Below are positions 1 through 64,000 of a stretch of DNA of 64,000 nucleotides, in pieces (within the stretch, counting starts at the first letter, position 1; each line of letters opens with the position of its first letter). Below the pieces are notes generated by a model. That model was given only the letters and a program-made list of their open reading frames with translations, had not been told where the DNA came from and made no database searches. Location of the stretch: contig JAGTJW010000001.1 in the NCBI GenBank assembly GCA_023657425.1, forward strand, positions 992,001-1,056,000, read 5' to 3'. Position numbers and translations under genes: made by a program. The DNA comes from Ideonella sp. WA131b (GTDB taxonomy: Bacteria > Pseudomonadota > Gammaproteobacteria > Burkholderiales > Burkholderiaceae_C).

Positions 1-188
1 TGGCCGAGCAGCTGTCCACCGGTCGCAGCCAGGCCACCACGCGCATCCTGGTGCAGCTGGAGCTGGTGGGCCTGTCACGGCTGGGCTCCAACCCGCTGAA
101 GGTCTTGAGGGACAATATTCCCGGCTACCGTCTGCTGCGCGATGAGCGCGCCGGCGGCCGGACTGCCGCCGGCGGCCCGACACCCTGA
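1..188 (+). CDS. lptD: LPS-assembly protein LptD, C-terminal end (partial)
   Basis: Only the last 61 residues are in the window, read from base 3 to the TGA at 186-188. The tail includes RILVQLELVGLSRLGS and NPLKVLRDNIPGY, which fits the last beta-strands and C-terminal tail of LptD, the outer-membrane barrel that with LptE inserts lipopolysaccharide into the outer leaflet. The very end is low-complexity (GGRTAAGGPTP). The assignment rests partly on the surA and rsmA genes that follow, the usual lptD-surA order. The pdxA gene found between surA and rsmA in enterics is absent here. Confidence 0.85.
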   Translation, partial: AEQLSTGRSQATTRILVQLELVGLSRLGSNPLKVLRDNIPGYRLLRDERAGGRTAAGGPTP

Positions 189-223
189 AGCCGTGTCACG
201 CGCGCCCTCAGAGCCCCTTTCCG

Positions 224-1558
224 ATGACCACGATGCCAACTCCTACGTCCAGCCCGCTGTTTCCCGTGCGCCCGCTGGCGCTGGCGCTGCTCATCGCGGT
301 CGCCGCTGGCGCACAGGCCCAGGCGGGCGCGGCACGCAACGCCGACTGGATCGCCGCCGTCGTCAACCAGGAATCGGTGACGGCCGGCGAGGTGGAGCGC
401 CGCATCCAGCGCGCGCGCGCCGAGGCGCAACGCGCCGGCCAGCCGGTGCCGCCCGAGGCGGAGCTGCGCCAACTGGCGCTTGATGCCCTGATCGACGAGC
501 GCGCGATGATCACGCTGGCCCGCGACAGCGGCACGCGCGTCGACGACGCCGAAGTCGACCGCGCGGTGCAGAACATCGCGCTTCAGAACCAGCTCACGCC
601 CGAGGTGCTGCGCCAGCGTCTGGCCGAAGAGGGCATGGACTTCGCGCGCTTCCGCGCCAATCTTCGCGACCAGCTCATGATGGAGCGGGTGCGCGAACGC
701 GAGGTCTACCAGCGCATCCGCATCTCCGACGACGAGGTCGACCGCCAACTCGAGGAGCAGCGCCGCGCCCTCAACGCCGACGCCGAAACGAACCTGGCAC
801 AGATCCTGGTGACCGTCCCCGAGGGCGCAAGCCCCACCGTGCTGGCCGAGCGCAAGGCGCGCGCCGAGGGCGCGCTGGCGCGGGTTCGCGCCGGCGCCGA
901 CTTTGCCGCTGTGGCGCGCGAGATCAGCGAGGACAGCAACCGCGAGCGCGGCGGCGTGATCGGCCTGCGGCCCGCGTCGCGCTTGCCCGATCTCTTCGTC
1001 GAGCACACACGCGGCCTGAAGAACGGCGAGGTCGCGCCGACTTTGCTGCGCTCTGGTGCCGGCTTCCACGTGATGAAGCTGGTCGAGCGACGCGAACGCA
1101 CGCTCGGCGAGGCCACACAGACGCGGGCGCGCCACATCCTGCTGCGCACTTCGCCCCAGCTGGATGCGCCCACCGCGGCGAGCCGCCTGGCCGAGTACAA
1201 GCGCCAGATCGAAGCCGGCACCGCCCGCTTCGAGGACCTGGCCCGGCGCGTCAGCGAAGACGGCAGCGCGGCCGCGGGCGGCGACCTGGGCTGGTCGAAC
1301 CCCGGGCAGATGGTGCCGGAGTTCGAGACGGCGATGAACGCGCTGCCGCTCAACGGCCTGTCCGACCCTGTCGTGTCGCGTTTCGGCGTGCACCTCATCC
1401 AGGTGCTGGAGCGGCGCAACACCACGCTGGAGCTGCGCCAGCTGCGCGAGCAGGCGCGCAACGTGCTGCGCGAGCAGCGCTTTGATCAGGCCTACCTCGA
1501 CTGGACCCGGGAACTGCGCTCGCGCGCCTACGTCGAGTTGCGCGAGCCGCCTTTGTGA
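224..1558 (+). CDS. surA: Periplasmic chaperone / peptidyl-prolyl isomerase SurA
   Basis: 444 residues. A signal peptide is visible (hydrophobic [17 protein letters not shown], cleavage near residue 34), so the protein is periplasmic. An N-terminal SurA chaperone domain follows (about 40-170), starting with [19 protein letters not shown]. Two parvulin-type PPIase domains come next, at about 188-285 and 300-400; the second opens with [12 protein letters not shown]. SurA escorts unfolded outer-membrane proteins, LptD among them, to the BAM complex, which fits its place 35 bp after lptD. A second ATG lies three codons in, so the exact start is not certain. Length and domain order are normal for the family. 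Confidence 0.95.
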
Positions 1559-1565
1559 GCGGGCC

Positions 1566-2351
1566 ATGAGCGGCGGCCGCGGCGCGCCTTTCGCCAGGAA
1601 GCGCTTCGGCCAGCACTTCCTGGCCGACGAGGGCGTGATCGGCGACATCGTGCGCGCCATCCAGCCGCGGCCCGGCGATGCGCTGGTGGAAATCGGCCCC
1701 GGCCTGGGTGCCATGACGCAGCCGCTGCTCGAACGCACCGGGGCGCTGAGCGTCATCGAGCTCGACCGTGACCTTGCCGAGCGGCTGCGCGGCCAGGGCC
1801 GGCCCGGGCTGGCGGTGATCGAGGCCGACGTGCTGAGCGTCGACTTCGGGGTCCTGGCGGCGCAGGCCGGCCGGCCGCTGCGCGTGGTGGGCAACCTGCC
1901 CTACAACATCTCCAGCCCCATCCTCTTCCACCTGCTGCCGGTGGCGGGGCAGGTGCGCGACCAGCACTTCATGCTGCAGAAGGAGGTCGTGGAACGCATG
2001 GCCGCTGCGCCAGGGGGCAAGGACTATGGCCGCCTGTCGGTGATGCTGCAGTGGCGCTATGCCATCGAGGCCGTGCTCGACGTGCCACCGGCAGCCTTCG
2101 AGCCGCCGCCGCGCGTGGATTCGGCCGTCGTGCGCATGGTGCCGAAGCCGGCCGAGGCGGTGGCCACGATCGACGCCGCCCGGCTGGGCGCGCTCGTGGC
2201 GGCGGCGTTTTCGCAGCGGCGCAAGCTGCTGCGCCACACGCTGGGCCACTGGATCGACCAGCACGCACAGGGTGCCCCATTCGACCTGCACCGCCGCGCC
2301 GAGGAGGTGCCGGTGGCCGAGTACGTGTCGCTGGCGCTGCACCAGGCCTGA
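1566..2351 (+). CDS. rsmA: 16S rRNA (adenine1518/1519-N6)-dimethyltransferase RsmA (KsgA)
   Basis: 261 residues from the ATG at 1566, seven bases after the surA stop; an open frame runs further upstream but inside surA. RsmA dimethylates two adjacent adenines in the 3' loop of 16S rRNA late in small-subunit assembly. [11 protein letters not shown] is the typical N-terminus, [10 protein letters not shown] is the SAM-binding motif I, and [12 protein letters not shown] is the catalytic NLPY motif. The C-terminal region ([12 protein letters not shown]) is also typical. It probably shares a transcript with surA. The gene converges with the barstar gene, and a strong hairpin lies between them. Confidence 0.96.
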
Positions 2352-2525
2352 GCTGGCCCCGGCCCGTCACTCAGGCGGCCGACAGCCAGGCGGCCGTGTC
2401 GAAGGCGCTGCTCATCATCGGCATGTTCATGCCAAAGCTCGAATGGGTGCCGTTCTTGGACACCACTTTGGCGGCGGTTGGCTTGGACGCCGCGGTGCCG
2501 GCGGCAGCCGGCGTGGTCTGGGCCG

Positions 2526-2576
2526 TTTCAGCAGCCCGCTCCCATGACCCGTTTTCCTGGGAGCGGGCTACTGAAA
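2526..2576. terminator. Strong hairpin between rsmA and the barstar gene
   Basis: A near-perfect inverted repeat: arms 2526-2544 and 2558-2576 (core AGCCCGCTCCCA / TGGGAGCGGGCT, flanked by TTTCAG / CTGAAA with one mismatch) around a 13-base loop. The right arm contains the stop codon of the minus-strand barstar gene (2568-2570). There is no clear T-tract, so it is probably a bidirectional 3' end or stabilising structure for two convergent transcripts. The stretch 2352-2525 holds no convincing gene. Confidence 0.7.
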
Positions 2577-2963
2577 AGAGTAGAAACATCGGAACGCGAT
2601 GCGGCGATCGCCCCAGTATTCGGCGGCATCGCGGAACACTTCGAGCAGCTGCTCGCGGGCCTCGCGGTCGAAGCGCGGGTTGTCGGGGAGCTGCTCCAGC
2701 ACGACGACGAAGCCCGGCTGCTGGCCGCTCTTGTGCACGAGGTCGGTCATGCAGTCATACAGCGCATCGAGGTTTTTGCCGAAGTGCGCCGGGAACGTGA
2801 ACGCCGCGGCGATGCCGTCGAGCACGTCCTGTTTGGTCTGCGCGCCCGAAAGGTTGGCGTACAGGAAATGATGGCCGGCGGTCTGGGCCGCGGTCATCAG
2901 GTCGTCAACCCGGTAGGCGCGGATGGCCTGCACGAGATTGGGTCGGATGGTCTGCAACTCCAT
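2568..2963 (-). CDS. Barstar-family ribonuclease inhibitor
   Basis: 131 residues, cytoplasmic, no signal peptide. The start is set by an AGGAGG ribosome site (complement of 2971-2978) before the ATG at 2961-2963; an open frame continues 19 codons further but without such a site. Barstar-like features are the early segment DLMTAAQTAGHHFLYANL, the central FPAHFGKNLDALYDCMTDL (matching the barstar helix that plugs barnase, with the acidic Asp and Tyr) and a C-terminal segment with FRCFYSF. It lies 78 bp downstream of a secreted RNase on the same strand, so it is the presumed immunity protein protecting the cytoplasm from that RNase. Confidence 0.9.
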   Translation of the reverse strand: MELQTIRPNLVQAIRAYRVDDLMTAAQTAGHHFLYANLSGAQTKQDVLDGIAAAFTFPAHFGKNLDALYDCMTDLVHKSGQQPGFVVVLEQLPDNPRFDREAREQLLEVFRDAAEYWGDRRIAFRCFYSFQ

Positions 2964-3041
2964 GGTCGCGATCCTCCTGGTGGGCATGGAAAGGTAAGCG
3001 TGATCGGTGGCGGCGTTCATGGCGCAGGCTTTGTGCGGGGA

Positions 3042-3524
3042 TCAGGGTTGAATGCGCTTGAAGCTGGCGTAGTGGTCGGCGGTGTAGTAGCAGACCTCGG
3101 GTTGGTTCGGGGGCAGCCCGCCGCAGACGATGCGCCGGGCGCCGCGGTGCGACAAGCCGGGCGTGCGCACCGTGTACTCGCGATACTGGCCGCGTGGCCG
3201 CTGCGGCAGCAGCCGTTCGCGGTTGAAGAACACGGTGCCATCCTTCTGGTACGGGAACGGGCCGCCGGCCAGGATCAGCCCGTGAGTCTGCCGGGCCTCA
3301 CGCGGCAGCGCAGCCAGCGCCACGGCGTCGGCGATCGCAACCGGGTGTTCGGGCGTCCGGGCTGCCGTCGGCCCGGCGCCGGCCATGCCCAGCAGACCCA
3401 CCAGCAGCGCGGCAGCGGCCGCCCGGCACCCCCGCGCTGTCAGTGCGCACCACCGGCGCCCTGCTGGCGCAGGTGCCGCAGCCTGAGATCCGGTCCAGAA
3501 CACGGGGTAACCCTGAAAAAACAA
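3042..3524 (-). CDS. Secreted guanyl-specific ribonuclease (RNase Sa / barnase type)
   Basis: 160 residues. A hydrophobic segment (about 35-50, AAAAALLVGLLGMAGAG) looks like a signal peptide behind an unusually long N-terminus, so the true start may be further in. The catalytic domain (about 70-160) follows the RNase N1/T1/Sa family closely. YREYTVRTPG supplies the general base Glu116, RGARRIVCGG supplies Arg127 and Arg131, and YYTADHYASFKRI supplies the general acid His151; spacing matches RNase Sa Glu54, Arg65 and Arg69. The expected reaction is cleavage of single-stranded RNA after guanosine. The barstar gene follows directly, giving a toxin-then-immunity order. A nutritional RNase, a competition toxin or a self-targeting module are all possible. 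Confidence 0.9.
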   Translation of the reverse strand: MFFQGYPVFWTGSQAAAPAPAGRRWCALTARGCRAAAAALLVGLLGMAGAGPTAARTPEHPVAIADAVALAALPREARQTHGLILAGGPFPYQKDGTVFFNRERLLPQRPRGQYREYTVRTPGLSHRGARRIVCGGLPPNQPEVCYYTADHYASFKRIQP

Positions 3525-3811
3525 ACGAGGATGCTAGCGTCTGCCCCTCGAAAACTCAAGCTGCAGCCCTCGATTGGGGCGCGCGAGCAGGGTTATCAGT
3601 GGGCGCTCACATGGCTGTGAGCACTCGGGTTCAGACGAAGTTCCATGGCCTCGCCGGGCTTTCCGAGCCGGATTGACGTCCGGCTTCCGCCTGAGCGCGT
3701 GAAATCGCACTCAGGCCCTCGGCTGGCGCTCGGCGCCTTCCGGCGCCTCACGTCCTGCCTCGCCTTGCAGGCCGCGCCCTCGCAGAGCTCGGGCTCGGAA
3801 GCAGGCGTCAA

Positions 3812-6163
<2,352 letters not shown>

Positions 6164-6310
6164 GGTGGCGGGTCTCCTGGCTGAATTTCATTGTAGGAGC
6201 CGCCCCTGGGCGCAGCGCCGCAAGCCGCAGTACGAGAAACTGCGTAGCTGCTTTGCGCAGCGGCTGCGGATACTCGGCACGCCGGAGCCCGCGCGCCGCG
6301 TGCGGGCGCC

Positions 6311-8506
6311 ATGGCGCCGTCGCGCATGACCGCCCCGCCGCCCCCTTCTCCAATCCCGTCGCCAGCGATGCCCTTGCCCCGGCTGTCGCAGCGCGGCCTT
6401 GCGCGGCGCGTGCTGCTGTGGACCGCCCTGATGGCCCTGCTCGGCGTGGCGCAATCGCTGCTGGTGGTGCTGTCGCTCAGCTACGAGAGCAGCCGCGCTC
6501 AAGACGATGCCGAGCGCGTGGCCACGCTGGCCGCGGCCGCGATGAAGCGCGAGGTGCTGCGCCAGGCGCACGAGCTGCAGTCGCTGAGCTTTCCGCAGCC
6601 CGATGCGCAGCGTGACGCCGGCTTGGCGGCGCTGCTGCGCGCGCGCCAGGGCCTGGAGCGCGTGGAGTGGCGCAACGACGACTTCGGCCTCGTGCGCGCG
6701 CAGGACACGCCCTACGCGCCGGCCCTGTTCGCGCAGATGCCGCGCGCCGCCCTCAGCACCGAGGCCGAGCTGGCCTGCAGCGCCGCACGCATTGCCGGGG
6801 CGCCGAGCTTCTCGCGCTCCTACTTCGTGCCGCTGCCCGACGGCCAGGGCACCGAGGTCGTCGACCTGTGCCTGCCGCTCGCGCCCGCAGCCGGCGGCGG
6901 CGTGCTCGTGGGCAGCTTCTCGCTCGGCCGCGTGCTGGAGCAGGTCAGTGCCGAGCGCGCGTTTGCCGGCCACGAGATCACGTTGACCGAAACCGACGGC
7001 ACACGGCTGGCGCGCGCAGGCGTGGCGCGCGGTGCCGGCGTCTTCGTCGCGCGCCAGGTGCTCGACCTGCCGGGTTTTGCGATGCAGGTGCGCGCCGACG
7101 ACACACGCGGCCGGCCCAGCCTGGTGCCCAACCTGAGCACGGCGCTGGTGCTGGGCCTGTCGCTGGCCCTGTTTGCGGTGGTGGCGCTGCTGGCGCGCGA
7201 CGGCCGCCGCCGTGCCGGGGCCGAGCGTGCGCTGGCCGAGGCGCTGGCGCTGCGCCGTGCCATGGAGGACTCGCTGCCCACCGGCTTGCGCGCGCGCGAT
7301 CTGCAGGGCCGCGTCACCTATGCCAACCCGGCCTTCTGCGCGATGGTGGGCCTGAGCCAGCAGCAGCTGCTGGGGCCGGCCACCCGCGCGGCGGACGCCG
7401 CCGGAACGCCCGAGGTCCAGCCCTACTGGCCGCCGGAGTACGTGCCCGAGTACCGCCGCCGCCAGCGCCTGCGGCTGGAAGGCCACGGCCGCGCGCCCAA
7501 CGATGCGCGCGAGGGCCTCGAGACAGTGTTCATGCGCAGCGACGGCGAGCGCTTCCCGGTCATGGTCTACGAGGCGCCGCTGGTCGACGGCGCCGGCCAG
7601 CAGACTGGCTGGATGAGCGCCGTCGTCGACCTGAGCGCGCAGCGCCGCGTCGAGGAGCTGTCGCGCCAGCAACAGGAGCGGCTGCAGGCCAGCGCGCGGC
7701 TGGCCACCGTGGGCGAGATGGCCTCGCTGCTGAGCCACGAGCTCAACCAGCCGCTGGCGGCCATCGCCAGCTATGCCAGCGGCTCGCTGAACCTGCTCGA
7801 CGACGGTCCGGAGCAGGCCGATCCGTCGCTGCGCCCGATGCTGCGCCAGGCGCTGGCGCGCATCGCCGAACAGGCCGACCGTGCCGGCCGCGTGATCAAG
7901 AGCGTGCACGCCTTTGTGCGGCGGCGCGAGCAGCAGCACGAGAGCCTCGGCGCCGAAGACCTGTTCGAGGCCGTGCTGCCGCTGGTGCGACTGCAGGCGC
8001 GCAAGAGCGGCACGCGCATCGAGGCGCGGCTGCCGGCCGGCGTGGCACGGTTGCCCTCGGTGCGCTGCGACCGCACGATGGTCGAGCAGGTGCTGCTCAA
8101 CCTCAGCCGCAACGGCATCCAGGCCATGGAAGCCGGCACCGAGCCCGCCAACCGGCTGCTGGTGCTGGCGGCTGCGCTGGCCGATGACGGCCGGCGCGTC
8201 GTCTTCACGGTGGCCGATCAGGGCCCGGGCATCCCGCCGGCGGTGGCGGCGCGCCTGTTCACGCCCTTCTTCACCACCCGCGCCGAGGGCATGGGCCTCG
8301 GCCTGAGCCTGTGCCGCACGGTTGCCGAGCAGCATGGCGGTGCGCTCGAGTTCGGCCCCGGCCCCGAGGGCCGCGGCACGGTGTTCCGCTTCTCGCTGCC
8401 GGCGGCCCGCGGCGGCGGGGCCGACCCGGGGGCCGCCCCGAGGCCGACCGCGGCGGAAAGCGGCGACACTGCGGACCCCGAACCCCTCACCCCCACGCGC
8501 CCGTGA
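6311..8506 (+). CDS. PAS-domain sensor histidine kinase, DctS-like
   Basis: 731 residues from the first ATG; ATGs at 6326 and 6368 are also possible, and the last places the first membrane helix near the N-terminus. Order: TM1 (RVLLWTALMALLGVAQSLL), periplasmic sensing domain (about 55-275), TM2 (ALVLGLSLALFAVVALLA), PAS domain (about 310-440, ARDLQGRVTYANPAF), H-box LLSHELNQPLAAIASYA (His near residue 475), then N-box LLNLSRNGIQAM and G-boxes DQGPGIP and GMGLGLSLC. This resembles C4-dicarboxylate sensors of the DctS type. Its stop overlaps the GTG start of the response regulator. The ligand is inferred from the divergent malic enzyme gene; no transporter gene is adjacent. Confidence 0.85.
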   Translation: MAPSRMTAPPPPSPIPSPAMPLPRLSQRGLARRVLLWTALMALLGVAQSLLVVLSLSYESSRAQDDAERVATLAAAAMKREVLRQAHELQSLSFPQPDAQRDAGLAALLRARQGLERVEWRNDDFGLVRAQDTPYAPALFAQMPRAALSTEAELACSAARIAGAPSFSRSYFVPLPDGQGTEVVDLCLPLAPAAGGGVLVGSFSLGRVLEQVSAERAFAGHEITLTETDGTRLARAGVARGAGVFVARQVLDLPGFAMQVRADDTRGRPSLVPNLSTALVLGLSLALFAVVALLARDGRRRAGAERALAEALALRRAMEDSLPTGLRARDLQGRVTYANPAFCAMVGLSQQQLLGPATRAADAAGTPEVQPYWPPEYVPEYRRRQRLRLEGHGRAPNDAREGLETVFMRSDGERFPVMVYEAPLVDGAGQQTGWMSAVVDLSAQRRVEELSRQQQERLQASARLATVGEMASLLSHELNQPLAAIASYASGSLNLLDDGPEQADPSLRPMLRQALARIAEQADRAGRVIKSVHAFVRRREQQHESLGAEDLFEAVLPLVRLQARKSGTRIEARLPAGVARLPSVRCDRTMVEQVLLNLSRNGIQAMEAGTEPANRLLVLAAALADDGRRVVFTVADQGPGIPPAVAARLFTPFFTTRAEGMGLGLSLCRTVAEQHGGALEFGPGPEGRGTVFRFSLPAARGGGADPGAAPRPTAAESGDTADPEPLTPTRP

Positions 8507-9165
8507 GCTCGAGCCCCGCTGCCGGCATCCCGGTGGTGTACCTGGTCGACGACGAAGACGTCGTGCGCGACGCGTTGGCCTGGCTGTTGCGCTCGCGACG
8601 GCTGCTCAGCGAGGCTTACGCCAGCGCTGACGCCTTCGCCGAGTGGCTGACGGCGCAGCGCGCCAGCGGCCGCGCCGCCTGGCCCACGGCGCCGGCCTGC
8701 CTGGTGCTCGACATGCGCATGCCCGGCCTGAGCGGCCTGGCGCTGTTCGAGAAGCTGGCCGACGAGGGCCTGCTGCCCCTGCTGCCGGTGATCTTCCTCA
8801 CCGGCCATGGCGATGTGCCGACGGCCGTGGCGGCGGTCAAGCGCGGCGCCTTCGACTTCGTCGAGAAGCCCTTCTCCAACAACGGGCTGGTCGACCGCAT
8901 CGAGCAGGCCCTGGCGGCCAGCCGCACCGCGCTGGCCGCGCGCGACAGCCAGGGCGGGCTGCGATCGCGGCTGGCCGAGCTCACCGAGCGCGAGCGCGCG
9001 GTGATGCAGCAGGTGGTGGAGGGCCAGCCCAACAAGCTGATCGCCGACGCGCTGGACATCTCGGTGCGCACGGTGGAGGTGCACCGCGCGCGCGTGTTCG
9101 ACAAGATGCAGGTCAAGAGCGCGGTCGAGCTGGCCAAGGTGCTGGCGACGCTGGGCAAGGGCTGA
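8503..9165 (+). CDS. LuxR/FixJ-family response regulator, DctR-like
   Basis: 220 residues from a GTG at 8503 that overlaps the stop of the kinase gene (GTGA), implying translational coupling. The receiver domain has the acidic pair VYLVDDEDVV, the phospho-acceptor Asp near residue 70 in CLVLDMRMPGLSG, and FVEKPF with the conserved Lys. The C-terminal NarL/FixJ helix-turn-helix reads LTERERAVMQQVVEG and ISVRTVEVHRARVFDKM. FixJ-type regulators paired with a two-TM PAS kinase are typical of DctSR, the activator of C4-dicarboxylate uptake. The target is inferred from context. Confidence 0.88.
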   Translation: MSSSPAAGIPVVYLVDDEDVVRDALAWLLRSRRLLSEAYASADAFAEWLTAQRASGRAAWPTAPACLVLDMRMPGLSGLALFEKLADEGLLPLLPVIFLTGHGDVPTAVAAVKRGAFDFVEKPFSNNGLVDRIEQALAASRTALAARDSQGGLRSRLAELTERERAVMQQVVEGQPNKLIADALDISVRTVEVHRARVFDKMQVKSAVELAKVLATLGKG

Positions 9166-9171
9166 GAAGGT

Positions 9172-10140
9172 GTGAACGCACCCACCATGGCCGGCGAGTT
9201 CGAGCTCATCCAGCGCCACTTCACCCGCCCGGTGCGCCGCGCCCTGCTGGGCGTGGGCGACGACTGCGCGCTGCTTGCCGTGGCGCCCGGGCAGCAGCTG
9301 GCGGTGTCGGCCGACATGCTGGTCGAAGGCCGACATTTCCTCAGCACCGTGGCGCCCGAGCGGCTGGGCCACAAGGCGCTGGCCGTCAACCTGAGCGACC
9401 TCGCGGCCTGCGGCGCCGAACCGCTGGCCTTCATGCTGGCGCTGGCGCTGCCGCGCGGCGACGACGCCTTCGCCGCCGGGCTGGCACGCGGCCTGTTTGC
9501 GCTGGCCGAGGCCCACGGCATCGAGCTCGTGGGCGGCGACACCACCGCCGGCCCGCTGAACCTGTGCCTCACCGTGCTGGGCCAGGTGCCGGCCGGGCAG
9601 GCGCTGCTGCGCAGCGGCGCACGCGCAGGCGACCGGCTCTGGGTGAGCGGCACGCTGGGCGACGCACGGCTGGCGCTGGAGGTCTTCCGCGGCACGGTGG
9701 CGCTGACCGGCGAGGGCTTCGAGACGGTGCGCCGCGCGATGGAGCTGCCGCAGCCGCGCGTGGCGCTGGGTCTGGCGCTGCGCGGCGTGGCCACGAGCGC
9801 TATCGACCTGTCGGACGGCCTCGTCGGCGACCTCGGCCACGTGCTCGCACGCTCGGGCGTGGGCGCCGTGGTCGACGTCGACGCGCTGCCGCGCAGCGCC
9901 GTGCTGGCGGCGTTGCCGATGGCGCTGCAGCAGCGCTGCCTGCTCGCCGGAGGCGACGACTACGAGCTGCTGTTCAGCGCCCCGGCGGCGCACGACGAGG
10001 CCGTGCGCGCCGCGGGCCGGCAGGCCGGCGTGGCCGTCACGCCGGTCGGCCGCATCGACGCCGCCCAGGGGCTGCGGCTTGTCGATGGCGCCGGCCGCGC
10101 GGTGTCGTTCACCGAACGCGGCTTCGACCACTTTGCGTGA
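9172..10140 (+). CDS. thiL: Thiamine-monophosphate kinase
   Basis: 322 residues from a GTG at 9172, or 317 from the ATG at 9187; family members usually start close to the GEFELI motif, which favours the ATG, but neither has a well-spaced ribosome site. ThiL phosphorylates thiamine monophosphate to the active cofactor thiamine diphosphate using ATP. Signatures are GVGDDCALL, VSADMLVEGRHF, HKALAVNLSDLAACGAEPLA, VGGDTTAGPL and the C-terminal AIDLSDGLVGDLGH and GGDDYELLF. It begins six bases after the response regulator and is followed by pgpA, a common neighbour. Confidence 0.95.
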   Translation: MNAPTMAGEFELIQRHFTRPVRRALLGVGDDCALLAVAPGQQLAVSADMLVEGRHFLSTVAPERLGHKALAVNLSDLAACGAEPLAFMLALALPRGDDAFAAGLARGLFALAEAHGIELVGGDTTAGPLNLCLTVLGQVPAGQALLRSGARAGDRLWVSGTLGDARLALEVFRGTVALTGEGFETVRRAMELPQPRVALGLALRGVATSAIDLSDGLVGDLGHVLARSGVGAVVDVDALPRSAVLAALPMALQQRCLLAGGDDYELLFSAPAAHDEAVRAAGRQAGVAVTPVGRIDAAQGLRLVDGAGRAVSFTERGFDHFA

Positions 10141-10154
10141 AAGCCAGTGTGGCC

Positions 10155-10691
10155 ATGAACCGCACCCGCTTCATGCTGCGCGACCCGGCGCATTGGGTGG
10201 CCTACGGCTTCGGCAGCGGTCTCGCGCCCAAGGCGCCGGGCACGGTGGGCACGCTGTGGGGCTGGGTGAGCTTCCTCGCGCTCGACCCCTGGCTGGGCGA
10301 TGCGGGCTGGGCCATGGTCATCGTCGCGGCGCTGATCGTCGGCCAATGGGCCTGCACGCGCACCGCGCGCCACCTGGGCGTGGCCGACCCCGGCGCCATC
10401 GTGTGGGACGAGATCGTCGCCTTCTGGATCGTGCTGTGGCTGGTGATGCCGGCGCCGTGGTGGGTGCAGCTCGTGGCCTTCGGCCTCTTCCGCTGCTTCG
10501 ACGCCGCCAAGCCCGGGCCGGTGGCCTGGGCCGACCAGCGCTTCAAGCGCCGCGTGGTGGACGGTCAGCCCGAACCCATCGGCCACGCCCAGGGTTTCGG
10601 CATCCTGTTCGACGACCTGGTGGCCGCGGGGTGCACACTGCTGCTGCTGGCCTTGGGCCTCACGCTGGGGAGAGCGCTTTGGAGCTTCTGA
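10155..10691 (+). CDS. pgpA: Phosphatidylglycerophosphatase A
   Basis: 178 residues from the ATG at 10155. PgpA removes phosphate from phosphatidylglycerophosphate in the inner membrane to give phosphatidylglycerol. Family features are the N-terminal GFGSGLAPKAPGTVGTLWG, the metal-binding DEIVAFWIVLW, FRCFDAAKPGPV and GILFDDLVAA near the C-terminus, with about four hydrophobic helices. The 14-base gap after thiL and a 13-base overlap with pncC argue for one transcript. Confidence 0.95.
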   Translation: MNRTRFMLRDPAHWVAYGFGSGLAPKAPGTVGTLWGWVSFLALDPWLGDAGWAMVIVAALIVGQWACTRTARHLGVADPGAIVWDEIVAFWIVLWLVMPAPWWVQLVAFGLFRCFDAAKPGPVAWADQRFKRRVVDGQPEPIGHAQGFGILFDDLVAAGCTLLLLALGLTLGRALWSF

Positions 10692-11170
10692 GCTTTGCCC
10701 CGGCCATCGAGCGGCTGGCCGGCTTGCTGGCCGCGCGCGGCGAGCGGCTCGCGACCGCCGAGAGCTGCACCGGCGGGCTCATTGCCGCGGCCTGCACGGC
10801 GCGCGCCGGGTCGAGCGACTGGTTTGAGCGCGGCTTCGTCACCTACAGCAACGAGGCCAAGACCGAACTGCTGGGCGTGGACGCGGCGCTGCTCGCCGCG
10901 CACGGCGCCGTCAGCGAGGAAGTCGCCCGTGCCATGGTGGCCGGCGCGCTGGCGCGCTCGCGCGCCACGCTGGCGGTGGCCGTCACGGGCATCGCCGGCC
11001 CCGGCGGCGCGGTGCCCGGCAAGCCGGTGGGCACGGTGTGGCTGGCCTGGGGCCGCGCTGGCTCGCTGCGGGCCGAGCGGCGGCTGTTCGGCGGCGACCG
11101 CGACGCCGTGCGCGGCACCACGGTGGCGATGGCGCTGCAACGGCTGGCCGAGGCCGCGGAGCAGCCATGA
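10679..11170 (+). CDS. pncC: Nicotinamide-nucleotide amidase (CinA C-terminal domain family)
   Basis: 163 residues from a TTG at 10679, chosen because GGGGAGA lies at 10667-10673 and because the reading frame matches the family from the first helix on. It deamidates nicotinamide mononucleotide to nicotinic acid mononucleotide in NAD recycling. Signatures are LATAESCTGGLIAAACT (catalytic Ser region), FVTYSNEAKTELLGV and VAVTGIAGPGGAVPGKPVGTV. It is a stand-alone CinA C-terminal domain without the N-terminal competence domain. It overlaps pgpA by 13 bases, and its TGA overlaps the next ATG. Confidence 0.93.
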   Translation: MELLSFAPAIERLAGLLAARGERLATAESCTGGLIAAACTARAGSSDWFERGFVTYSNEAKTELLGVDAALLAAHGAVSEEVARAMVAGALARSRATLAVAVTGIAGPGGAVPGKPVGTVWLAWGRAGSLRAERRLFGGDRDAVRGTTVAMALQRLAEAAEQP

Positions 11171-12081
11171 CCGCGCCCCTGCGTGTGCTGTTGAGCGGCC
11201 GCTTCGAGGCCGGCGAGCGCGAGGCCTGGGCCGCTGAACTCGCGCGCCAGCTGCCCGAGGTGCAATGGCAGGATGACGCCGAGGCCGACACCGCGCCAGC
11301 CGGCATCGCCGCCGCGGTGGTGGCCAACCCCGCGGCGGGCCGCCTGGCGCGGCTGCCCGACCTGCGCCTGATCCAGAGCCTGTGGGCTGGCGTCGACAAG
11401 CTGCTCGCCGACCGCACGCTGCCCGTCGACGTGCCCGTCGCGCGCATGGTCGACCCGGCCATGAACGCCGCGATGGCCGAGACCGCGCTGTGGGCCGTGT
11501 TGGCGCTGCACCGCGGCTTCTTCAGCTACCAGGCGCAGCAGCGGCAGGGCCTCTGGCAGCCACTGCCGCAGCGGCGCGCCGACGAGGTGCCGGTGCTGGT
11601 GCTGGGCCGCGGCCAGATGGGCGGCACGGTCGCGGCGCGCATCGCCGCGATGGGCTACCCGGTGCAGACCTGGGGCCGCGGCGACGGTGCACTGGCGCAG
11701 CGACTGGCCGGCAGGGAGCTGGTCGTCAACCTGCTGCCCCTGACGCCCGACACCCGCGGCCTGCTCGATGCGCGCGCCTTTGCGGCGCTGCCGCGGGGCG
11801 CCGCGCTGGTGAACCTGGCACGCGGCGCCCACGTGGTCGATGCCGAGCTGCTGGCCGCGCTCGACAGCGGCCACCTGGCACACGCCGCGCTCGACGTGTT
11901 CCACACCGAGCCGCTGCCGGCCGCGCACCCGTTCTGGGCGCACCCGCGCGTGACGGTGCTGCCACACGCCGCCGCCGCCACCGACGCGCGCAGCGCCGCC
12001 GCCGTGGTGGCGGCCAACCTTCGCGCGCTGGCTGCCGGCAGGCCCATCGCCCACCTCGTCGACCGCTCGCGCGGTTACTGA
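11167..12081 (+). CDS. D-2-hydroxyacid dehydrogenase, glyoxylate/hydroxypyruvate reductase A type
   Basis: 304 residues. The ATG at 11167 overlaps the pncC stop (ATGA). The NAD(P)-binding Rossmann loop is VLGRGQMGGTVAARIAAMG (about 139-157). Catalytic residues of the D-isomer dehydrogenase family are present: Arg in VNLARGAHVVD, Glu in HTEPLPAAHPFW and His in VLPHAAAATD. Sequence and length resemble GhrA, which reduces glyoxylate and hydroxypyruvate; another alpha-keto acid as substrate is possible. Confidence 0.87.
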   Translation: MTAPLRVLLSGRFEAGEREAWAAELARQLPEVQWQDDAEADTAPAGIAAAVVANPAAGRLARLPDLRLIQSLWAGVDKLLADRTLPVDVPVARMVDPAMNAAMAETALWAVLALHRGFFSYQAQQRQGLWQPLPQRRADEVPVLVLGRGQMGGTVAARIAAMGYPVQTWGRGDGALAQRLAGRELVVNLLPLTPDTRGLLDARAFAALPRGAALVNLARGAHVVDAELLAALDSGHLAHAALDVFHTEPLPAAHPFWAHPRVTVLPHAAAATDARSAAAVVAANLRALAAGRPIAHLVDRSRGY

Positions 12082-12097
12082 CCGGACACCCATCCCC

Positions 12098-13135
12098 ATG
12101 GACCTCACCCGCTTCCCCCGCCGCCGCTACACCGAGGGCGCCACACCGATCGAACCCCTGCCGCGCTTCAGCGCCGCGCTCGCCGCCACCTGCCCTGGCG
12201 GCTGTGGCCCCGAGGTCTGGATCAAGCGCGACGACCTGCTGGGCCTGGCGCCCGGCGGCAACAAGACGCGCAAGCTCGAGTTCCTCGTGGCCGACGCGCT
12301 GGCCCAGGGCTGCGACACGCTCGTGACCTGCGGCGCGCCGCAGAGCAACCACTGCCGCATCACGCTGGCCGCGGCCGTGAAGGAGGGGCTGCAGTGCCGC
12401 TTCGTCATCGAGGAGCGCGTGCCCGGCAGCTTCGACGCCGAAGGCGGCGGCAACCACTTCCTGTTCCGGCTGCTGGGCGTGGAGGCGATCACCGTCGTGC
12501 CCGCCGGCACCGACATGGCCGCGGCCATGCAGCGCGTGGCCGACGAGGTGGCCGCGCTTGGCCGCAAGGCCTACGTCATCGCCGGTGGTGGCAGCAACGC
12601 GCTGGGCGGCCTGGGCTACGTGGCCTGCGCGCAGGAGCTGCAGCAGCAGCTGTTCGAGCGCCAACTCGCCATCGACCACCTGGTGGTGGGCAGCGGCAGC
12701 TCGGGCACGCACGGCGGGCTGGTGGCCGGCTTCATGGGCCAGCATCTGGGCATCCCGATCACCGGCATTGGCGTGAGCCGTGACCCAGGCCAGCAGCAGC
12801 CGCTGGTGCTGAAGGAGGCGCAGGCGGTGTGCGATCTGCTCGGCCTGCCGCTCAACGTGCGGCCCGAGGACGTGCGCTGCGTCGGCGGCTACTGGCAGCC
12901 CAAGTACTCGCTGCCCAATGCGCGCATGGTCGAGGCGGTGCAGCTGCTGGCGCGCACCGAGGCCATCCTGCTCGACCCCGTCTACACCGGCAAGGTGATG
13001 GCCGGGCTCATTGGCCTGGCGCGCGAGGGCGTCTTCAAGCCCGGCGAGCGTGTGCTGTTCCTGCACACGGGCGGCATGAGCTCGCTGTTCCCGTACCAGC
13101 GCGTGGTGCTGGGGCAGGACGCGGTCGCGCCCTGA
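12098..13135 (+). CDS. PLP-dependent D-cysteine desulfhydrase / L-cysteate sulfo-lyase family protein
   Basis: 345 residues of the ACC-deaminase fold. The PLP lysine is in APGGNKTRKLEFLVADAL, followed by the substrate segment CGAPQSNHCRITLAAA and glycine-rich phosphate loops (IAGGGSNALGGLGY and GSGSSGTHGGLVAGF). The N-terminus (LTRFPRRRYTEGATPIEPL) is shared by DcyD and CuyA, so the choice between D-cysteine to pyruvate, sulfide and ammonia and L-cysteate to pyruvate, sulfite and ammonia cannot be made from sequence alone. It starts 16 bases after the dehydrogenase gene and converges on holA. Confidence 0.85.
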   Translation: MDLTRFPRRRYTEGATPIEPLPRFSAALAATCPGGCGPEVWIKRDDLLGLAPGGNKTRKLEFLVADALAQGCDTLVTCGAPQSNHCRITLAAAVKEGLQCRFVIEERVPGSFDAEGGGNHFLFRLLGVEAITVVPAGTDMAAAMQRVADEVAALGRKAYVIAGGGSNALGGLGYVACAQELQQQLFERQLAIDHLVVGSGSSGTHGGLVAGFMGQHLGIPITGIGVSRDPGQQQPLVLKEAQAVCDLLGLPLNVRPEDVRCVGGYWQPKYSLPNARMVEAVQLLARTEAILLDPVYTGKVMAGLIGLAREGVFKPGERVLFLHTGGMSSLFPYQRVVLGQDAVAP

Positions 13136-13168
13136 ACGCTGCGCGGCCCGTTCGAGCCAGAGTGCAGT

Positions 13169-13266
13169 CCGTTCGGGCTGAGCTTGTCGAAGCCCTTCGA
13201 CAGGCTCAGGGCGAACGGGCGGCGCAGGCCCAGGGCGAACGGGCGGCGCAGGCCCAGGGCGAACGG
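13169..13266. repeat. REP-type palindrome plus 24-bp tandem repeat
   Basis: 13169-13218 is an imperfect 50-bp palindrome whose arms carry CTGAGCTTGTCGAAG and CTTCGACAGGCTCAG between CCGTTCG and CGAACGG ends. A 24-bp unit (starting GCGAACGGGCGGCGCAGG) then occurs at 13211-13234 and 13235-13258, with a partial third copy. It lies between the convergent PLP-enzyme gene and holA, where it probably marks both 3' ends. The same core recurs at 23722-23787 and 29819-30528. Confidence 0.8.
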
Positions 13267-13277
13267 ATCGGGCTGCC

Positions 13278-14378
13278 TCAGGCGCTGAGCGCCAGCCACA
13301 CGCGGCGGCCCTTGCTGCCGGCGGCCGGCGCGGTCGCAGGGGCCGCGGCCTCCAGCATCGACAGCATCCAGCGCCGCAGCGCGCCCCAGCCATCCACGGG
13401 CCAGGCGGCATGTGGCAGACCCTTGCAGATGCCGTCGACAATGGCCGCGGCGTCCAGCAGCGCGGCCACCCGGTGCTCGGCCAACAGCGGCGCGACGCGC
13501 TCCAGCGCGCGCTGCCGCGCGCCCCAGACGCGCGCCTCCTGGATGGCCATGCCGATGGGCCGGCCCTCGCGCAGCGCGGCCGTCACCCGCGCCAGCGCAC
13601 GCACGTCTTCGGCCAGCAGCCAGTGCACGCGCACCGCGGCCTCGCCTTCGGCGCGCAGGCCGTCGAGCATGCGCAGCGCGCGCGCCACCTGGCCGCCCCA
13701 CACGGCCTCGGAGAGCTGGGCCACGTCGTAACGCGCCACGTTCAGCACCGCCGCTTCCACCTGCTCGTAGCGCAGCTCGCCGGGGCCGTGCAGCAGCGCC
13801 AGCTTCTGCAGCTCCTGGTGCGCGGCCAGCAGGTTGCCCTCCACGCTGTCGGCAAAAAAGGCCAGTGTGCGCTGGCCTTCGTCGCCGGGCACGACCTTCT
13901 GCTGCTGGCGCGCCAGGCGCTGGGCCAGCCAGGCCGGCAGCGCGTGGCGCGGCACCGGCTCCACCTTGATGGCGGCCCCGGCGCCGTCGAGCGCGGCGAA
14001 CCACGCACTCTTCAGGCCCTGGCCGTCCAGTCCGGGCAGCGTCACCAGGGTCAGCACGTCGTCCGACAGGTGCTCGACATAACGCTGCAAAGCCTCGGAG
14101 CCGTCCTTGCCCGGCTTGCCCGAGGGGATGCGGATCTCGATCAGCTGGCGGTCGGCAAACAGGCTCATCGCCTGCGCGGCGCCGACCACGGCGCTCCAGT
14201 CGAAGTGCGAGCCGGCCACCGTGAAGACCTGGCGCTCGGTGTAGCCGGCCGCGCGCGCGGCGCCGCGGATGGTGTCGGCCGCCTCCTGGGCCAGCAGCGG
14301 CTCGTCGCCGTGCACCACGTACAACCCCTTCAGGCCGCGGGCCAGCGCGGCGTCGAGGGCGTCGGCGCGGATCTGCAT
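13278..14378 (-). CDS. holA: DNA polymerase III delta subunit
   Basis: 366 residues. HolA is the wrench subunit of the clamp loader that opens the beta sliding clamp. The N-terminal AAA+-like domain shows GLYVVHGDEPLLAQEAADTI and the SLFADRQLIEIRIPSGKPGK segment; the middle ADSVEGNLLAAHQELQKLAL is the family's most conserved part. The C-terminus ends in the alanine-rich collar region. It is the last gene of the leuS-lptE-holA run, an order typical of proteobacteria. Confidence 0.95.
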   Translation of the reverse strand: MQIRADALDAALARGLKGLYVVHGDEPLLAQEAADTIRGAARAAGYTERQVFTVAGSHFDWSAVVGAAQAMSLFADRQLIEIRIPSGKPGKDGSEALQRYVEHLSDDVLTLVTLPGLDGQGLKSAWFAALDGAGAAIKVEPVPRHALPAWLAQRLARQQQKVVPGDEGQRTLAFFADSVEGNLLAAHQELQKLALLHGPGELRYEQVEAAVLNVARYDVAQLSEAVWGGQVARALRMLDGLRAEGEAAVRVHWLLAEDVRALARVTAALREGRPIGMAIQEARVWGARQRALERVAPLLAEHRVAALLDAAAIVDGICKGLPHAAWPVDGWGALRRWMLSMLEAAAPATAPAAGSKGRRVWLALSA

Positions 14379-14396
14379 GGCCCGCGATGGTAGGCG

Positions 14397-14888
14397 CTAC
14401 ACGACGATGCTGGCCAGCCGCCGCAGCACCTGCTGCACGAGGTCGGCCTGCATCTCGCGGTAGAGCTCGGCTTCTTCGTGGGCCTTGGCCAGCGAAGCGC
14501 TCTCGGTAGTGGACAGGTCGCGCGCCGCCGTCAGATCGGCACGCGGGATCAGCAGCCGACCGCCCGGCGTGCGGGCGCTGAACTGCAGGCGCAGGCGCAG
14601 TTGCACCTCGCGCACCTGTGCGGCGGCGGTGCTGGCCACGACGCCCTTGTCGCGCAGGTCTTCGTGCGCCTCGAGCACGACCTCGGCGCGGTCGGGTGAG
14701 GGCAGCACCTGGACCTGTTCGCGCAGGGCCCGCACCAGCTCGGCCGCCAGCGGGCTGCGCGGCGCAAAGCCCACCAACGCGATCGAGCGGAACGCCAGCT
14801 TGGGCGGCTGCCGGCGCGCAAAGCCGCAGCCGGCCAGCAGCGCCGCCGCCGCCGGCAAGGCCAGCAATCGCCGTCTAGACGACAACAT
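14397..14888 (-). CDS. lptE: LPS-assembly lipoprotein LptE
   Basis: 163 residues. The lipoprotein signal peptide is [16 protein letters not shown], with Cys at about residue 21 as lipid anchor. [23 protein letters not shown] and the C-terminal [19 protein letters not shown] are typical of LptE, the plug of the LptD barrel at the outer membrane. The start overlaps the leuS stop by 14 bases and holA follows at 18 bases. The sequence between signal and tail is weakly conserved, as is usual, so identity rests on the signal, C-terminus and gene order. Confidence 0.93.
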
Positions 14889-17511
14889 TCACCAACCGGC
14901 CCGGCACAACGACGACCTTCTTCGGCGCCTGGCCCTCGCTGAATTTCGCGAACTCGGCACTGGCCAGCGCTGCGGCTTCGATGGCGGCCCGGTCGGCGCG
15001 GGCCGGCACGCGCAGTGCGCCGCGCAGCCTGCCGTTGATCTGCAGCACGAGCTCGATCTCGTCCTGCACCAGCGCCGCCTCGTCGACGGCGGGCCAGGGC
15101 GTGTCGTGCAGCAGGCCCAGCGCGGCATCAAAGCCCAGCGCCGCCCACAGGCCGTGGGTGGCGTGCGGCGCGGCCGGGTACAGCGCGCGCAGCAGGATGC
15201 CGTAGCCCTCGCGCACGTCTGCCGCCTTGGTGGCCGGCTCGGCCGCTGCTGCGGCGTCTTCCAGCGCGTTGAGCATCTTCATCGCGCCGCTGATCACGGT
15301 GTTGTACTGCAGCCGCTCGTAGTCGCCCGTCACCTGGCGCAGCAGCAGGTGCATCTCGCGGCGCAGCGGCGCATTGCCGCCGGCCGTGGCCGGCGCGGCC
15401 TTGATCGCTGCCGCGTGCTTGGCGCCAAAGGCCCACAGCCGGCGCAGGAAGCGCCAGCAGCCCTCGGCGCCGCTGTCGCTCCAGGCCGCGCTCTGGTCGG
15501 GCGGGCCGGCGAACATGGTGAACACGCGCGCCGTGTCGGCGCCGAACTTCGCGATGATGTCGCGCGGCTCCACCACGTTGTTCTTGCTCTTGGACATCTT
15601 CTCGATGCCACCCAGCTGCACCGGCAGGCCGTCGGCCTTGGCGGTGGCCGAGACCGGCGCGCCGCGCTCGTCGAAGCGCACGTCGACCTCGCTCGGGTAG
15701 AACCAGCGCTTCTTGCCCGAGCCGTCTTCTCGGCAGTAGCTTTCGTTGAGCAGCATGCCCTGGGTGAACAGGCGCTTGAAGGGCTCGCCGTACGACACCA
15801 GACCGAGGTCGCGCATGGCCTTGGTCCAGAAGCGCGCGTACAGCAGGTGCAGCACGGCGTGCTCGATGCCGCCGATGTACTGGTCCATGGGCATCCAGTA
15901 CTCGTTGCGCGCATCCACCATCGCCTCGTCGCTGCCGGGGCAGCAGTAGCGCATGGTGTACCAGGCGCTGTCGACGAAGGTGTCCATGGTGTCCGTCTCG
16001 CGGCGGGCCTCCGCGCCGCAGCTCGGGCACTTCACGCGCAGGAAGGCCTCGCACTTGTTCAGCGGGTTGCCGCTGCCGTCGGGCACGAGGTCCTCGGGCA
16101 GCAGCACCGGCAGGTCGGTCTCGGGCACCGGCACGGCACCACACTGCGGGCAGTGGATGATGGGGATGGGCGTGCCCCAGTAGCGCTGGCGGCTGATGCC
16201 CCAGTCGCGCAGGCGCCAGGTGATCTTCTTGTCGCCGAGGCCGCGCTCGGCCAGGGCGGCGGCGATGGCGTCGACCGCAGCCTTGTGCGACAGGCCGCTG
16301 TAGACACCGGAGTTGACGGTCACGCCGCGCTGCTTGTCGGCATACCAATCCTGCCAGCGCTGGTGGTCGTAGACCTCGCCGTCGACATGCACCACCTGTT
16401 GGATCCTCAGGCCGTACTTCTGCGCGAAGGCCAAGTCGCGCTCGTCGTGCGCAGGAACGCCCATCACGGCGCCGTCGCCGTAGCCCATCAACACGTAGTT
16501 GCCCACCCACAGCGGCACGTCCTGCTGGGTGAGCGGGTGGCGCACGACGAGGCCGGTGTCCATGCCTTCCTTCTCGCGCAGTGCCAGCTCGGCCTCGGTG
16601 GTGCCGCTCTGCTTGCACTTGTCGATGAAGGCCGCCAGCGCCGGGTTGCCGGCGGCGGCGTGCGCGGCCAGCGGGTGCTCGGGCGCCACGGCGCAGAAGG
16701 TGACACCCATGATGGTGTCGGCGCGCGTCGTGAAGACGTGCATCCGGCCGCCCTGGATGGGCTCGCCATCGGCGCCCCGGATGTCGTGCATGAAGGCGAA
16801 GCGCACGCCCTCGCTCTTGCCGATCCAGTGCTCCTGCATCAGCCGCACGCGCTCGGGCCAACCTTCCAGGTAGTCGCGGTGCGTGGGGTCGGTCACGCCG
16901 GCCAGCAGCTCGTCGGCGTATCTCGTGATGGCCAGGTAGTAGCCGGGGATCTCGCGCTTTTCCACCGGTGCGCCGCTGCGCCAGCCGCGGCCGTCGACCA
17001 CCTGCTCGTTGGCCAGCACGGTCTGGTCGACCGGGTCCCAGTTGACGACCTGCGTCTTCTTGTAGGCGATGCCCTTCTCGAGCATCTTCAGGAAGAACCA
17101 CTGGTTCCACTTGTAGTAGCCGGCGTCGCAGGTGGCGAGCTCGCGGCTCCAATCGAAAGCCAGGCCCAGCGGCTGCATCTGGCTCTTCATGTCGGCGATG
17201 TTGGCGCGCGTCCAGGCCGCAGGGGCCACGCCGTTGTCGATGGCGGCGTTCTCGGCCGGCAGGCCGAAGGCGTCCCAGCCCATCGGCATCAGCACGTTGT
17301 AGCCCTTCATGCGCAGCCAGCGCGCCATCATGTCGTTGATGGTGTAGTTGCGCACGTGGCCCATGTGCAGCTTGCCGCTGGGGTAGGGCAGCATGCTGCA
17401 GGCGTAGAACTTGGGGCGGCCCGCGTCTTCGGTGACGTGGTGCGCGCCGGTCGCGGCCCAGTGCGCCTGCGCGGCGGCTTCGACTTCGGCGGGGACGTAC
17501 TTGTCGTTCAT
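14875..17511 (-). CDS. leuS: Leucyl-tRNA synthetase
   Basis: 878 residues, full length for bacterial LeuRS. The class I HIGH motif is in [19 protein letters not shown] near residue 45 and KMSKS in [12 protein letters not shown] near residue 637. The editing (CP1) domain lies about 230-430, with [21 protein letters not shown] zinc-type CPSCG segment is near residue 500. The C-terminus holds the tRNA-binding domain. The start ATG at 17509-17511 sits 20 bases after exbD, so the whole bamE-to-holA block may be one operon. Confidence 0.97.
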
Positions 17512-17531
17512 CGCCGGGATTGTAGGGAGCG

Positions 17532-17987
17532 CTACCTCGGCGACGCCTCTGTCGGACGATCGGTGACCAGCCCGATGCGCACCAGCCCCGCGCCCTGCAC
17601 CCAGCCGATCAGCTCGGCCACGCGGCCATAGGGCACGGCGCGGTCGGCGCGCAGCTGCAGCTCGGTGGCGGGGTCGCGCGCCACCGCCGCGCGGGCGGCG
17701 GCCTCCAGGCGGCTGCGCAGCGCGGCCTCGGGCAGCGCCTCGTCGCCCAGGAACACGCGGCCTTGCGCGTCGATGCTCACCGCCAGCACGGGGCTGCTGC
17801 CCCCGCCGGCCGCGGCATCGGAGGCGGGCAGCTCCAGCTGCAGCCGGCTGGCCAGCAGCGGTGCGGTGACGATGAAGATCACCAGCAGCACCAGCATCAC
17901 GTCGATCAGCGGCGTCATGTTGATGTCGCTCATCGGCCCCTTGCTGGCGGTGGAGGGCTCGCGCCGTGTCAGGCGTCCGAAGGCCAT
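17532..17987 (-). CDS. exbD: Biopolymer transport protein ExbD/TolR family
   Basis: 151 residues. One N-terminal membrane helix ([19 protein letters not shown]) carries the conserved Asp that channels protons in ExbD/TolR proteins, preceded by the usual SDINMTP. The C-terminal part is the periplasmic domain. With ExbB, encoded four bases upstream, it forms a proton-driven motor that energises TonB or an equivalent. No tonB gene is near, so ExbD and TolR roles cannot be separated with certainty. Confidence 0.93.
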
Positions 17988-17991
17988 GGCG

Positions 17992-18624
17992 CTACAGGTC
18001 CAGGAGGTCGTGCGCGTAGCCTTCGAGCTGGGCCTGGCACTCGGCGATCCAGCTGCCGAACAGGTTGTAGGCCAGCACCGCGGGCACGGCCACGGCGATG
18101 CCGGCGGCCGTCATGACGAGCGCCTCGCCGACCGGGCCGCTCACCTGGTCGAGCGACACCTGCCCGACGCCCACCAGGCCCACCAGCGCGTGGTAGATGC
18201 CCCAGACGGTGCCGAAGAGGCCGACGAAGGGCGCCGTGGCACCGATGCTGGCCAGCACCACCTGCCCCGACTGCAGCTGCACATGCGCGGCCTGCAGGGC
18301 GTCCCGCAGCCGCCGTGTGCGCTGGCTCTCGGGCCGCGCGGCGGCCTGCAGCGTGGCCGCGGCGGGCTCGGCCTCGGCGGCGTCGAGCAGCGGCAGCAGC
18401 AGGCGTTCGCGGTCGAGCGCCTGCAGCCGCGCGCGCCCGTCGGCGCGCGAGGGGGCATCCCAGAACGCCGGCAGCGCACGCGCCAGGTCAGCGGCGGCGC
18501 GCCGCAGCACCCAGGTCTTCCAGACGATCAGCACCCAGGCTGCGATCGACATCGCCAGCAGCAGCAGCGCGGTGCCGCGGCCCACGCCGTCGGCGGCGTT
18601 CCAGAGCTGGGCCAGCCCGTCCAT
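17992..18624 (-). CDS. exbB: MotA/TolQ/ExbB proton channel family protein
   Basis: 210 residues with three membrane helices: about 15-35, the conserved [25 protein letters not shown] (about 110-135) and [22 protein letters not shown] (about 155-178). These form the ExbB/TolQ pentameric channel. It precedes exbD by four bases and follows dapB by nine, so co-expression is likely. Confidence 0.93.
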
Positions 18625-18633
18625 CGCGGCAGG

Positions 18634-19455
18634 CTACAGGCCCAGCACGTCGGTCATGCCGTACAGGCCGGGGCCGTGGGCGGCCAGGAAGTGGGCCGCG
18701 CGCAGGCTGCCCTCGGCGTAGTTGGCGCGGCTGCCGTTGCGGTGCGCGATCTCGATGCGCTCGCCGGTGCCGGCGAACATCACGACGTGCTCGCCGACGA
18801 TGTCGCCGCCGCGCAGCGTGCCGAAGCCGATGCTGCCGCGCATGCGTTCACCCGTTTGGCCCTCGCGGCTGAGCACGGCGTGCGTGGCGAAGTCGACGCC
18901 GCGGCCGCGCGCCACGGCCTCGCCCAGCGCGAGCGCGGTGCCGCTGGGGGCATCGACCTTGTGGCGGTGGTGCACCTCGTAGACCTCGGCGTCATAGCGG
19001 TCGTCGAGCGCACGCGCGGCGGCCTCCACCAGCTTGGCCATCACGTTCACGCCCACGCTCATGTTGGGTGCGAAGACGATGCCCACGTGTTGCGCCGCCG
19101 CGCCGATGGCGGCCTTTTGCGCGGGCGTGAAGCCGGTGGTGCCGATGACCAGGGCCACGCCGTGACGCTGCGCCAGCGCCAGGTGCGCCATCGTGCCCTC
19201 GGGGCGCGTGAAGTCGATCAGCACATCGACGCCCGAGGCCAGCGCCGCGTGAGCATCGGCGACGACAGCCACGCCGGTGGCGCGGCCCAGTGGCGCGCCG
19301 GCATCCTGGCCCAGCACCGGGCTGCCGGCCACGTCGAGTGCCGCGGCCAGCCGGGCCTGCGGGTCGGCCAGCACGGCCTCGATCAGCATGCGGCCCATGC
19401 GGCCGCCGGCACCGGCGATCGCGACGCGCACGGCCATCGCCTCAGCCCGGTTCAA
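18634..19455 (-). CDS. dapB: 4-hydroxy-tetrahydrodipicolinate reductase
   Basis: 273 residues. DapB catalyses the NAD(P)H-dependent step of lysine and diaminopimelate synthesis. Motifs are the Rossmann loop [33 protein letters not shown], the catalytic His/Lys segment [15 protein letters not shown] and the C-terminal [12 protein letters not shown]. Its start lies within the bamE 3' end (14-base overlap). Confidence 0.97.
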
Positions 19456-19981
19456 GCGGCGGGTAGCTGCGCGCCGGGCCCTGCGGCGGCGGCAGCGTGG
19501 TGGGCGCGGCCACCGGCGCGGGCGGCGGCAGCGCCTTGCGCTCAGCCTCGCTCAGCTCGAGCAGAACCGGCCGGCCGCTGATCGGGCGGGCGATGGAGGC
19601 GACGAACTCGCGCTCGCTGGGCAGATCGGAGGGGGCCTGCACCGACTTCACCCTTTCGCCGTCAAAGAACACCACGATGGCCCGTCGCTGCGGCTCGGTG
19701 CGGGGGCGGCGCAGCGTGAAGAGATAGTCCCAGCGGTCGGCGTGGAAGGGGTCGGTGAGCAGCGGCGTGCCGAGCACGTCGCGCACCTGCAGCCGCGTCA
19801 TGCCGGGGCGGACGAGCGCCATCTGCTCCTGGGTGACCACGTTGCCCTGCACGATGTCGATGCGGTAGGGCGTGATCAGCCCGACCAGGCTGTCGGTGCG
19901 GTCGAGCGACCCGCAGCCCGCCAGCAGGCTGCTGGCGGCGGCGAGGGCGGCGGCGGCCGCGGGGGCGAGGAATCGACGCAT
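19442..19981 (-). CDS. bamE: Outer membrane assembly lipoprotein BamE (SmpA/OmlA)
   Basis: 179 residues. Lipoprotein signal [14 protein letters not shown] with the anchor Cys at about residue 23. The core [36 protein letters not shown] is split here only by length limits and is the hallmark of BamE, which stabilises the BAM complex. The C-terminal 60 residues are a Pro/Ala-rich extension beyond the short enteric form. It is first in the long minus-strand run and divergent from fur; the 106-base gap must contain both promoters. Confidence 0.94.
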
Positions 19982-20087
19982 GGCTGGCGCGAGTCAGGGC
20001 TCGTTCGGTGCCCCGCTGCACGTGCTGGATATGATGCGCCGATTCTAGCGACGCAGTCCCGCGGCACCGCCGTGCCAGGAGAGGCGA

Positions 20088-20519
20088 GTGAATCACGTCG
20101 ACGAACTCAAGAGCAGCGGGCTCAAGGCCACGCTGCCGCGCATCAAGATCCTGGAGGTCTTCCAGCGCTCGGAGCGCCGCCACCTCACGGCCGAGGACGT
20201 GTTCAAGGTGCTGCTGCACGATGGCGCCGACATCGGTCTGGCCACCGTCTACCGCGTGCTCATGCAGTTCGAGCAGGCCGGGTTGCTGATCCGCAGCAAC
20301 TTCGAGAGCGGCAAGGCGGTGTTCGAGCTTGATGAAGGCCAGCACCACGACCATCTGGTGTGCCTGGACTGCGGCCGCGTCGAGGAGTTCTTCGATGCGC
20401 AGATCGAGCAGCGCCAGCGCGCCGTGGCCACTGAGCGCGGCTACACGCTGCAGGAGCACTCGCTGGCGCTGTACGCCCGCTGCGCCAAGGACGCCTGCCC
20501 GCATCGGCCGGGCAAGTGA
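20088..20519 (+). CDS. fur: Ferric uptake regulator Fur
   Basis: 143 residues from a GTG at 20088, preceded by GAGAGG. The N-terminal winged helix includes LKSSGLKATLPRIKILEVF and GLATVYRVLMQFEQAGLL. The metal-binding dimerisation domain has HHDHLVCLDCGRVEEF with the Cys-x-x-Cys zinc pair and a second Cys pair in CAKDACPH at the C-terminus. With Fe(II) it represses iron-uptake genes. Divergence from bamE is a recurrent betaproteobacterial order. I do not see a clear Fur box in the shared upstream region. Confidence 0.97.
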   Translation: MNHVDELKSSGLKATLPRIKILEVFQRSERRHLTAEDVFKVLLHDGADIGLATVYRVLMQFEQAGLLIRSNFESGKAVFELDEGQHHDHLVCLDCGRVEEFFDAQIEQRQRAVATERGYTLQEHSLALYARCAKDACPHRPGK

Positions 20520-20541
20520 GCGCTCGGGCCTCGGCGGGGCT

Positions 20542-21498
20542 TCATTCCGGCGCGCCCTTGTCCATCGCCGCCTGGTGCCGGCGGATGAACTCCTGGTAGG
20601 TGTCGATGCCGCGCAGCTGCAGCACGGTGTTGCGCACCGCGGCCTCCACCAGCACCGCCAGGTTGCGGCCGGCGTCCACCGCGATCACCACCTTGCGCAC
20701 CGGCAGGCCCAGCACCTCTTCGTGCAGCGGCTCGTAGGGCATGCGCTCGAACTCGCGCTCCAGCGTTTCCTTGCGCACGAGGTGCACGATCAGCTTCAGG
20801 CGCATCTTCCGGCGCACCGCCGTCTCGCCGAAGATGGCCTTGATGTCGAGCAGGCCGATGCCGCGCACCTCGAGCAGGTTCTGCAGCAGCTCGGGGCAGC
20901 GGCCTTCCAGCGCCGTCTGGCTGATGCGGTAGATGTCGACCGCGTCGTCGGCCACCAGGCCGTGGCCGCGCGACACGAGCTCCAGGCCCAGTTCGCTCTT
21001 GCCCAGGCCCGACTCGCCGGTGAGCAGCACGCCGAGGCCCAGGATGTCCATGAACACCCCGTGGCGCGTGGTGCGCTCGGCGAAGTGCTGGCCGAGATAG
21101 CTGCGCACCAGGTCGATCACGTGGCCGGCGCTCTCGGCGGTGGCGAACAGCGGGATCTCGGCGCGGTCGCACATGGCCGCCAGCCGCGGCGGCACCTTCA
21201 CGCCGTCGGCAACGATGATCACCGGCGGCTCCAGCGTGACGATGCGCGCGATGCGGCGCTCGGCGTCCTCGGGGCTGGTGCTTTCGAGGTAGCCCACCTC
21301 GCGCCGGCCAACGATCTGCACGCGGTAGGGGTGGATGTAATTGAGGTAGCCGACGAGGTCGGCCGCGCTGCGCGCGTCGCGCACGGCGGCGTCGTCGAAG
21401 CGGCGTTCCGGATGGCCCTGGCCGGCCACCCAGGCCCAGTGCAGCGCCTCGCGGTGAGCTTCGAACAGCGCTTCGGCGCTGATGCTTGTGGGCTTCAT
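20542..21498 (-). CDS. hprK: HPr kinase/phosphorylase
   Basis: 318 residues. The Walker A loop reads [17 protein letters not shown], followed by [15 protein letters not shown] and the family signature [18 protein letters not shown]. In proteobacteria HprK phosphorylates the HPr-like protein of the nitrogen PTS on Ser. The C-terminal [20 protein letters not shown] is also typical. It is downstream of ptsN on the same strand, consistent with a PTS-Ntr locus. HPr and EI genes are not in the window. Confidence 0.96.
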
Positions 21499-21598
21499 CC
21501 CGCCACGGCGGCCCAGGCCAGGCGCGGAACCGGCTCCGCCGGGCCGCCGCCTGAGCCCCCTCGGGGGGTGGCGGGCGCGAGCGTGCCGGGGGGCACCA

Positions 21599-22069
21599 TC
21601 AGGCCACCGACTTGAGCGGTTCCCAGTCGGAGATCAGCTTGTGCACCGCAGCGGCGGCGTCCTCGGTCTTCAGGCGCTCGCGCAGCTCGCGGTCGGACAG
21701 CATCTCGGCGATCTCCGAGAGGATCTCCAGATGGCGCTGCGTCGCCGCCTCGGGCACGAGCAGGAAGATCAGCAGTGCCACCGGCTCGTCGTCGGGCGCG
21801 TCGAAGGGGATCGGCTGCTGCACACGCAGCACCGCCGCCAGCGGGTTCTTCAGGCCCTTGATGCGGCCGTGCGGGATGGCCACCGCGTGGCCGAGGCCGG
21901 TGGAGCCCAGCCGCTCGCGCGCGAACAGGTTGTCGGTGACGATCCCGCGGGCGATGGCGTGCTGGTTCTCGAACAGCAAGCCGGCCTGCTCGAAGACACG
22001 TTTTTTGCTGGTCGCGTCCACGTTCACCAGCACGTTGCTGGCGGGCAGGATGGCGGCGAGACGGTTCAT
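21599..22069 (-). CDS. ptsN: Nitrogen-regulatory PTS EIIA protein (PtsN)
   Basis: 156 residues starting [15 protein letters not shown]; the open frame extends upstream but family alignment fixes the start at 22067-22069. The phosphorylated His is in [20 protein letters not shown]-Ntr relays phosphate from the nitrogen PTS and acts on potassium and nitrogen regulation rather than sugar import. It sits between hpf and hprK. Confidence 0.95.
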
Positions 22070-22343
22070 CTGGGCATTCCCCTGAGGCTCGTGGCCTCCT
22101 GCGACAGCACCACCGGCGCTCCTTGGGGCACCGGCAGGCGTGCGATTGCAGCCGATCTGCAAAAAATCATGATAGCGCCCGGCCAGCGGCCAGATCCCCT
22201 TGTCAGGGCCCGAAACAGCGCTTGTTGCAAGCGTTCGCTGCGTTGCAGCAACAAAGCGGCGCCCATCGCGCGCCGCCCCGCAACGCCGACGGCCCCGCAG
22301 GGCCGTCGGCGACGGGCCGGGCGCAGCCCGGCTCCGGGGGCGC

Positions 22344-22685
22344 TCAGGAGGCGCTGGCCGTCTGGCGCTTGAGGCTTTCGTGGTGGTGATCCTGCATGCG
22401 GTCCTTGTGGCGCACGACCTGCCGGTCGAGCTTGTCCATCAGCGTGTCGATCGCGGCGTAGAGATCCTCCGCGGCATGCTCGACAAAGATGTCGCGGCCC
22501 TTGACGTGCAGGGTGACCTCGGCCCGTTGTCGTCGCTCCTTCTCCTTGTTCTTCTCCACCGTCAGCAGCACGGAAACATCCACCACCTGGTCGAAATGTC
22601 GCGTCACGCGATCCAGCTTGGTGAGCACGTACTCTCTCAAAGCCGGCGTGACTTCGAGGTGATGGCCGCTGATCGTCAAGTTCAT
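22344..22685 (-). CDS. hpf: Ribosome hibernation-promoting factor, short form
   Basis: 113 residues from the ATG at 22683-22685, chosen for the AGGAGG ribosome site (complement of 22691-22696). The beta-alpha fold is clear: [38 protein letters not shown] and [22 protein letters not shown]. It binds idle ribosomes in stationary phase. The length is that of the short HPF. In many proteobacteria rpoN lies just upstream; here a glutathione transferase gene is divergent instead. Confidence 0.95.
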
Positions 22686-23085
22686 CAGAACCTCCTTTTC
22701 GGGAAAGGGCCGAAGGGACGGGAACGCCGGCGGGTGCCCGGGGTAGGGCGGCCGGCCACGGGACAACGGGGGGGATGGGGTTCGGGGGCGGCGCTGGGGC
22801 GGCAGCGGAGGGCAGCAGCGGGAGGGTCGGGATGGGTCGCGCGGGGGCTGTGCGTGAAGACTCGGGGCCAGTGTGCACCTGTTCAGGGGGAGTGGCAAGG
22901 CAGTGTGCGTGGCCCTGGCGACGGCGCGGTCGGCAGCCGTGAATGAACCCGGCACGGCCGGGCGGGCGTGGCGGGTCCGTTCACGGCTTCACTGGCCGCC
23001 GCACCGCGCCGCCATGCCCTGCTGGCTAAAATGGATCGAACCCAGGGATGACACGAGGCGGCCCCCGCCCTGACACCACAACACG
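22686..23085. other. Non-coding gap between hpf and the glutathione transferase gene
   Basis: 400 bases upstream of two divergent genes. It begins with the hpf ribosome site and continues through purine-rich, low-complexity sequence (runs of GGG near 22740-22830). Short open frames exist on both strands but none has a ribosome site or protein-like composition. I see no promoter that I would defend. Confidence 0.5.
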
Positions 23086-23700
23086 ATGAAATTGCTCGGA
23101 TCACTGACCAGCCCCTACGTGCGCAAGGTGCGCATCGTCATGGCGGAGAAGAAGCTCGACGCCCAGTTCGTGGCCGAAGACGTCTGGGGCAAGGACGACA
23201 TCCTCAAGAGCAACCCGCTGGGCAAGGTGCCCTGCCTGGTGCTCGATGGCGGCGAGGCGGTGTTCGACTCGCGCGTGATCGTCGAGTACCTCGACACCCT
23301 CAGCCCCGTGGGCAAGCTGATCCCGCCCAGCGGCCGCGAGCGCATCGAGGTCAAGACCTGGGAGGCGCTGGCCGACGGCCTGCTTGACGCGTCCATCCTC
23401 GCGCGCCTGGAGGCCACCTGGCACGGTCGCAGCGGCGAGCAACGGTCGCAGGCCTGGATCGACCGCCAGATGAGCCGCGTGCACGCCGCGATGCACAGCA
23501 TGTCGCTGGGGCTGGGCGACAAGGCCTGGTGCAACGGCACGCACTTCACGTTGGCCGACGTGGCCGCGGGCTGCGCCCTCGGCTACCTGGACTTCCGCTT
23601 CCCGCAGATCGACTGGCGCGGCACGCACCCCAACCTGGCCAAGTGGCACGAGAAGCTCGCTGCGCGGCAGAGCTACATCGACACGGCCCCACCGGGCTGA
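23086..23700 (+). CDS. Glutathione S-transferase family protein
   Basis: 204 residues. The thioredoxin-like N-terminal domain (1-80) begins MKLLGSLTSPYVRKVRIVM and has the cis-Pro glutathione site NPLGKVPCLVL followed by VFDSRVIVEYLD. The helical C-terminal domain (about 85-200) contains FTLADVAAGCALGYLDFRF, the N-capping box region. It resembles YibF-like bacterial GSTs of unknown substrate. It is a single gene, convergent with the glutamate-synthase-like gene across a palindromic repeat. Confidence 0.92.
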   Translation: MKLLGSLTSPYVRKVRIVMAEKKLDAQFVAEDVWGKDDILKSNPLGKVPCLVLDGGEAVFDSRVIVEYLDTLSPVGKLIPPSGRERIEVKTWEALADGLLDASILARLEATWHGRSGEQRSQAWIDRQMSRVHAAMHSMSLGLGDKAWCNGTHFTLADVAAGCALGYLDFRFPQIDWRGTHPNLAKWHEKLAARQSYIDTAPPG

Positions 23701-23721
23701 GCCATCGCCGGGGCTCGAAAC

Positions 23722-23787
23722 AGCCCTTCGACAAGCTCAGGGCGAACGGGGGGTAGCTTCCCGTCGGGCTGAGCCTGTCGAAGCCCT
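23722..23787. repeat. REP-type inverted repeat between convergent genes
   Basis: An imperfect inverted repeat: left arm about 23722-23750 (CCCTTCGACAAGCTCAGGG then CGAACGG), right arm about 23761-23787 (CGGGCTGAGCCTGTCGAAG). It is the same family as at 13169 and 29819, again between two convergent genes, so a bidirectional 3'-end role is likely. Confidence 0.8.
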
Positions 23788-23796
23788 GCCCCCGGA

Positions 23797-25452
23797 TCAC
23801 CCCGCAGCCGAGAAGCTGTCGCTGCGCGCCACCGGCCAGTACAGCCGGTAGACGTTGTGCGGCCATTCGCCGCGGCCCTCGAGGGCCGCGAGCAGCGCGC
23901 CCGGCTTCAGGAAGGGCAGCTGGTTGGCCAGCAGCCGGACGTCGCCCTGCGCCGCGCGGCGCACGATGTGGCTGGCCGTGACCTCGCCCGGGTGCTGCAG
24001 GCCCGCGGCCTGCACCAGCTCTTTCAGCGCCATCAGCGTGTGCTGGTGGAAGCGCCAGACCCGCTCCGTCTTCGTGGGCACCACCAGCGCCTGCTGGCGC
24101 AGCGGGTCCTGCGTCGTCACGCCTGTGGGGCAGGTGCCGGTGTGGCAGGTCTGGGCCTGGATGCAGCCCAGGGCGAACATGAAGCCGCGCGCCGAGTTGC
24201 ACCAGTCGGCGCCCAGCGCCATGCAGCGAGCGATGTCGAAGGCGCTGACCACCTTGCCCGCCGCGCCGAGGCGGATGCGCTGGCGCAGGTTCATCCCCAC
24301 CAGCGTGTTGTGCACGAGCAGCAGGCCCTCCTGCAGCGGTGCACCGACATGGTCGGTGAACTCCAGCGGCGCCGCCCCCGTGCCGCCCTCGGCGCCGTCG
24401 ACGACGATGAAGTCAGGCAGGAGGCCGGTCTCGAGCATGGCCTTGCAGATGGCGAACCACTCCCAGGGGTGGCCGACGCAGAACTTGAAGCCCACCGGCT
24501 TGCCGCCCGACAGGCGCCGCAGCCGCTCGATGAAGCGCAGCATCTCCACCGGTGTGGCAAAGGCCGAGTGGCGGGCCGGGCTCACGCAGTCCACGCCCGC
24601 GGGCACACCGCGCGCGGCGGCGATCTCGGGCGTGACCTTGGGGCCCGGCAGCACGCCGCCGTGCCCGGGCTTGGCGCCCTGGCTCAGCTTGAGCTCGATC
24701 ATCTTCACCTGCGGATCGAGCGCGTTCTGGGCGAAGCCTTCCTCGCTGAAGTGCCCGGCTTCGTCGCGGCAGCCGAAGTAGCCGCTGCCGATCTCCCAGA
24801 TCAGGTCGCCGCCGTGCACGCGGTGGTGCTGGCTGATGCTGCCTTCGCCGGTGTCGTGCGCGAAGCCGCCCTTCTTGGCGCCGCCGTTCAGCGCCAGGAT
24901 GGCGTTGGCGCTGAGGGCGCCGAAGCTCATGGCCGAGATGTTGAAGACGCTGGCGCTGTAGGGCTGGGTGCAGCCCGTGCCGCCCTCGCCCACGGTGATG
25001 CGGAAGTCGTGGCTGGCGATGACCGAGGGCACCACCGAGTGGTTGATCCACTCGTAGCCCTGGGCATGCACATCGAGCTGGGTGCCGAAGGGTCGCTTGT
25101 CGGCATCGCCCTTGGCGCGCTGGTAGACCAGGCTGCGCTGCTGGCGCGAAAACGGCGCGGCCTCGTTGTCGGACTCGATGAAGTACTGGCGCATCTCGGG
25201 CCGGATGAACTCCAGCAGGAAACGCAGGTGCCCGATGACGGGGTAGTTGCGCAGCACCGAGTGCCGCGTCTGGCGGGTGTCGCGCCAGCCCAGGGCCGTG
25301 AGGAACAGACCCGCAAGCGCAGCCAGGCCGAGCATGCCCGGGCCGCCGAGCACCCAGCCCACGCCGCCCAACAGCGCCACCACGGCCGACAGCAGCCACG
25401 CCGTGTAGCGCACCGGGAAGTGCTGGTCGAGGCGGTGAAGCCAAGCGTGCAT
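23797..25452 (-). CDS. FMN-binding glutamate synthase family protein with N-terminal membrane segments
   Basis: 551 residues from the ATG at 25450-25452, with GGAGA just upstream. Two hydrophobic helices lie in the first 60 residues (TAWLLSAVVALLGGVGWVL and MLGLAALAGLFLTAL). The remainder resembles the FMN/Fe-S domain of the glutamate synthase large subunit: FNISAMSFGALSANAI, GEGSISQHH, GAKPGHGGVLPGPKV, VDGAEGGTGAAPLEF and a cysteine cluster in CIQAQTCHTGTCPTG. No glutaminase domain or small subunit is present, so classical GOGAT activity is unlikely; family members like this have no settled function. Confidence 0.87.
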   Translation of the reverse strand: MHAWLHRLDQHFPVRYTAWLLSAVVALLGGVGWVLGGPGMLGLAALAGLFLTALGWRDTRQTRHSVLRNYPVIGHLRFLLEFIRPEMRQYFIESDNEAAPFSRQQRSLVYQRAKGDADKRPFGTQLDVHAQGYEWINHSVVPSVIASHDFRITVGEGGTGCTQPYSASVFNISAMSFGALSANAILALNGGAKKGGFAHDTGEGSISQHHRVHGGDLIWEIGSGYFGCRDEAGHFSEEGFAQNALDPQVKMIELKLSQGAKPGHGGVLPGPKVTPEIAAARGVPAGVDCVSPARHSAFATPVEMLRFIERLRRLSGGKPVGFKFCVGHPWEWFAICKAMLETGLLPDFIVVDGAEGGTGAAPLEFTDHVGAPLQEGLLLVHNTLVGMNLRQRIRLGAAGKVVSAFDIARCMALGADWCNSARGFMFALGCIQAQTCHTGTCPTGVTTQDPLRQQALVVPTKTERVWRFHQHTLMALKELVQAAGLQHPGEVTASHIVRRAAQGDVRLLANQLPFLKPGALLAALEGRGEWPHNVYRLYWPVARSDSFSAAG

Positions 25453-25590
25453 GGGGTGTCTCCGGCGCCGCTTCAGGTGGCGGGCTGCACCCGATGCTAG
25501 TGCGGCGGTCGGGCAGCGACGCGGCCAGCAACACTGCAGTGGGCTGTGCAGACGCCGCCTTAAACTGCCCCGCCACCCCACGCTGCCCGC

Positions 25591-26577
25591 ATGCAAGGAC
25601 AACTTTTTTCGCAGGACTTCCTGCGCTTCGGCATCCGCGACACGCCACCCTACCAGGCGCTTTCTGCCGAGGCAGCGGCGGCTTTCGAGCCGCGGCTGCG
25701 CGCCATCTTCGCCGGCCTGTCGGCCGACACCGTGATGAACGAGGCGCAGACCGAGCAGCTCGTCATCGAGCGCGTGTTGATGGAGCTCGGCTGGGCCGAC
25801 GACTACCTGCCGCAGGTCAACCTCAGCGGCAAGCGGCGCGAAGACGTGCCCGACATCCTGCTGTTTGCCGACGCCGCGGCCAAGCAGCGCGCCCTCGACG
25901 AAAAACACGACGACCGTCGCTACCGCCACGGCCTGGCGCTGCTCGAAGCGAAGCGCTGGCTGCGCCCGCTCGACCGCGGCGCCAGCGACGAACCGCTCGA
26001 CCCCGGCGCGCCCAGCTCGCAGATGCTGCGCTACCTCTCGCGCGCCGACGTGGCCAGCGATCGCTCCGTCAAGTGGGGCGTGCTCACCAACGGCGGCGTC
26101 TGGCGCCTGTACTGGCAAGACGCCCGCTCGCGCGCCGAGGAGTTTCTTGAACTCGACCTCGCCGCACTGCTGGGCGTGCCCGGCGTGCAGCCGGACATCG
26201 ACATGCCCGAGCCCGCGCACGGGCTGAAGCTGTTTTTTCTGCTCTTCAACCGCGCGGCCTTTCTCACGCAGACCTGGGACAGCGCGGCGCGCAGTTTCCA
26301 TGCCTACGCCCGCGCCGAGGCCCGGGCGTACGAAGAAAAGGTGTCGGCCGATCTGGGCCGGCGCGTCTTTGACGAGATCTTTCCCACGCTGGCGCAGGCG
26401 CTGGCGCGTGGCGACCTGGAGGCGAATGAAGGAACCCGTGGGCTACGGCAGCGGCACGCGCCACCGCTACACCCGCGAGTACCTGGAAGAGGTGCGCGAG
26501 GCCACGCTCATCTTGCTGTACCGGCTGCTGTTCCTGTTCTACGCCGAAGACCGGCGGCTGCTGCCGGTGGGGGATGA
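25591..26577 (+). CDS. 5' fragment of the type IIG-like gene (nuclease part)
   Basis: 328 codons from the ATG at 25591. Residues 1-280 look genuine: VMNEAQTEQLVIERVLMELGW, then the PD-ExK-type elements DVPDILLF and LALLEAKRW, and VKWGVLTNGGVWRLYW. After about residue 280 (base 26425) the frame becomes arginine/proline-rich and no longer resembles the family; the true continuation is in the next frame. If translated it would be a truncated nuclease-domain protein. Confidence 0.6.
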   Translation: MQGQLFSQDFLRFGIRDTPPYQALSAEAAAAFEPRLRAIFAGLSADTVMNEAQTEQLVIERVLMELGWADDYLPQVNLSGKRREDVPDILLFADAAAKQRALDEKHDDRRYRHGLALLEAKRWLRPLDRGASDEPLDPGAPSSQMLRYLSRADVASDRSVKWGVLTNGGVWRLYWQDARSRAEEFLELDLAALLGVPGVQPDIDMPEPAHGLKLFFLLFNRAAFLTQTWDSAARSFHAYARAEARAYEEKVSADLGRRVFDEIFPTLAQALARGDLEANEGTRGLRQRHAPPLHPRVPGRGARGHAHLAVPAAVPVLRRRPAAAAGGG

Positions 26578-26737
26578 GCGGTACCGGGCCTACAGCGTGC
26601 GGGCGCTGCGTGAAGCGCGTGCGCGACGACAGGTCGACGCGGGCCAGCGCTGGTCCGCCACGCAGCTAACCGCTTGTGGCTCTCACTGAAGGGCTGCGTT
26701 CTGGACTCATCGTGACGTTGGCGACGACACCATCGGC

Positions 26738-29700
26738 ATGCCCGCCTACAACGGCGGCCTGTTCAACCGCGGCCGCAGCCTGCTGCTGGAGCGCACGCGC
26801 GTGCCCGACGCGGTGCTGGCGCCCATCATCGACGCACTCAGCCGCCGCACGGAAGACCTGTTGCGCGGCTGGATCAACTACCGCGACCTGAGCGTCAGCC
26901 ACCTGGGCAGCATCTACGAGCGGCTGCTCGAATACCAGCTGCAGCACGAGGTGGCCCCGGCCGACCTGCACTACAGCCCCGAGATCGACCGCGTCACGGC
27001 CGTGCCCGCCAGCTTTGCGCGCAAGGTCTCGGGCAGCTACTACACGCACGACGATCTGGTGCAGCTCATCCTGCGCGAAAGCGTGGGCCTGCTGGCCAGC
27101 GAGCGCGTGGCCGCCTTCGACACGCTGCTCGACGGCTGGAAGAAAAAGGGCTCGCTCAACCCCGCCGAGTGGGAGCGCCTGGACGCGGCCGACCCGGCCA
27201 GCCGCATCCTCGAACTCAAGATCTGCGATCCCGCCATGGGCAGCGGCCACTTCCTGGTGGCGCTGGTGGACTTCATCGCCGACCGCGTGCTGGAGGCCGC
27301 CACCGCCGCACAGCTGCGCGTGGCCGACATGCCCTGGGCCGCGCACCTGGCCGAGCGCGGCCGGCCCTGGGAGAGCCCGCTGCTGGTGCGGCTGGCGGCC
27401 GTGCGCGGCGCGATCAAGAAGCAAGCCCGCGAGCACGGCTGGGCGGTGGCCGACGCGCAGCTCGACGACCGCCACATCGTGCGCCGCATGGTGCTGAAGA
27501 AGTGCGTCTTCGGCGTCGACAAGAACGCCATGGCCGTGGAGCTGGCCAAGACGGCGCTGTGGCTGCACACCTTTACCGTGGGCGCGCCGCTGAGTTTTCT
27601 GGACCACCACTTGAAGCACGGCGACAGCCTGCACGGCGAGCGCCTGGCCACGGTGCAGCAGGGCCTGCAAGTGCTGGGCATGCTGTTCCAGCAGGCCGAG
27701 CTGCAACGGTTGGAGCTCGCGGCCAAGAACTTGCAGCAAGTGGCCGACTTCACCGATGTCGACATCGCCGAGGCGCGGCTGAGCCAGCGGCTGGCCGAAG
27801 AGGCCGATGCCCAGGTGGCGCCGGTGCACGCGCTGCTGGACTTTTGGCGGGCGATGCGCTGGCTGGTGCCGGGCTGGCCGGTGGACAAGGCGGCCAAGCT
27901 CACGAAGCTGTGCGACGAGCCCACGCGCGCGGCTCTGGACACCTTGCTGGAGCCCACGCGCAACCTCGTGGCGACTTTGGCCGCCGGCACGCTGGACGGT
28001 GCGGGCGCAGGCCCCGAAGCCGCGCGGGCGCTGCTGCAGCGCGTGCGCTCGCTGGCGGCTGAGGAGCGCTTCTTCCACTGGTGGACGGCGTTTCCGACAG
28101 CGTTTGCTGGTGCGGACCCGGGGTTCGACGCGGTGATCGGCAACCCGCCGTGGGACGTGATGCGCGTCGAAGAAGTTCAGTGGTTCTCTGATCGGATTCC
28201 CGAGATCGCCCACGCGCAGAAGGCATCCGAACGCAAAGCGCTGATCAAGGGCTTGGCGACCAAGCAACCCTCACTGCATCAAGAGTTCACCCGACAGGTT
28301 GAAAGGGCCGATGCGCAGCGCCGCGTGGTCGCCGACGGCGGCGACTTTCCGCTGTTGTCGACTGGCGACGTCAACCTATACAGCTTGTTCGTCGAGCGAG
28401 CGCTGACCTTGGCCAAGCCGCAGGGAGTCGTGGCGCTGCTGACCCCCAGTGGCATCGCGGCGGACAAGGGAGCGTCGGCATTTTTCCGCAGCATCGCCGC
28501 CACGGAGCGGCTGGGTGCGCTGTTCGACTTCGAAAACAAGAAGGCGTTCTTTCCAGACGTGGACTCGCGCTTCAAGTTCTGCACGCTGGTGTTCGGCGGC
28601 GAGGCGCGGCGGTTTGCGGGCACGCGAGCGGCTTTCTTTCTGCACACCGTGGCGGAGTTGGCCGATGCGAGCCGGTTGCTGCAGCTCACCGCGGCTGACT
28701 TCGGTCTGCTCAATCCCAACACCGGTTCAGCGCCCATCTTCAGAACGCGCCGCGACTTCGAGTTGACCAAGAAGGTCTTTGCCATCCATCCCGTGCTGGT
28801 TCACCACCTTCAGAGTGGTCGGCGAAGCACATGGCCCGTCGCCTACGCCAGGATGTTTGACATGACCAACGATTCGTCCTGGTTTCGAAAGGCCTCTGAG
28901 CTCTCGACAGAGGCCGTCGTGCCGCTTTATGAGGGCAAGATGGTTCAGGCTTATGACCACCGTGCCGCCGATGTGGCTGTGAATCTGGCCAATCTGAAAC
29001 GTGCGGCTCAGCCGGAAGCCTTGAGCAGCAGCGAGAAGCACGATCCTCAACGCTTAGCTGGACCGCAATACTGGGTCGAAAGGGCGGTCGCGCAACGGTT
29101 TGGCGCGCGGCCTTGGATGCTCGCATTCAAGTCGGTCACTTCACCGACCAACATGCGCACCATGATTGCTGCCGTCCTGCCGGAAAGCGGGGTTGGCCAC
29201 AGCATGTCGGTGCTGCTGCCACCTCCTGAACAGGGACCTCGCACAACCGCGTTGCTTCTCGCGGTTCTCAATTCGTTCTCATTCGACTGGCTTGCCCGCC
29301 AAAAGGTCCAGGGGCAGAACTTCAGCTGGTTCATCCTCGAACAACTCCCCGTCATCCCCCCCGCCCGCTTCGACGACCCGCTGCCCGCCGCCTTCACCCA
29401 GCACGTTCGTGAGGCCAGCCTGATGAACGGCCACCACCCCGCGCCCACCATCGCCGACTTCGTGCTGCCGCAGGTGCTGGCCTTGAGCTACACCGCGCAC
29501 GACCTGGCGCCGTTTGCGCGTGACCTGGGCTATGTCGACGAGCAAGGCCAGGTGCTGCCGCCCATCCGCTGGGACGACGAAGACCGCCGCCGCCGCCTGG
29601 CCGCGCTGGACGCGCTGTTCTTCTGGCTCTACGGCCTGGGCGCCGACGACGCGGCGTACGTGCTCGACACCTTCCCCATCGTGCGCGCGCAAGACGAGGC

Positions 29701-29773
29701 GCGCTTTGGCCGCTACCGCACAAAAGAAGAGGTGCTGGCCCTGCTGGGCTTGCTGCCGGCGGCGGCAGCCTGA
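26738..29773 (+). CDS. 3' fragment of the type IIG-like gene (N6-adenine methylase and specificity part)
   Basis: 1,011 codons open from the ATG at 26738, which is internal to the original gene (MPAYNGGLFNRG is a mid-protein motif). It holds LGSIYERLLEYQL, SGSYYTHDDLVQLIL, SAM-binding motif I (CDPAMGSGHFLVALVDF, about 27225-27255) and the catalytic NPPW at 28142-28153, followed by a C-terminal target-recognition region and FILEQLPVIPP. The methylase and specificity parts seem intact, so host DNA may still be methylated even if cleavage is lost. Bases 28150-29340 look slightly less GC-rich than the flanks, which is common in target-recognition regions. Confidence 0.75.
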   Translation: MPAYNGGLFNRGRSLLLERTRVPDAVLAPIIDALSRRTEDLLRGWINYRDLSVSHLGSIYERLLEYQLQHEVAPADLHYSPEIDRVTAVPASFARKVSGSYYTHDDLVQLILRESVGLLASERVAAFDTLLDGWKKKGSLNPAEWERLDAADPASRILELKICDPAMGSGHFLVALVDFIADRVLEAATAAQLRVADMPWAAHLAERGRPWESPLLVRLAAVRGAIKKQAREHGWAVADAQLDDRHIVRRMVLKKCVFGVDKNAMAVELAKTALWLHTFTVGAPLSFLDHHLKHGDSLHGERLATVQQGLQVLGMLFQQAELQRLELAAKNLQQVADFTDVDIAEARLSQRLAEEADAQVAPVHALLDFWRAMRWLVPGWPVDKAAKLTKLCDEPTRAALDTLLEPTRNLVATLAAGTLDGAGAGPEAARALLQRVRSLAAEERFFHWWTAFPTAFAGADPGFDAVIGNPPWDVMRVEEVQWFSDRIPEIAHAQKASERKALIKGLATKQPSLHQEFTRQVERADAQRRVVADGGDFPLLSTGDVNLYSLFVERALTLAKPQGVVALLTPSGIAADKGASAFFRSIAATERLGALFDFENKKAFFPDVDSRFKFCTLVFGGEARRFAGTRAAFFLHTVAELADASRLLQLTAADFGLLNPNTGSAPIFRTRRDFELTKKVFAIHPVLVHHLQSGRRSTWPVAYARMFDMTNDSSWFRKASELSTEAVVPLYEGKMVQAYDHRAADVAVNLANLKRAAQPEALSSSEKHDPQRLAGPQYWVERAVAQRFGARPWMLAFKSVTSPTNMRTMIAAVLPESGVGHSMSVLLPPPEQGPRTTALLLAVLNSFSFDWLARQKVQGQNFSWFILEQLPVIPPARFDDPLPAAFTQHVREASLMNGHHPAPTIADFVLPQVLALSYTAHDLAPFARDLGYVDEQGQVLPPIRWDDEDRRRRLAALDALFFWLYGLGADDAAYVLDTFPIVRAQDEARFGRYRTKEEVLALLGLLPAAAA

Positions 29774-29818
29774 CCCACCCGTGGCCGGGAAGCCACCGCT
29801 CGCTCTGGGCAACAGCAC

Positions 29819-30146
29819 CCGCTCGCCCTGAGCCTGTCGAAGGGCTCGCGCCACACACCACCGCTCGCCCTGAGCTTGTCGAAGGGCTCGCGTCACAAAC
29901 CTCCGTTCGCCCTGAGCCTGTCGAAGGGCTTGCGTCACACACCACCGTTCGGCCTGAGCCTGTCGAAGGGCTTGCGTCACAAACCTCCGTTCGCCCTGAG
30001 CCTGTCGAAGGGCTCGCGTCACACACCACCGTTCGCCCTGAGCCTGTCGAAGGGCTTGCGCCACACACCTCCGTTCGCCCTGAGCTTGTCGAAGGGCTCG
30101 CGTCACAAACCTCCGTTCGCCCTGAGCTTGTCGAAGGGCTCCCGGG
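29819..30146. repeat. Tandem array of eight 42-bp units (REP-derived minisatellite)
   Basis: Units begin at 29819, 29861, 29903, 29945, 29987, 30029, 30071 and 30113, an exact 42-bp period. Each carries the core CTGAGCCTGTCGAAGGG (or CTGAGCTTG...) after CCGTTCGCC, then a variable tail such as CGTCACAAACCT or CGTCACACACCA; the two tail types roughly alternate. The last unit breaks off near 30140 and inverted copies of the core follow at about 30147-30168 and 30190-30216. Because 42 is a multiple of 3, all frames stay open and give meaningless repeat ORFs. Confidence 0.95.
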
Positions 30147-30208
30147 GGGCTTCGACAAGCTCAGCCCTACAGCCTGTGCACTTCACGAGCCCTTCGACAA
30201 GCTCAGGG

Positions 30209-30528
30209 CGAACGGAGGGTTTGCTCAGCCCGAACGGAGGGTTTGCTCAGCGCGAACGGAGGGGTTCACTTGCGCCGAACGGAGGGGTTCGCTCGCACCG
30301 AACGGAGGGGTTCGCTCCCAGCGAACAGAAGGTTTTGCTCACAGCGAACGGCGAGGTTCGCTCACAGCGAAAGGAGGGTTTTTGTCAGGGCGAACAGAGG
30401 GGTTTGCTCAGGACGCACGGAGAGGTTTGCTCAGGCCGCGCGGAGAGGTTTGCTCAGGACACAAGGAGAGGTTCGCTCAGGACACAAGGCGAGGTTCGCT
30501 CGGCGCGAGCAAAGGGTTCGCCCGGCAC
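30209..30528. repeat. Tandem array of fourteen degenerate 22/23-bp units
   Basis: Starting at the end of an inverted REP copy, units begin at 30209, 30231, 30253 and then every 23 bases to 30506. The consensus is about CGAACGGAGGGGTTCGCTCA plus two or three variable bases, the first part being the complement of the 42-bp unit's CCTCCGTTCG. Divergence increases with distance from the junction (CGAACGG, then CGCACGG, then CACAAGG). No spacers or CRISPR-like dyads are present. It ends just before the 3' end of the hydrolase gene. Confidence 0.9.
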
Positions 30529-30571
30529 CCACACCACCGTTCGCCCTGCGAGACCGGTTCCACCGGCTCGA

Positions 30572-31477
30572 TCACTGCGCAAAGAAGGCGCCCAGCTGCG
30601 CCGCCGTGGCCTCGGGCTGCTCTTCGGGCAGGTAGTGGCCGCAGTCGAGCGCCTCACCCTGCACGCGGCCGCGGCTGGCGGCGCGCCACAGCGCCATCGG
30701 GTCGAACAGGGCCTGCACGATGCCGCGGCCGCCCCACAGCACCAGCAGATCGCAGGCCAGCTTGTCGCCGGCGGCACGGCTGGCGCGGTCGAGTTCGAGA
30801 TCGCAGGTGAGCGCGGCGCGGTAGTCCTCGCACATGGCGTGCACGACCTCGGGCCGCTGGATGGCGCGTTCGTACTCGGCCAGCGCCGCCGGGTGCAGGT
30901 GCGCCAGCGAGGCGGCACCCCAGCCGCCAAGCTTGCGGTGCAGGTAGCGCACGGGGTCGGCGGCGATCATGCGCTCGGGTTCGGGCGCCGGCTGCGCCAG
31001 AAAGAACCAGTGGTAGTAGGCGCGGCCGAAGCGCCAGTCGGCGCCTTCGACCATGTCGAGCGTGGGCGCGATGTCGAGCACCGCGAGCTTCGTCACCGCC
31101 TCGGGTGCGTCGAGCGCCAGGCGGTGTGCGACACGGCCGCCGCGGTCGTGGCCCGCAACGGCAAAGCGCTCGTGGCCGAGCTGCCGCATCAGCGCCAGCA
31201 CATCGGCGGCCAGCGCGCGCTTGCCCATCTGCGTGTGCTGCGGCTCGTCGGGCGCGGCCTGGCTGTCGCCGTAGCCGCGCAGGTCGGGCAGCACGAGGCG
31301 GAAGTGCGGCGCAAGCTGCGGCACCACGCGGTGCCAGAGCAGGTGCGTCTGCGGGAAGCCGTGCAGCAGCAGCAGCGGCGGCGCGCCGACACGGCCGCCA
31401 ATGCGGCCGCGCAGGCGCCGGCCCTGGACAGGCAGGTCGAGCGGCTCGAAATCTTCGAAACCGGGGATGGGGCTCAT
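30572..31477 (-). CDS. Alpha/beta hydrolase, probable fluoroacetate (haloacetate) dehalogenase
   Basis: 301 residues from the ATG at 31475-31477. The hydrolase fold has HGFPQTHLLW (oxyanion) and PDLRGYGDS. The nucleophile is Asp111 in AGHDRGGR, with Arg112 and Arg115 as carboxylate-binding pair, Asp135 in LAVLDIAPT, the HWFF pair His156-Trp157, Tyr219 in CEDYR and the catalytic His281 in DCGHYLPEE. These correspond almost one-to-one to the residues of characterised fluoroacetate dehalogenase (Asp110, Arg111, Arg114, Asp134, His155, Trp156, Tyr219, His280). The His/Trp/Tyr trio is the fluoride pocket. The expected reaction is hydrolysis of fluoro- or chloroacetate to glycolate. Epoxide hydrolase is the main alternative. 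It is a single gene next to the repeat array. Confidence 0.85.
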   Translation of the reverse strand: MSPIPGFEDFEPLDLPVQGRRLRGRIGGRVGAPPLLLLHGFPQTHLLWHRVVPQLAPHFRLVLPDLRGYGDSQAAPDEPQHTQMGKRALAADVLALMRQLGHERFAVAGHDRGGRVAHRLALDAPEAVTKLAVLDIAPTLDMVEGADWRFGRAYYHWFFLAQPAPEPERMIAADPVRYLHRKLGGWGAASLAHLHPAALAEYERAIQRPEVVHAMCEDYRAALTCDLELDRASRAAGDKLACDLLVLWGGRGIVQALFDPMALWRAASRGRVQGEALDCGHYLPEEQPEATAAQLGAFFAQ

Positions 31478-31512
31478 GGCGGTCCTGTCACTCAGGTCGA
31501 TGGTCGGTGGGC

Positions 31513-32385
31513 TCAGTTTTGCGCCGGGCGGTCGGAGCGCGCAAAAGTCCACGACACGCCCAGGCCCACGGCCGTGCCGCGTGTCTTGCCCACGAGTGGG
31601 CTGCTCTCGTTGGCGGCGCCGCGCACGCTGTCGACTCGCGCAAAGCCAAACACCACCCAATCGCGGCCCAGGCGACGGCTGAGGTTGAACGACAAGCGCG
31701 TGGCCACCAGCCCGGCCTGGGCCTCGTAGGCCGGCCGCGTGGCGGTGGCGAAGGCGGGTGCGACGCCGTAGAAGGTGTCGGCCAGGCGCTCGTCGGCGAT
31801 CAGCAGGCCCAGGCTGCCACCGATGTCGAAGCCGGCGGCCCGCCGGCTCCACCGCAGCGAAGGCTCGAGCGCCATGCCGCGGTATTCAAAGCGGTTGCTG
31901 ACGTCGAACACGCCGCGCAGCGGCACCGCCACGCCCAGGTTGCCGCCAAAGGCCGGGCCCAGGCGCCAGCGCAGGCGCGGGCCGAACTCCACCAGCGTGC
32001 CGATGTTGGGCAGGCCGCGGCGGGCGTCGTTGTCGGACGCCGCAGAGCCAAAGCTGCCGGCAAAGCCGACGTCCAGTTCCATGCGCTCGGTACGGGCCGC
32101 GCGCACGCCCACGATGCCTTGTTCGGCACGCAGCACGCGGCCGCGGTACAGCAGGTAAGGCACCGCGATGGCGTTGCGGGTGCGCTGCCTCGCACCCGGG
32201 TAGGCCGGCGACTGCGCGCCGAAGGCGGCCAGACCTGCCTCCCACAGTGGCTGCGGCGGGCGGCCGTCGGCAGGGGTTTCGGGGCCGGGCTCGTCAGCCG
32301 GCTGGGCCAGCGCCGCCGTGGGCAGGCACAAGAGCCCGGCGCAGGCCAGGGCGCCGATCAGGGCGGTGAAGGCGGGTGTGTTCAT
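31513..32385 (-). CDS. MipA/OmpV family outer membrane protein
   Basis: 290 residues from the ATG at 32383-32385. A signal peptide (ALIGALACAGLLCLPTAALAQ) is followed by WEAGLAAFGAQSPAYPGARQ, the typical OmpV/MipA start, then alternating beta-strands and a C-terminal strand ending in WTFARSDRPAQN. MipA was described as a scaffold for murein synthesis; most members have no proven role. It is divergent from metX, and the metX promoter and riboswitch begin just past its start codon. Confidence 0.87.
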   Translation of the reverse strand: MNTPAFTALIGALACAGLLCLPTAALAQPADEPGPETPADGRPPQPLWEAGLAAFGAQSPAYPGARQRTRNAIAVPYLLYRGRVLRAEQGIVGVRAARTERMELDVGFAGSFGSAASDNDARRGLPNIGTLVEFGPRLRWRLGPAFGGNLGVAVPLRGVFDVSNRFEYRGMALEPSLRWSRRAAGFDIGGSLGLLIADERLADTFYGVAPAFATATRPAYEAQAGLVATRLSFNLSRRLGRDWVVFGFARVDSVRGAANESSPLVGKTRGTAVGLGVSWTFARSDRPAQN

Positions 32386-32409
32386 CGCAGGCCATGTTAG
32401 GGCCCTGGC

Positions 32410-32415
32410 TATACT
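32410..32415 (+). promoter_or_regulatory. Probable -10 element of the metX leader transcript
   Basis: TATACT at 32410-32415 lies nine bases before the first paired base of the riboswitch, so transcription starting about seven bases downstream would place the aptamer at the extreme 5' end. A good -35 hexamer is not visible at 16-18 bases upstream. Confidence 0.5.
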
Positions 32416-32423
32416 TTTGGCTT

Positions 32424-32478
32424 CAGCGCCGATTTGCTCCGGATTGCGGGCGCTTTCAACAAATGCGGCCAAAGCGGT
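32424..32478 (+). ncRNA. SAM-II (SAM-alpha) riboswitch upstream of metX
   Basis: The sequence matches the classical SAM-II H-type pseudoknot. Stem P1 pairs AGCGC (32425-32429) with GCGCT (32450-32454). The loop has the conserved GATTT (32431-32435) and ATTGC (32443-32447). A downstream AAATG (32461-32465) pairs back onto the ATTTG of the loop, making the pseudoknot, and a CCAAAG segment stands where the consensus has GCTAAA. SAM-II RNAs bind S-adenosylmethionine and shut off methionine-synthesis genes, usually metX or metA. A hairpin (AAGCGG 32472-32477 with CCGCTT 32483-32488) and the ribosome site of a short leader ORF follow directly. Confidence 0.85.
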
Positions 32479-32500
32479 ACCCCCGCTTCTGAGAAGGCTC

Positions 32501-32548
32501 ATGTCGCGCAGCGATGTGATGCCAGAACTACACAGGATGTCCGAATGA
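32501..32548 (+). CDS. Short leader ORF between the SAM-II riboswitch and metX
   Basis: Fifteen codons (MSRSDVMPELHRMSE) from the ATG at 32501 to the TGA at 32546-32548. A GAGAAGG ribosome site at 32491-32497 lies three bases before the ATG and only a few bases beyond the riboswitch hairpin, so this ORF, not metX, carries the ribosome site nearest the aptamer. It contains one internal Met-Pro-Glu and three methionines. metX follows at 62 bases with no strong ribosome site of its own. A regulatory role is inferred; the ORF could also be chance. Confidence 0.45.
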   Translation: MSRSDVMPELHRMSE

Positions 32549-32610
32549 GCAGCCTTGCGCTGATCGCCCGGGGTCCGTGTTGACGCGCGGCACCGGGTTT
32601 TCTCTTGGTC

Positions 32611-33753
32611 ATGGGTTCGGTCGGTTCCGTCACGCCACAGTCGATGCGTTTTGAAGAGCCGCTGCCGCTGCAGAGCGGCGCGGTGCTGCCGGCCTGCGAC
32701 CTGGCCTACGAGACCTACGGCACGCTCAACGCCACGCGCAGCAACGCCGTGCTGGTGTGCCATGCGCTCAACGCCAGCCACCACGTGGCCGGCAGCGCGC
32801 CCGACGGCAGCCTGGGCTGGTGGGACAACCTCGTCGGCCCGGGCAAGCCGCTGGACACGAACCGCTTCTTCGTCATCGGCATCAACAACCCGGGCTCGTG
32901 CTTCGGCAGCACCGGGCCGATGCACGCGAACCCGGCCACCGGGCGACCGTGGGGCGCCGATTTCCCGGTGGTCACGGTCGAGGACTGGGTCGAGGCGCAG
33001 GCCCGGCTGCTCAGCCGCCTGGGCATCGAGCAGCTCGCCGCCGTGATCGGCGGCAGCCTCGGCGGCATGCAGGCCCTGGCCTGGGCGCTGCGCCACCCGC
33101 AGCGCGTGCGCCACGTGGCGGTCATCGCCACCGCGCCCAACCTGTCGGCGCAGAACATCGCCTTCAACGAGGTCGCGCGCCGCGCCATCGTCACCGACCC
33201 CGATTTCCACGGCGGCCACTTCTACGGCCATGGCGTGGTGCCCGGCCGCGGACTGCGCGTGGCGCGCATGCTGGGGCACATCACCTACCTGTCGGACGAC
33301 GCCATGGAAGCGCGCTTCGGCCGCCGCCTGCAGGCCGGCGAGGCCGCGCCGCTGACCTACAGCACCCGCGACATCGAGTTCGCGGTCGAGAGCTACCTGC
33401 GCCACCAGGGCGACAAGTTCAGCACCTACTTCGACGCCAACACTTACCTGCTGATCACGCGCGCGCTCGACTACTTCGACCCGGCACGCGCACACGGCGG
33501 CAGCCTGAAGGCCGCGTTCGCCGCGGCGCGCGGCCTGCGCTTCCTGGTCGTGAGCTTCACCACCGACTGGCGCTTCGCGCCGGCGCGCAGCCGCGAGATC
33601 GTGAAAGCGCTGGTCGACAACGACATCGCCGTGAACTACGCCGAGATCGCCGCGCCACACGGGCACGACGCCTTCCTGCTGGACGACGCCCGCTACCACG
33701 CGGTGGTGCGGGCCTGGTTCGAGCGCATCGAGCCCGGGGGCTCCCATGTCTGA
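32611..33753 (+). CDS. metX: Homoserine O-acyltransferase MetX
   Basis: 380 residues from the ATG at 32611; a TTG two codons earlier is possible and an in-frame stop at 32581 excludes more. An alpha/beta hydrolase-fold acyltransferase of the first methionine-branch step: [14 protein letters not shown], the nucleophile Ser in [15 protein letters not shown], the Asp in [12 protein letters not shown] and His in [12 protein letters not shown]. Betaproteobacterial MetX proteins encoded with MetW are known to use succinyl-CoA and need MetW for activity, so this is probably the succinyltransferase form. It overlaps metW by eight bases and lies under the SAM-II riboswitch. Confidence 0.95.
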
Positions 33754-34351
33754 ACGCAGCGATCTCGAAGTGATCGGCTCGCTGGTGCCTCACGGCAGCC
33801 GCGTGCTCGACCTGGGCTGCGGCGACGGCGCACTGCTGCAATGGCTGCAACGCGAAAAGGGCTGCAGCGGCTACGGCGTGGAGCTGGCCGATGCCAACGT
33901 GCTGCAGTGCGTGCAGCGTGGCGTCGACGTGGTGCAGCTCGACCTCGAGGAAGGCCTGGCGCTCTTCGACGACCAGAGCTTCGATGTCGTGCTGCAGATC
34001 GACACGCTGCAGGCCATCCGCCACACCGAGCGCATGCTGCGCGAGACGGCGCGGGTGGGCCGCATCGGCATCGTCGCCTTCCCGAACTTCGCGCACTGGC
34101 CCAATCGGCTGAAGGTGGCCGCCGGCCGCATGCCGGTGACACGCGCGCTGCCCTACGAGTGGCACGACACGCCGAACATCCGAGTCGGCACCTTCGCCGA
34201 CTTCGGCGTGCTGGCCCGCCGCCTGGGCCTGCACGTGACCGACGCCTTCGGCCTGCACGAGGGCCGGGTGCTGCGCCTGGCGCCCAACTGGCGCGCCAGC
34301 GTGGCGGTGTACCGCTTCGAGCAGGGCGCGCAGAGCCGGCACTTGCGCTAG
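33746..34351 (+). CDS. metW: Methionine biosynthesis protein MetW
   Basis: 201 residues. A small SAM-methyltransferase fold: [15 protein letters not shown] (motif I), [15 protein letters not shown], and [20 protein letters not shown], with [16 protein letters not shown] typical of MetW. MetW partners MetX in proteobacteria. Its start is inside the metX end. The TAG stop (34349-34351) is made from the TA target dinucleotide and the first G of the IS630 element that is inserted exactly here; the right-hand flank shows the uninterrupted gene also read TAG at this point. Confidence 0.94.
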
Positions 34352-35514
34352 TGTAGTGTTCGACTCTTGAAGGAACTTAATTGAGTTTTCCACCTCCAAT
34401 GCTCTACTTCGGTTTGCAATGGAGCGAAAAATTGCGAGTTGCCCCAGGGATAGAGTTGACGGATGAGCAAGAGGTCGAACTGACGAGGCTTGCGCGCTCC
34501 AAGCGCACCAGCGTCAGGCTGGCCCAGCGTGCACAGATCGTCCTGCTGGCCGCACAGGGCCTTCAGAACAAGGACATCGCCGAGCAACTGGGCGTAGGGC
34601 GCGTGCAGGTTGCTCGCTGGCGCGAGCGCTATCTGCAGTCCGGCCTTCCGGGGATTGAACAGGACCTGCCGCGCGGCGCCCCGCCCGTGAAGATGGACGT
34701 TGCCAAGTTGGTGGAGCTGACCACGCAGAGCACGCCCGTGGCTGCCACGCACTGGAGCACTCGCAAGATGGCTGCAGTGCTGAAGGTCAGCCCGAGCACG
34801 GTGATGCGCCACTGGCAGGCCAACGGCCTGAAGCCGCACTTGGTGCGCGGCTTCAAGGTGTCCCGCGACCCGAAGTTCGTCGAGAAGCTCGAAGACATCG
34901 TGGGCCTGTACATGTCCCCGCCCGAGCACGCGTTGGTGCTTTGCTGCGACGAGAAGAGCCAAGTACAGGCGCTGGACCGCACGCAGCCGGGCCTGCCGAT
35001 GAAGAAGGGGCGCGCGCAGACGATGACGCACGACTACAAGCGCAATGGCACAACCACGTTGTTCGCGGCGCTCAACGTGCTGGACGGCACCGTCATTGGC
35101 CAATGCCAACAGCGTCACACGCACGCAGAGTGGCTGAAGTTCCTGCGCAAGATCGATCGTGAAACGCCCAAGGACAAAACGCTGCACTTGATCGCCGACA
35201 ACTACGCCACGCACAAGCACCCTGCGGTGCAGGAATGGCTGGCCAAGCGCCCACGCTTCAACATGCATTTCACGCCGACCTCAGCGTCGTGGCTGAACAT
35301 GGTGGAGCGATTCTTCCGGGACATCACAGTCAATCGGCTGCGCCGTGGCGTGTTCACGAGCGTGCCCGAGTTGATCACTGCCATTGAAAAGTACGTCGCC
35401 CATCACAACACCAAACCAAAGCCGTTCATCTGGACCAAGAGCGCCGCCGACATCCTGCAGAAGGTAATTCGGGCCAATGCGCGCTTAAGTTCCAAACAGA
35501 ACGCAACACTACAC
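34351..35514 (+). mobile_element. IS630-family insertion sequence
   Basis: 1,164 bp bounded by inverted ends (left GTGTAGTGTTCGACTC; right, read inward on the minus strand, GTGTAGTGTTGCGTTC, with GGAACTTAA further in on both sides). A TA dinucleotide lies on each side (34349-34350 and 35515-35516), the two-base target duplication of IS630/Tc1-mariner elements. Rejoining the flanks gives CTAG, the preferred IS630 target, at the start of CTAGGAGCGTGG. One transposase gene fills the element. Confidence 0.93.
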
Positions 35515-35517
35515 TAG
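34381..35517 (+). CDS. IS630-family transposase
   Basis: 378 residues, apparently intact, with TTG at 34381 as first start and ATG at 34399 as an alternative. The N-terminal helix-turn-helix part contains SVRLAQRAQIVLLAAQGL and GVGRVQVARWRERYL. The DDE catalytic triad is visible as VLCCDEKSQVQALDR (Asp), LIADNYATHKHPAV (Asp) and TSASWLNMVERFF (Glu). The stop codon TAG uses the duplicated TA target plus the first flanking G, so it lies outside the element. Confidence 0.95.
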   Translation: MSFPPPMLYFGLQWSEKLRVAPGIELTDEQEVELTRLARSKRTSVRLAQRAQIVLLAAQGLQNKDIAEQLGVGRVQVARWRERYLQSGLPGIEQDLPRGAPPVKMDVAKLVELTTQSTPVAATHWSTRKMAAVLKVSPSTVMRHWQANGLKPHLVRGFKVSRDPKFVEKLEDIVGLYMSPPEHALVLCCDEKSQVQALDRTQPGLPMKKGRAQTMTHDYKRNGTTTLFAALNVLDGTVIGQCQQRHTHAEWLKFLRKIDRETPKDKTLHLIADNYATHKHPAVQEWLAKRPRFNMHFTPTSASWLNMVERFFRDITVNRLRRGVFTSVPELITAIEKYVAHHNTKPKPFIWTKSAADILQKVIRANARLSSKQNATLH

Positions 35518-35519
35518 GA

Positions 35520-35760
35520 GCGTGGAACTTCTCTCTGAAGCCACGCTGGCCGCGGAAGTTGTAGAAGTGCTCGCCGTGGCGGTAGAGGGCGGCGCCCAGC
35601 CGGTGCCCAGCCGGTGCCACAGCGGCGCCAGCGGGTGCGCCGCCAGCCCGGCCAACGGTGCCATGCCCAGGTTGAAGCGGTTGTGGCCCTCGCGCGCGCC
35701 CGACAGCCCGACGGCATCAGCGCCGTGAACAGAAACTCCATCACCCCGGGCGGGGTGTCG
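35520..35760 (-). pseudogene. Remnant of an MprF-type (DUF2156) C-terminal domain
   Basis: On the minus strand, in three different frames, one reads in order VMEFLFTALMP, HNRFNLGMAPLAGLAAHPLAPLWHRLG and ALYRHGEHFYNFRGQRGFREKF. Together these match the end of the lysylphosphatidylglycerol synthase domain of MprF, which aminoacylates phosphatidylglycerol. At least two frame changes within 200 bases and the loss of everything before and after show a dead fragment. The IS630 element lies immediately downstream of it. Confidence 0.7.
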
Positions 35761-35785
35761 GGCCGGTCGTCGCTCGGGCCGTCGC

Positions 35786-36019
35786 TCACTTCGTCGGATC
35801 GGCGGGCGGGGCCTTGCCGTCGGTCGCCGCGGCCGGCCTGGCATGCTTGGCCATCTTGGTGTGCTTCACCGTCTTGTGGGTCTTGACGGCGTGCTTCGCC
35901 GGGGCGGCCGCCGGTGCCCGGGCGGTGGCGGGCGGGCGCGCCTCGGCAGGGGCGGTGGCGGCAGCCGGCGCCTGGGCGAAGCTGAACATCGAGGCGGTGC
36001 CGAGCAGGGCAGCGGCCAC
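35786..36019 (-). CDS. Small Ala/Pro/Lys-rich exported protein, 5' end doubtful
   Basis: 77 residues from a GTG at 36017-36019. The reading frame shows TPTKTLVAAALLGTASMFSFAQ, a clear signal peptide, beginning upstream of that GTG (to about 36040), but there is no ATG in frame before it meets the kinase gene on the other strand. The mature part is low-complexity with HAVKTHKTVKHTKMAKHA. Function unknown; such small Ala/Lys/His-rich secreted proteins are common in this order. The missing start is discussed as a possible deletion junction. Confidence 0.5.
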   Translation of the reverse strand: MAAALLGTASMFSFAQAPAAATAPAEARPPATARAPAAAPAKHAVKTHKTVKHTKMAKHARPAAATDGKAPPADPTK

Positions 36020-36081
36020 CAGGGTCTTGGTCGGGGTCAGGTCCCCATTCGCTGCGCACCCGGCTGCTCGTCTACCTGGGC

Positions 36082-37404
36082 GTGGCCATCGCGCTGGTGG
36101 CTGCGGTCCAGGCCGGCGTGGCCTACCGCACCGCGCTGGCCGAGGCCGATGCCGTGTTCGATTACCACATGCAGCAGACCGCGCTGTCGCTGCGCGGCGG
36201 CCTGCCCTTCGAGCCCGACGCCGGGTTGGCTGAAGCACCCGAGCATGGCGACGAGAACTTCGACTTCGTGGTGCAGATCTGGGCCGCAGACGGCCAGTTG
36301 CTGTACCGCTCGGCCCAGCGCGCCGAGCTGCCCGACCGTGCCGTGCTCGGCTTCGCCACCGTGCAGGCGCGCGGCGGCACCTACCGCGTGTTCTCGGTGC
36401 AGACGCCGCGCCAGGTGATCCAGGTGGCGCAGGACATGGAAATCCGCCGCGAGATGGCGCGCACGCTGGCGCTGCGCACCGCCGCACCGGTGGCATGGCT
36501 GGTGCCGCAGCTGATGGCCGCGGCCTGGTGGGTGGTGGGCAGCTCGCTGGCCCCGCTGCAGCGCCTGCGCGCGCAGCTGGCCCAGCGGCGCGCCGACGAC
36601 CTGGCACCGGTGGGCGAAGGGCCGCTGCCCAGCGAGATCCGCCCGGTCGTGCACGAGCTGAACGGGCTTTTCGGCCGGCTGCAGCAGGCCTTCGAGGCGC
36701 AGAAGCGCTTCGTGGCCGATGCCGCGCACGAACTGCGCTCGCCGCTGGCGGCGCTGAAGCTGCAGGTGCAGGGCCTGGCTCGCGCGTCTGACGACGACAC
36801 ACGGCAGCGCGCCGTGCAGCGCCTGGACGCCGGCATCGAGCGCGCCAGTCATCTCGTCGCCCAGCTGCTGCTGGCCCGCCAGCAGGACGGCGCCCGGCCC
36901 GCGCCGCAGCCCGTGGTGCTGATGGACGTGCTGCGCCTGGCACTGGCCGACATGGCGCCGGCCGCACAGCAGCGGCGCATCGACCTCGGCCTGGTGCCGC
37001 CGGAAGCTCACCTGCAGGCCGCCGGCCCCCCGGCCGCCGACACGACGATCGCCGGCGACCCTGAGGCGCTGCGCGTGCTGATGCGCAACCTGCTCGACAA
37101 CGCCGTGAAGTACACACCCAGCGGCGGACGCGTCGACGTTGCGCTGCAGCGCCAGGACGCCATCTGGTGCCTGCGCGTGGAAGACAGCGGTCCCGGCATC
37201 GCCGACGCCGAGCGCGATCGGGTGTTCGACCGCTTCTACCGCGTGCCCGGCGCCGCGGCCAGCGGCAACGGCCTGGGGCTGGCCATCGCAAAGACCATTG
37301 CCGAGGCCCACGGCGGCACGCTGGCGCTCGGCCGCAGCGAGCGCCTGGGTGGGCTGCGCGCCGAGCTGCGCCTGCCGGCCGCGTCCGGCTTAAGCCCGAC
37401 CTAA
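36082..37404 (+). CDS. QseC-like sensor histidine kinase, N-terminus incomplete
   Basis: 440 residues from a GTG at 36082; the protein-like frame (SLRTRLLVYLG) starts earlier, at 36049, without a start codon. A first membrane helix (RLLVYLGVAIALVAAVQAG), a periplasmic domain (about 20-130), a second helix (VAWLVPQLMAAAWWVVG), HAMP-like region, H-box FVADAAHELRSPLAALKLQ, N-box LLDNAVKYTP, and G-boxes DSGPGIAD and GNGLGLAIAKTIAEAHGG. It resembles QseC/TctE kinases. The cognate OmpR-type regulator normally just upstream is missing. A DegP-type protease follows. Confidence 0.82.
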   Translation: MAIALVAAVQAGVAYRTALAEADAVFDYHMQQTALSLRGGLPFEPDAGLAEAPEHGDENFDFVVQIWAADGQLLYRSAQRAELPDRAVLGFATVQARGGTYRVFSVQTPRQVIQVAQDMEIRREMARTLALRTAAPVAWLVPQLMAAAWWVVGSSLAPLQRLRAQLAQRRADDLAPVGEGPLPSEIRPVVHELNGLFGRLQQAFEAQKRFVADAAHELRSPLAALKLQVQGLARASDDDTRQRAVQRLDAGIERASHLVAQLLLARQQDGARPAPQPVVLMDVLRLALADMAPAAQQRRIDLGLVPPEAHLQAAGPPAADTTIAGDPEALRVLMRNLLDNAVKYTPSGGRVDVALQRQDAIWCLRVEDSGPGIADAERDRVFDRFYRVPGAAASGNGLGLAIAKTIAEAHGGTLALGRSERLGGLRAELRLPAASGLSPT

Positions 37405-37456
37405 GGTCGACGGCGCAGAGTGAGCCCGTGCCGCCGGATGCGGCCGAGGAGCCACG

Positions 37457-38962
37457 ATGAAGCCCGAAACTGAACTCTCCAGCCGTTCGCCCGCCGTGCC
37501 GTTGAGCGGCCGCTTCGGGGTGCTGAGCCTGGTGGCGGCCGGCCTGATCGGGGGCGCCGGCACCAGCCTGATCTCGCACCAACTGTTCCCGGGTGTTGCC
37601 CACCCTGCCGCGCAGGCGCAGCCACTTGCGGCGCTCGCCCTGCCCTGCGGCGCATCCGCCATGGCGGAACCCATAGCGCCAGCCGCTGCCGGCGCACCGC
37701 TGCTGCCGGACCTGTCGCAGATCGCTGCCCGGCAAGGCGCGGCGGTGGTGAACATCAGCGTCCGCGGCCTGTCGCGCGTGGCCGGCGAGGAAGGGCTGCT
37801 GCAACGCCCCAACGGCCTGCCCCAGCCGTTGGGCGGCCAGGGTTCGGGCTTTATCGTCGGCGCCGACGGCCTGATCCTCACCAACGCCCACGTCGTGCAC
37901 GGTGCCAGCGAGGTCACCGTCAAGCTTGCCGACCGGCGCGAGTTCGCCGCGCGCGTGCTGGGCAGCGACCGCCACAGCGACGTCGCCGTGCTGAAGATCG
38001 AAGCCCACGGCCTGCCGACCGTGCCACTGGGCGATCCGCGGCAGCTGCACGTGGGCGAATGGGTGCTGGCCATCGGCTCGCCCTTCGGCTTCGAGAACAG
38101 CGTCACCGCCGGGGTTGTCAGCGCCAAGGGCCGCATGCTCCCCGACGACAGCGCCGTGCCCTTCATCCAGACCGATGCCGCCATCAACCCCGGCAACTCC
38201 GGCGGTCCGCTGTTCAATGCGCGAGGCGAGGTCGTCGGCATCAACAGTCAGATCTTCAGCCGCACCGGCGGCTATGAGGGCCTGTCGTTCGCCATTCCCA
38301 TCGACGTCGCGGTGCGCGTGAAGGACCAGATCGTCGCCAGCGGCCACGCCACCCACGTGCGGCTCGGCGTGATCGTGCAGGAGGTTGACCAGGCACTGGC
38401 CGATGCCTTTGGCCTGGACCGGCCCGAAGGCGCCTTGGTGTCCGGCATCGAACCCGGCGGCCCGGCCGAGCGGGCCGGCCTGAAGGCGGGCGACGTCGTG
38501 CGTCGGCTCGATGGCCAGGCCATCGTCGCCTCGGGTGACCTGCCGGCGCTGCTGGCGCAGCGCGACCCGGGCACGACCGTGTCGATGGAGGTGTGGCGCC
38601 AGGGCCGGCACCAGGAACTGAAGGCACAGCTGGGCGACCGCACCGAACGCGACGCCAGCCTGGCCCGGGCCGACAAGCCCGCCAGCACGGCCGCGGCGGG
38701 CCGGCTCGGCCTGGCGCTGCGGCCGCTGTCGCCGCAGGAGCGCCGCCGGGCGGGCACCGACGTCGGCCTGGTGGTGGAAACCAGCACCGGCGCCGCGGCG
38801 CGCGCCGGTATCCAGCCGAACGATCTGCTGCTGGCCATCAACGGCACGCCGATAGCCAGCGTCGAGCAGGCGCGCAGCCTGGTGGCGCGCGCCGGCAAGT
38901 CGGTGGCGCTGCTGCTGCAGCGCGGCGGCGAGCGGGTCTTCGTGCCGGTGCACATCGGCTGA
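37457..38962 (+). CDS. DegP/DegQ-type periplasmic serine protease (HtrA family)
   Basis: 501 residues. The N-terminus has a membrane/signal segment (FGVLSLVAAGLIGGAGTSL). The trypsin-like domain has the triad His (ILTNAHVVHG, near residue 143), Asp (DRHSDVAVLKI, near 174) and Ser (NPGNSGGPLFN, near 246). Two PDZ domains follow (about 300-390 and 410-495; GALVSGIEPGGPAERAGLKAGD and DVGLVVETSTGAAARAGIQ). It degrades or refolds misfolded periplasmic proteins. A kinase gene directly upstream resembles stress-responsive kinase-protease loci. Confidence 0.93.
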   Translation: MKPETELSSRSPAVPLSGRFGVLSLVAAGLIGGAGTSLISHQLFPGVAHPAAQAQPLAALALPCGASAMAEPIAPAAAGAPLLPDLSQIAARQGAAVVNISVRGLSRVAGEEGLLQRPNGLPQPLGGQGSGFIVGADGLILTNAHVVHGASEVTVKLADRREFAARVLGSDRHSDVAVLKIEAHGLPTVPLGDPRQLHVGEWVLAIGSPFGFENSVTAGVVSAKGRMLPDDSAVPFIQTDAAINPGNSGGPLFNARGEVVGINSQIFSRTGGYEGLSFAIPIDVAVRVKDQIVASGHATHVRLGVIVQEVDQALADAFGLDRPEGALVSGIEPGGPAERAGLKAGDVVRRLDGQAIVASGDLPALLAQRDPGTTVSMEVWRQGRHQELKAQLGDRTERDASLARADKPASTAAAGRLGLALRPLSPQERRRAGTDVGLVVETSTGAAARAGIQPNDLLLAINGTPIASVEQARSLVARAGKSVALLLQRGGERVFVPVHIG

Positions 38963-39014
38963 TCGCATGGGCACCGGCCGCTGCGGGCAGATCACGGGGC
39001 CATAGCGCAGACCC

Positions 39015-39470
39015 ATGGGCATCACCGTCTTCGCCTGCGTGGCGCTGATCGTGCTGGCGACCTTGCTGCACTACGAGGCGCTGCGGGTGGTCGGCGCCCT
39101 GCTGCCGCGGCTGCACATGGCACCGCGGGCCAGGCTGATCGTGGTCCTGCTGGCCACGTTCGCGGCGCACACACTCGAGATCGGGCTCTACGCGGCGGCG
39201 ACCTACGGGCTGGTGAACGGCCTTGGCATCGGCGCACTCGGTGCATCGGGGGCGCCCGACTGGGCCACCACGCTCTTCTTCTCCGCCCAGACCTACACCT
39301 CGCTGGGCTATGGCGACGTGGTGCCGCAAGGTGCGCTGCGTGCGCTGGCCAGCGTGGAGGCGCTGAACGGTCTGCTGCTCATCGGCTGGACCGCGTCCTA
39401 CACCTACATCGTCATGCAGCGCTACTGGGCCGGCGACACCGGGCAGGAACGTGGGTCGGCGCCGCGCTGA
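39015..39470 (+). CDS. Two-TM potassium channel family protein
   Basis: 151 residues with about three hydrophobic segments: VFACVALIVLATLLHYEAL, LIVVLLATFAAHTLEIGLY and LNGLLLIGWTASYTYIV. Between the last two is a pore loop AQTYTSLGYGDVVPQG, whose TSLGYGD is the K+ selectivity filter. It belongs to the small ion-channel (Ion_trans_2) proteins without a RCK domain. Tetramer assembly is assumed from the family. Confidence 0.85.
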   Translation: MGITVFACVALIVLATLLHYEALRVVGALLPRLHMAPRARLIVVLLATFAAHTLEIGLYAAATYGLVNGLGIGALGASGAPDWATTLFFSAQTYTSLGYGDVVPQGALRALASVEALNGLLLIGWTASYTYIVMQRYWAGDTGQERGSAPR

Positions 39471-39695
39471 AGCGCTGGCCGCGCGGTGTGCCAGAACTGC
39501 GGCAGCCTTCCTGATCCTCCTGTTGCGGGTAGAGTGCAGCTTGACAGGCAGACGAGTTGCCATGCTGTCTCGGCTATCGCTGCGCCCAACGCCACTCGAA
39601 GCGCGCCCCGCAATCTGGCGCTGGGTGTTCCTCTGCTGCAAACTCCACGCGCGCCGAGCCACCGGCCGGCGCGCAGCGCAGCAGGACCGCAAACC

Positions 39696-42536
39696 TTGGA
39701 CAGTTCGACAACGAGCATCGAGCGCACCTTTTTGCTCACCGACGTGGTGGGCAGCACGGCTTTGCATCGGCGCTACCCGGGCCACATGCTCGGGGCCATG
39801 GACCTGCATGACCACTTGCTGCAGGCGGCCATCCGCCGCCATGGTGGCGACCCTTTCAAGAACACCGGCGATGGGGTCTATGCCAGTTTCGACCACCCGC
39901 TGCGGGCCGTGCTGGCCATCGAGGAAGCCACGCGCGGCCTGCGCGCGGCGGCCTGGGGGCCCACCGGCCGGCTGCTGATACGCGCCGGCATCCACACCGG
40001 CCTGGCCCGGCCGCGTGGCAGCGACTGGTTCGGCCCCGCCCTTCACACCGTCACCCGGCTGGGCAGCGCTGCGCATGCAGACCAGGTGCTCGTCTCCGCG
40101 CCCAGTGTGGCCCTGCTGGCCACGGAGGTGCAGGCCGGCCGCATGGCCTTCGTGGACCTGGGCGACCACCACTTCAAGGGCATCGACCCCTTGCGCGTGC
40201 TGCAGCTCGACATGCCTGGCCTGCCCCGGGTCTTTCCGCCGATTGGCGGCAAGCGCGAGACGGCCGATGGCAACCTCCCGGCCACGCTGAACGCCTTCTT
40301 CGGCCGCGAGGAAGAAATCGAAGACCTGGTGGCGATGACACACGCCTCGCGTGTGCTCACGCTCATCGGCCCGGGTGGCATCGGCAAGACACGACTGGCG
40401 GTTGAGTTTGCGCGTTCGCTCAAGGCCTCCTTCCCCGATGGCGCCTGGTTCGTGGACCTGTCGGCGCTGGAGCGCGGCGCCGATGTCTGGCCCGTGGTGG
40501 CTGCCAGCCTGCTGATCGAACCCCAGCCCGGGATGCATCCGCGCACCCAGGTGCTTGAGCAGCTGCACGGCGCGCGCGCCATCCTGCTGATGGACAACTG
40601 CGAGCACGTGCTGGACCCGATCGCCGAAGCCGTGCTGGACCTCGCGCACCTCTGCCCCACGCTCTTCATCATCAACACCAGCCGCCGCACGCTGGGCGTG
40701 GACGGCGAGGCCCTGTTCGAGGTGGCCGCTCTCGGCCAGCACGAACGGCAGCACGGACAGCGCACCGGGCAGCGCAACAATCCCCGCCTGGACAAGCCGC
40801 ATGACGGGAGCGGCGCGCCCGCTGAATCCACGGCAGCGCGGCTCTTCGTGGCTCGGGCGCGCCTCGTCGACCACCGCTTCCAGGCCAGTGCCGAAGATCT
40901 CGCCACCATCGAACGCATCTGCGCGCACCTGGAGCACATGCCCCTGGCCATCGAGATCGCGGCCGGCCACCTGCGCCGTCTGAGCGTCAAGGAGATCGCC
41001 GCCGGCGTCACCAATCCGCTCGATCTGGGCGCCAGCCGCCTGCAGCGCCGCGCCGGTCGCCAGCAGACCCTGCGCCAGACGCTGGAATGGTCCTATGGGC
41101 TGCTCGACCCGGCCAGCCGGCGCATCCTGGCCCGCCTGGCGGTGTTTTCGGGCCCCTTCCATGAAGAACAGGCGCTGGCCCTGTGCCTGGGCCCCGCGCC
41201 CGGCGATGTCGACGCTGAACAGGCGGTGCTGGACGGCATCGACGAGTTGGTCGAATCCTCGCTGCTCGCGCGTGACGCGGGCGCAGGGCGGCGCTTTCGC
41301 ATGCTCCAGACGGTGCAGGCCTTCGGCCGCGAGAAGCTCGCGCGTGCGGGCGAGCTGCAAGCGGTCGAACACCGCCATGGCCAGGTCTTCGCCGCGCGTT
41401 GCCGCGAACTGGCCGCGCAGATCACCAGCGACCACGAGGCCCATGCCATCCAAGCGGTCTTCGATGAACTGGCCAACCTGCGCTCGGCCTTCGAGCGCGC
41501 GCTGACGCAAGACCTGCACCTGGCGGCAGACATCGCGGCTTCGCTCTTTCTCTTCAACTACGCGCAGCGCGGTGTGGAAACCACGACCTGGCCGCGGCGT
41601 GTGATCGAACAGGCCCGGCCGCCCCTGCCCGTGCTGCCGCAGCTGCCGCTGCTGCTGGCCGCAGCGGCCGTCAATGCCTTCCATGCCGATGGCGACACCC
41701 AGGCCGCCGAGCGTTTCATCGCCTTGGGGCTGCAGGCCGAAGCCGAAGGCCAGACCGCCAGTGCCGGCTGGCTGCAGGGCGTGGCTGGCCAGATTGGGCA
41801 GTGGTCCCAGGACACCGCCAAGTGCCTGCTGCACCTCCGCCAGGCCGCTGAATGCGCCCGTGCGGCCGGCAACCTGCCCTGCGAAGTCACGTCGCTGTGC
41901 ATGGCCGTCTACGTGGCCGCGCGTTCTGGCGATCACGCCGGCGCCAGCGCGCTGGTCCAGGAAGTGAGCCTGCTCGGCCAGCGCATCACGCAGCCGACGC
42001 TGCTCGGTTATGTGCATTACGCGCGCGGCCGGGCGCTGAGCTTCAAGGACCCGCTCCAGGCCATTGCCGAGTACCAGATCTCGGTGGAATGGGCGCTGAT
42101 GGGCGGCAACCTGCTGGGCGCACAGCGCGTCAAGCACTTCATCGCCGAGTTGCAGGCGGCCGCCGCGCCACCGGCCGAAGCCCTGGCTATCCACCTGCGC
42201 GCGCTCGCCGAGATCCCGACGCATGGCGCCACCTTCTACGCCTGGGCCACGCTCAAGGCCGCGCTGCTGCCCTTGTCGCAGCTGGGGGCGGACAGCGCCG
42301 TCGTCACGCTGGCTGGGGCGCTGCGGGAATCGCCGGTGTCGCCGGGCCGCCAGGGCCGCCAGCTCGTGGAAGCGGCCCGGGCGCGTTTGTCCGAGGCCAG
42401 CTTTGCGTTGGCGCAGGCCCGCGGTGCCTGCTTCGACCTGCCCACGGCGCGCGCCTTCTTCGCCGAGGTGGCCGGCGAATTGCTCCAGCCGCCGCTCATC
42501 AATGCCCCGCCCCTGCCCGAGGAGACATCCGGATGA
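39696..42536 (+). CDS. Class III nucleotide cyclase domain fused to STAND ATPase and TPR region
   Basis: 946 residues from a TTG at 39696 with AGGA about ten bases upstream; the frame opens further (GTG at 39486) but that extension does not look like protein. Residues about 10-165 are a class III cyclase: TFLLTDVVGSTALH (metal Asp16) and FKNTGDGVYASF (Lys and second metal Asp59). The transition-state Asn of the usual VNxAARL is His here (LHTVTRLGSAA), so activity is uncertain. Residues about 200-560 are a STAND/AfsR-like ATPase with LIGPGGIGKTRLAVEF, ILLMDNCEHVLD and INTSRRTLGV. The remainder is helical TPR-like. It is coupled (ATGA) to a peroxidase gene, so it may sense and relay a signal for that cassette. 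Confidence 0.8.
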   Translation: MDSSTTSIERTFLLTDVVGSTALHRRYPGHMLGAMDLHDHLLQAAIRRHGGDPFKNTGDGVYASFDHPLRAVLAIEEATRGLRAAAWGPTGRLLIRAGIHTGLARPRGSDWFGPALHTVTRLGSAAHADQVLVSAPSVALLATEVQAGRMAFVDLGDHHFKGIDPLRVLQLDMPGLPRVFPPIGGKRETADGNLPATLNAFFGREEEIEDLVAMTHASRVLTLIGPGGIGKTRLAVEFARSLKASFPDGAWFVDLSALERGADVWPVVAASLLIEPQPGMHPRTQVLEQLHGARAILLMDNCEHVLDPIAEAVLDLAHLCPTLFIINTSRRTLGVDGEALFEVAALGQHERQHGQRTGQRNNPRLDKPHDGSGAPAESTAARLFVARARLVDHRFQASAEDLATIERICAHLEHMPLAIEIAAGHLRRLSVKEIAAGVTNPLDLGASRLQRRAGRQQTLRQTLEWSYGLLDPASRRILARLAVFSGPFHEEQALALCLGPAPGDVDAEQAVLDGIDELVESSLLARDAGAGRRFRMLQTVQAFGREKLARAGELQAVEHRHGQVFAARCRELAAQITSDHEAHAIQAVFDELANLRSAFERALTQDLHLAADIAASLFLFNYAQRGVETTTWPRRVIEQARPPLPVLPQLPLLLAAAAVNAFHADGDTQAAERFIALGLQAEAEGQTASAGWLQGVAGQIGQWSQDTAKCLLHLRQAAECARAAGNLPCEVTSLCMAVYVAARSGDHAGASALVQEVSLLGQRITQPTLLGYVHYARGRALSFKDPLQAIAEYQISVEWALMGGNLLGAQRVKHFIAELQAAAAPPAEALAIHLRALAEIPTHGATFYAWATLKAALLPLSQLGADSAVVTLAGALRESPVSPGRQGRQLVEAARARLSEASFALAQARGACFDLPTARAFFAEVAGELLQPPLINAPPLPEETSG

Positions 42537-43636
42537 CAGTCCCTGCCCACCCTGGTGCAAGAGCCCAGGCCCAGGCCGCAAACCCGGCGCGGGGCCCCGC
42601 GCCCACGGCGCCCGGCGCCGACGACGCCATCTCCCGTCAGCTCGTCGAGGCCATCATCCGTGACTTCCCGGACCACGCGCCGGGCACGCGCCCCGTGCAC
42701 ACGCTGGGTGTAGGCGCCGAAGGTTTTTTCGTGGCATCCGACGTGGCCCGGCAGTTCTGCGTGGCCGAACACTTCCAGGGCCACACGGTGCCGGTGAACG
42801 TGCGCTTTTCCAACGGCTCGGGCAGCCCGCAGCGGCACGACGGCTGGTCCGATGTGCGCGGCATGGCCACGCGCTTTCATCTCAAGGACGGCGGCGCCAC
42901 CGACCTGATCGCGATGACGCTGGGCAGCTTCTTTTCGGCCACCGTGCCGGACTTCCTGGCCTTCTGCCAGGCCGCCGAGCAGACGCCGGTGGTCGTACCG
43001 AGCGCCTGGCAAAAGCTGCTGGGCATGCTGCAGCTCAAGCCGCCGCCACCCGACCCGCCGGCCGGCCAGACCATGAACAGCACGCCCGGCACGCTGGCCT
43101 ACGCCAATGCGCACCGGCCCGCCCAGCTGGCGGTGTTCAGCGCCGCGACCATCGGCGCGCCGGTCAGTTATGCGCGCGCCAGTTTTCATGCCGTGCACAC
43201 CTTCATCGTGCTGGGCGCCGACCAGGTGCGCAGGCCGGTACGTTTTGTCTGGCAGCCCGTAGCGGGTGTGGCCACGACCGACCCCAAGTCGGAGCCGGTG
43301 GACGACTACCTCACGGCCGAGTTGAAGAACAGGCTCGCGCAATGGCCGGCTGAATTTGTGCTGATGATGACCATCGGCGAGCGCGGCGACGACTATGCCG
43401 ACCCCACGCGGCCCTGGCCGGCCAAGCGCCAGCGTGTCGTCATGGGCCTGCTCAGCCTGACCAAGCTGGCCGATGACCAGGTGCGTGATGGCGAGAGGAT
43501 CAGCTTTAACCCTTGCCGCGTGGTGCCGGGCATCGCGCTGTCCGAAGACCCCATCCTGCATGCGCGGCGCGGCGCTTACGAGACCTCGCGCCAGATGCGC
43601 GGCGGCACCGGCTGCCCATTTCACCCCGAGGCCTGA
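42533..43636 (+). CDS. Catalase-related heme peroxidase
   Basis: 367 residues; the ATG overlaps the cyclase stop. Catalase fold with the distal His in TRPVHTLGVGAEGFF and the substrate-channel segment VRFSNGSGSPQRHDGWSDVRGMATRF. The proximal heme Tyr is in HARRGAYETSRQ. The usual distal Asn motif is altered (GSFFSATVPDFLAF). These short catalase-family proteins generally act as peroxidases rather than strong catalases. No signal peptide is evident. The coupling to a signalling protein upstream and a DyP peroxidase downstream is unusual. Confidence 0.88.
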   Translation: MTVPAHPGARAQAQAANPARGPAPTAPGADDAISRQLVEAIIRDFPDHAPGTRPVHTLGVGAEGFFVASDVARQFCVAEHFQGHTVPVNVRFSNGSGSPQRHDGWSDVRGMATRFHLKDGGATDLIAMTLGSFFSATVPDFLAFCQAAEQTPVVVPSAWQKLLGMLQLKPPPPDPPAGQTMNSTPGTLAYANAHRPAQLAVFSAATIGAPVSYARASFHAVHTFIVLGADQVRRPVRFVWQPVAGVATTDPKSEPVDDYLTAELKNRLAQWPAEFVLMMTIGERGDDYADPTRPWPAKRQRVVMGLLSLTKLADDQVRDGERISFNPCRVVPGIALSEDPILHARRGAYETSRQMRGGTGCPFHPEA

Positions 43637-43641
43637 AAACC

Positions 43642-44370
43642 ATGACCGCCAAACCCGTGGCGCCGCGCGCACCCGTCCGCCGCAAAACCTGGTTCGACAA
43701 CCTTGTCGATGCCCTGCCGGACACGCGCCTCTTCCAGTTCATCGCCGGCCATGTGCTGGTGCCTTACTGGGCCTGGCGCACGCCAGTGAAGCCGCAGCCC
43801 GGCGGCCCGCCCGACGCCACGGCAGCCGGCGACAACGTGCAGCGCATGATGAATCTCGTGATGCCGCTGAAGGACAAGACCGCGGTGGGCCGCGCGAAGG
43901 CCGCGCTGGCCGTGGCGCAGAACACCGACGAGATCTACGCCGGCCTGAACAACGTCGGCACCGTGCACTTCGCGCGCTTCGTGATCGTCGGCAACAACCT
44001 GTGCATGTTCTCGGTCTATGACGGCGACTTCACGAACTACATCCGCGACTTCATCGCCACCATCGGCAGCGTCTTCGATGCCATCGTCGAGCTCATCGAA
44101 GGCGGCGACGCGGTGATCCCCTCAGAGACCCATGTCGAGGCCTTCATCGAATGGGTGCACGCGCATGACATGTACCAGGCGCCGGACCTGGCCACCGATC
44201 TGCTGGCCCAGCAGAACACCGACCCGTCCCAGGACGATCTGATGCTGCTGCCGCGCGCCTTGATCCTGCAGCTCAACGCCAACCCCCATGTCTCGCTGGG
44301 CAGCGGCTACCGCGCCTACCCGGGCTTTGCGGTCGGCCAGGTTCGCCAGCGCCTTGGGGTGGGCTGGTGA
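43642..44370 (+). CDS. Unknown protein between catalase-like and DyP peroxidase genes
   Basis: 242 residues from the ATG at 43642, five bases after the catalase-like stop. I do not recognise the family. It has no signal peptide or membrane helix. The middle (NVGTVHFARFVIVGNNLCMFSVYDGDFTNYIRDF) alternates strands and helices like the ferredoxin-type (dimeric alpha-beta barrel) domains of DyP enzymes, and it ends four bases inside the DyP gene. A partner of, or a domain split from, the DyP peroxidase is a reasonable guess only. Confidence 0.75.
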   Translation: MTAKPVAPRAPVRRKTWFDNLVDALPDTRLFQFIAGHVLVPYWAWRTPVKPQPGGPPDATAAGDNVQRMMNLVMPLKDKTAVGRAKAALAVAQNTDEIYAGLNNVGTVHFARFVIVGNNLCMFSVYDGDFTNYIRDFIATIGSVFDAIVELIEGGDAVIPSETHVEAFIEWVHAHDMYQAPDLATDLLAQQNTDPSQDDLMLLPRALILQLNANPHVSLGSGYRAYPGFAVGQVRQRLGVGW

Positions 44371-45809
44371 GCGCCGTGCTCGACCCGCGGCCGCTGGATC
44401 CGCGCGAGCTGCAAGGCAACATCCTGCGCGGCTACAGGCGCCAGAAGGTGCGCCACCTCCTGCTGGCCGTGGCCGATGGCGCCGCGGCGCGGTCCTGGCT
44501 GGGCGCCGTCGTCAGCGGTGACGCCGCGCTGGCGCCGCAGATCACCAGCGAGGCGCATTGGGGCGACCAGAAGCCGGACTTCTGCTTCAACCTCGGCATC
44601 ACGTCCGAAGGCTTGCGAGCGCTGGGCCTGCCGGAATCGGTGATGGCCAGTTTTCCGGGTGAGTTCAACGAAGGCATGGCAGCGCGCGCCGTCAAGTTGG
44701 GCGACACCGGCGCGAGCGCGCCTTCGCACTGGCCCGCCGCCTTCAGAGAGACGGACAAGCTGCACCTGATCGCGACCATCCATGCTGACGACATCGCCCA
44801 CCTCGGTGCCGTGCACCAGCGCGTGCAAGCCGCCGGCCAGGGTCGCGCCTGGCAAGTGCGGGGCGCGGTCGATGGCGGCAGCTACAAGGGTGACGAGGTG
44901 CACTTCGGCTACCGGGACAACATCTCCCAGCCCCGCTTCGTCGGCATCCACGACCCTGCCGACTACCCCGATGCCCAACCCCTGGCGCCCCTGGGCACCG
45001 TGCTGCTGGGCAAGGCAACGGCCTTCGAGGACTTGGTCTTCACCCCGCCCCAACCGGCGCAGCTCGGCCTGCTGGGCAGCTTCAGCGCTTTCAGGGTGCT
45101 GGCGCAGGACGTGGTCGGCTTCGAGGCCTATCTGGACAGTGCCGCGACCGAGCTGCTGGCGCACCCGCTGGGGCACGAGCTGCTGGATCACGCCAGCGCC
45201 TGGCCGGCCCAGAGCGGCCTGACCCGCTTTGCCGCTCTGCGCGAAGTGCTGGCGGCCAAGATGTGCGGCCGCTGGCGCACGGGCGTGCCGCTGGCGCTCT
45301 CGCCCGACGACCCGCACGCGATGGACCCCACGCAGCCGGTGCCGCTGGGCAACTTCGATTACCAGGACGACCCCCGGGGCCTGCGCTGCCCCTACGGCGC
45401 GCACCTGCGGCGCTGCAACCCGCGTGGCAGCACCATCGTGCAGCGCATGGCCAACCACACGCGCCGCATCGTGCGCCGCGGCATTCCCTACGGCCCGGCC
45501 TACGACCGCACTCAGCCGCACGACGGCAACGAACGCGGTCTGCTCGGCCACTTCGTCTGCGCCAATCTGGCAGCGCAGTTCGAGGCCATCCACTACGACT
45601 GGCTGAACCTGGGCCTGCAGGACCCGCGCATCACCGGCAGCAACGACCCTCTGCTGGGCGCCAACGACCCGCTGGACAGCTGGTTCGACATGCCGGTGAA
45701 GTCCGGCGTCATCCGCCTGCGCGGCCTGCCGCGTTTCGTGACGACGCGCGGCGGGGCTTATCTCTTCCTGCCGAGCCTGCCTGCCCTGCGCTACCTGGCC
45801 GGCAACTGA
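44367..45809 (+). CDS. DyP-type heme peroxidase
   Basis: 480 residues from a GTG that overlaps the previous stop. PRELQGNILRGY is the typical start. The distal motif, usually GFRDG, reads FGYRDNISQPRFVG, keeping the catalytic Asp but with Asn for the last Gly. The proximal heme His is in CPYGAHLRRCNPRG. NERGLLGHFVCANLAAQFE and the C-terminal RGGAYLFLPSLPALRYL are standard. There is no signal peptide and no encapsulin gene nearby. Expected role: peroxide-dependent oxidation of bulky substrates. Confidence 0.92.
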   Translation: MSAVLDPRPLDPRELQGNILRGYRRQKVRHLLLAVADGAAARSWLGAVVSGDAALAPQITSEAHWGDQKPDFCFNLGITSEGLRALGLPESVMASFPGEFNEGMAARAVKLGDTGASAPSHWPAAFRETDKLHLIATIHADDIAHLGAVHQRVQAAGQGRAWQVRGAVDGGSYKGDEVHFGYRDNISQPRFVGIHDPADYPDAQPLAPLGTVLLGKATAFEDLVFTPPQPAQLGLLGSFSAFRVLAQDVVGFEAYLDSAATELLAHPLGHELLDHASAWPAQSGLTRFAALREVLAAKMCGRWRTGVPLALSPDDPHAMDPTQPVPLGNFDYQDDPRGLRCPYGAHLRRCNPRGSTIVQRMANHTRRIVRRGIPYGPAYDRTQPHDGNERGLLGHFVCANLAAQFEAIHYDWLNLGLQDPRITGSNDPLLGANDPLDSWFDMPVKSGVIRLRGLPRFVTTRGGAYLFLPSLPALRYLAGN

Positions 45810-45872
45810 GGGATGTCTCAGGGCACGCCAGGGCTGCAACACACCGCGACGCCGCACGCACCTGGGCGGCGA

Positions 45873-46067
45873 CATGACGGCCACGATCACGCCATCCTGG
45901 CAGCTCGCCACGCGCTGTACCTCAAGGCCCGTGAGCGCAACCCAGCTCGCTGGTCCGGCGCGACACGCGACTGGACACCGACCGGCCCAGTCACCCTCAA
46001 TCCCGAATGCGACTCGGTCATCGCGTCGCACTCCAAAGCAGACGATAGGCAGCCTCCGACTGCATGA
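45873..46067 (+). pseudogene. C-terminal remnant of an IS3-family transposase
   Basis: Sixty-five codons reading HDHAILAARHALYLKARE, then RNPARWSGATRDWTP and GPVTLNPE, then stop. The RxPxRWSGxTRxWTP and VTLNPE pattern is that of OrfB C-termini in IS3-family elements. The sequence after the stop (GGCGACAGCTACCTTGACGC, 46071-46090) resembles a right-hand IS3 end. Nothing upstream matches the catalytic core, so only the 3' tail remains, just after the DyP gene. Confidence 0.65.
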
Positions 46068-46099
46068 ATGAGGCGACAGCTACCTTGACGCGCGCCGCC

Positions 46100-46438
46100 T
46101 CGAACAACGCGGTGACCGCCGGGTCCAGCGTCAGCCGCCTGTGGCGGGCCGGGCGCCGGCTACAGGGATGACGGAGCCCGCGACACGCCGGCTCCTGAGG
46201 TTGAGATGCACGGGAGCCGCCCCGATCGACATCGACAGCCGCGATTTTCGGCGGCGGCAGAGTGCGGCCGCCGATCGCTGCCGCCAGGCCACTGGTCAGG
46301 GGCGCCACGGACGCAGCACAAGCCCTTCAGTCGGGGGAGCTTGAACGCCAAGTTGTGAGCCCCGCCGGCCCCCGCACCGCGGTTGGCGGCTCCCCAGCAG
46401 ACGGGGTGAGCCGGCGTCGCGGGCATGTTCAGGGCTGT
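46100..46438. other. Gap between the IS3 remnant and the regulator gene
   Basis: About 340 bases with several overlapping open frames on both strands, all rich in Arg, Pro, Ala and Gly and without ribosome sites. I see no gene, repeat or clear hairpin. It is the 3' side of the minus-strand regulator gene and may hold further decayed insertion-sequence DNA. Confidence 0.4.
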
Positions 46439-47254
46439 TCAGGCTGTCGCGGTCGACAGCACCGCGTGGTAGCGGGTCGCGGGTCCGCGGCCGCTCTGGC
46501 GCAGCAGGCCCAGGCCGACCATCGGGCCCAGGTGCTTGGACGCCGTGGCGGGGCTCAGCCGGCACATCTGCGCGTAGTCGCGCTTGCCCAGGCCGGCGTG
46601 CTGCAGCGCCCGTGTCGACACGGCCAGCAGCGCGCCCGGTGGCGTGGGGCAGCCGCGTGCGCGCGCCCACGCGGCGGCCAGCCGCTCGCTCTCGGACAGC
46701 GCCTGCTCGAACTGCCGCGTCAGTGCCGCCAGCGCGGGCGCGAAGTCCTGCGCCAGGCCTGCGTCGTGCATCAAGCGCAGGGCGGCCTCGCGCTCCTTGA
46801 CGGCGATCGTGGTGTAGGCGGTGGCAATGGCCAGCCGCGCCTGCACCTGCGCCGCAGGCTCGGCAGGCAGCGTCACCAGGCGCAACCGCTGGGTCTGGAT
46901 CGCGCTCATCTCGTCGAAGTGCGTCAGCAGCTCGCCACTGAGCATGCGGTCGTAGATCAGCGGCTCGTTGCCGCCCAGCACCGTGGCCTTCAAGCGCCCG
47001 GTGGCCTCCAGGGCGGCGCGGTCGCCGCTCAGGTCCCACAGCGCGCGCGAGAGCGCGGCGTGGTGGTCGCCATGGCGCTCATCGTCGGCGTCGCTGTCGA
47101 GCTGCAGGCGCCGGTAGTGCGCCTCGGCCAGGTTGTAGTGCGCGCGGCCCATCAGCGTGCGCAGACCCGCCTGCGTCGCCACCTGCAAGGCCTGCCGGTA
47201 GTGGCCGATGGCCTCGCTGGCCAGGCCAGCCATGAGCCAGCACCTGCCCTGCAT
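46439..47254 (-). CDS. TPR and winged-helix C-terminal part of a regulator (downstream of a frame break)
   Basis: 271 codons. Residues 1-80 continue TPR-like helices (ASEAIGHYRQALQVATQAG, MGRAHYNLAEAHYRRLQL). The C-terminal 60 residues look like a winged helix-turn-helix: LGKRDYAQMCRLSPATASKH then LGPMVGLGLLRQSGRGPATR. The first ATG is internal to TPR sequence that starts in the other frame of the overlapping upstream ORF, so the two are probably one gene of about 750 residues split by a frameshift near 47240. It could act as a TPR-controlled transcription factor for the divergent protease gene. Confidence 0.6.
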   Translation of the reverse strand: MQGRCWLMAGLASEAIGHYRQALQVATQAGLRTLMGRAHYNLAEAHYRRLQLDSDADDERHGDHHAALSRALWDLSGDRAALEATGRLKATVLGGNEPLIYDRMLSGELLTHFDEMSAIQTQRLRLVTLPAEPAAQVQARLAIATAYTTIAVKEREAALRLMHDAGLAQDFAPALAALTRQFEQALSESERLAAAWARARGCPTPPGALLAVSTRALQHAGLGKRDYAQMCRLSPATASKHLGPMVGLGLLRQSGRGPATRYHAVLSTATA

Positions 47255-48689
47255 AGGCGCGCGCCGGGTCGAGTTGACCCAGGTAACCGTGGATCATGGC
47301 CAGCGTGCACATCGCGCGCAGCTGCTGCGCCGCATTGCCACTGCGCTCGTAACACTGCAGAGCGCGGTGCGTGTGCTCCAACGCCGGATCGAGCCGACCC
47401 TCGCGGCGCAGCTGCTCGCCCCAGGCATGTTCGAGCAGACCCTGCGTGTCGCTGCCCGGCGTTTGCTGCTCGGCCAGTCGCTGTGCTTGCTCCAGGATCG
47501 GGCGCGAAGCCGGGTCGTTGCGCTGCGTGTGCAGGAAGCCCAGGCGCACGAGTGCCTCGATCAGGCCTTCGTGCACGCCCTCGCGCACCGAGGGCTGGCG
47601 CAGGGCCTGCTGGTACTGCTGGATCGCCGTGCGGTACTCGGCGCAGGCGCGGTCCACGTCGCTGCGCTCGAACAGCCGCGCGCGTTCGGTGCGCACCTCG
47701 CCAAGCAGGGCGGCGTCCTCGGCCATGCGCAGGGCCTCGTCCAGCAGCCTCAGCTGGTCGACGCCAGCGCCGCGCACGCGGGCCAGGCGCGCGCGCGCCA
47801 GCGCCAGCTGCACGGCGTGGGCCCGCCATGGCAAGCCCTCGGCGGCCTGGCCAAGCAGGCCGTCGGCCACCGGTTGCCCGGCCAGCGGCATGCCATGGCG
47901 GGCGATCACGGCCGCGAGGGCCTGCACGTCGCCCTTGCGCAGGGTCTGCCACAAGGCGGCCAGCGCTTCTGCGCCAGCGCTCAGGGCATGGGGATCCGCG
48001 GCTTCGGCGGCGACCGCGTTCGAGGCAAGCAAGCCGCGTCCGACACCGGCTTCGAGCGCCTGCTGCAGGTGCAGCGCCAGCGCGATCTGGCGTTCGACAT
48101 CCCAGCGCCGCACCCATTGCAGCAGCAGCCGCTTGCGCGCGCGGTCGGCGCAGCGATAGATGCTGCTCGGCGCCACCTCCCACAAGCCTGCCAGGTGCTC
48201 GAAGGCCGGCTCTTCGCGCCGCGCGCGGTAGCGGTCGGGCAGATCGGGCACGGGCTGCAGGCCATGCAGCGCCAGCAGAGCCAGCAGCGGGCGCCAGGGG
48301 CGGCTGCCGCGCCAGGCGTGTGGCGGCAAGGGGCTGCCGCATGGGCGTCCATCGGGGCGGTCTTGTTCGGCGGCCCAGCGCAGGCATTCGGTGATGGCCC
48401 AGGTCACCATGCGGCTGTCAGCGGCGGGCAGCACCCAGGCCACGGGCGGTGCAAGCCGCTCCAGCAGGCGCCGCGCCAGGCGCTGCCGGTGCGCCACGTG
48501 TTGCGCGAGTGTCTGCTCGCGCAGCGCGCTGAGCAGGGCGTTGAGCAAGGACCACCACCGATCCTGGCCAAGGCGGTCCGGCGCGCCGGAGCCCACTGCG
48601 GCGTGTGGGCGGTGCTGCTGCGGCATCGCGGGCGTCTCTGGAACGGCGCGGTGCAGCGCCTCGTGTGGCTTGGCTGATCGTCGGGCCAT
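47079..48689 (-). CDS. N-terminal and TPR part of a regulator (upstream of a frame break)
   Basis: 536 codons, of which about the first 483 look genuine; the tail after about base 47240 becomes Arg/Pro-rich and out of frame. An unrecognised helical N-terminal region (about 40-180, including WWSLLNALLSALREQTLAQH and EVAPSSIYRCADRARKRLL) is followed by TPR-like repeats (LLDEALRMAEDAALLGEV, AIQQYQQALRQPSVREG, AMCTLAMIHGYLGQLDPARAY). An internal ATG at about residue 22 is an alternative start. It is divergent from the C11 peptidase gene, 132 bases away, so the two may be linked in regulation. Confidence 0.6.
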   Translation of the reverse strand: MARRSAKPHEALHRAVPETPAMPQQHRPHAAVGSGAPDRLGQDRWWSLLNALLSALREQTLAQHVAHRQRLARRLLERLAPPVAWVLPAADSRMVTWAITECLRWAAEQDRPDGRPCGSPLPPHAWRGSRPWRPLLALLALHGLQPVPDLPDRYRARREEPAFEHLAGLWEVAPSSIYRCADRARKRLLLQWVRRWDVERQIALALHLQQALEAGVGRGLLASNAVAAEAADPHALSAGAEALAALWQTLRKGDVQALAAVIARHGMPLAGQPVADGLLGQAAEGLPWRAHAVQLALARARLARVRGAGVDQLRLLDEALRMAEDAALLGEVRTERARLFERSDVDRACAEYRTAIQQYQQALRQPSVREGVHEGLIEALVRLGFLHTQRNDPASRPILEQAQRLAEQQTPGSDTQGLLEHAWGEQLRREGRLDPALEHTHRALQCYERSGNAAQQLRAMCTLAMIHGYLGQLDPARAYAGQVLAHGWPGQRGHRPLPAGLAGGDAGGSAHADGPRALQPGRGALPAPAARQRRRR

Positions 48690-48821
48690 CGTCTGGCCAC
48701 GGTGCGGCGGCGGCCGAAAAACGGGTGATGCCGACTGCGCTTCAGCGTAGCACAGTGCCCGGGTCTGTCAGAGCCCGCCCAGCGCGGCAGCCGGACCGAC
48801 CATCAACCACCTGGAGGATCC

Positions 48822-50315
48822 ATGCACACCCCCGCACCCACCCTGTCCTGCAGCGACGAGTCCGGCCCCGCGCGGCCGATCACGCTGGTCGTGTACGCGC
48901 CCTTTGCCGACGACGCCACGCTCAGCACCTACCCCGACAGCACCACCACCGAAGTGAGCGAGCACCCGCTGTACGCAGCGTTGCAGGCCGTGGCAGACCA
49001 GGGGGTGCAGGTGTGCGCCCTGATCGACCGCGCCGCCGACAACACCAGTCTGGTGTGGGCCGACGCAGGCGGCACGCTGCAGATCGAGCAACCGCGCTGG
49101 AAGCACGACATGGGCTCGCCGCGGACGCTGGCCAACCTGCTGCAGCAGGCCAACCGCCGGTTCCGCGGCAGCGAGATCGTGCTCTGCCTGGAAGGCCACG
49201 GCGCGGGTTTCCTGCCGGAGATCGATGCCTCGCGAATCACCCCCGGCGCCTCGGGGCAGACCACGACATCCGGCGGTGGCAGCCCGCGCCGCTACAGCTG
49301 GGTGGTCGACGGCGAAGGCTCGCAGACGCCCGAGGCCGAGGACGGCCTGCCCTACCTGCCGATGACCGAGTCGACACTGCCCGGCCACCTGTTGCCCGGC
49401 GGGCACTACCCCATCGCCACCTGGGGCCTGGGCTGGGCGCTGGAACAGGGCATGTCCGACCGCCCCTCGGGCGACCGCCGCGTGGCAGTGCTGCACTTCA
49501 ACAACTGCTTCAACTTCTGCGTCGAGGTGCTGCACACCGTGGCACCGCATACGCACTACGCAGTGGGCTATGCCAACTACAACTTCTTCACCGCCGGCCG
49601 CAGCTACCCAGGGGTGTTTGCCGAGGTCGCCAAACGCAACGTGGTCACCGCGGAGCAGTTGGCCGTGAGCCTGGCGCAGGCCAACGCACAGGAACTGGCC
49701 AAGCTGCCGGTGCCGCACCCCACGCTGGGTGGTGCGATCAAGCTCTCCCGCATGGCGGCGGTGGCCGTCGCGCTGGACAGGCTGTCGCTGGCGCTGATCG
49801 ACAGCCTGCCGGCGCAGATCGGCCGCATCACCTCGGCGGTGGTCGCGGCGCAGCGGTACGACACCCACAAGCCGTTCAGCCTCGTGGAGCCCGACAGCCT
49901 GACCGACCTTCGCAGCCTGGCCGCCAGGTTGCAGGCGGCCCAGGTCAGCAATGCCGTCACGACCGCCGCTGCGGACCTGCGGGGTGCGCTCTCGCAGGTC
50001 AAGGTGTACGGCGCCTCGGGCAACCCCTATATGGCGCCCCACATCAATTGGGACTTCAGCAGCCCTGACCTGGCGATGAACATCTTCCTGCCCGACCCCG
50101 GCCGCAAGGGCGTTTTCGATTGGCGCGCACCGTACTACCTGAGCAAGCGCGCTGGCGATCCCGAGGCACAGACCGAAGTGATCCCGCTGTTGCTCGACAC
50201 CCACTGGGTCGACTTCATCCGCAAGTACCACGCGGCCACCGCGATGAAGCACTTGCTGGTGCCGCGCATCCCGCAGCTCCCGGTGGCCGTCTACAGCAGG
50301 AAATTCGCGGCTTGA
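48822..50315 (+). CDS. Caspase-fold peptidase, clostripain (C11) family-like
   Basis: 497 residues from the ATG at 48822 with GGAGG upstream. ITLVVYAPFADDATLSTY is the first strand of a clan CD fold. The His-Cys dyad is visible as EIVLCLEGHGAGFLPE (His126) and VAVLHFNNCFNFCVEVL (Cys229). Clostripain-family enzymes cleave after Arg or Lys and are self-activated. No signal peptide is seen, so it may act in the cytoplasm. The C-terminal half (about 300-497) matches nothing I know. A TPR/winged-helix regulator is divergent, and a V8-like protease gene faces it 840 bases away. Confidence 0.78.
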   Translation: MHTPAPTLSCSDESGPARPITLVVYAPFADDATLSTYPDSTTTEVSEHPLYAALQAVADQGVQVCALIDRAADNTSLVWADAGGTLQIEQPRWKHDMGSPRTLANLLQQANRRFRGSEIVLCLEGHGAGFLPEIDASRITPGASGQTTTSGGGSPRRYSWVVDGEGSQTPEAEDGLPYLPMTESTLPGHLLPGGHYPIATWGLGWALEQGMSDRPSGDRRVAVLHFNNCFNFCVEVLHTVAPHTHYAVGYANYNFFTAGRSYPGVFAEVAKRNVVTAEQLAVSLAQANAQELAKLPVPHPTLGGAIKLSRMAAVAVALDRLSLALIDSLPAQIGRITSAVVAAQRYDTHKPFSLVEPDSLTDLRSLAARLQAAQVSNAVTTAAADLRGALSQVKVYGASGNPYMAPHINWDFSSPDLAMNIFLPDPGRKGVFDWRAPYYLSKRAGDPEAQTEVIPLLLDTHWVDFIRKYHAATAMKHLLVPRIPQLPVAVYSRKFAA

Positions 50316-51072
50316 GCCGCTGCCAGGCGCGTGGGCCGCTGCCCACGCTCCCAGAGCAGGCCGGTGAGCGCGTCGGGGCCGCCCGGTGCATCGAGTTCGA
50401 TCACGAACTGTGAGCGCAGACCCGCGCGGACGGCGACCACCGACTCCCCGGTGGCGCCGTCTTCGGCGTGTGCGCGCATGATCCACAGGCCTTCGCTAGG
50501 AGCGTGGGCGGCAGAAATCCAGCCCCGCGTTGGGCCGATTTCGGGGCCCAGGCCAGGCGCCGCGCGCAGCCCGGGCTGTACGCCCGGGCAAGCGTGGCAA
50601 CGCCGCAAGGGCCCCGAAATCGGCCCAACCCGAAGGGCCGGGGCGGCCAAAGCCGCTGGCGTGTGTTGCGCCGCTGGCGCGGGCGTCAAGCCCGCGCTGC
50701 GCGACGCGCCTACGCCAGTGGCTTTGGCCGCCCCGGCGCGGGGCTGGATTTCTGCCGCCCACGCTCCTAGGCCCTCGAGCTCGAAGCGGCTGGGCCGGCC
50801 GCTCTGGCCGCAAGCCACGCCCGGCGGCGGTGCGGTGCGGGCCCGCGCGAAGCAACATCCAGCAGCGTGCCGTCTGCACCGTCTTGAAGATCCTTGGGCT
50901 CGTCTCCGGGCCAGGGCCAAATGGCGGCGTCCGGCATGGGCTCGGCGCAGGGCGTGTGCTCGTCGCGGTTGACGGTGGGCACCTCGAGCACCACCGGTGT
51001 GGCGGTCCGCGCCAGCAGCTGCACCCGCAGGGGCGCAGCACCGGCCGCCGGGCGGGCGTGTGGGCCTGTCAC
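50291..51072 (-). pseudogene. Unknown ORF interrupted by a palindromic element and one frame change
   Basis: Minus-strand coding-like sequence surrounds the palindromic element at 50496-50770. Upstream (51072 down to about 50860) it reads APLRVQLLARTATPVVLEV and TVNRDEHTPCAEPMPDAAIW, with GTG at 51072 as possible start; it must change frame to reach RPSRFELEG next to the element. After the element it resumes as EGLWIMRAHAEDGATGES, QFVIELDAPGGPDALTGLLW and stops at 50291, 25 bases inside the C11 gene. Without the 282-bp insert the text would read FELEGLWIMRA. I do not recognise the protein and confidence is low. Confidence 0.35.
50496..50770. mobile_element. 275-bp nested palindromic element (MITE-like)
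   Basis: Outer arms 50496-50529 and 50737-50770 are a perfect 34-bp inverted repeat beginning CTAGGAGCGTGGGCGGCA. Inside are two further hairpins side by side: 50530-50548 with 50610-50628 (19 bp perfect, TTGGGCCGATTTCGGGGCC) and 50640-50662 with 50712-50734 (23 bp, one mismatch). Each has its own GC-rich inner stem. Folded, this is a three-way junction with almost every base paired. Near-identical 8-mers (AGGCCTTC 50487-50494, AGGCCCTC 50769-50776) flank it like a target duplication, 282 bases apart. It encodes no protein of its own. Confidence 0.9.
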
Positions 51073-51124
51073 GAACTGACCAATGATGGTTCCATTCCTG
51101 AACAGTTCCTCCTGTGGACGCGCG

Positions 51125-51160
51125 CTAGGAGCGTGGGCGGCATGCCGCCCACGCTCCTAG
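51125..51160. repeat. Perfect 36-bp palindrome made of two fused element ends
   Basis: CTAGGAGCGTGGGCGGCA (51125-51142) followed directly by its exact reverse complement (51143-51160). The 18-mer is the outermost end of the 275-bp element at 50496, so this looks like a solo or collapsed copy. The TAG stop of the V8-like protease gene (minus strand, 51157-51159) is part of it, and it could terminate transcription from that side. Confidence 0.9.
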
Positions 51161-52479
51161 AGCGCGGCCCAGCGGGTGAGCACTTCGTGCACCGGCGCCG
51201 TGACGCGTGTGGCAGAGTTTCCGCTCTGCGCGCCACAGTTGTGGATGCCGACGACGCAGCGCTTGCCGTTGCTGCGCTTGATGTAGACCGGCGAACCACT
51301 CTGCGCGGCCATGGTGTCGATGTCGTAGATCAGCGTGCGGTCGGTCACCGTCTCGATCACCCGTGCCATTCCCCAGAGCTGGGCGAACGGCTTGTCACCC
51401 GGATAGCCGGCCAGCACCGCGGGTTGCGCCTTCAGCCGCGCCGCCGTGGGGGCGGCGAAGCCGAAGCTGCCCCGGTTGCCGGTGAGCGCGCCTGGGGGCA
51501 GCACGATGCAGCCGATGGCGGCCTCGGGCCGGCCTTGCTCCGTCCAGCCCGCCACGGAACGCAGGTTGCTCGACCGCGCCGTGCCGCACAGCCGCGTGCT
51601 GCCGTTCATGGCCGGGATCACCTCCACCGAGCGCGCCCAGCCGCCCTGGTTGCGCAGGAACACGCAGTGGCCGGCGGTGGCCAGCACCCGCGGCGCGATG
51701 AAGAAGCCCGTGCCCCTGTACACCACCCCGCTCGGGAAGGTGATGCGCAGCGCGGCGATCGATCGCCACGGCTCGGCCGTGGTGTTGCTGATGTGGACAC
51801 GGTCGTCGTTGCCGATCAGCACCTCCATCGCCGCCGCCACCTCGGCGGCGAACTGCTCCTCGGCTTCGGGGAGGTCGCTCTCCTGGCCCGACTCGCGGTC
51901 CCTGACCGTCTGCAGCAACTGCATGATCTGCTGCAGCACGGCGTTCACGTTGCGCGGCGGCCAGGCCGGCGTCGCTGACCCCGGGTGCGACGGCGCACGG
52001 TTGATCGCCTGTTGCACGACCGGGCCCACCTTTCTGAAGATGGACTGCAGCAGCGGCACGCCGACCGAAATGATCTTGGGCAGCGCAGCGGCCAGGAACG
52101 GCAGGAACTCGGCGTTGGCCTCGCTCTCGCCCAAGGCCTGGCCGACCTCCGGCACTTCGGCGTTGGCTTCGGCGTCGGACTCCTCTCCGCCACTCTCGGT
52201 CTGGCCGTTGTGGCCGACCTCGGCAAACAGCGAGGCGCTTCCGCCCTCGGTCTCGCCACCGGACTCGCCCGTGTTGATTTGGGCCGCCGGCTCGCCTTCG
52301 CTGCCGTCCCGGAAGGGGTTGCCGCCGCAGGTGCTGTTGCCGATGTCGTGGCCCATGAACACCGCGGCGCGCACGGTGCTGCGGGCGCTCAGGTCGCTGT
52401 CGCCGACCGGGCCGCGGGGCAGCTCGCGCGGCGCAACGGGGCGCTGGGCCGCGACAGTGCCGGCCGAAGAACTCGTCAT
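51157..52479 (-). CDS. Trypsin-like serine protease, glutamyl endopeptidase (V8) type, with long N-terminal region
   Basis: 440 residues from the ATG at 52477-52479, with GGAGG upstream. Residues 1-240 are unrecognised: Ser/Gly/Glu-rich, then a hydrophobic stretch (FLPFLAAALPKIISVGVPLL) and an acidic linker. Residues about 245-440 are the protease: VLATAGHCVFL (His271), AAQSGSPVYIK (Ser394) and CVVGIHNCG. The expected Asp before the IVLP strand is not obvious (EAAIGCIVLPPG), so the triad may be incomplete or use the neighbouring Glu. No classic signal peptide. The TAG stop is inside a palindrome. It points toward the C11 peptidase gene. Confidence 0.8.
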   Translation of the reverse strand: MTSSSAGTVAAQRPVAPRELPRGPVGDSDLSARSTVRAAVFMGHDIGNSTCGGNPFRDGSEGEPAAQINTGESGGETEGGSASLFAEVGHNGQTESGGEESDAEANAEVPEVGQALGESEANAEFLPFLAAALPKIISVGVPLLQSIFRKVGPVVQQAINRAPSHPGSATPAWPPRNVNAVLQQIMQLLQTVRDRESGQESDLPEAEEQFAAEVAAAMEVLIGNDDRVHISNTTAEPWRSIAALRITFPSGVVYRGTGFFIAPRVLATAGHCVFLRNQGGWARSVEVIPAMNGSTRLCGTARSSNLRSVAGWTEQGRPEAAIGCIVLPPGALTGNRGSFGFAAPTAARLKAQPAVLAGYPGDKPFAQLWGMARVIETVTDRTLIYDIDTMAAQSGSPVYIKRSNGKRCVVGIHNCGAQSGNSATRVTAPVHEVLTRWAAL

Positions 52480-52811
52480 CAGATCGCTGTCCTCCAAGAT
52501 GGACTCCGTGGGTTGCTCGTTCGTCTCGCACCTGGGGATCCAGGCACGGACGTGATTGCAACGAGAGGCCCCTCGCAGCGCACCGCACGAACGTCGCACC
52601 GGCTGGGGTGGGGGCAGACGATCCCGCGACGCTACCCGTCCTCAACTCATCCGACGTCGGCAAGCTGCCCGGTAAGGCGGGTCTGCCCAGCGCCGGCGAT
52701 CCCGGCGCCCCATTGCGCTGCCGCCCGAGCAAGCCGCGGGTTGGCCGTGCTCGATTTCAGGCCGATGACGGATGCCAGGTGTCGGGTCTGGCAGGTCATC
52801 CGGTCGGAGGG
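52480..52811. other. Gap upstream of the V8-like protease gene
   Basis: 332 bases between the protease start and the 3' end of the GlxA-type regulator, both on the minus strand. It includes the ribosome site GGAGG about 11 bases before the protease ATG and presumably its promoter. No gene or repeat is visible. Confidence 0.45.
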
Positions 52812-53783
52812 CTACCGTTCCCGCAACGGGACACTTCGCCGACCTTGCTTCAGGCGCCGCCACTGGCGGCTGCCGCTGATGCCTGCGTCTGCGATGGCCT
52901 GCTTGGCCGGGCGGCCGTCACCAATGGCGCGCTCTGCCAGCGCGAAGCGCAGGTCCTGCAGGTAGGCGTGCGGCGTGACGCCCGCGTGCTGGCGAAAGAG
53001 ACGTGCCAAGTGGCGCGGCGTGACACAAGCGACCTCGGCCATGCGGCCCAGCGACCAGGCGGCCGAGGGTTCGGCGCACAGCGCGTCCTGCACCCGGTGC
53101 ACGGCCGGGTGCAGGTGGTCGCGTCGCGTCAGCATGGGACTCCGTTCGGCATCGTCGGGGCCGCGACGCAGGTAGACGACCATCACCTGTGCAACCGACG
53201 CGGCAAGCGCATCGCTGTGGTCGCGAGCGATCAGGTGCAGCGCGAGGTCGATGCCGGCGGTGATGCCCGCGCTGCTGGACACCGGGCCATCGACGACGAA
53301 GACACGATGGCCGACCACCGTGGCGCCCGGTGCCAGGCGCGCCAGGTCGTCCAGCGACTCGTGGTGGGTCGTGCACCGGCGGCCGGCCAGAAGTCCGGCG
53401 TCGGCTGCGAGCAGCGTGCCGGCGCAAACGGTGACCAGCTCCACGTCGCCCAGGTGAGGTGCGACCACCCGAGCCAGCCATCGCCGTGTATCGGCCCAGG
53501 CGCGCGGAACAGCGGACTGCAGCGAGCTCTCGGCACCGCTGGGCTGCCCCAGCAGAACAACACGCGCGCCGCTGGGCAAGGTGTCGGGCAGCCGCTCCAG
53601 CGTGGCCAGGGTCACGCCGACCGAGGTGGTCATCTCCGGATGCGCCGCGATGTAGCGCAACCGGTAGCCTGCGGGCTGCCCGCGCTGCGCCAGCCGCTGG
53701 TTGGCCAGCCGGAACGCCTCGGCTGGGCCCGCCAGATCCAGCAGCAGCGTCTGTGGCAGCAGCACGAAGACGATGTCCTTCAT
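52812..53783 (-). CDS. GlxA-family AraC-type transcriptional regulator
   Basis: 323 residues from the ATG at 53781-53783. The N-terminal DJ-1/PfpI-like domain (1-195) begins MKDIVFVLLPQTLLLDLAGPAEAF and has VELVTVCAGTLLAADAGLLAGRRCTTHH. The C-terminal AraC helix-turn-helix pair includes WSLGRMAEVACVTPRHLARLF and TPHAYLQDLRFALAERAI. It overlaps the upstream hydrolase gene by four bases (ATGA), so the two are translated together; it may control that hydrolase. Confidence 0.9.
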   Translation of the reverse strand: MKDIVFVLLPQTLLLDLAGPAEAFRLANQRLAQRGQPAGYRLRYIAAHPEMTTSVGVTLATLERLPDTLPSGARVVLLGQPSGAESSLQSAVPRAWADTRRWLARVVAPHLGDVELVTVCAGTLLAADAGLLAGRRCTTHHESLDDLARLAPGATVVGHRVFVVDGPVSSSAGITAGIDLALHLIARDHSDALAASVAQVMVVYLRRGPDDAERSPMLTRRDHLHPAVHRVQDALCAEPSAAWSLGRMAEVACVTPRHLARLFRQHAGVTPHAYLQDLRFALAERAIGDGRPAKQAIADAGISGSRQWRRLKQGRRSVPLRER

Positions 53784-54334
53784 GTCGCGCGGCGCAGGGC
53801 CTCCTCGACGGTGCACAGCGTCGCGAAGCGCCCGGCCAGCACGGTGGCGGTGCGCTCGCGAAGCGCGGCTGCAGACAGTGTGGAGCCGGACGGTGTGGTC
53901 ATGTCCCAGGTCAGGGTGGCCTCGGTGACATAGTCGACCTCGAAGCCTTCGTCGCTGGCATGGCGGGTGGTCGTCTCGCAGCACTGCTCGGTCCGGATGC
54001 CGGCGATGATCAGGCGCCGGATGCCTCGCTCGCGCAGCCCGATCGCGAGGTCGGTGCCCGCCAGAGCGCTGTGACGGTGCTTCAGGACGGTGAAGGCCGC
54101 ATCGTACGGCGCCAGCCCGTCCAGCGGACGGATCAGGCCACTGGACAGACTGAACGGTCCGTCCGACGGCTCGTCGTCGACGTGGAACACGCGCACCACC
54201 GGGATGGCGTGCGCGGCGCAGCCTGCGACGAGCGTGTTGGTGCGCTCTAGGAACGTGGGAACGTCGACGTCCGTCCAGTATGCGCGGTGCTTGAACGATT
54301 GCTGAACGTCGATGAGCAGCAGGGCGGTTTGCAT
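53780..54334 (-). CDS. Isochorismatase-family cysteine hydrolase
   Basis: 184 residues from the ATG at 54332-54334. The catalytic triad of the family is visible: Asp9 in LLLIDVQQSF, Lys in TVLKHRHSAL and Cys in GIRTEQCCETTTRHASDEGF. Members hydrolyse isochorismate, nicotinamide or related amides; the substrate here is unknown. Its stop overlaps the GlxA-type regulator start, a pairing often seen where the regulator controls the hydrolase. Confidence 0.9.
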   Translation of the reverse strand: MQTALLLIDVQQSFKHRAYWTDVDVPTFLERTNTLVAGCAAHAIPVVRVFHVDDEPSDGPFSLSSGLIRPLDGLAPYDAAFTVLKHRHSALAGTDLAIGLRERGIRRLIIAGIRTEQCCETTTRHASDEGFEVDYVTEATLTWDMTTPSGSTLSAAALRERTATVLAGRFATLCTVEEALRRAT

Positions 54335-54482
54335 GAAGGAACTCCGGGTGGCGAGAGCGGCCATCGTCACCCGGTTGCGCGTCCGGCGCAGCGCCGGTAC
54401 CGGACCGGGAGCGGACAGATAGGGACATCCTTTCCCCAACGAGACTTCGGCCATCCGCCCAGCAGAGCGACCGACAGCCGGT

Positions 54483-54950
54483 TCACCGCCCGCGAAAGCA
54501 GGACCGGGTGGCGATCAGCGGCAGGGCGAAGGCCAGGCCGAACACCGTGTTGAGGACGGCGTTGGGCCACAGCCCCGTCCACAACGACGCGGTCGTGTCG
54601 GGCACGAACCAGCCCACCAGTGAGACCACGAAGAGATCCCAGCCGTGACGCTCGCCGCGGCGGAAAGGGCCCTGCAAGGTCAGCCACAAGGCCAGTCCCC
54701 AGCCCACCATGACCGAGCCCATGACGCCATGCGCCAGCGTGAGGTAGGGCTGTACGCCGGGCCCAAACCCCGCCAGCGCACCCGCCTCGCCGAACATCAG
54801 GAGGCCGAAGCCTTGGCGGGCCAGTTCGGGCATGGCGACCAGCGCCAGCCCGAAGGCAATGGTTCCCGCGGTGGCCCCTTGCAGCCACCGAAACCAGAAG
54901 CTGGCGATCGGCTCCACCGCTTCGGAATCGATCTGGGACGAGCCGGCCAT
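54483..54950 (-). CDS. Small four-helix membrane protein of unknown function
   Basis: 155 residues. Four hydrophobic segments: ATAGTIAFGLALVAMP, YLTLAHGVMGSVMVGWGLAL, LFVVSLVGWFVPDTTASLW and NAVLNTVFGLAFALPLIA. The short N-terminus is polar. I do not recognise a named family; length and pattern suggest an inner-membrane DUF protein. It precedes the hydrolase-regulator pair on the same strand with a 148-base gap. Confidence 0.75.
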   Translation of the reverse strand: MAGSSQIDSEAVEPIASFWFRWLQGATAGTIAFGLALVAMPELARQGFGLLMFGEAGALAGFGPGVQPYLTLAHGVMGSVMVGWGLALWLTLQGPFRRGERHGWDLFVVSLVGWFVPDTTASLWTGLWPNAVLNTVFGLAFALPLIATRSCFRGR

Positions 54951-55207
54951 CTGTCTGCACCTGGAGGGTGGATGAAGCGCTTAGGGTGGCCGGGGCCGCG
55001 CGGTCGGGCAATGACCTGCGAGGTAAGCTCGAGCGCCGCCCACGCGTGGGCCGCGGGATGCCGCCTCGACCCGCAGGTCGGCCGTGCTTTCCAGGCCAGG
55101 CTGGGCCAGAGAATCAACACACCTTGCGAGTGCCCCATCGTGGATCGACGCGATTCGTCCTCGAGCGCTGTCAGGAGGTCGAGACGCCTGCACATCGGCT
55201 CTCGCCT

Positions 55208-55242
55208 GACCAGGCGCGTGGGCGGCAGACACCCAGCCCCGG
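55208..55242. repeat. Diverged arm of the palindromic element
   Basis: The sequence from about 55210 (GCGCGTGGGCGGCAGACACC, then CAGCCCCGG) matches the outer arm of the 275-bp element at 50496 at most positions. A possible partial partner, CCGCCCACGC, lies near 55037-55046. The gap 54951-55248 otherwise holds no gene. Confidence 0.5.
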
Positions 55243-55248
55243 GCCGCC

Positions 55249-55923
55249 ATGCCTGAGGCCACCCCGCAGCCGCCCCTTTGGGCCGGCTCCGCCCTGCGCG
55301 CCCACCTCGCGCGTTTTCACCCGCAGCCCCTGCACGACCCCCTGCTGCGCCGCGCCGCCGTGGCCCTGGTGTGCACCGAGGCGGGCCACGGTGCCGATCT
55401 GCCCGGCCTGCCCGTGCACACCACCTGGCAGCCCGATCCCGCCCTGCTGCTCACCCGCCGCGCCGACCACCTGCGCGCCCACGCCGGCCAGTGGGCGCTG
55501 CCCGGCGGCCGCATCGATGAGGGTGAAGCGCCCGAGGCCGCGGCGCGGCGCGAGCTGCTCGAGGAGCTGGGCCTGGCGCTGCCGCCCGAGGCCGTGCTCG
55601 GCCGGCTCGACGACTACGCCACGCGCTCGGGCTATGTGATCACGCCGGTGGTGCTGTGGGGCGGGCCTGCGCGCGCGCTCGTGCCCAACCCCGCCGAGGT
55701 GGCCGCTGTGCACCGCGTGCCGGTGGCCGAACTGCTGCGCGCCGATGCGCCCCTGCTCGATGCCGTGCCCGGCGCCGAGCACCCGGTGTTGCGGCTGCCG
55801 CTGGGCCGCAGCTGGGTGGCGGCGCCCACGGCGGCCTTTCTGTACCAGTTCCGCGAGTGGGTGCTGCTCGGGCGCGCCACGCGGGTGGCGCACTTTGACC
55901 AGCCGCGCTTCGCCTGGCGCTGA
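55249..55923 (+). CDS. NUDIX hydrolase, CoA-pyrophosphatase-like
   Basis: 224 residues. The Nudix box GGRIDEGEAPEAAARRELLEE is complete in its spacing (G, E, RE, EE and G positions; shown here up to the EE pair). It is preceded by RADHLRAHAGQWALPGGR, like the NudL/CoA pyrophosphatase group, and followed by AVHRVPVAELL. These enzymes hydrolyse nucleoside-diphosphate-linked compounds; coenzyme A is the likely but unproven substrate. It converges on the subtilisin-like gene. Confidence 0.9.
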   Translation: MPEATPQPPLWAGSALRAHLARFHPQPLHDPLLRRAAVALVCTEAGHGADLPGLPVHTTWQPDPALLLTRRADHLRAHAGQWALPGGRIDEGEAPEAAARRELLEELGLALPPEAVLGRLDDYATRSGYVITPVVLWGGPARALVPNPAEVAAVHRVPVAELLRADAPLLDAVPGAEHPVLRLPLGRSWVAAPTAAFLYQFREWVLLGRATRVAHFDQPRFAWR

Positions 55924-55955
55924 AGCGCCGGGTGCCCGGCACCACGGGCTGCGCC

Positions 55956-58106
55956 TCAGCGCACCGTGCCCACGGTGGCCTGCGTCAGCGTGCCGGGCTG
56001 GTAGACCAGGAAGGGCCGCGTCACCCCGGTCACCTGCAGCACCGCGCCGGTGTGGTTGGCGCCCAGCGCGGGGCCGCTCCACGTCAGGCGGCACTGGCCG
56101 TTGGCGGCGGTCTGGCAGCTCAGCACCTGCAGCCCCACGACGCGCGGGCCGCTGTGCACGGCGATCTGCGCCTGCACCGCGGCGCCGGACACCGGTGCGC
56201 CCGTCGCGTCCACCAAGGTGGCGGTGAACTGCGGCGTCCACTGCGCGGAACCGGTCGATGGCCGCTGCATCGTGCCGGTCAGCGCCGAGATCTTGGCCAC
56301 CGGCGCGGCCGGTCGCACCACCTGGGCGCTGCGCACGCCGGTGCCGGCGTCGGCCATCTGCGGGCCCGAAAGGCCCGTGACGGCGAAGCCGATGCGCGTG
56401 ACCGTGGCCCAGGGGGCGGCGGCGCTGGTGATGGCACAGCGGCCGTCGGCCGCGGTGGTGCAGGCCAGCTCGGCCGTCATGTGGGCGTAGCGGCCCGCCA
56501 CGCGCACGCCGGGCACCGCCGCGCCCTGCGCGTTGAGCACCTGCACGGTGGCGGTGGCCGTCCACAGCCCCACGGCCGGCACGGCGGTGGTCATCGTCAG
56601 CGCTGCCGGGCGCACCGGCACCAGGGCCGGCAGCGGCGGCGCCGTGGCGGTCTCGCCGGCATACAGCAGCGCGCGGGTGGTGCTGCCGGTGAGGCCCAGC
56701 ACGCCGTTGGCGGTGGCGTCCTGCAGCAAGCGGGCCCGCAGCTGCGCCGCGGTCGCCGCGGGCTGGGCCTGCAGCAGCAGCGCCGCGGCGCCGGCTGCGT
56801 GCGGCGCGGCCATCGAGGTGCCGCTCATGCCCACCACGGCGGTGCTTGACGCGATGCCGGCCGACGCGATGGCCGTGCCCGGCGCCCACAGCGCCACGCA
56901 TGGGCCGGTGTTGGAGAACGAGGCCTTGGCGTCGGCGTTGTCGGAGGCGCCGACGGCCACGATGCCCGCCGCGCGGGCCGGCGAGACGCTGCAGGTGTCG
57001 GTGTTGCTGTTGCCGGCCGCCACCACCACCGTGAAGCCGGCCGCCGACAGCCGCTGCACGGCAGCGTCCAGGCTCGGCGAGGCCGGGCCGCCCAGGCTCA
57101 TGTTCACCACGCCGGGCTTGCGGCCCTGCGCGGCGATCCAGTCCAGCCCCGCCAGCACCTGGGTGGCCGAGCCGCTGCCGCGGCAGTCGAGCACGCGCAC
57201 CGGCACCACCTCGGCACCCGAGGCCACGCCCAGCGTCTGGCCGGCCACGGTGCCGGCGACGTGGGTGCCGTGGCCCTGGCAGTCGCTCGTGCCCTTGCCG
57301 TCGGCGATGGCGCTGAAGCCGGTCTTCAGCCGCGTGCCGAACTGGCTGTGGGCGCTGATGCCGGTGTCCACCACGTAGGCCGACACGCCCGTGCCGTTGC
57401 GGGCGTTGCGGAACTGCCCGTCGAAGGACCGGGCCCGCTGGTCGATGCGGTCCACGCCCCAGGCGCGCGCATCGAGCGTGCGCACGCTGCCGGCCTGCTC
57501 CAGCACGATGGCGCGGTCCAGCTCCACCGTGTCGACGGCGGGGTTGCGCGCCAGTTCGTCGGCCACGGCCTGCGCCTGGCCGAAGGGCACGCTCACGACG
57601 AAGGCCTCGAGCGCGTGTGCATAGTGCTGGCCCACGCGGGCCGAGGGCGCCAGGCTCCGGACGGACTGCGCCATCACGTCCTGCGACGCGCTGGCCACCG
57701 CCTCGGCCCTGGCGGCCAGCGCGAGGGCGGCCTGCGCGCTGGCGTCGCCGCCCTCGCGCGCGTTGCCGCCGGCCATGGTGGCGCGGCCCGACAGCTGCAC
57801 GGTTGCCGGGTTCAGGCGCACGACGAGGCGCACCTCGTCGGCCGCGGGGTCGTCGGCCAGCCGGGCCTGCTCGTCGCGCACGGCGGCCTCCCCGCCCGGC
57901 TCCCAGAGCACGAAGCGGCGCTCTTCGGCGGCCGGGGCAGCGTCGGTGGCCGCCGCGCCGTCGGGCGGCGGCGCCTCGCTGGCGCCACCGCAGGCGGCCA
58001 GCAGCAGCACGCTGGTGCACAGCGGCAAGCAGGCGGCGCGGAGCAGCCGCTTGGAGCCCGGGACGGGCTGAACGGGCTGGAAGAGGGGTTTGCGGTTCAT
58101 GACCAT
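55956..58106 (-). CDS. Subtilisin-like (S8) protease, predicted lipoprotein
   Basis: 716 residues from the ATG at 58104-58106; an ATG two codons later is equally possible. A lipobox (VLLLAACGG) ends the signal peptide, so it is a lipid-anchored exported protease. An inhibitor-like prodomain (about 60-215) precedes the catalytic domain, which has Asp in VSAYVVDTGIS, His in CQGHGTHVAGTVAG and Ser in GMSGTSMAAPHAAGAAALLL, a proteinase-K-type arrangement. The C-terminal 200 residues form two Ig-like repeats (ATATVQVLNAQGAAVPGV and FTATLVDATGAPVSGAAV). It probably works at the cell surface. Confidence 0.92.
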   Translation of the reverse strand: MVMNRKPLFQPVQPVPGSKRLLRAACLPLCTSVLLLAACGGASEAPPPDGAAATDAAPAAEERRFVLWEPGGEAAVRDEQARLADDPAADEVRLVVRLNPATVQLSGRATMAGGNAREGGDASAQAALALAARAEAVASASQDVMAQSVRSLAPSARVGQHYAHALEAFVVSVPFGQAQAVADELARNPAVDTVELDRAIVLEQAGSVRTLDARAWGVDRIDQRARSFDGQFRNARNGTGVSAYVVDTGISAHSQFGTRLKTGFSAIADGKGTSDCQGHGTHVAGTVAGQTLGVASGAEVVPVRVLDCRGSGSATQVLAGLDWIAAQGRKPGVVNMSLGGPASPSLDAAVQRLSAAGFTVVVAAGNSNTDTCSVSPARAAGIVAVGASDNADAKASFSNTGPCVALWAPGTAIASAGIASSTAVVGMSGTSMAAPHAAGAAALLLQAQPAATAAQLRARLLQDATANGVLGLTGSTTRALLYAGETATAPPLPALVPVRPAALTMTTAVPAVGLWTATATVQVLNAQGAAVPGVRVAGRYAHMTAELACTTAADGRCAITSAAAPWATVTRIGFAVTGLSGPQMADAGTGVRSAQVVRPAAPVAKISALTGTMQRPSTGSAQWTPQFTATLVDATGAPVSGAAVQAQIAVHSGPRVVGLQVLSCQTAANGQCRLTWSGPALGANHTGAVLQVTGVTRPFLVYQPGTLTQATVGTVR

Positions 58107-58377
58107 GGCTCGCTCGGGCAGTTGCACAGGGCGAGGGCCTGACCGGACAGCACGGGCCCGGCGCGCCGCAAGCGGCGCATCGTGCGTGCCGCCGGGTGGC
58201 GGCCGTGCTGGCAACCCCGCTGCCGTGGCACTGGCGTGCTGTAGGCCGGAGGCTTTGCGTCCCGGCCTTTCGACCGGTTTGCCCTCGAGGGGGACTGTAT
58301 CCGCCTGTTGCCGAGCGCGGGGCGCCTGCGGGTGTGAACTCCGCCGCGCTTGGCTGCGCGCCGTCGCGACCTTGCGC

Positions 58378-59700
58378 TCAGCGCAAGCGCAGCACGCGCC
58401 CGAAGGGCGCCGCGGCCAGCGCCGCCTCGTCGGCCCCCGGCGGTACGGCCCACCACAGTGCCCCCGGCGGGCGGTGGTGCGCGGGGCCTTCGAGATCGGT
58501 GAGCACCACGCTCAGGTCGGGCCGGTGGCGCGAGGCCTCCTCGAGCAGCGGCGTGAAGTCGGTGCCGCCCCCGCCGGCGACACCCGCTTCGGCGGTCCAG
58601 GCCCGCAGGTCTTTCAGGCCCAGCCGGCCCGGCGCCAGCGTGTGCACGGCACGCACGGCGTCGTCGCCCACCACCACCGTCATGGGCGCGGCCAGCCGCC
58701 GTGTCAGTGCCGCCAGCTCGGCGGCAAAGCGCGCCAGCAGAGCCTCGTCGATGCTGCCGCTCACGTCGAGCACCAGCACCAGCCGCGGCACGCGCCGGGC
58801 GTGGCTGAGGCCCGGGGCCCAGGGCAGGCGCCCACGCGCCGGCCGGCCCACCCGGCCCTGGCTGGCCAGCCAGCTGCGCGCCGGGCGCGAGGGGTTCTCG
58901 GCCAGCCGCGGTGCCAGCGCCCGCGCCACCTGGGTGCGCAGCACCTGCTCCCAGGGGGTGTGCACCTGCGGCAGATCACGCGGCAGGCAGCGCAGGATGG
59001 AGAAGGCGCCGTCGCCGCTGTGGCCGCGCAGCAGCCGCTCGCCCCACTCGCGCGCCTGCTCGGCCTCGGCCACGACGGCATCCGCTCCTTCGGGGGCGGG
59101 CTTGAGGTCCTCGGTGTCCGCACCGCCCAGCGTGCGCAGCTTGGCGGCGCGCGGGCCGTCCTTGCGGGTGTCGGCGCGCTCGTGGGGCGGCTCGCGGTCG
59201 TCGACCGCGGCGTACAGGCGCTCGACGTCCCACTCCAGCAGCGCGGCCTCGTCGCTGCGCGTGGTGCCGAGCACCTGGTCGAGCAGCTGCGGCAGCGTCA
59301 GCGCCTTCGCGGGCAGCACCAGCCACGCGGCCGGGGCCAGCGCACTGTTGACGATGGCGTCGGCGCAGCGGTTGAAGAGCGCCAGGTCGACATCGCCCCG
59401 CCGCCGCTGCAGCGCACGAAAGCGCGGCCCGTGGCGCAGGGCGATGTGCAGCAGCTCGTGCGCCACCCAGCCGGTCTGCGCCTCCAGGCCGAGCTTGTCG
59501 AAGGCGGGCGCGTAGTGGATGGTGCGGCCGTCGGTCCAGGCCGGCAGGCGGCCGGCCTCGTGGGCCAGCGCCTCGGCCCCGGTGAGGTCGCGGTGTGCCA
59601 CCCACAGGGCCAGGCTGCCGCTGGCCGGCGCGACCTCCACCAGCTGCATCACGGCACGGCGGCCACGGTGCTCGTGCTGGCCGCTGCCGCTTTCAGCCAT
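58378..59700 (-). CDS. vWA-like / metallopeptidase-like protein (DUF2201 type)
   Basis: 440 residues from the ATG at 59698-59700. The N-terminal domain has a zinc-protease-like HELLHIALRHG (about residue 80) and RCADAIVNSAL. The C-terminal domain is von Willebrand A-like: LVLVLDVSGSIDEALLARF carries the metal-site DxSxS, followed by GGGGTDFTPLLEEA. Such proteins are encoded with a MoxR-type ATPase, as here (12 bases upstream), and are thought to act in ATPase-driven remodelling. Function unknown. Confidence 0.82.
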   Translation of the reverse strand: MAESGSGQHEHRGRRAVMQLVEVAPASGSLALWVAHRDLTGAEALAHEAGRLPAWTDGRTIHYAPAFDKLGLEAQTGWVAHELLHIALRHGPRFRALQRRRGDVDLALFNRCADAIVNSALAPAAWLVLPAKALTLPQLLDQVLGTTRSDEAALLEWDVERLYAAVDDREPPHERADTRKDGPRAAKLRTLGGADTEDLKPAPEGADAVVAEAEQAREWGERLLRGHSGDGAFSILRCLPRDLPQVHTPWEQVLRTQVARALAPRLAENPSRPARSWLASQGRVGRPARGRLPWAPGLSHARRVPRLVLVLDVSGSIDEALLARFAAELAALTRRLAAPMTVVVGDDAVRAVHTLAPGRLGLKDLRAWTAEAGVAGGGGTDFTPLLEEASRHRPDLSVVLTDLEGPAHHRPPGALWWAVPPGADEAALAAAPFGRVLRLR

Positions 59701-59712
59701 GCTGCACAAGGC

Positions 59713-60813
59713 TCAGCCGCGGCTGGCGGCGTAGCGCTGGTAGGCGGGGCTTTGCAGCAGGGCCTGCTCCAGCCCCTGCTGCAGCGCGCGCTGCGCCAGC
59801 AGCTCGACGACCAGCGTCTGCACCTCGGCCAGCGGCAGCGGCACCGGGCCGCGCAGCTCGGGCAGCTGCCCGGCGATGGCCATGGCGCGCGTCAGGCGCT
59901 CGCCGTCGGTGCAGGCCGCCACCAGGCCGTAGGCCAGCGCGTACAGGCCGTCCAGGCTGGTGGGCAGCAGCTTCAGCGTGGCCGTGCCGGGCTCGGCGGC
60001 CAGCAGCGCCAGCACATCGGCGCCGCTGCGCAGCTCGCGCAGCACGCCAAAGAACTCGGCCGCGTTGGCCGCACCGATGCGGCCCTGCACGAAGCGCCGC
60101 GCCACGGGCTCGGGCAGGCCCTCGCGCAGCTCGAGCAGCACGCGCGAGACGTCTTCCCAGCCGCGCGGGCTGGCGCCGATCAGGTGGTCGGCGGCGAGCT
60201 GGGCCTCGGTGTCGTCGAGCTTGTCGGGGCGCACCTTCAGGAAGGCCATCACCTCGGGCGCGTAGCCTTGCGCCAGTGCATGGGCCAAAAAAGTGTCGAT
60301 CCCGGCGACGACGTGGAAGTGAAAGAGCCGATCGGCCAGCGCCGTGCCCATGTCGTGGCTGACGGCGCCGTGGAAGGCGGCGTTGCCGGCGGCCACCACC
60401 ATCCAGCCCGGCGGCAGCTCGTAGCGGCCGACGCGGCGGTCGAGGATCAGGCTGTAGGCGCTGATCTGCAGCCGCGGGTCGGCGGCGGTGAGCTCGTCGA
60501 GGAACAGGATGCCCTCGGGCTGGTCGGGCCCCGGCAGGAACTCGGGCGGGAACCAGACGGTGCGCTCCAGCCGCTCGTCGGCGTAGATGGCGCCGCGGAT
60601 GTCCACGGGCTCGATCGTGGTCAGGCGCAGGTCCACCAGCGGCACGCCAAAGCGCGCGGCGAGCTGGTGCACGATGCTGCTCTTGCCCACGCCGCGGGTG
60701 CCCCACAGCATGGTGGCGCGCGGGCGCAGCGCGGGCCTTGCGAACTGCGCCTCCAGCGCGGCCAGCGCGTCGGCCACGCTCACCGGCGGCACGTTCATGG
60801 GGTTGCGGTGCAT
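59713..60813 (-). CDS. MoxR-type AAA+ ATPase
   Basis: 366 residues from an ATG at 60811-60813 that follows GGAG and abuts the upstream stop; GTG and another ATG nearby are alternatives. Walker A is MLWGTRGVGKSSIVHQL, Walker B is GILFLDELTAADPRLQ, and sensor 1 lies in WMVVAAGNAAFHGAVSHD. It belongs to the MoxR group, chaperone-like ATPases that partner vWA proteins to insert metals or mature complexes. Its partner is probably the vWA/metallopeptidase-like protein next door. Confidence 0.9.
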   Translation of the reverse strand: MHRNPMNVPPVSVADALAALEAQFARPALRPRATMLWGTRGVGKSSIVHQLAARFGVPLVDLRLTTIEPVDIRGAIYADERLERTVWFPPEFLPGPDQPEGILFLDELTAADPRLQISAYSLILDRRVGRYELPPGWMVVAAGNAAFHGAVSHDMGTALADRLFHFHVVAGIDTFLAHALAQGYAPEVMAFLKVRPDKLDDTEAQLAADHLIGASPRGWEDVSRVLLELREGLPEPVARRFVQGRIGAANAAEFFGVLRELRSGADVLALLAAEPGTATLKLLPTSLDGLYALAYGLVAACTDGERLTRAMAIAGQLPELRGPVPLPLAEVQTLVVELLAQRALQQGLEQALLQSPAYQRYAASRG

Positions 60814-60814
60814 G

Positions 60815-61783
60815 TCACTCCACGCCGATGTCACGCGCCAGGGGCTGCCAGCTGTTGGCCGGCAGGCGGCGCGGCAGGCGCGGCAGTTCGATGCGCGGCA
60901 TCTCGCGCCGCATGAAGAACAGCGCCATCAGCAGCGGCGGCACCAGGTTGGCCAGCGCGCCCAGCCAGGCCTCGGCCTGGCCGCCGGTGCCACGCACCGC
61001 GAAGGCCACCGCCACCACGGCCACGCCCAGCGCCAGCGGCCCGCCGCGCAGCAGCCCGATGCGCCAGCGCCGCGCCACGAAGCGCTGGTGAAACAGCGCC
61101 GGCGGCGCCGAGAGCACCTCGGCCAGGTGGGCCAGGCTCAGCGCCATGCGGGCCTGGGCATCGGCGCTGCGCTCGGCGCCCTGGCCGCTCAGCATGACGC
61201 TGGTCTCCCAGCCGGTGCGCAGCGCGACGAGGCGGCTCCAGGCACCGCCGAGCACCTCGAACAGGTCGTCGGGCAGACGGCGCGTGTCGCCCTCGGTGCG
61301 CGTGAGCACCAGCTGCATCGGGTAGCCCTTGACGCCCGAGACGGTGCAGGCCACCTGCAGCCCCGCGACCCGCGCCTGCGCCGTGCGCAGCTGCGGCGGC
61401 TGGCCCGGGCGGCAGCGCAGCGTGAGCGCGGCGCCTTCGGGTGTGAACAGATCGCCGGGCGCGACGGCCGCCGCCGCGGCCAGCAGCTCGGGGGGATTGC
61501 CGTCCTCGGCCATGACCTCGGCAGTGAGCTCGGCAGGCACGCCGGCGGGCTCGGGCCTCAGGCGGCGCAGCAGCTGCCAGCCGCGCGGCGTATCGCGCAG
61601 CTCGCGGGTTTCGGTGAGTGCCGGGTGCGTGGCACCCGCCGCGTGCGCCGCCGAGCGGAACACCAGGCGGCGCGCGGCGCGGTCGCTGGCCGGCAGGTCC
61701 AGCGCCCAGCCGGCCGCCGAGAACGGCGCTACCAGCGCGAGGATGGCGTGGTGGCTGAGCGGGGCTTCCTTGGGCGTGTCCAT
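60815..61783 (-). CDS. Unknown protein with two C-terminal membrane helices, MoxR/vWA cassette
   Basis: 322 residues from the ATG at 61781-61783. A soluble N-terminal region (1-245) has no motif I recognise. Two membrane helices follow near the C-terminus (GGPLALGVAVVAVAFAV and WLGALANLVPPLLMALFFM). It is the first gene of a three-gene minus-strand cassette with the MoxR ATPase and vWA-like protein and may anchor that system in the membrane. It is divergent from mnmA, 41 bases away. Confidence 0.75.
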   Translation of the reverse strand: MDTPKEAPLSHHAILALVAPFSAAGWALDLPASDRAARRLVFRSAAHAAGATHPALTETRELRDTPRGWQLLRRLRPEPAGVPAELTAEVMAEDGNPPELLAAAAAVAPGDLFTPEGAALTLRCRPGQPPQLRTAQARVAGLQVACTVSGVKGYPMQLVLTRTEGDTRRLPDDLFEVLGGAWSRLVALRTGWETSVMLSGQGAERSADAQARMALSLAHLAEVLSAPPALFHQRFVARRWRIGLLRGGPLALGVAVVAVAFAVRGTGGQAEAWLGALANLVPPLLMALFFMRREMPRIELPRLPRRLPANSWQPLARDIGVE

Positions 61784-61824
61784 GGATCCTGCGCATTCTG
61801 GCGCGGCCGGGATAATCCGGCGCC

Positions 61825-63006
61825 ATGGCATCGGGGCAACGTGTCGTCGTGGGCTTGAGTGGCGGCGTGGACAGCGCCGTCAGCGCCTGGCTGCTCAAGC
61901 AGCAGGGTTTCGAGGTCGTCGGCATCTTCATGAAGAACTGGGAGGACGATGACGACTCGGCCTACTGCGCCAGCAACGTCGACTTCGTCGATGCCGCCGC
62001 GGTGGCCGACGTGATCGGCATCGAGATCGAGCACGTCAACTTCGCCGCCGAGTACCGCGATCGCGTCTTCGCCGAGTTCCTGCGCGAGGTCCGGTCCGGG
62101 CGCACGCCCAATCCCGACGTGCTGTGCAACGCCGAGATCAAGTTCAAGGCCTTCCTCGACCACGCGATGCGGCTGGGCGCGGAGAAGATCGCCACCGGTC
62201 ACTACGCGCGCGTCCGCCAGGCCGCCGATGGAAGCTTTCAGCTGCTGAAGGGCCTGGACCCGGCCAAGGACCAGAGCTACTTCCTGCACCGCCTCACACA
62301 GGCACAGCTGTCGCGCACGCTGTTCCCGGTGGGCGGCCTGCACAAGACCGCGGTGCGGCGCATCGCCGCCGAGATCGGCCTGCCCAACGCGAAGAAGAAA
62401 GACAGCACCGGCATCTGCTTCATCGGCGAGCGGCCGTTCCGCGAGTTCCTGGACCGCTACCTGAGCCGCGCGCCCGGCCCCATCGTCGACGACACCGGCG
62501 CCGAGGTGGGCCGCCACGTGGGCCTGAGCTTCTACACGCGCGGCCAGCGCCAGGGCCTGGGCATTGGCGGCGTGGCCGGCCACGACGCGGCCGGCGTCCA
62601 CCGGCCCTGGTACGTGGCGCACAAGAGCCTGGCCGCGAACACGCTGCACGTGGTGCAGGGCCACGAGCACCCCTGGCTGCTGAGCCCCTGGCTGGAGGCC
62701 GCGGACTGCAGCTGGGTGGCCGGCTCGCCGCCCGCGCCGGGCGCCCTGGCGGCCAAGACCCGCTACCGGCAGGCCGACGCGCCGTGCACGCTGGCGCCCA
62801 CGGCTGCCGGCTTCCGGCTCGAATTCGCCGAGCCGCAGTGGGCGGTGACGCCGGGGCAGAGCGCCGTGCTCTACGACGGCGAGGTCTGCCTGGGCGGCGG
62901 CGTCATCGCCGCGGCCGAGGTGCCCCCCGTGGTGACCGCGCTTGTGCCGGCGCGTACGGTGCGTAGCATGCGGCGACCCCGCCGCCACGCTCCGCACGCC
63001 GCATGA
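61825..63006 (+). CDS. mnmA: tRNA-specific 2-thiouridylase MnmA
   Basis: 393 residues. The N-type ATP pyrophosphatase loop is [20 protein letters not shown]. The catalytic cysteines are in [16 protein letters not shown] and [20 protein letters not shown] and [10 protein letters not shown] are typical. MnmA thiolates uridine 34 of Lys, Glu and Gln tRNAs. A 25-residue Arg-rich tail after [10 protein letters not shown] is longer than usual. The stop overlaps the ATG of the next gene. Confidence 0.96.
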
Positions 63007-64000
63007 ACGCCCCCGCCGACCGCATCGCCCCCGCCGCCAGCTCGCTGGCCAGCCTGATCGAGCAGCACGCCCCCGCGCTGGAGGCCGCCGTCATCGCGTG
63101 GCGGCGCGACCTGCACGAGCACCCCGAGCTCGGCAACCGCGAGTTCCGCACCGCCGGCATCGTGGCCGGGCACCTGCGCCGCCTGGGCTTCGACGAGGTG
63201 CGCACCGGCGTGGCCCACACCGGCGTGGTGGGGCTGCTGGTGGGCGGCCGGCCCGGCCCCGTGGTGGCGCTGCGCGCCGACATGGACGCGCTGCCCGTGA
63301 CCGAGTTCAACGAGCTGCCCTTCCGCAGCCGCGTGCGCACGCCATGGAACGGCGAGGAGGTGGGCGTGATGCACGCCTGCGGCCACGACTGCCACGTCGC
63401 CATCCTGATGGGCGTGGCCAGCCTGCTGGCCGCCCTGCGCGGGCAGCTCGCCGGCAGCGTGAAGTTCATCTTCCAGCCCGCCGAGGAGATGCCGCCTGAG
63501 GGCGAGGACGGCGGCGCCAAGATGATGATCGCCGAGGGCGCGCTGGAGAACCCGCGCCCCGGCGCCATCTTCGGCCTGCACGTCACGAGCCGGCAGAACA
63601 CCGGCCGCGTGGGCTGGCGCAGCGGGCCGGTGATGGCCAGCTCCGACTACTTCCGGATCGACGTGCAGGGCCGGCAGACACACGGCGCCGCGCCCTGGCT
63701 GGGCGTGGACCCCATCGTCACCTCGGCGCAGATCGTGCTGGGGCTGCAGACCATCGTCAGCCGCACGCAGGAGATCACCAAGGAGCCGGCGGTCGTCACC
63801 GTGGGCGTGATCAAGGGCGGGGTGCGCGAGAACATCATTCCCGACTCGGTGCAGCTGCGCGGCACCATCCGCAGCTTCGACGAGGGCATGCGCGACGACA
63901 TCCACGAGCGCGTGACGACGCTGGCCGAGGCCATCGCGCGCGGCAACCGCGCCGGCTGCCGGGTGTGCGTGCAGAAGAACTACCCGGTCACCGTCAACGA
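63003..64000 (+). CDS. M20-family amidohydrolase (hippurate hydrolase-like), 3' end beyond the window
   Basis: The first 332 residues. The ATG overlaps the mnmA stop (ATGA). Metal ligands of M20D amidohydrolases are visible: [65 protein letters not shown] and the His in FGLHVTS. The dimerisation-domain His is in [16 protein letters not shown]. Substrates are N-acyl amino acids or related amides; HipO and AmaB types cannot be separated by eye. Confidence 0.9.

Follow-up and report, generated by a model that had tools for sequence, protein, structure and literature searches.

Bacterial MITEs of the IS5 family are short, non-coding and multicopy, carry terminal inverted repeats, and are flanked by a short target duplication. 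MITEs are usually viewed as decayed insertion sequences. Rickettsia palindromic elements are long palindromes with many copies, read in frame inside protein genes, and the inverted terminal repeats of adeno-associated virus combine an outer stem with two side hairpins. Transposases of the Y1 type act on single-stranded DNA, and no target duplication is expected from their mechanism. REPINs and the GTAG/CGTC-tagged REPs are, in the available part of PMC3733652, inverted dimers of hairpins with units of 20-40 bp, mostly extragenic, accompanied by decayed singlets and marked by a tag tetranucleotide. According to the available part of PMC8266576, REP recognition can use a stem bulge together with the GTAG motif.

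Here we describe a palindromic element from Ideonella sp. WA131b. The window, the whole stretch of DNA that was analysed, is 64,000 nucleotides long and comes from a genome of 3.87 Mb in 3 contigs (G000, the source genome).

Structure and surroundings of the window copy

The features of the window copy are collected in Table 1. Its outer arms (50496-50537 and 50729-50770) are 42 nt long and 93% complementary, the outer 34 nt being perfect. They enclose two hairpins, each with arms that are 96% complementary (50526-50549 with 50609-50632, and 50637-50662 with 50712-50737), so that the element reads arm, hairpin, CCCGAAGGG, inverted hairpin, arm. The minus strand of the copy is predicted to fold into a three-way junction at -265.1 kcal/mol, compared with -161.7 (sd 5.86) for shuffles (z -17.65); none of 200 shuffles folded as well. 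The palindrome at 50496-50770 is real and far beyond chance, and the pairing map and the fold confirm the original prediction of palindromic arms around two hairpins in a three-way junction. Among 26 elements cut out by a regular expression, the one that departs from the common junction type reads CCCGAAGTG at that place.

Table 1. Features of the window copy and its neighbours (window positions).
Feature	Position	Strand	Remark
Whole element, CTAG to CTAG	50496..50770	.	275 bp, T-shaped near-palindrome
Left CTAG, border tetranucleotide, proposed target copy	50496..50499	.	CTAG at both ends in 21/21 full copies
Right CTAG	50767..50770	.	CTAG border of full copies
Left outer arm including CTAG	50496..50529	+	CTAG is followed by GAGCGTGGGCGGC; putative terminal inverted repeat
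Right outer arm, inverted copy of left arm	50737..50770	-	
Hairpin unit, first copy	50528..50629	-	model R1, 97.4 bits
Hairpin unit, second copy	50637..50738	+	model R1, 92.1 bits
Junction CCCGAAGGG separating the two hairpins	50629..50637	.	junction type near the middle of 25/26 elements
GTTGC, hairpin 2	50665..50669	+	invariant among 42 aligned hairpins
GCGCCT, hairpin 2	50706..50711	+	5/6 columns invariant; fourth is C or T
GTTGC, hairpin 1	50597..50601	-	minus-strand reading
GCGCCT, hairpin 1	50555..50560	-	minus-strand reading
Clostripain-family (Peptidase_C11) gene	48822-50315	+	element lies downstream of gene
Convergent ORF without Pfam match	51157-52599	-	element also lies downstream of ORF
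Arms-only form, 36 bp, CTAGGAGCGTGGGCGGC-AT-GCCGCCCACGCTCCTAG	51125..51160	.	its TAG is the stop of ORF 51157-52599 (-)
Decayed arms-only palindrome	50324..50353	.	3 and 2 mismatches vs arm 16-mer

The original prediction regarded the element as an in-frame insertion into a coding sequence. Each strand of the element has one stop-free frame, and the minus-strand ORF does stay open across the window copy. That this ORF is a gene interrupted in frame is not borne out: it has no Pfam match, a simple caller based on codon usage predicted no gene across the element, and a composite protein query found no match in the other 199 of 200 sampled family genomes. A position of the window copy within a demonstrable gene is not supported.

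The near-identical flanking 8-mers that had been pointed out, AGGCCTTC and AGGCCCTC, are indeed present, but they do not represent an 8-bp target duplication. With at most one mismatch, the best 8-mer match between flanks is found in 1 of the 21 full copies, a rate like that between left and right flanks taken from different copies (~6%), so the 8-mers of the window copy are a chance match. The right one also takes two bases from the element's own CTAG. The sequence that is repeated in the flanks is CTAG.

Copies in the source genome and their CTAG borders

A search of the source genome with the element recovered 21 full copies of 275 bp with 97-100% identity. They differ from the consensus by 1-6 bases, with variants shared among copies; this near-identity points to recent spread. 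The loci fetched from this genome include 14 additional both-ended forms. Some retain one hairpin whole or nearly so (175 bp in three copies, 174 bp, 185 bp, and 167 bp in two), and others are arm pairs of 36-91 bp, including one (71 bp, L033) with an unrelated middle. The arm 16-mer, allowing one mismatch, occurs 61+55 times in this genome compared with 0+1 for the reversed control, indicating many decayed single ends. Among the 32 truncated and solo copies examined, many solo copies consist of CTAG and the first ~13 arm bases only, several of them directly at a stop codon; few have lengths of 20 to 33, and the search pattern favours a length of ~13 bases.

To locate the copies relative to genes, we used the same simple gene caller on 34 both-ended copies, a count that omits the 36-bp form. 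For two of them there is overlap with a called ORF; the others abut called genes or are placed between them. In 11 of the 34, the stop codon of the abutting called gene is the TAG of the border CTAG. A called ORF reads through one arms-only copy of 77 bp (L049, 976-1052), which has CTGG in place of the left CTAG.

CTAG is found at both ends of every full copy and of 31 of the 35 both-ended copies. In the window as a whole it is scarce (11 observed, about 55-58 expected from Markov models), and 4 of the 11 are element ends. At seven loci a single CTAG is common to the element and a neighbouring arm, two of these arms being only 9 bases long, as expected if one element entered the CTAG at the other's edge. 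The borders of the palindrome act as landing sites for other insertion sequences as well: two elements that we take to be IS701-like (DDE_5; L053, 1517-2994) and IS1634-like (L043, 1032-2997), both on contig C1 of the source genome, lie exactly in arm-bordering CTAGs.

One full copy breaks the gene of an HTH_11-WYL-WCX regulator (L003, 1195-2494; contig C2 of the source genome, ~708.5-709.8 kb). The ORF before the element contains HTH_11 and ends at a stop within the element, and the ORF after it contains WYL and WCX. The CTA on the left (1501) is read as a codon in the first half, and the one on the right (1772) in the second. These codon phases correspond to a gene with one CTAG that received an insertion of 271 bases (275 minus one CTAG), including the second CTAG. 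The interrupted gene therefore strengthens the case for CTAG duplication; the copies carry CTAG on both sides, with phase evidence from this one locus.

We also searched the joined flanks of 16 copies in 41 genomes. Among the loci fetched, gapped alignments cross the junction for 5 of the 16, which identifies element-free sites. A CTAG lies at the same place in one element-free relative (L119 compared with L037), and the element-free relatives are too distant for a base-by-base view of the duplication.

The element is thus non-coding and mobile, on the evidence of its many copies, the interrupted gene, and the element-free sites in relatives. The earlier proposal of a mobile palindrome is upheld, since the copy count and the search for empty sites dispose of a single-copy sequence that relatives never lack. 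Its companion idea, that the palindrome is tolerated within coding sequence, is not: few copies overlap a called ORF, and the one in a real gene breaks it.

A conserved hairpin core across the family

The two hairpins of the window copy belong to one hairpin family. We aligned 42 of the 52 hairpins from 26 elements (alignment A1), leaving out 10 as near-duplicates or wrongly oriented. They align almost gap-free, with GTTGC and GCGCCT as conserved as given in Table 1. Changes occur on both sides in 28 of 32 consensus pairs. Of the cells, 92.6% are paired; shuffles give 63.7% and sliding no more than 44.9%, and there are 375 double-change cells compared with 113 in shuffles (0 of 500 as high). 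One of five covariation measures lies only modestly above shuffles (28 pairs, with 24.4 for shuffles, 5 of 500 of which reach the observed value), and the test is favoured in that the model structure was taken from the same alignment. Arm-to-arm repair of the palindrome could contribute to covariation; for this reason recognition is better indicated by the conserved bases of the core.

A model of the hairpin, R1, has matches at E up to 0.001 in 191 of 299 family genomes and 106 of 141 genera. These counts come from at most 13 scored candidates per genome under stricter filters, and some of the matches are weak, including genomes with a single uninspected one (E near 1e-4 to 1e-3). The best listed matches score 80-101 bits; a control of 100 kb of unrelated GC-rich alphaproteobacterial plasmid DNA did not exceed 13 bits. 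Minus/plus pairs of hairpins ~108 bp apart recur among the listed matches, for example in G149, G013, G259, G090 and G204. Within the genus, two genomes (G195, G269) have no match to R1 and four (G315, G311, G316, G307) have no match to the arm. BLASTN with the element gives matches, many of them weak, in 102 of the 299 genomes; some are full-length at 68-80% and others cover the interior only, with different arms. An exact pattern for the hairpin tip is present in 20 stretches from titled metagenome-assembled genomes, the titles naming Rubrivivax, Methylibium, Rhizobacter, Piscinibacter or a Burkholderiales bacterium.

The elements follow one plan: arm, hairpin, a junction of the CCCNNNGGG type, inverted hairpin, arm. 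Most are 265-276 bp long as cut, despite widely differing arms, a few being cut short or wide by the chosen boundaries; one has 329 bp between its arms (L135). Across genera the core of the family is maintained; its ends vary from lineage to lineage.

Queries of plasmids and phages with the element gave only two partial matches, on plasmids of Mitsuaria and Cupriavidus, and one core pattern searched in viral contigs was not found there. The 34-mers of the arm have short solo-arm matches on plasmids at E 0.07 or worse; five of these were inspected and left out of the analysis. On the Delftia plasmid pLME1 (L154, 3982-4023) and similar plasmids, a tandem pair of arm-like CTAGGAGC...GGCAG motifs is placed between an aromatic-dioxygenase cluster and IS66 genes. 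In one draft genome (G094; contigs C32, C97, C159, C208, C217) arms lie ~110 bases from contig starts, suggesting that long palindromes break draft assemblies and that copies are probably undercounted.

Arms and candidate transposases

Twelve arms, picked and registered by eye, have a common start close to GRGCSTGTT. The arms of at least three loci fall outside it (L016, L209, L226) and three fit in part (L153, L018, L214).

One candidate is an insertion sequence in genome G030. Its termini share 16 identical bases, GGGCCTGTTAACACTA, next to CTA(G). Two overlapping ORFs in it match NCBIfam transpos_IS5_3 with 100.7 and 135.1 bits (cut-off 110). It lies at a contig end, where the right border stops after CTA and the left end is doubled beside N. 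The arms of two elements from the same genome match its right end at 17/19 and 16/19 positions; none of the 63,981 19-mers of the window comes as close. These are two of the four elements with both arms resolved, from eight fetched in this genome, and the arms of the other elements L209 and L214 are unlike this insertion sequence. The position at a contig end and the non-fitting arms weaken the argument from the end match.

A second, looser correspondence involves plasmid pRK1-5 of Cupriavidus basilensis, which carries a one-hairpin element (hairpin score 29.2 bits) with the end type GGACCCTCTGCA. The same end type is present on an insertion sequence of genome G072 that has a DDE_Tnp_1 transposase and CTAG on both sides. 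The ends match at 13/19 positions, and 5 of the 63,981 window 19-mers are as close.

In the source genome itself, four copies of an IS5_3 element have the ends GAGGGTGTGAACGAAATG and TCA borders. They match the arm of the source genome at 10/19 positions, a level reached by 441 of the 63,981 window 19-mers, and are closer to the arms of elements in another genome, G107 (14/19). No insertion sequence with the source genome's arm was recognised there, and the transposase behind the burst of copies was not found among the insertion sequences of this genome that were compared. Where arms lie about 1-2 kb apart among the matches listed, a solo arm is paired with the distal end of a full element, and no transposase domain is present in eight ORFs located between such arms. 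DDE_Tnp_1 has no match in three genomes that carry hairpins (G007, G149, G005); a match to NF033580 is absent in 6 of 11 carriers, and only the source genome is over the cut-off. The carriers without an IS5-type match may hold old copies from insertion sequences since lost. In the genome of L138, Rubrivivax sp. ACE_PRO48, we observed an apparent internally deleted IS5-family remnant (L232, about 1468-1682) with the end GGGCCTGTCAACACCC and CTAA/CTAG borders.

Judged from these sequence matches, there is support for the class of mover in one lineage and a suggestion of it in others. We consider it likely that the element travels as a MITE-like passenger which IS5-family transposases move in trans, and that its ends can change while the folded core is conserved. 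The arms would be the terminal inverted repeats used by a DDE transposase of the IS5 family acting in trans, with insertion at CTAG and duplication of that site; other subfamilies would use TNA-like sites. The core consists of two ~101-nt hairpins in inverted orientation on either side of a small junction hairpin, so that one strand can fold into a T. Selection for the folded form would keep this core across genera, and the ends would apparently be taken over, by end exchange, from whichever IS5-type element is at hand.

Alternative explanations

It is possible, and we propose it tentatively, that the folded hairpin pair is itself the conserved entity. The element would then be a genetic parasite of insertion sequences, present throughout a bacterial family, that persists by taking on available IS5-type ends, its T-shaped single strand being recognised through GTTGC and GCGCCT by a host or transposition protein. 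The constancy of these core bases is consistent with such recognition. If this is true, the element is defined by its structure rather than by its ends or by a gene.

It is unlikely that the mover is a different DDE element with CTAG as its target (IS701-, IS1634- or IS630-like) and that the likeness to IS5 ends is convergence. The IS701-like and IS1634-like elements lodged in arm-bordering CTAGs of the source genome would fit such a mover. However, their terminal repeats, TCTTACTGTG and GCTGAAGTTCCCC, are unlike the element arms listed, and both look like later insertions into CTAG. We have rejected them as movers.

We find it improbable that the hairpin pair is kept for a host function, such as a transcript end, an mRNA-stability site or a nucleoid-protein site, with mobility secondary. 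The covariation far above shuffles, the invariant GTTGC, and the frequent position right after stop codons (11/34) could be read in this way. Against this, Rfam gave 0 matches for loci searched at the gathering score (L001) or at E up to 0.1 (nine others), relatives are without the element at 5 of the 16 loci tested, two genomes of the same genus are without a model match, and one copy breaks a gene. Template-switching repair of palindromes can keep arms matched, so that pairing may be preserved by this route as well.

The original prediction also proposed a search for a RAYT gene. The only Y1_Tnp gene found in the source genome is split by a copy of the IS1634-like insertion sequence (L063, about 2757-4838, contig C1), which has CTAA at its border; the start of the gene is adjoined by unrelated direct repeats, GGGAGACCTGACCCC. 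Y1_Tnp was searched in the source genome and in 22 genomes, and the loci were read. The locus of the source genome and 21 further Y1_Tnp loci from these 22 genomes contain no perfect stem of 14 bp or longer and have only scattered weak matches to pieces of the element. Three genomes with 12, at least 13 and at least 13 scored hairpins (G107, G193, G090) have no Y1_Tnp match, nor does one with 4 (G278). The inverted hairpin pair, the outer tetranucleotides and the many decayed single copies recall a REPIN moved by a Y1 (RAYT/IS200-type) transposase that acts on single-stranded DNA, recognises hairpins and cuts at the terminal tetranucleotide, but with a CTAG tag instead of GTAG, a duplicated CTAG in the interrupted regulator gene that would be unexpected under this mechanism, and no supporting link to a RAYT gene, we reject RAYT as the mover and regard this explanation as very improbable.

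Comparison with known systems

The arm strings were found in no open-access paper, and no description of the element came up in the open-access titles and abstract openings searched, nor a match in Rfam. The hairpin model of this structured, non-coding mobile element matches roughly two thirds of the genomes sampled from one large bacterial family (191 of 299).

Rickettsia palindromic elements, to which it had been likened, are also long palindromes with many copies. The likeness goes no further, as our element is not demonstrably read in frame and the copy in a real gene breaks that gene. With the inverted terminal repeats of adeno-associated virus it shares the T shape only, that is, an outer stem and two side hairpins.

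REPINs and the GTAG/CGTC-tagged REPs, as far as the available part of PMC3733652 describes them, are similar in being inverted hairpin dimers that are mostly extragenic, have decayed singlets and bear a tag tetranucleotide. They differ in size (275 bp for the element as against their short units) and in the tag, and no association with a RAYT was seen for the element.

The closest resemblance is to bacterial MITEs of the IS5 family. The element is short non-coding DNA (275 bp) with terminal inverted repeats (34-bp perfect arms), has many near-identical dispersed copies and a short target duplication, and in one carrier genome (G030) the arms of two of the four resolved elements match an IS5-family insertion sequence. 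It differs in its core, which is not a recognisably deleted insertion sequence but an inverted hairpin pair that occurs together with a wide variety of ends. The element is best called a MITE whose conserved core is unusual. The combination of such a core with changeable ends reverses the customary view of MITEs, and the question of what protein reads the core can now be asked.
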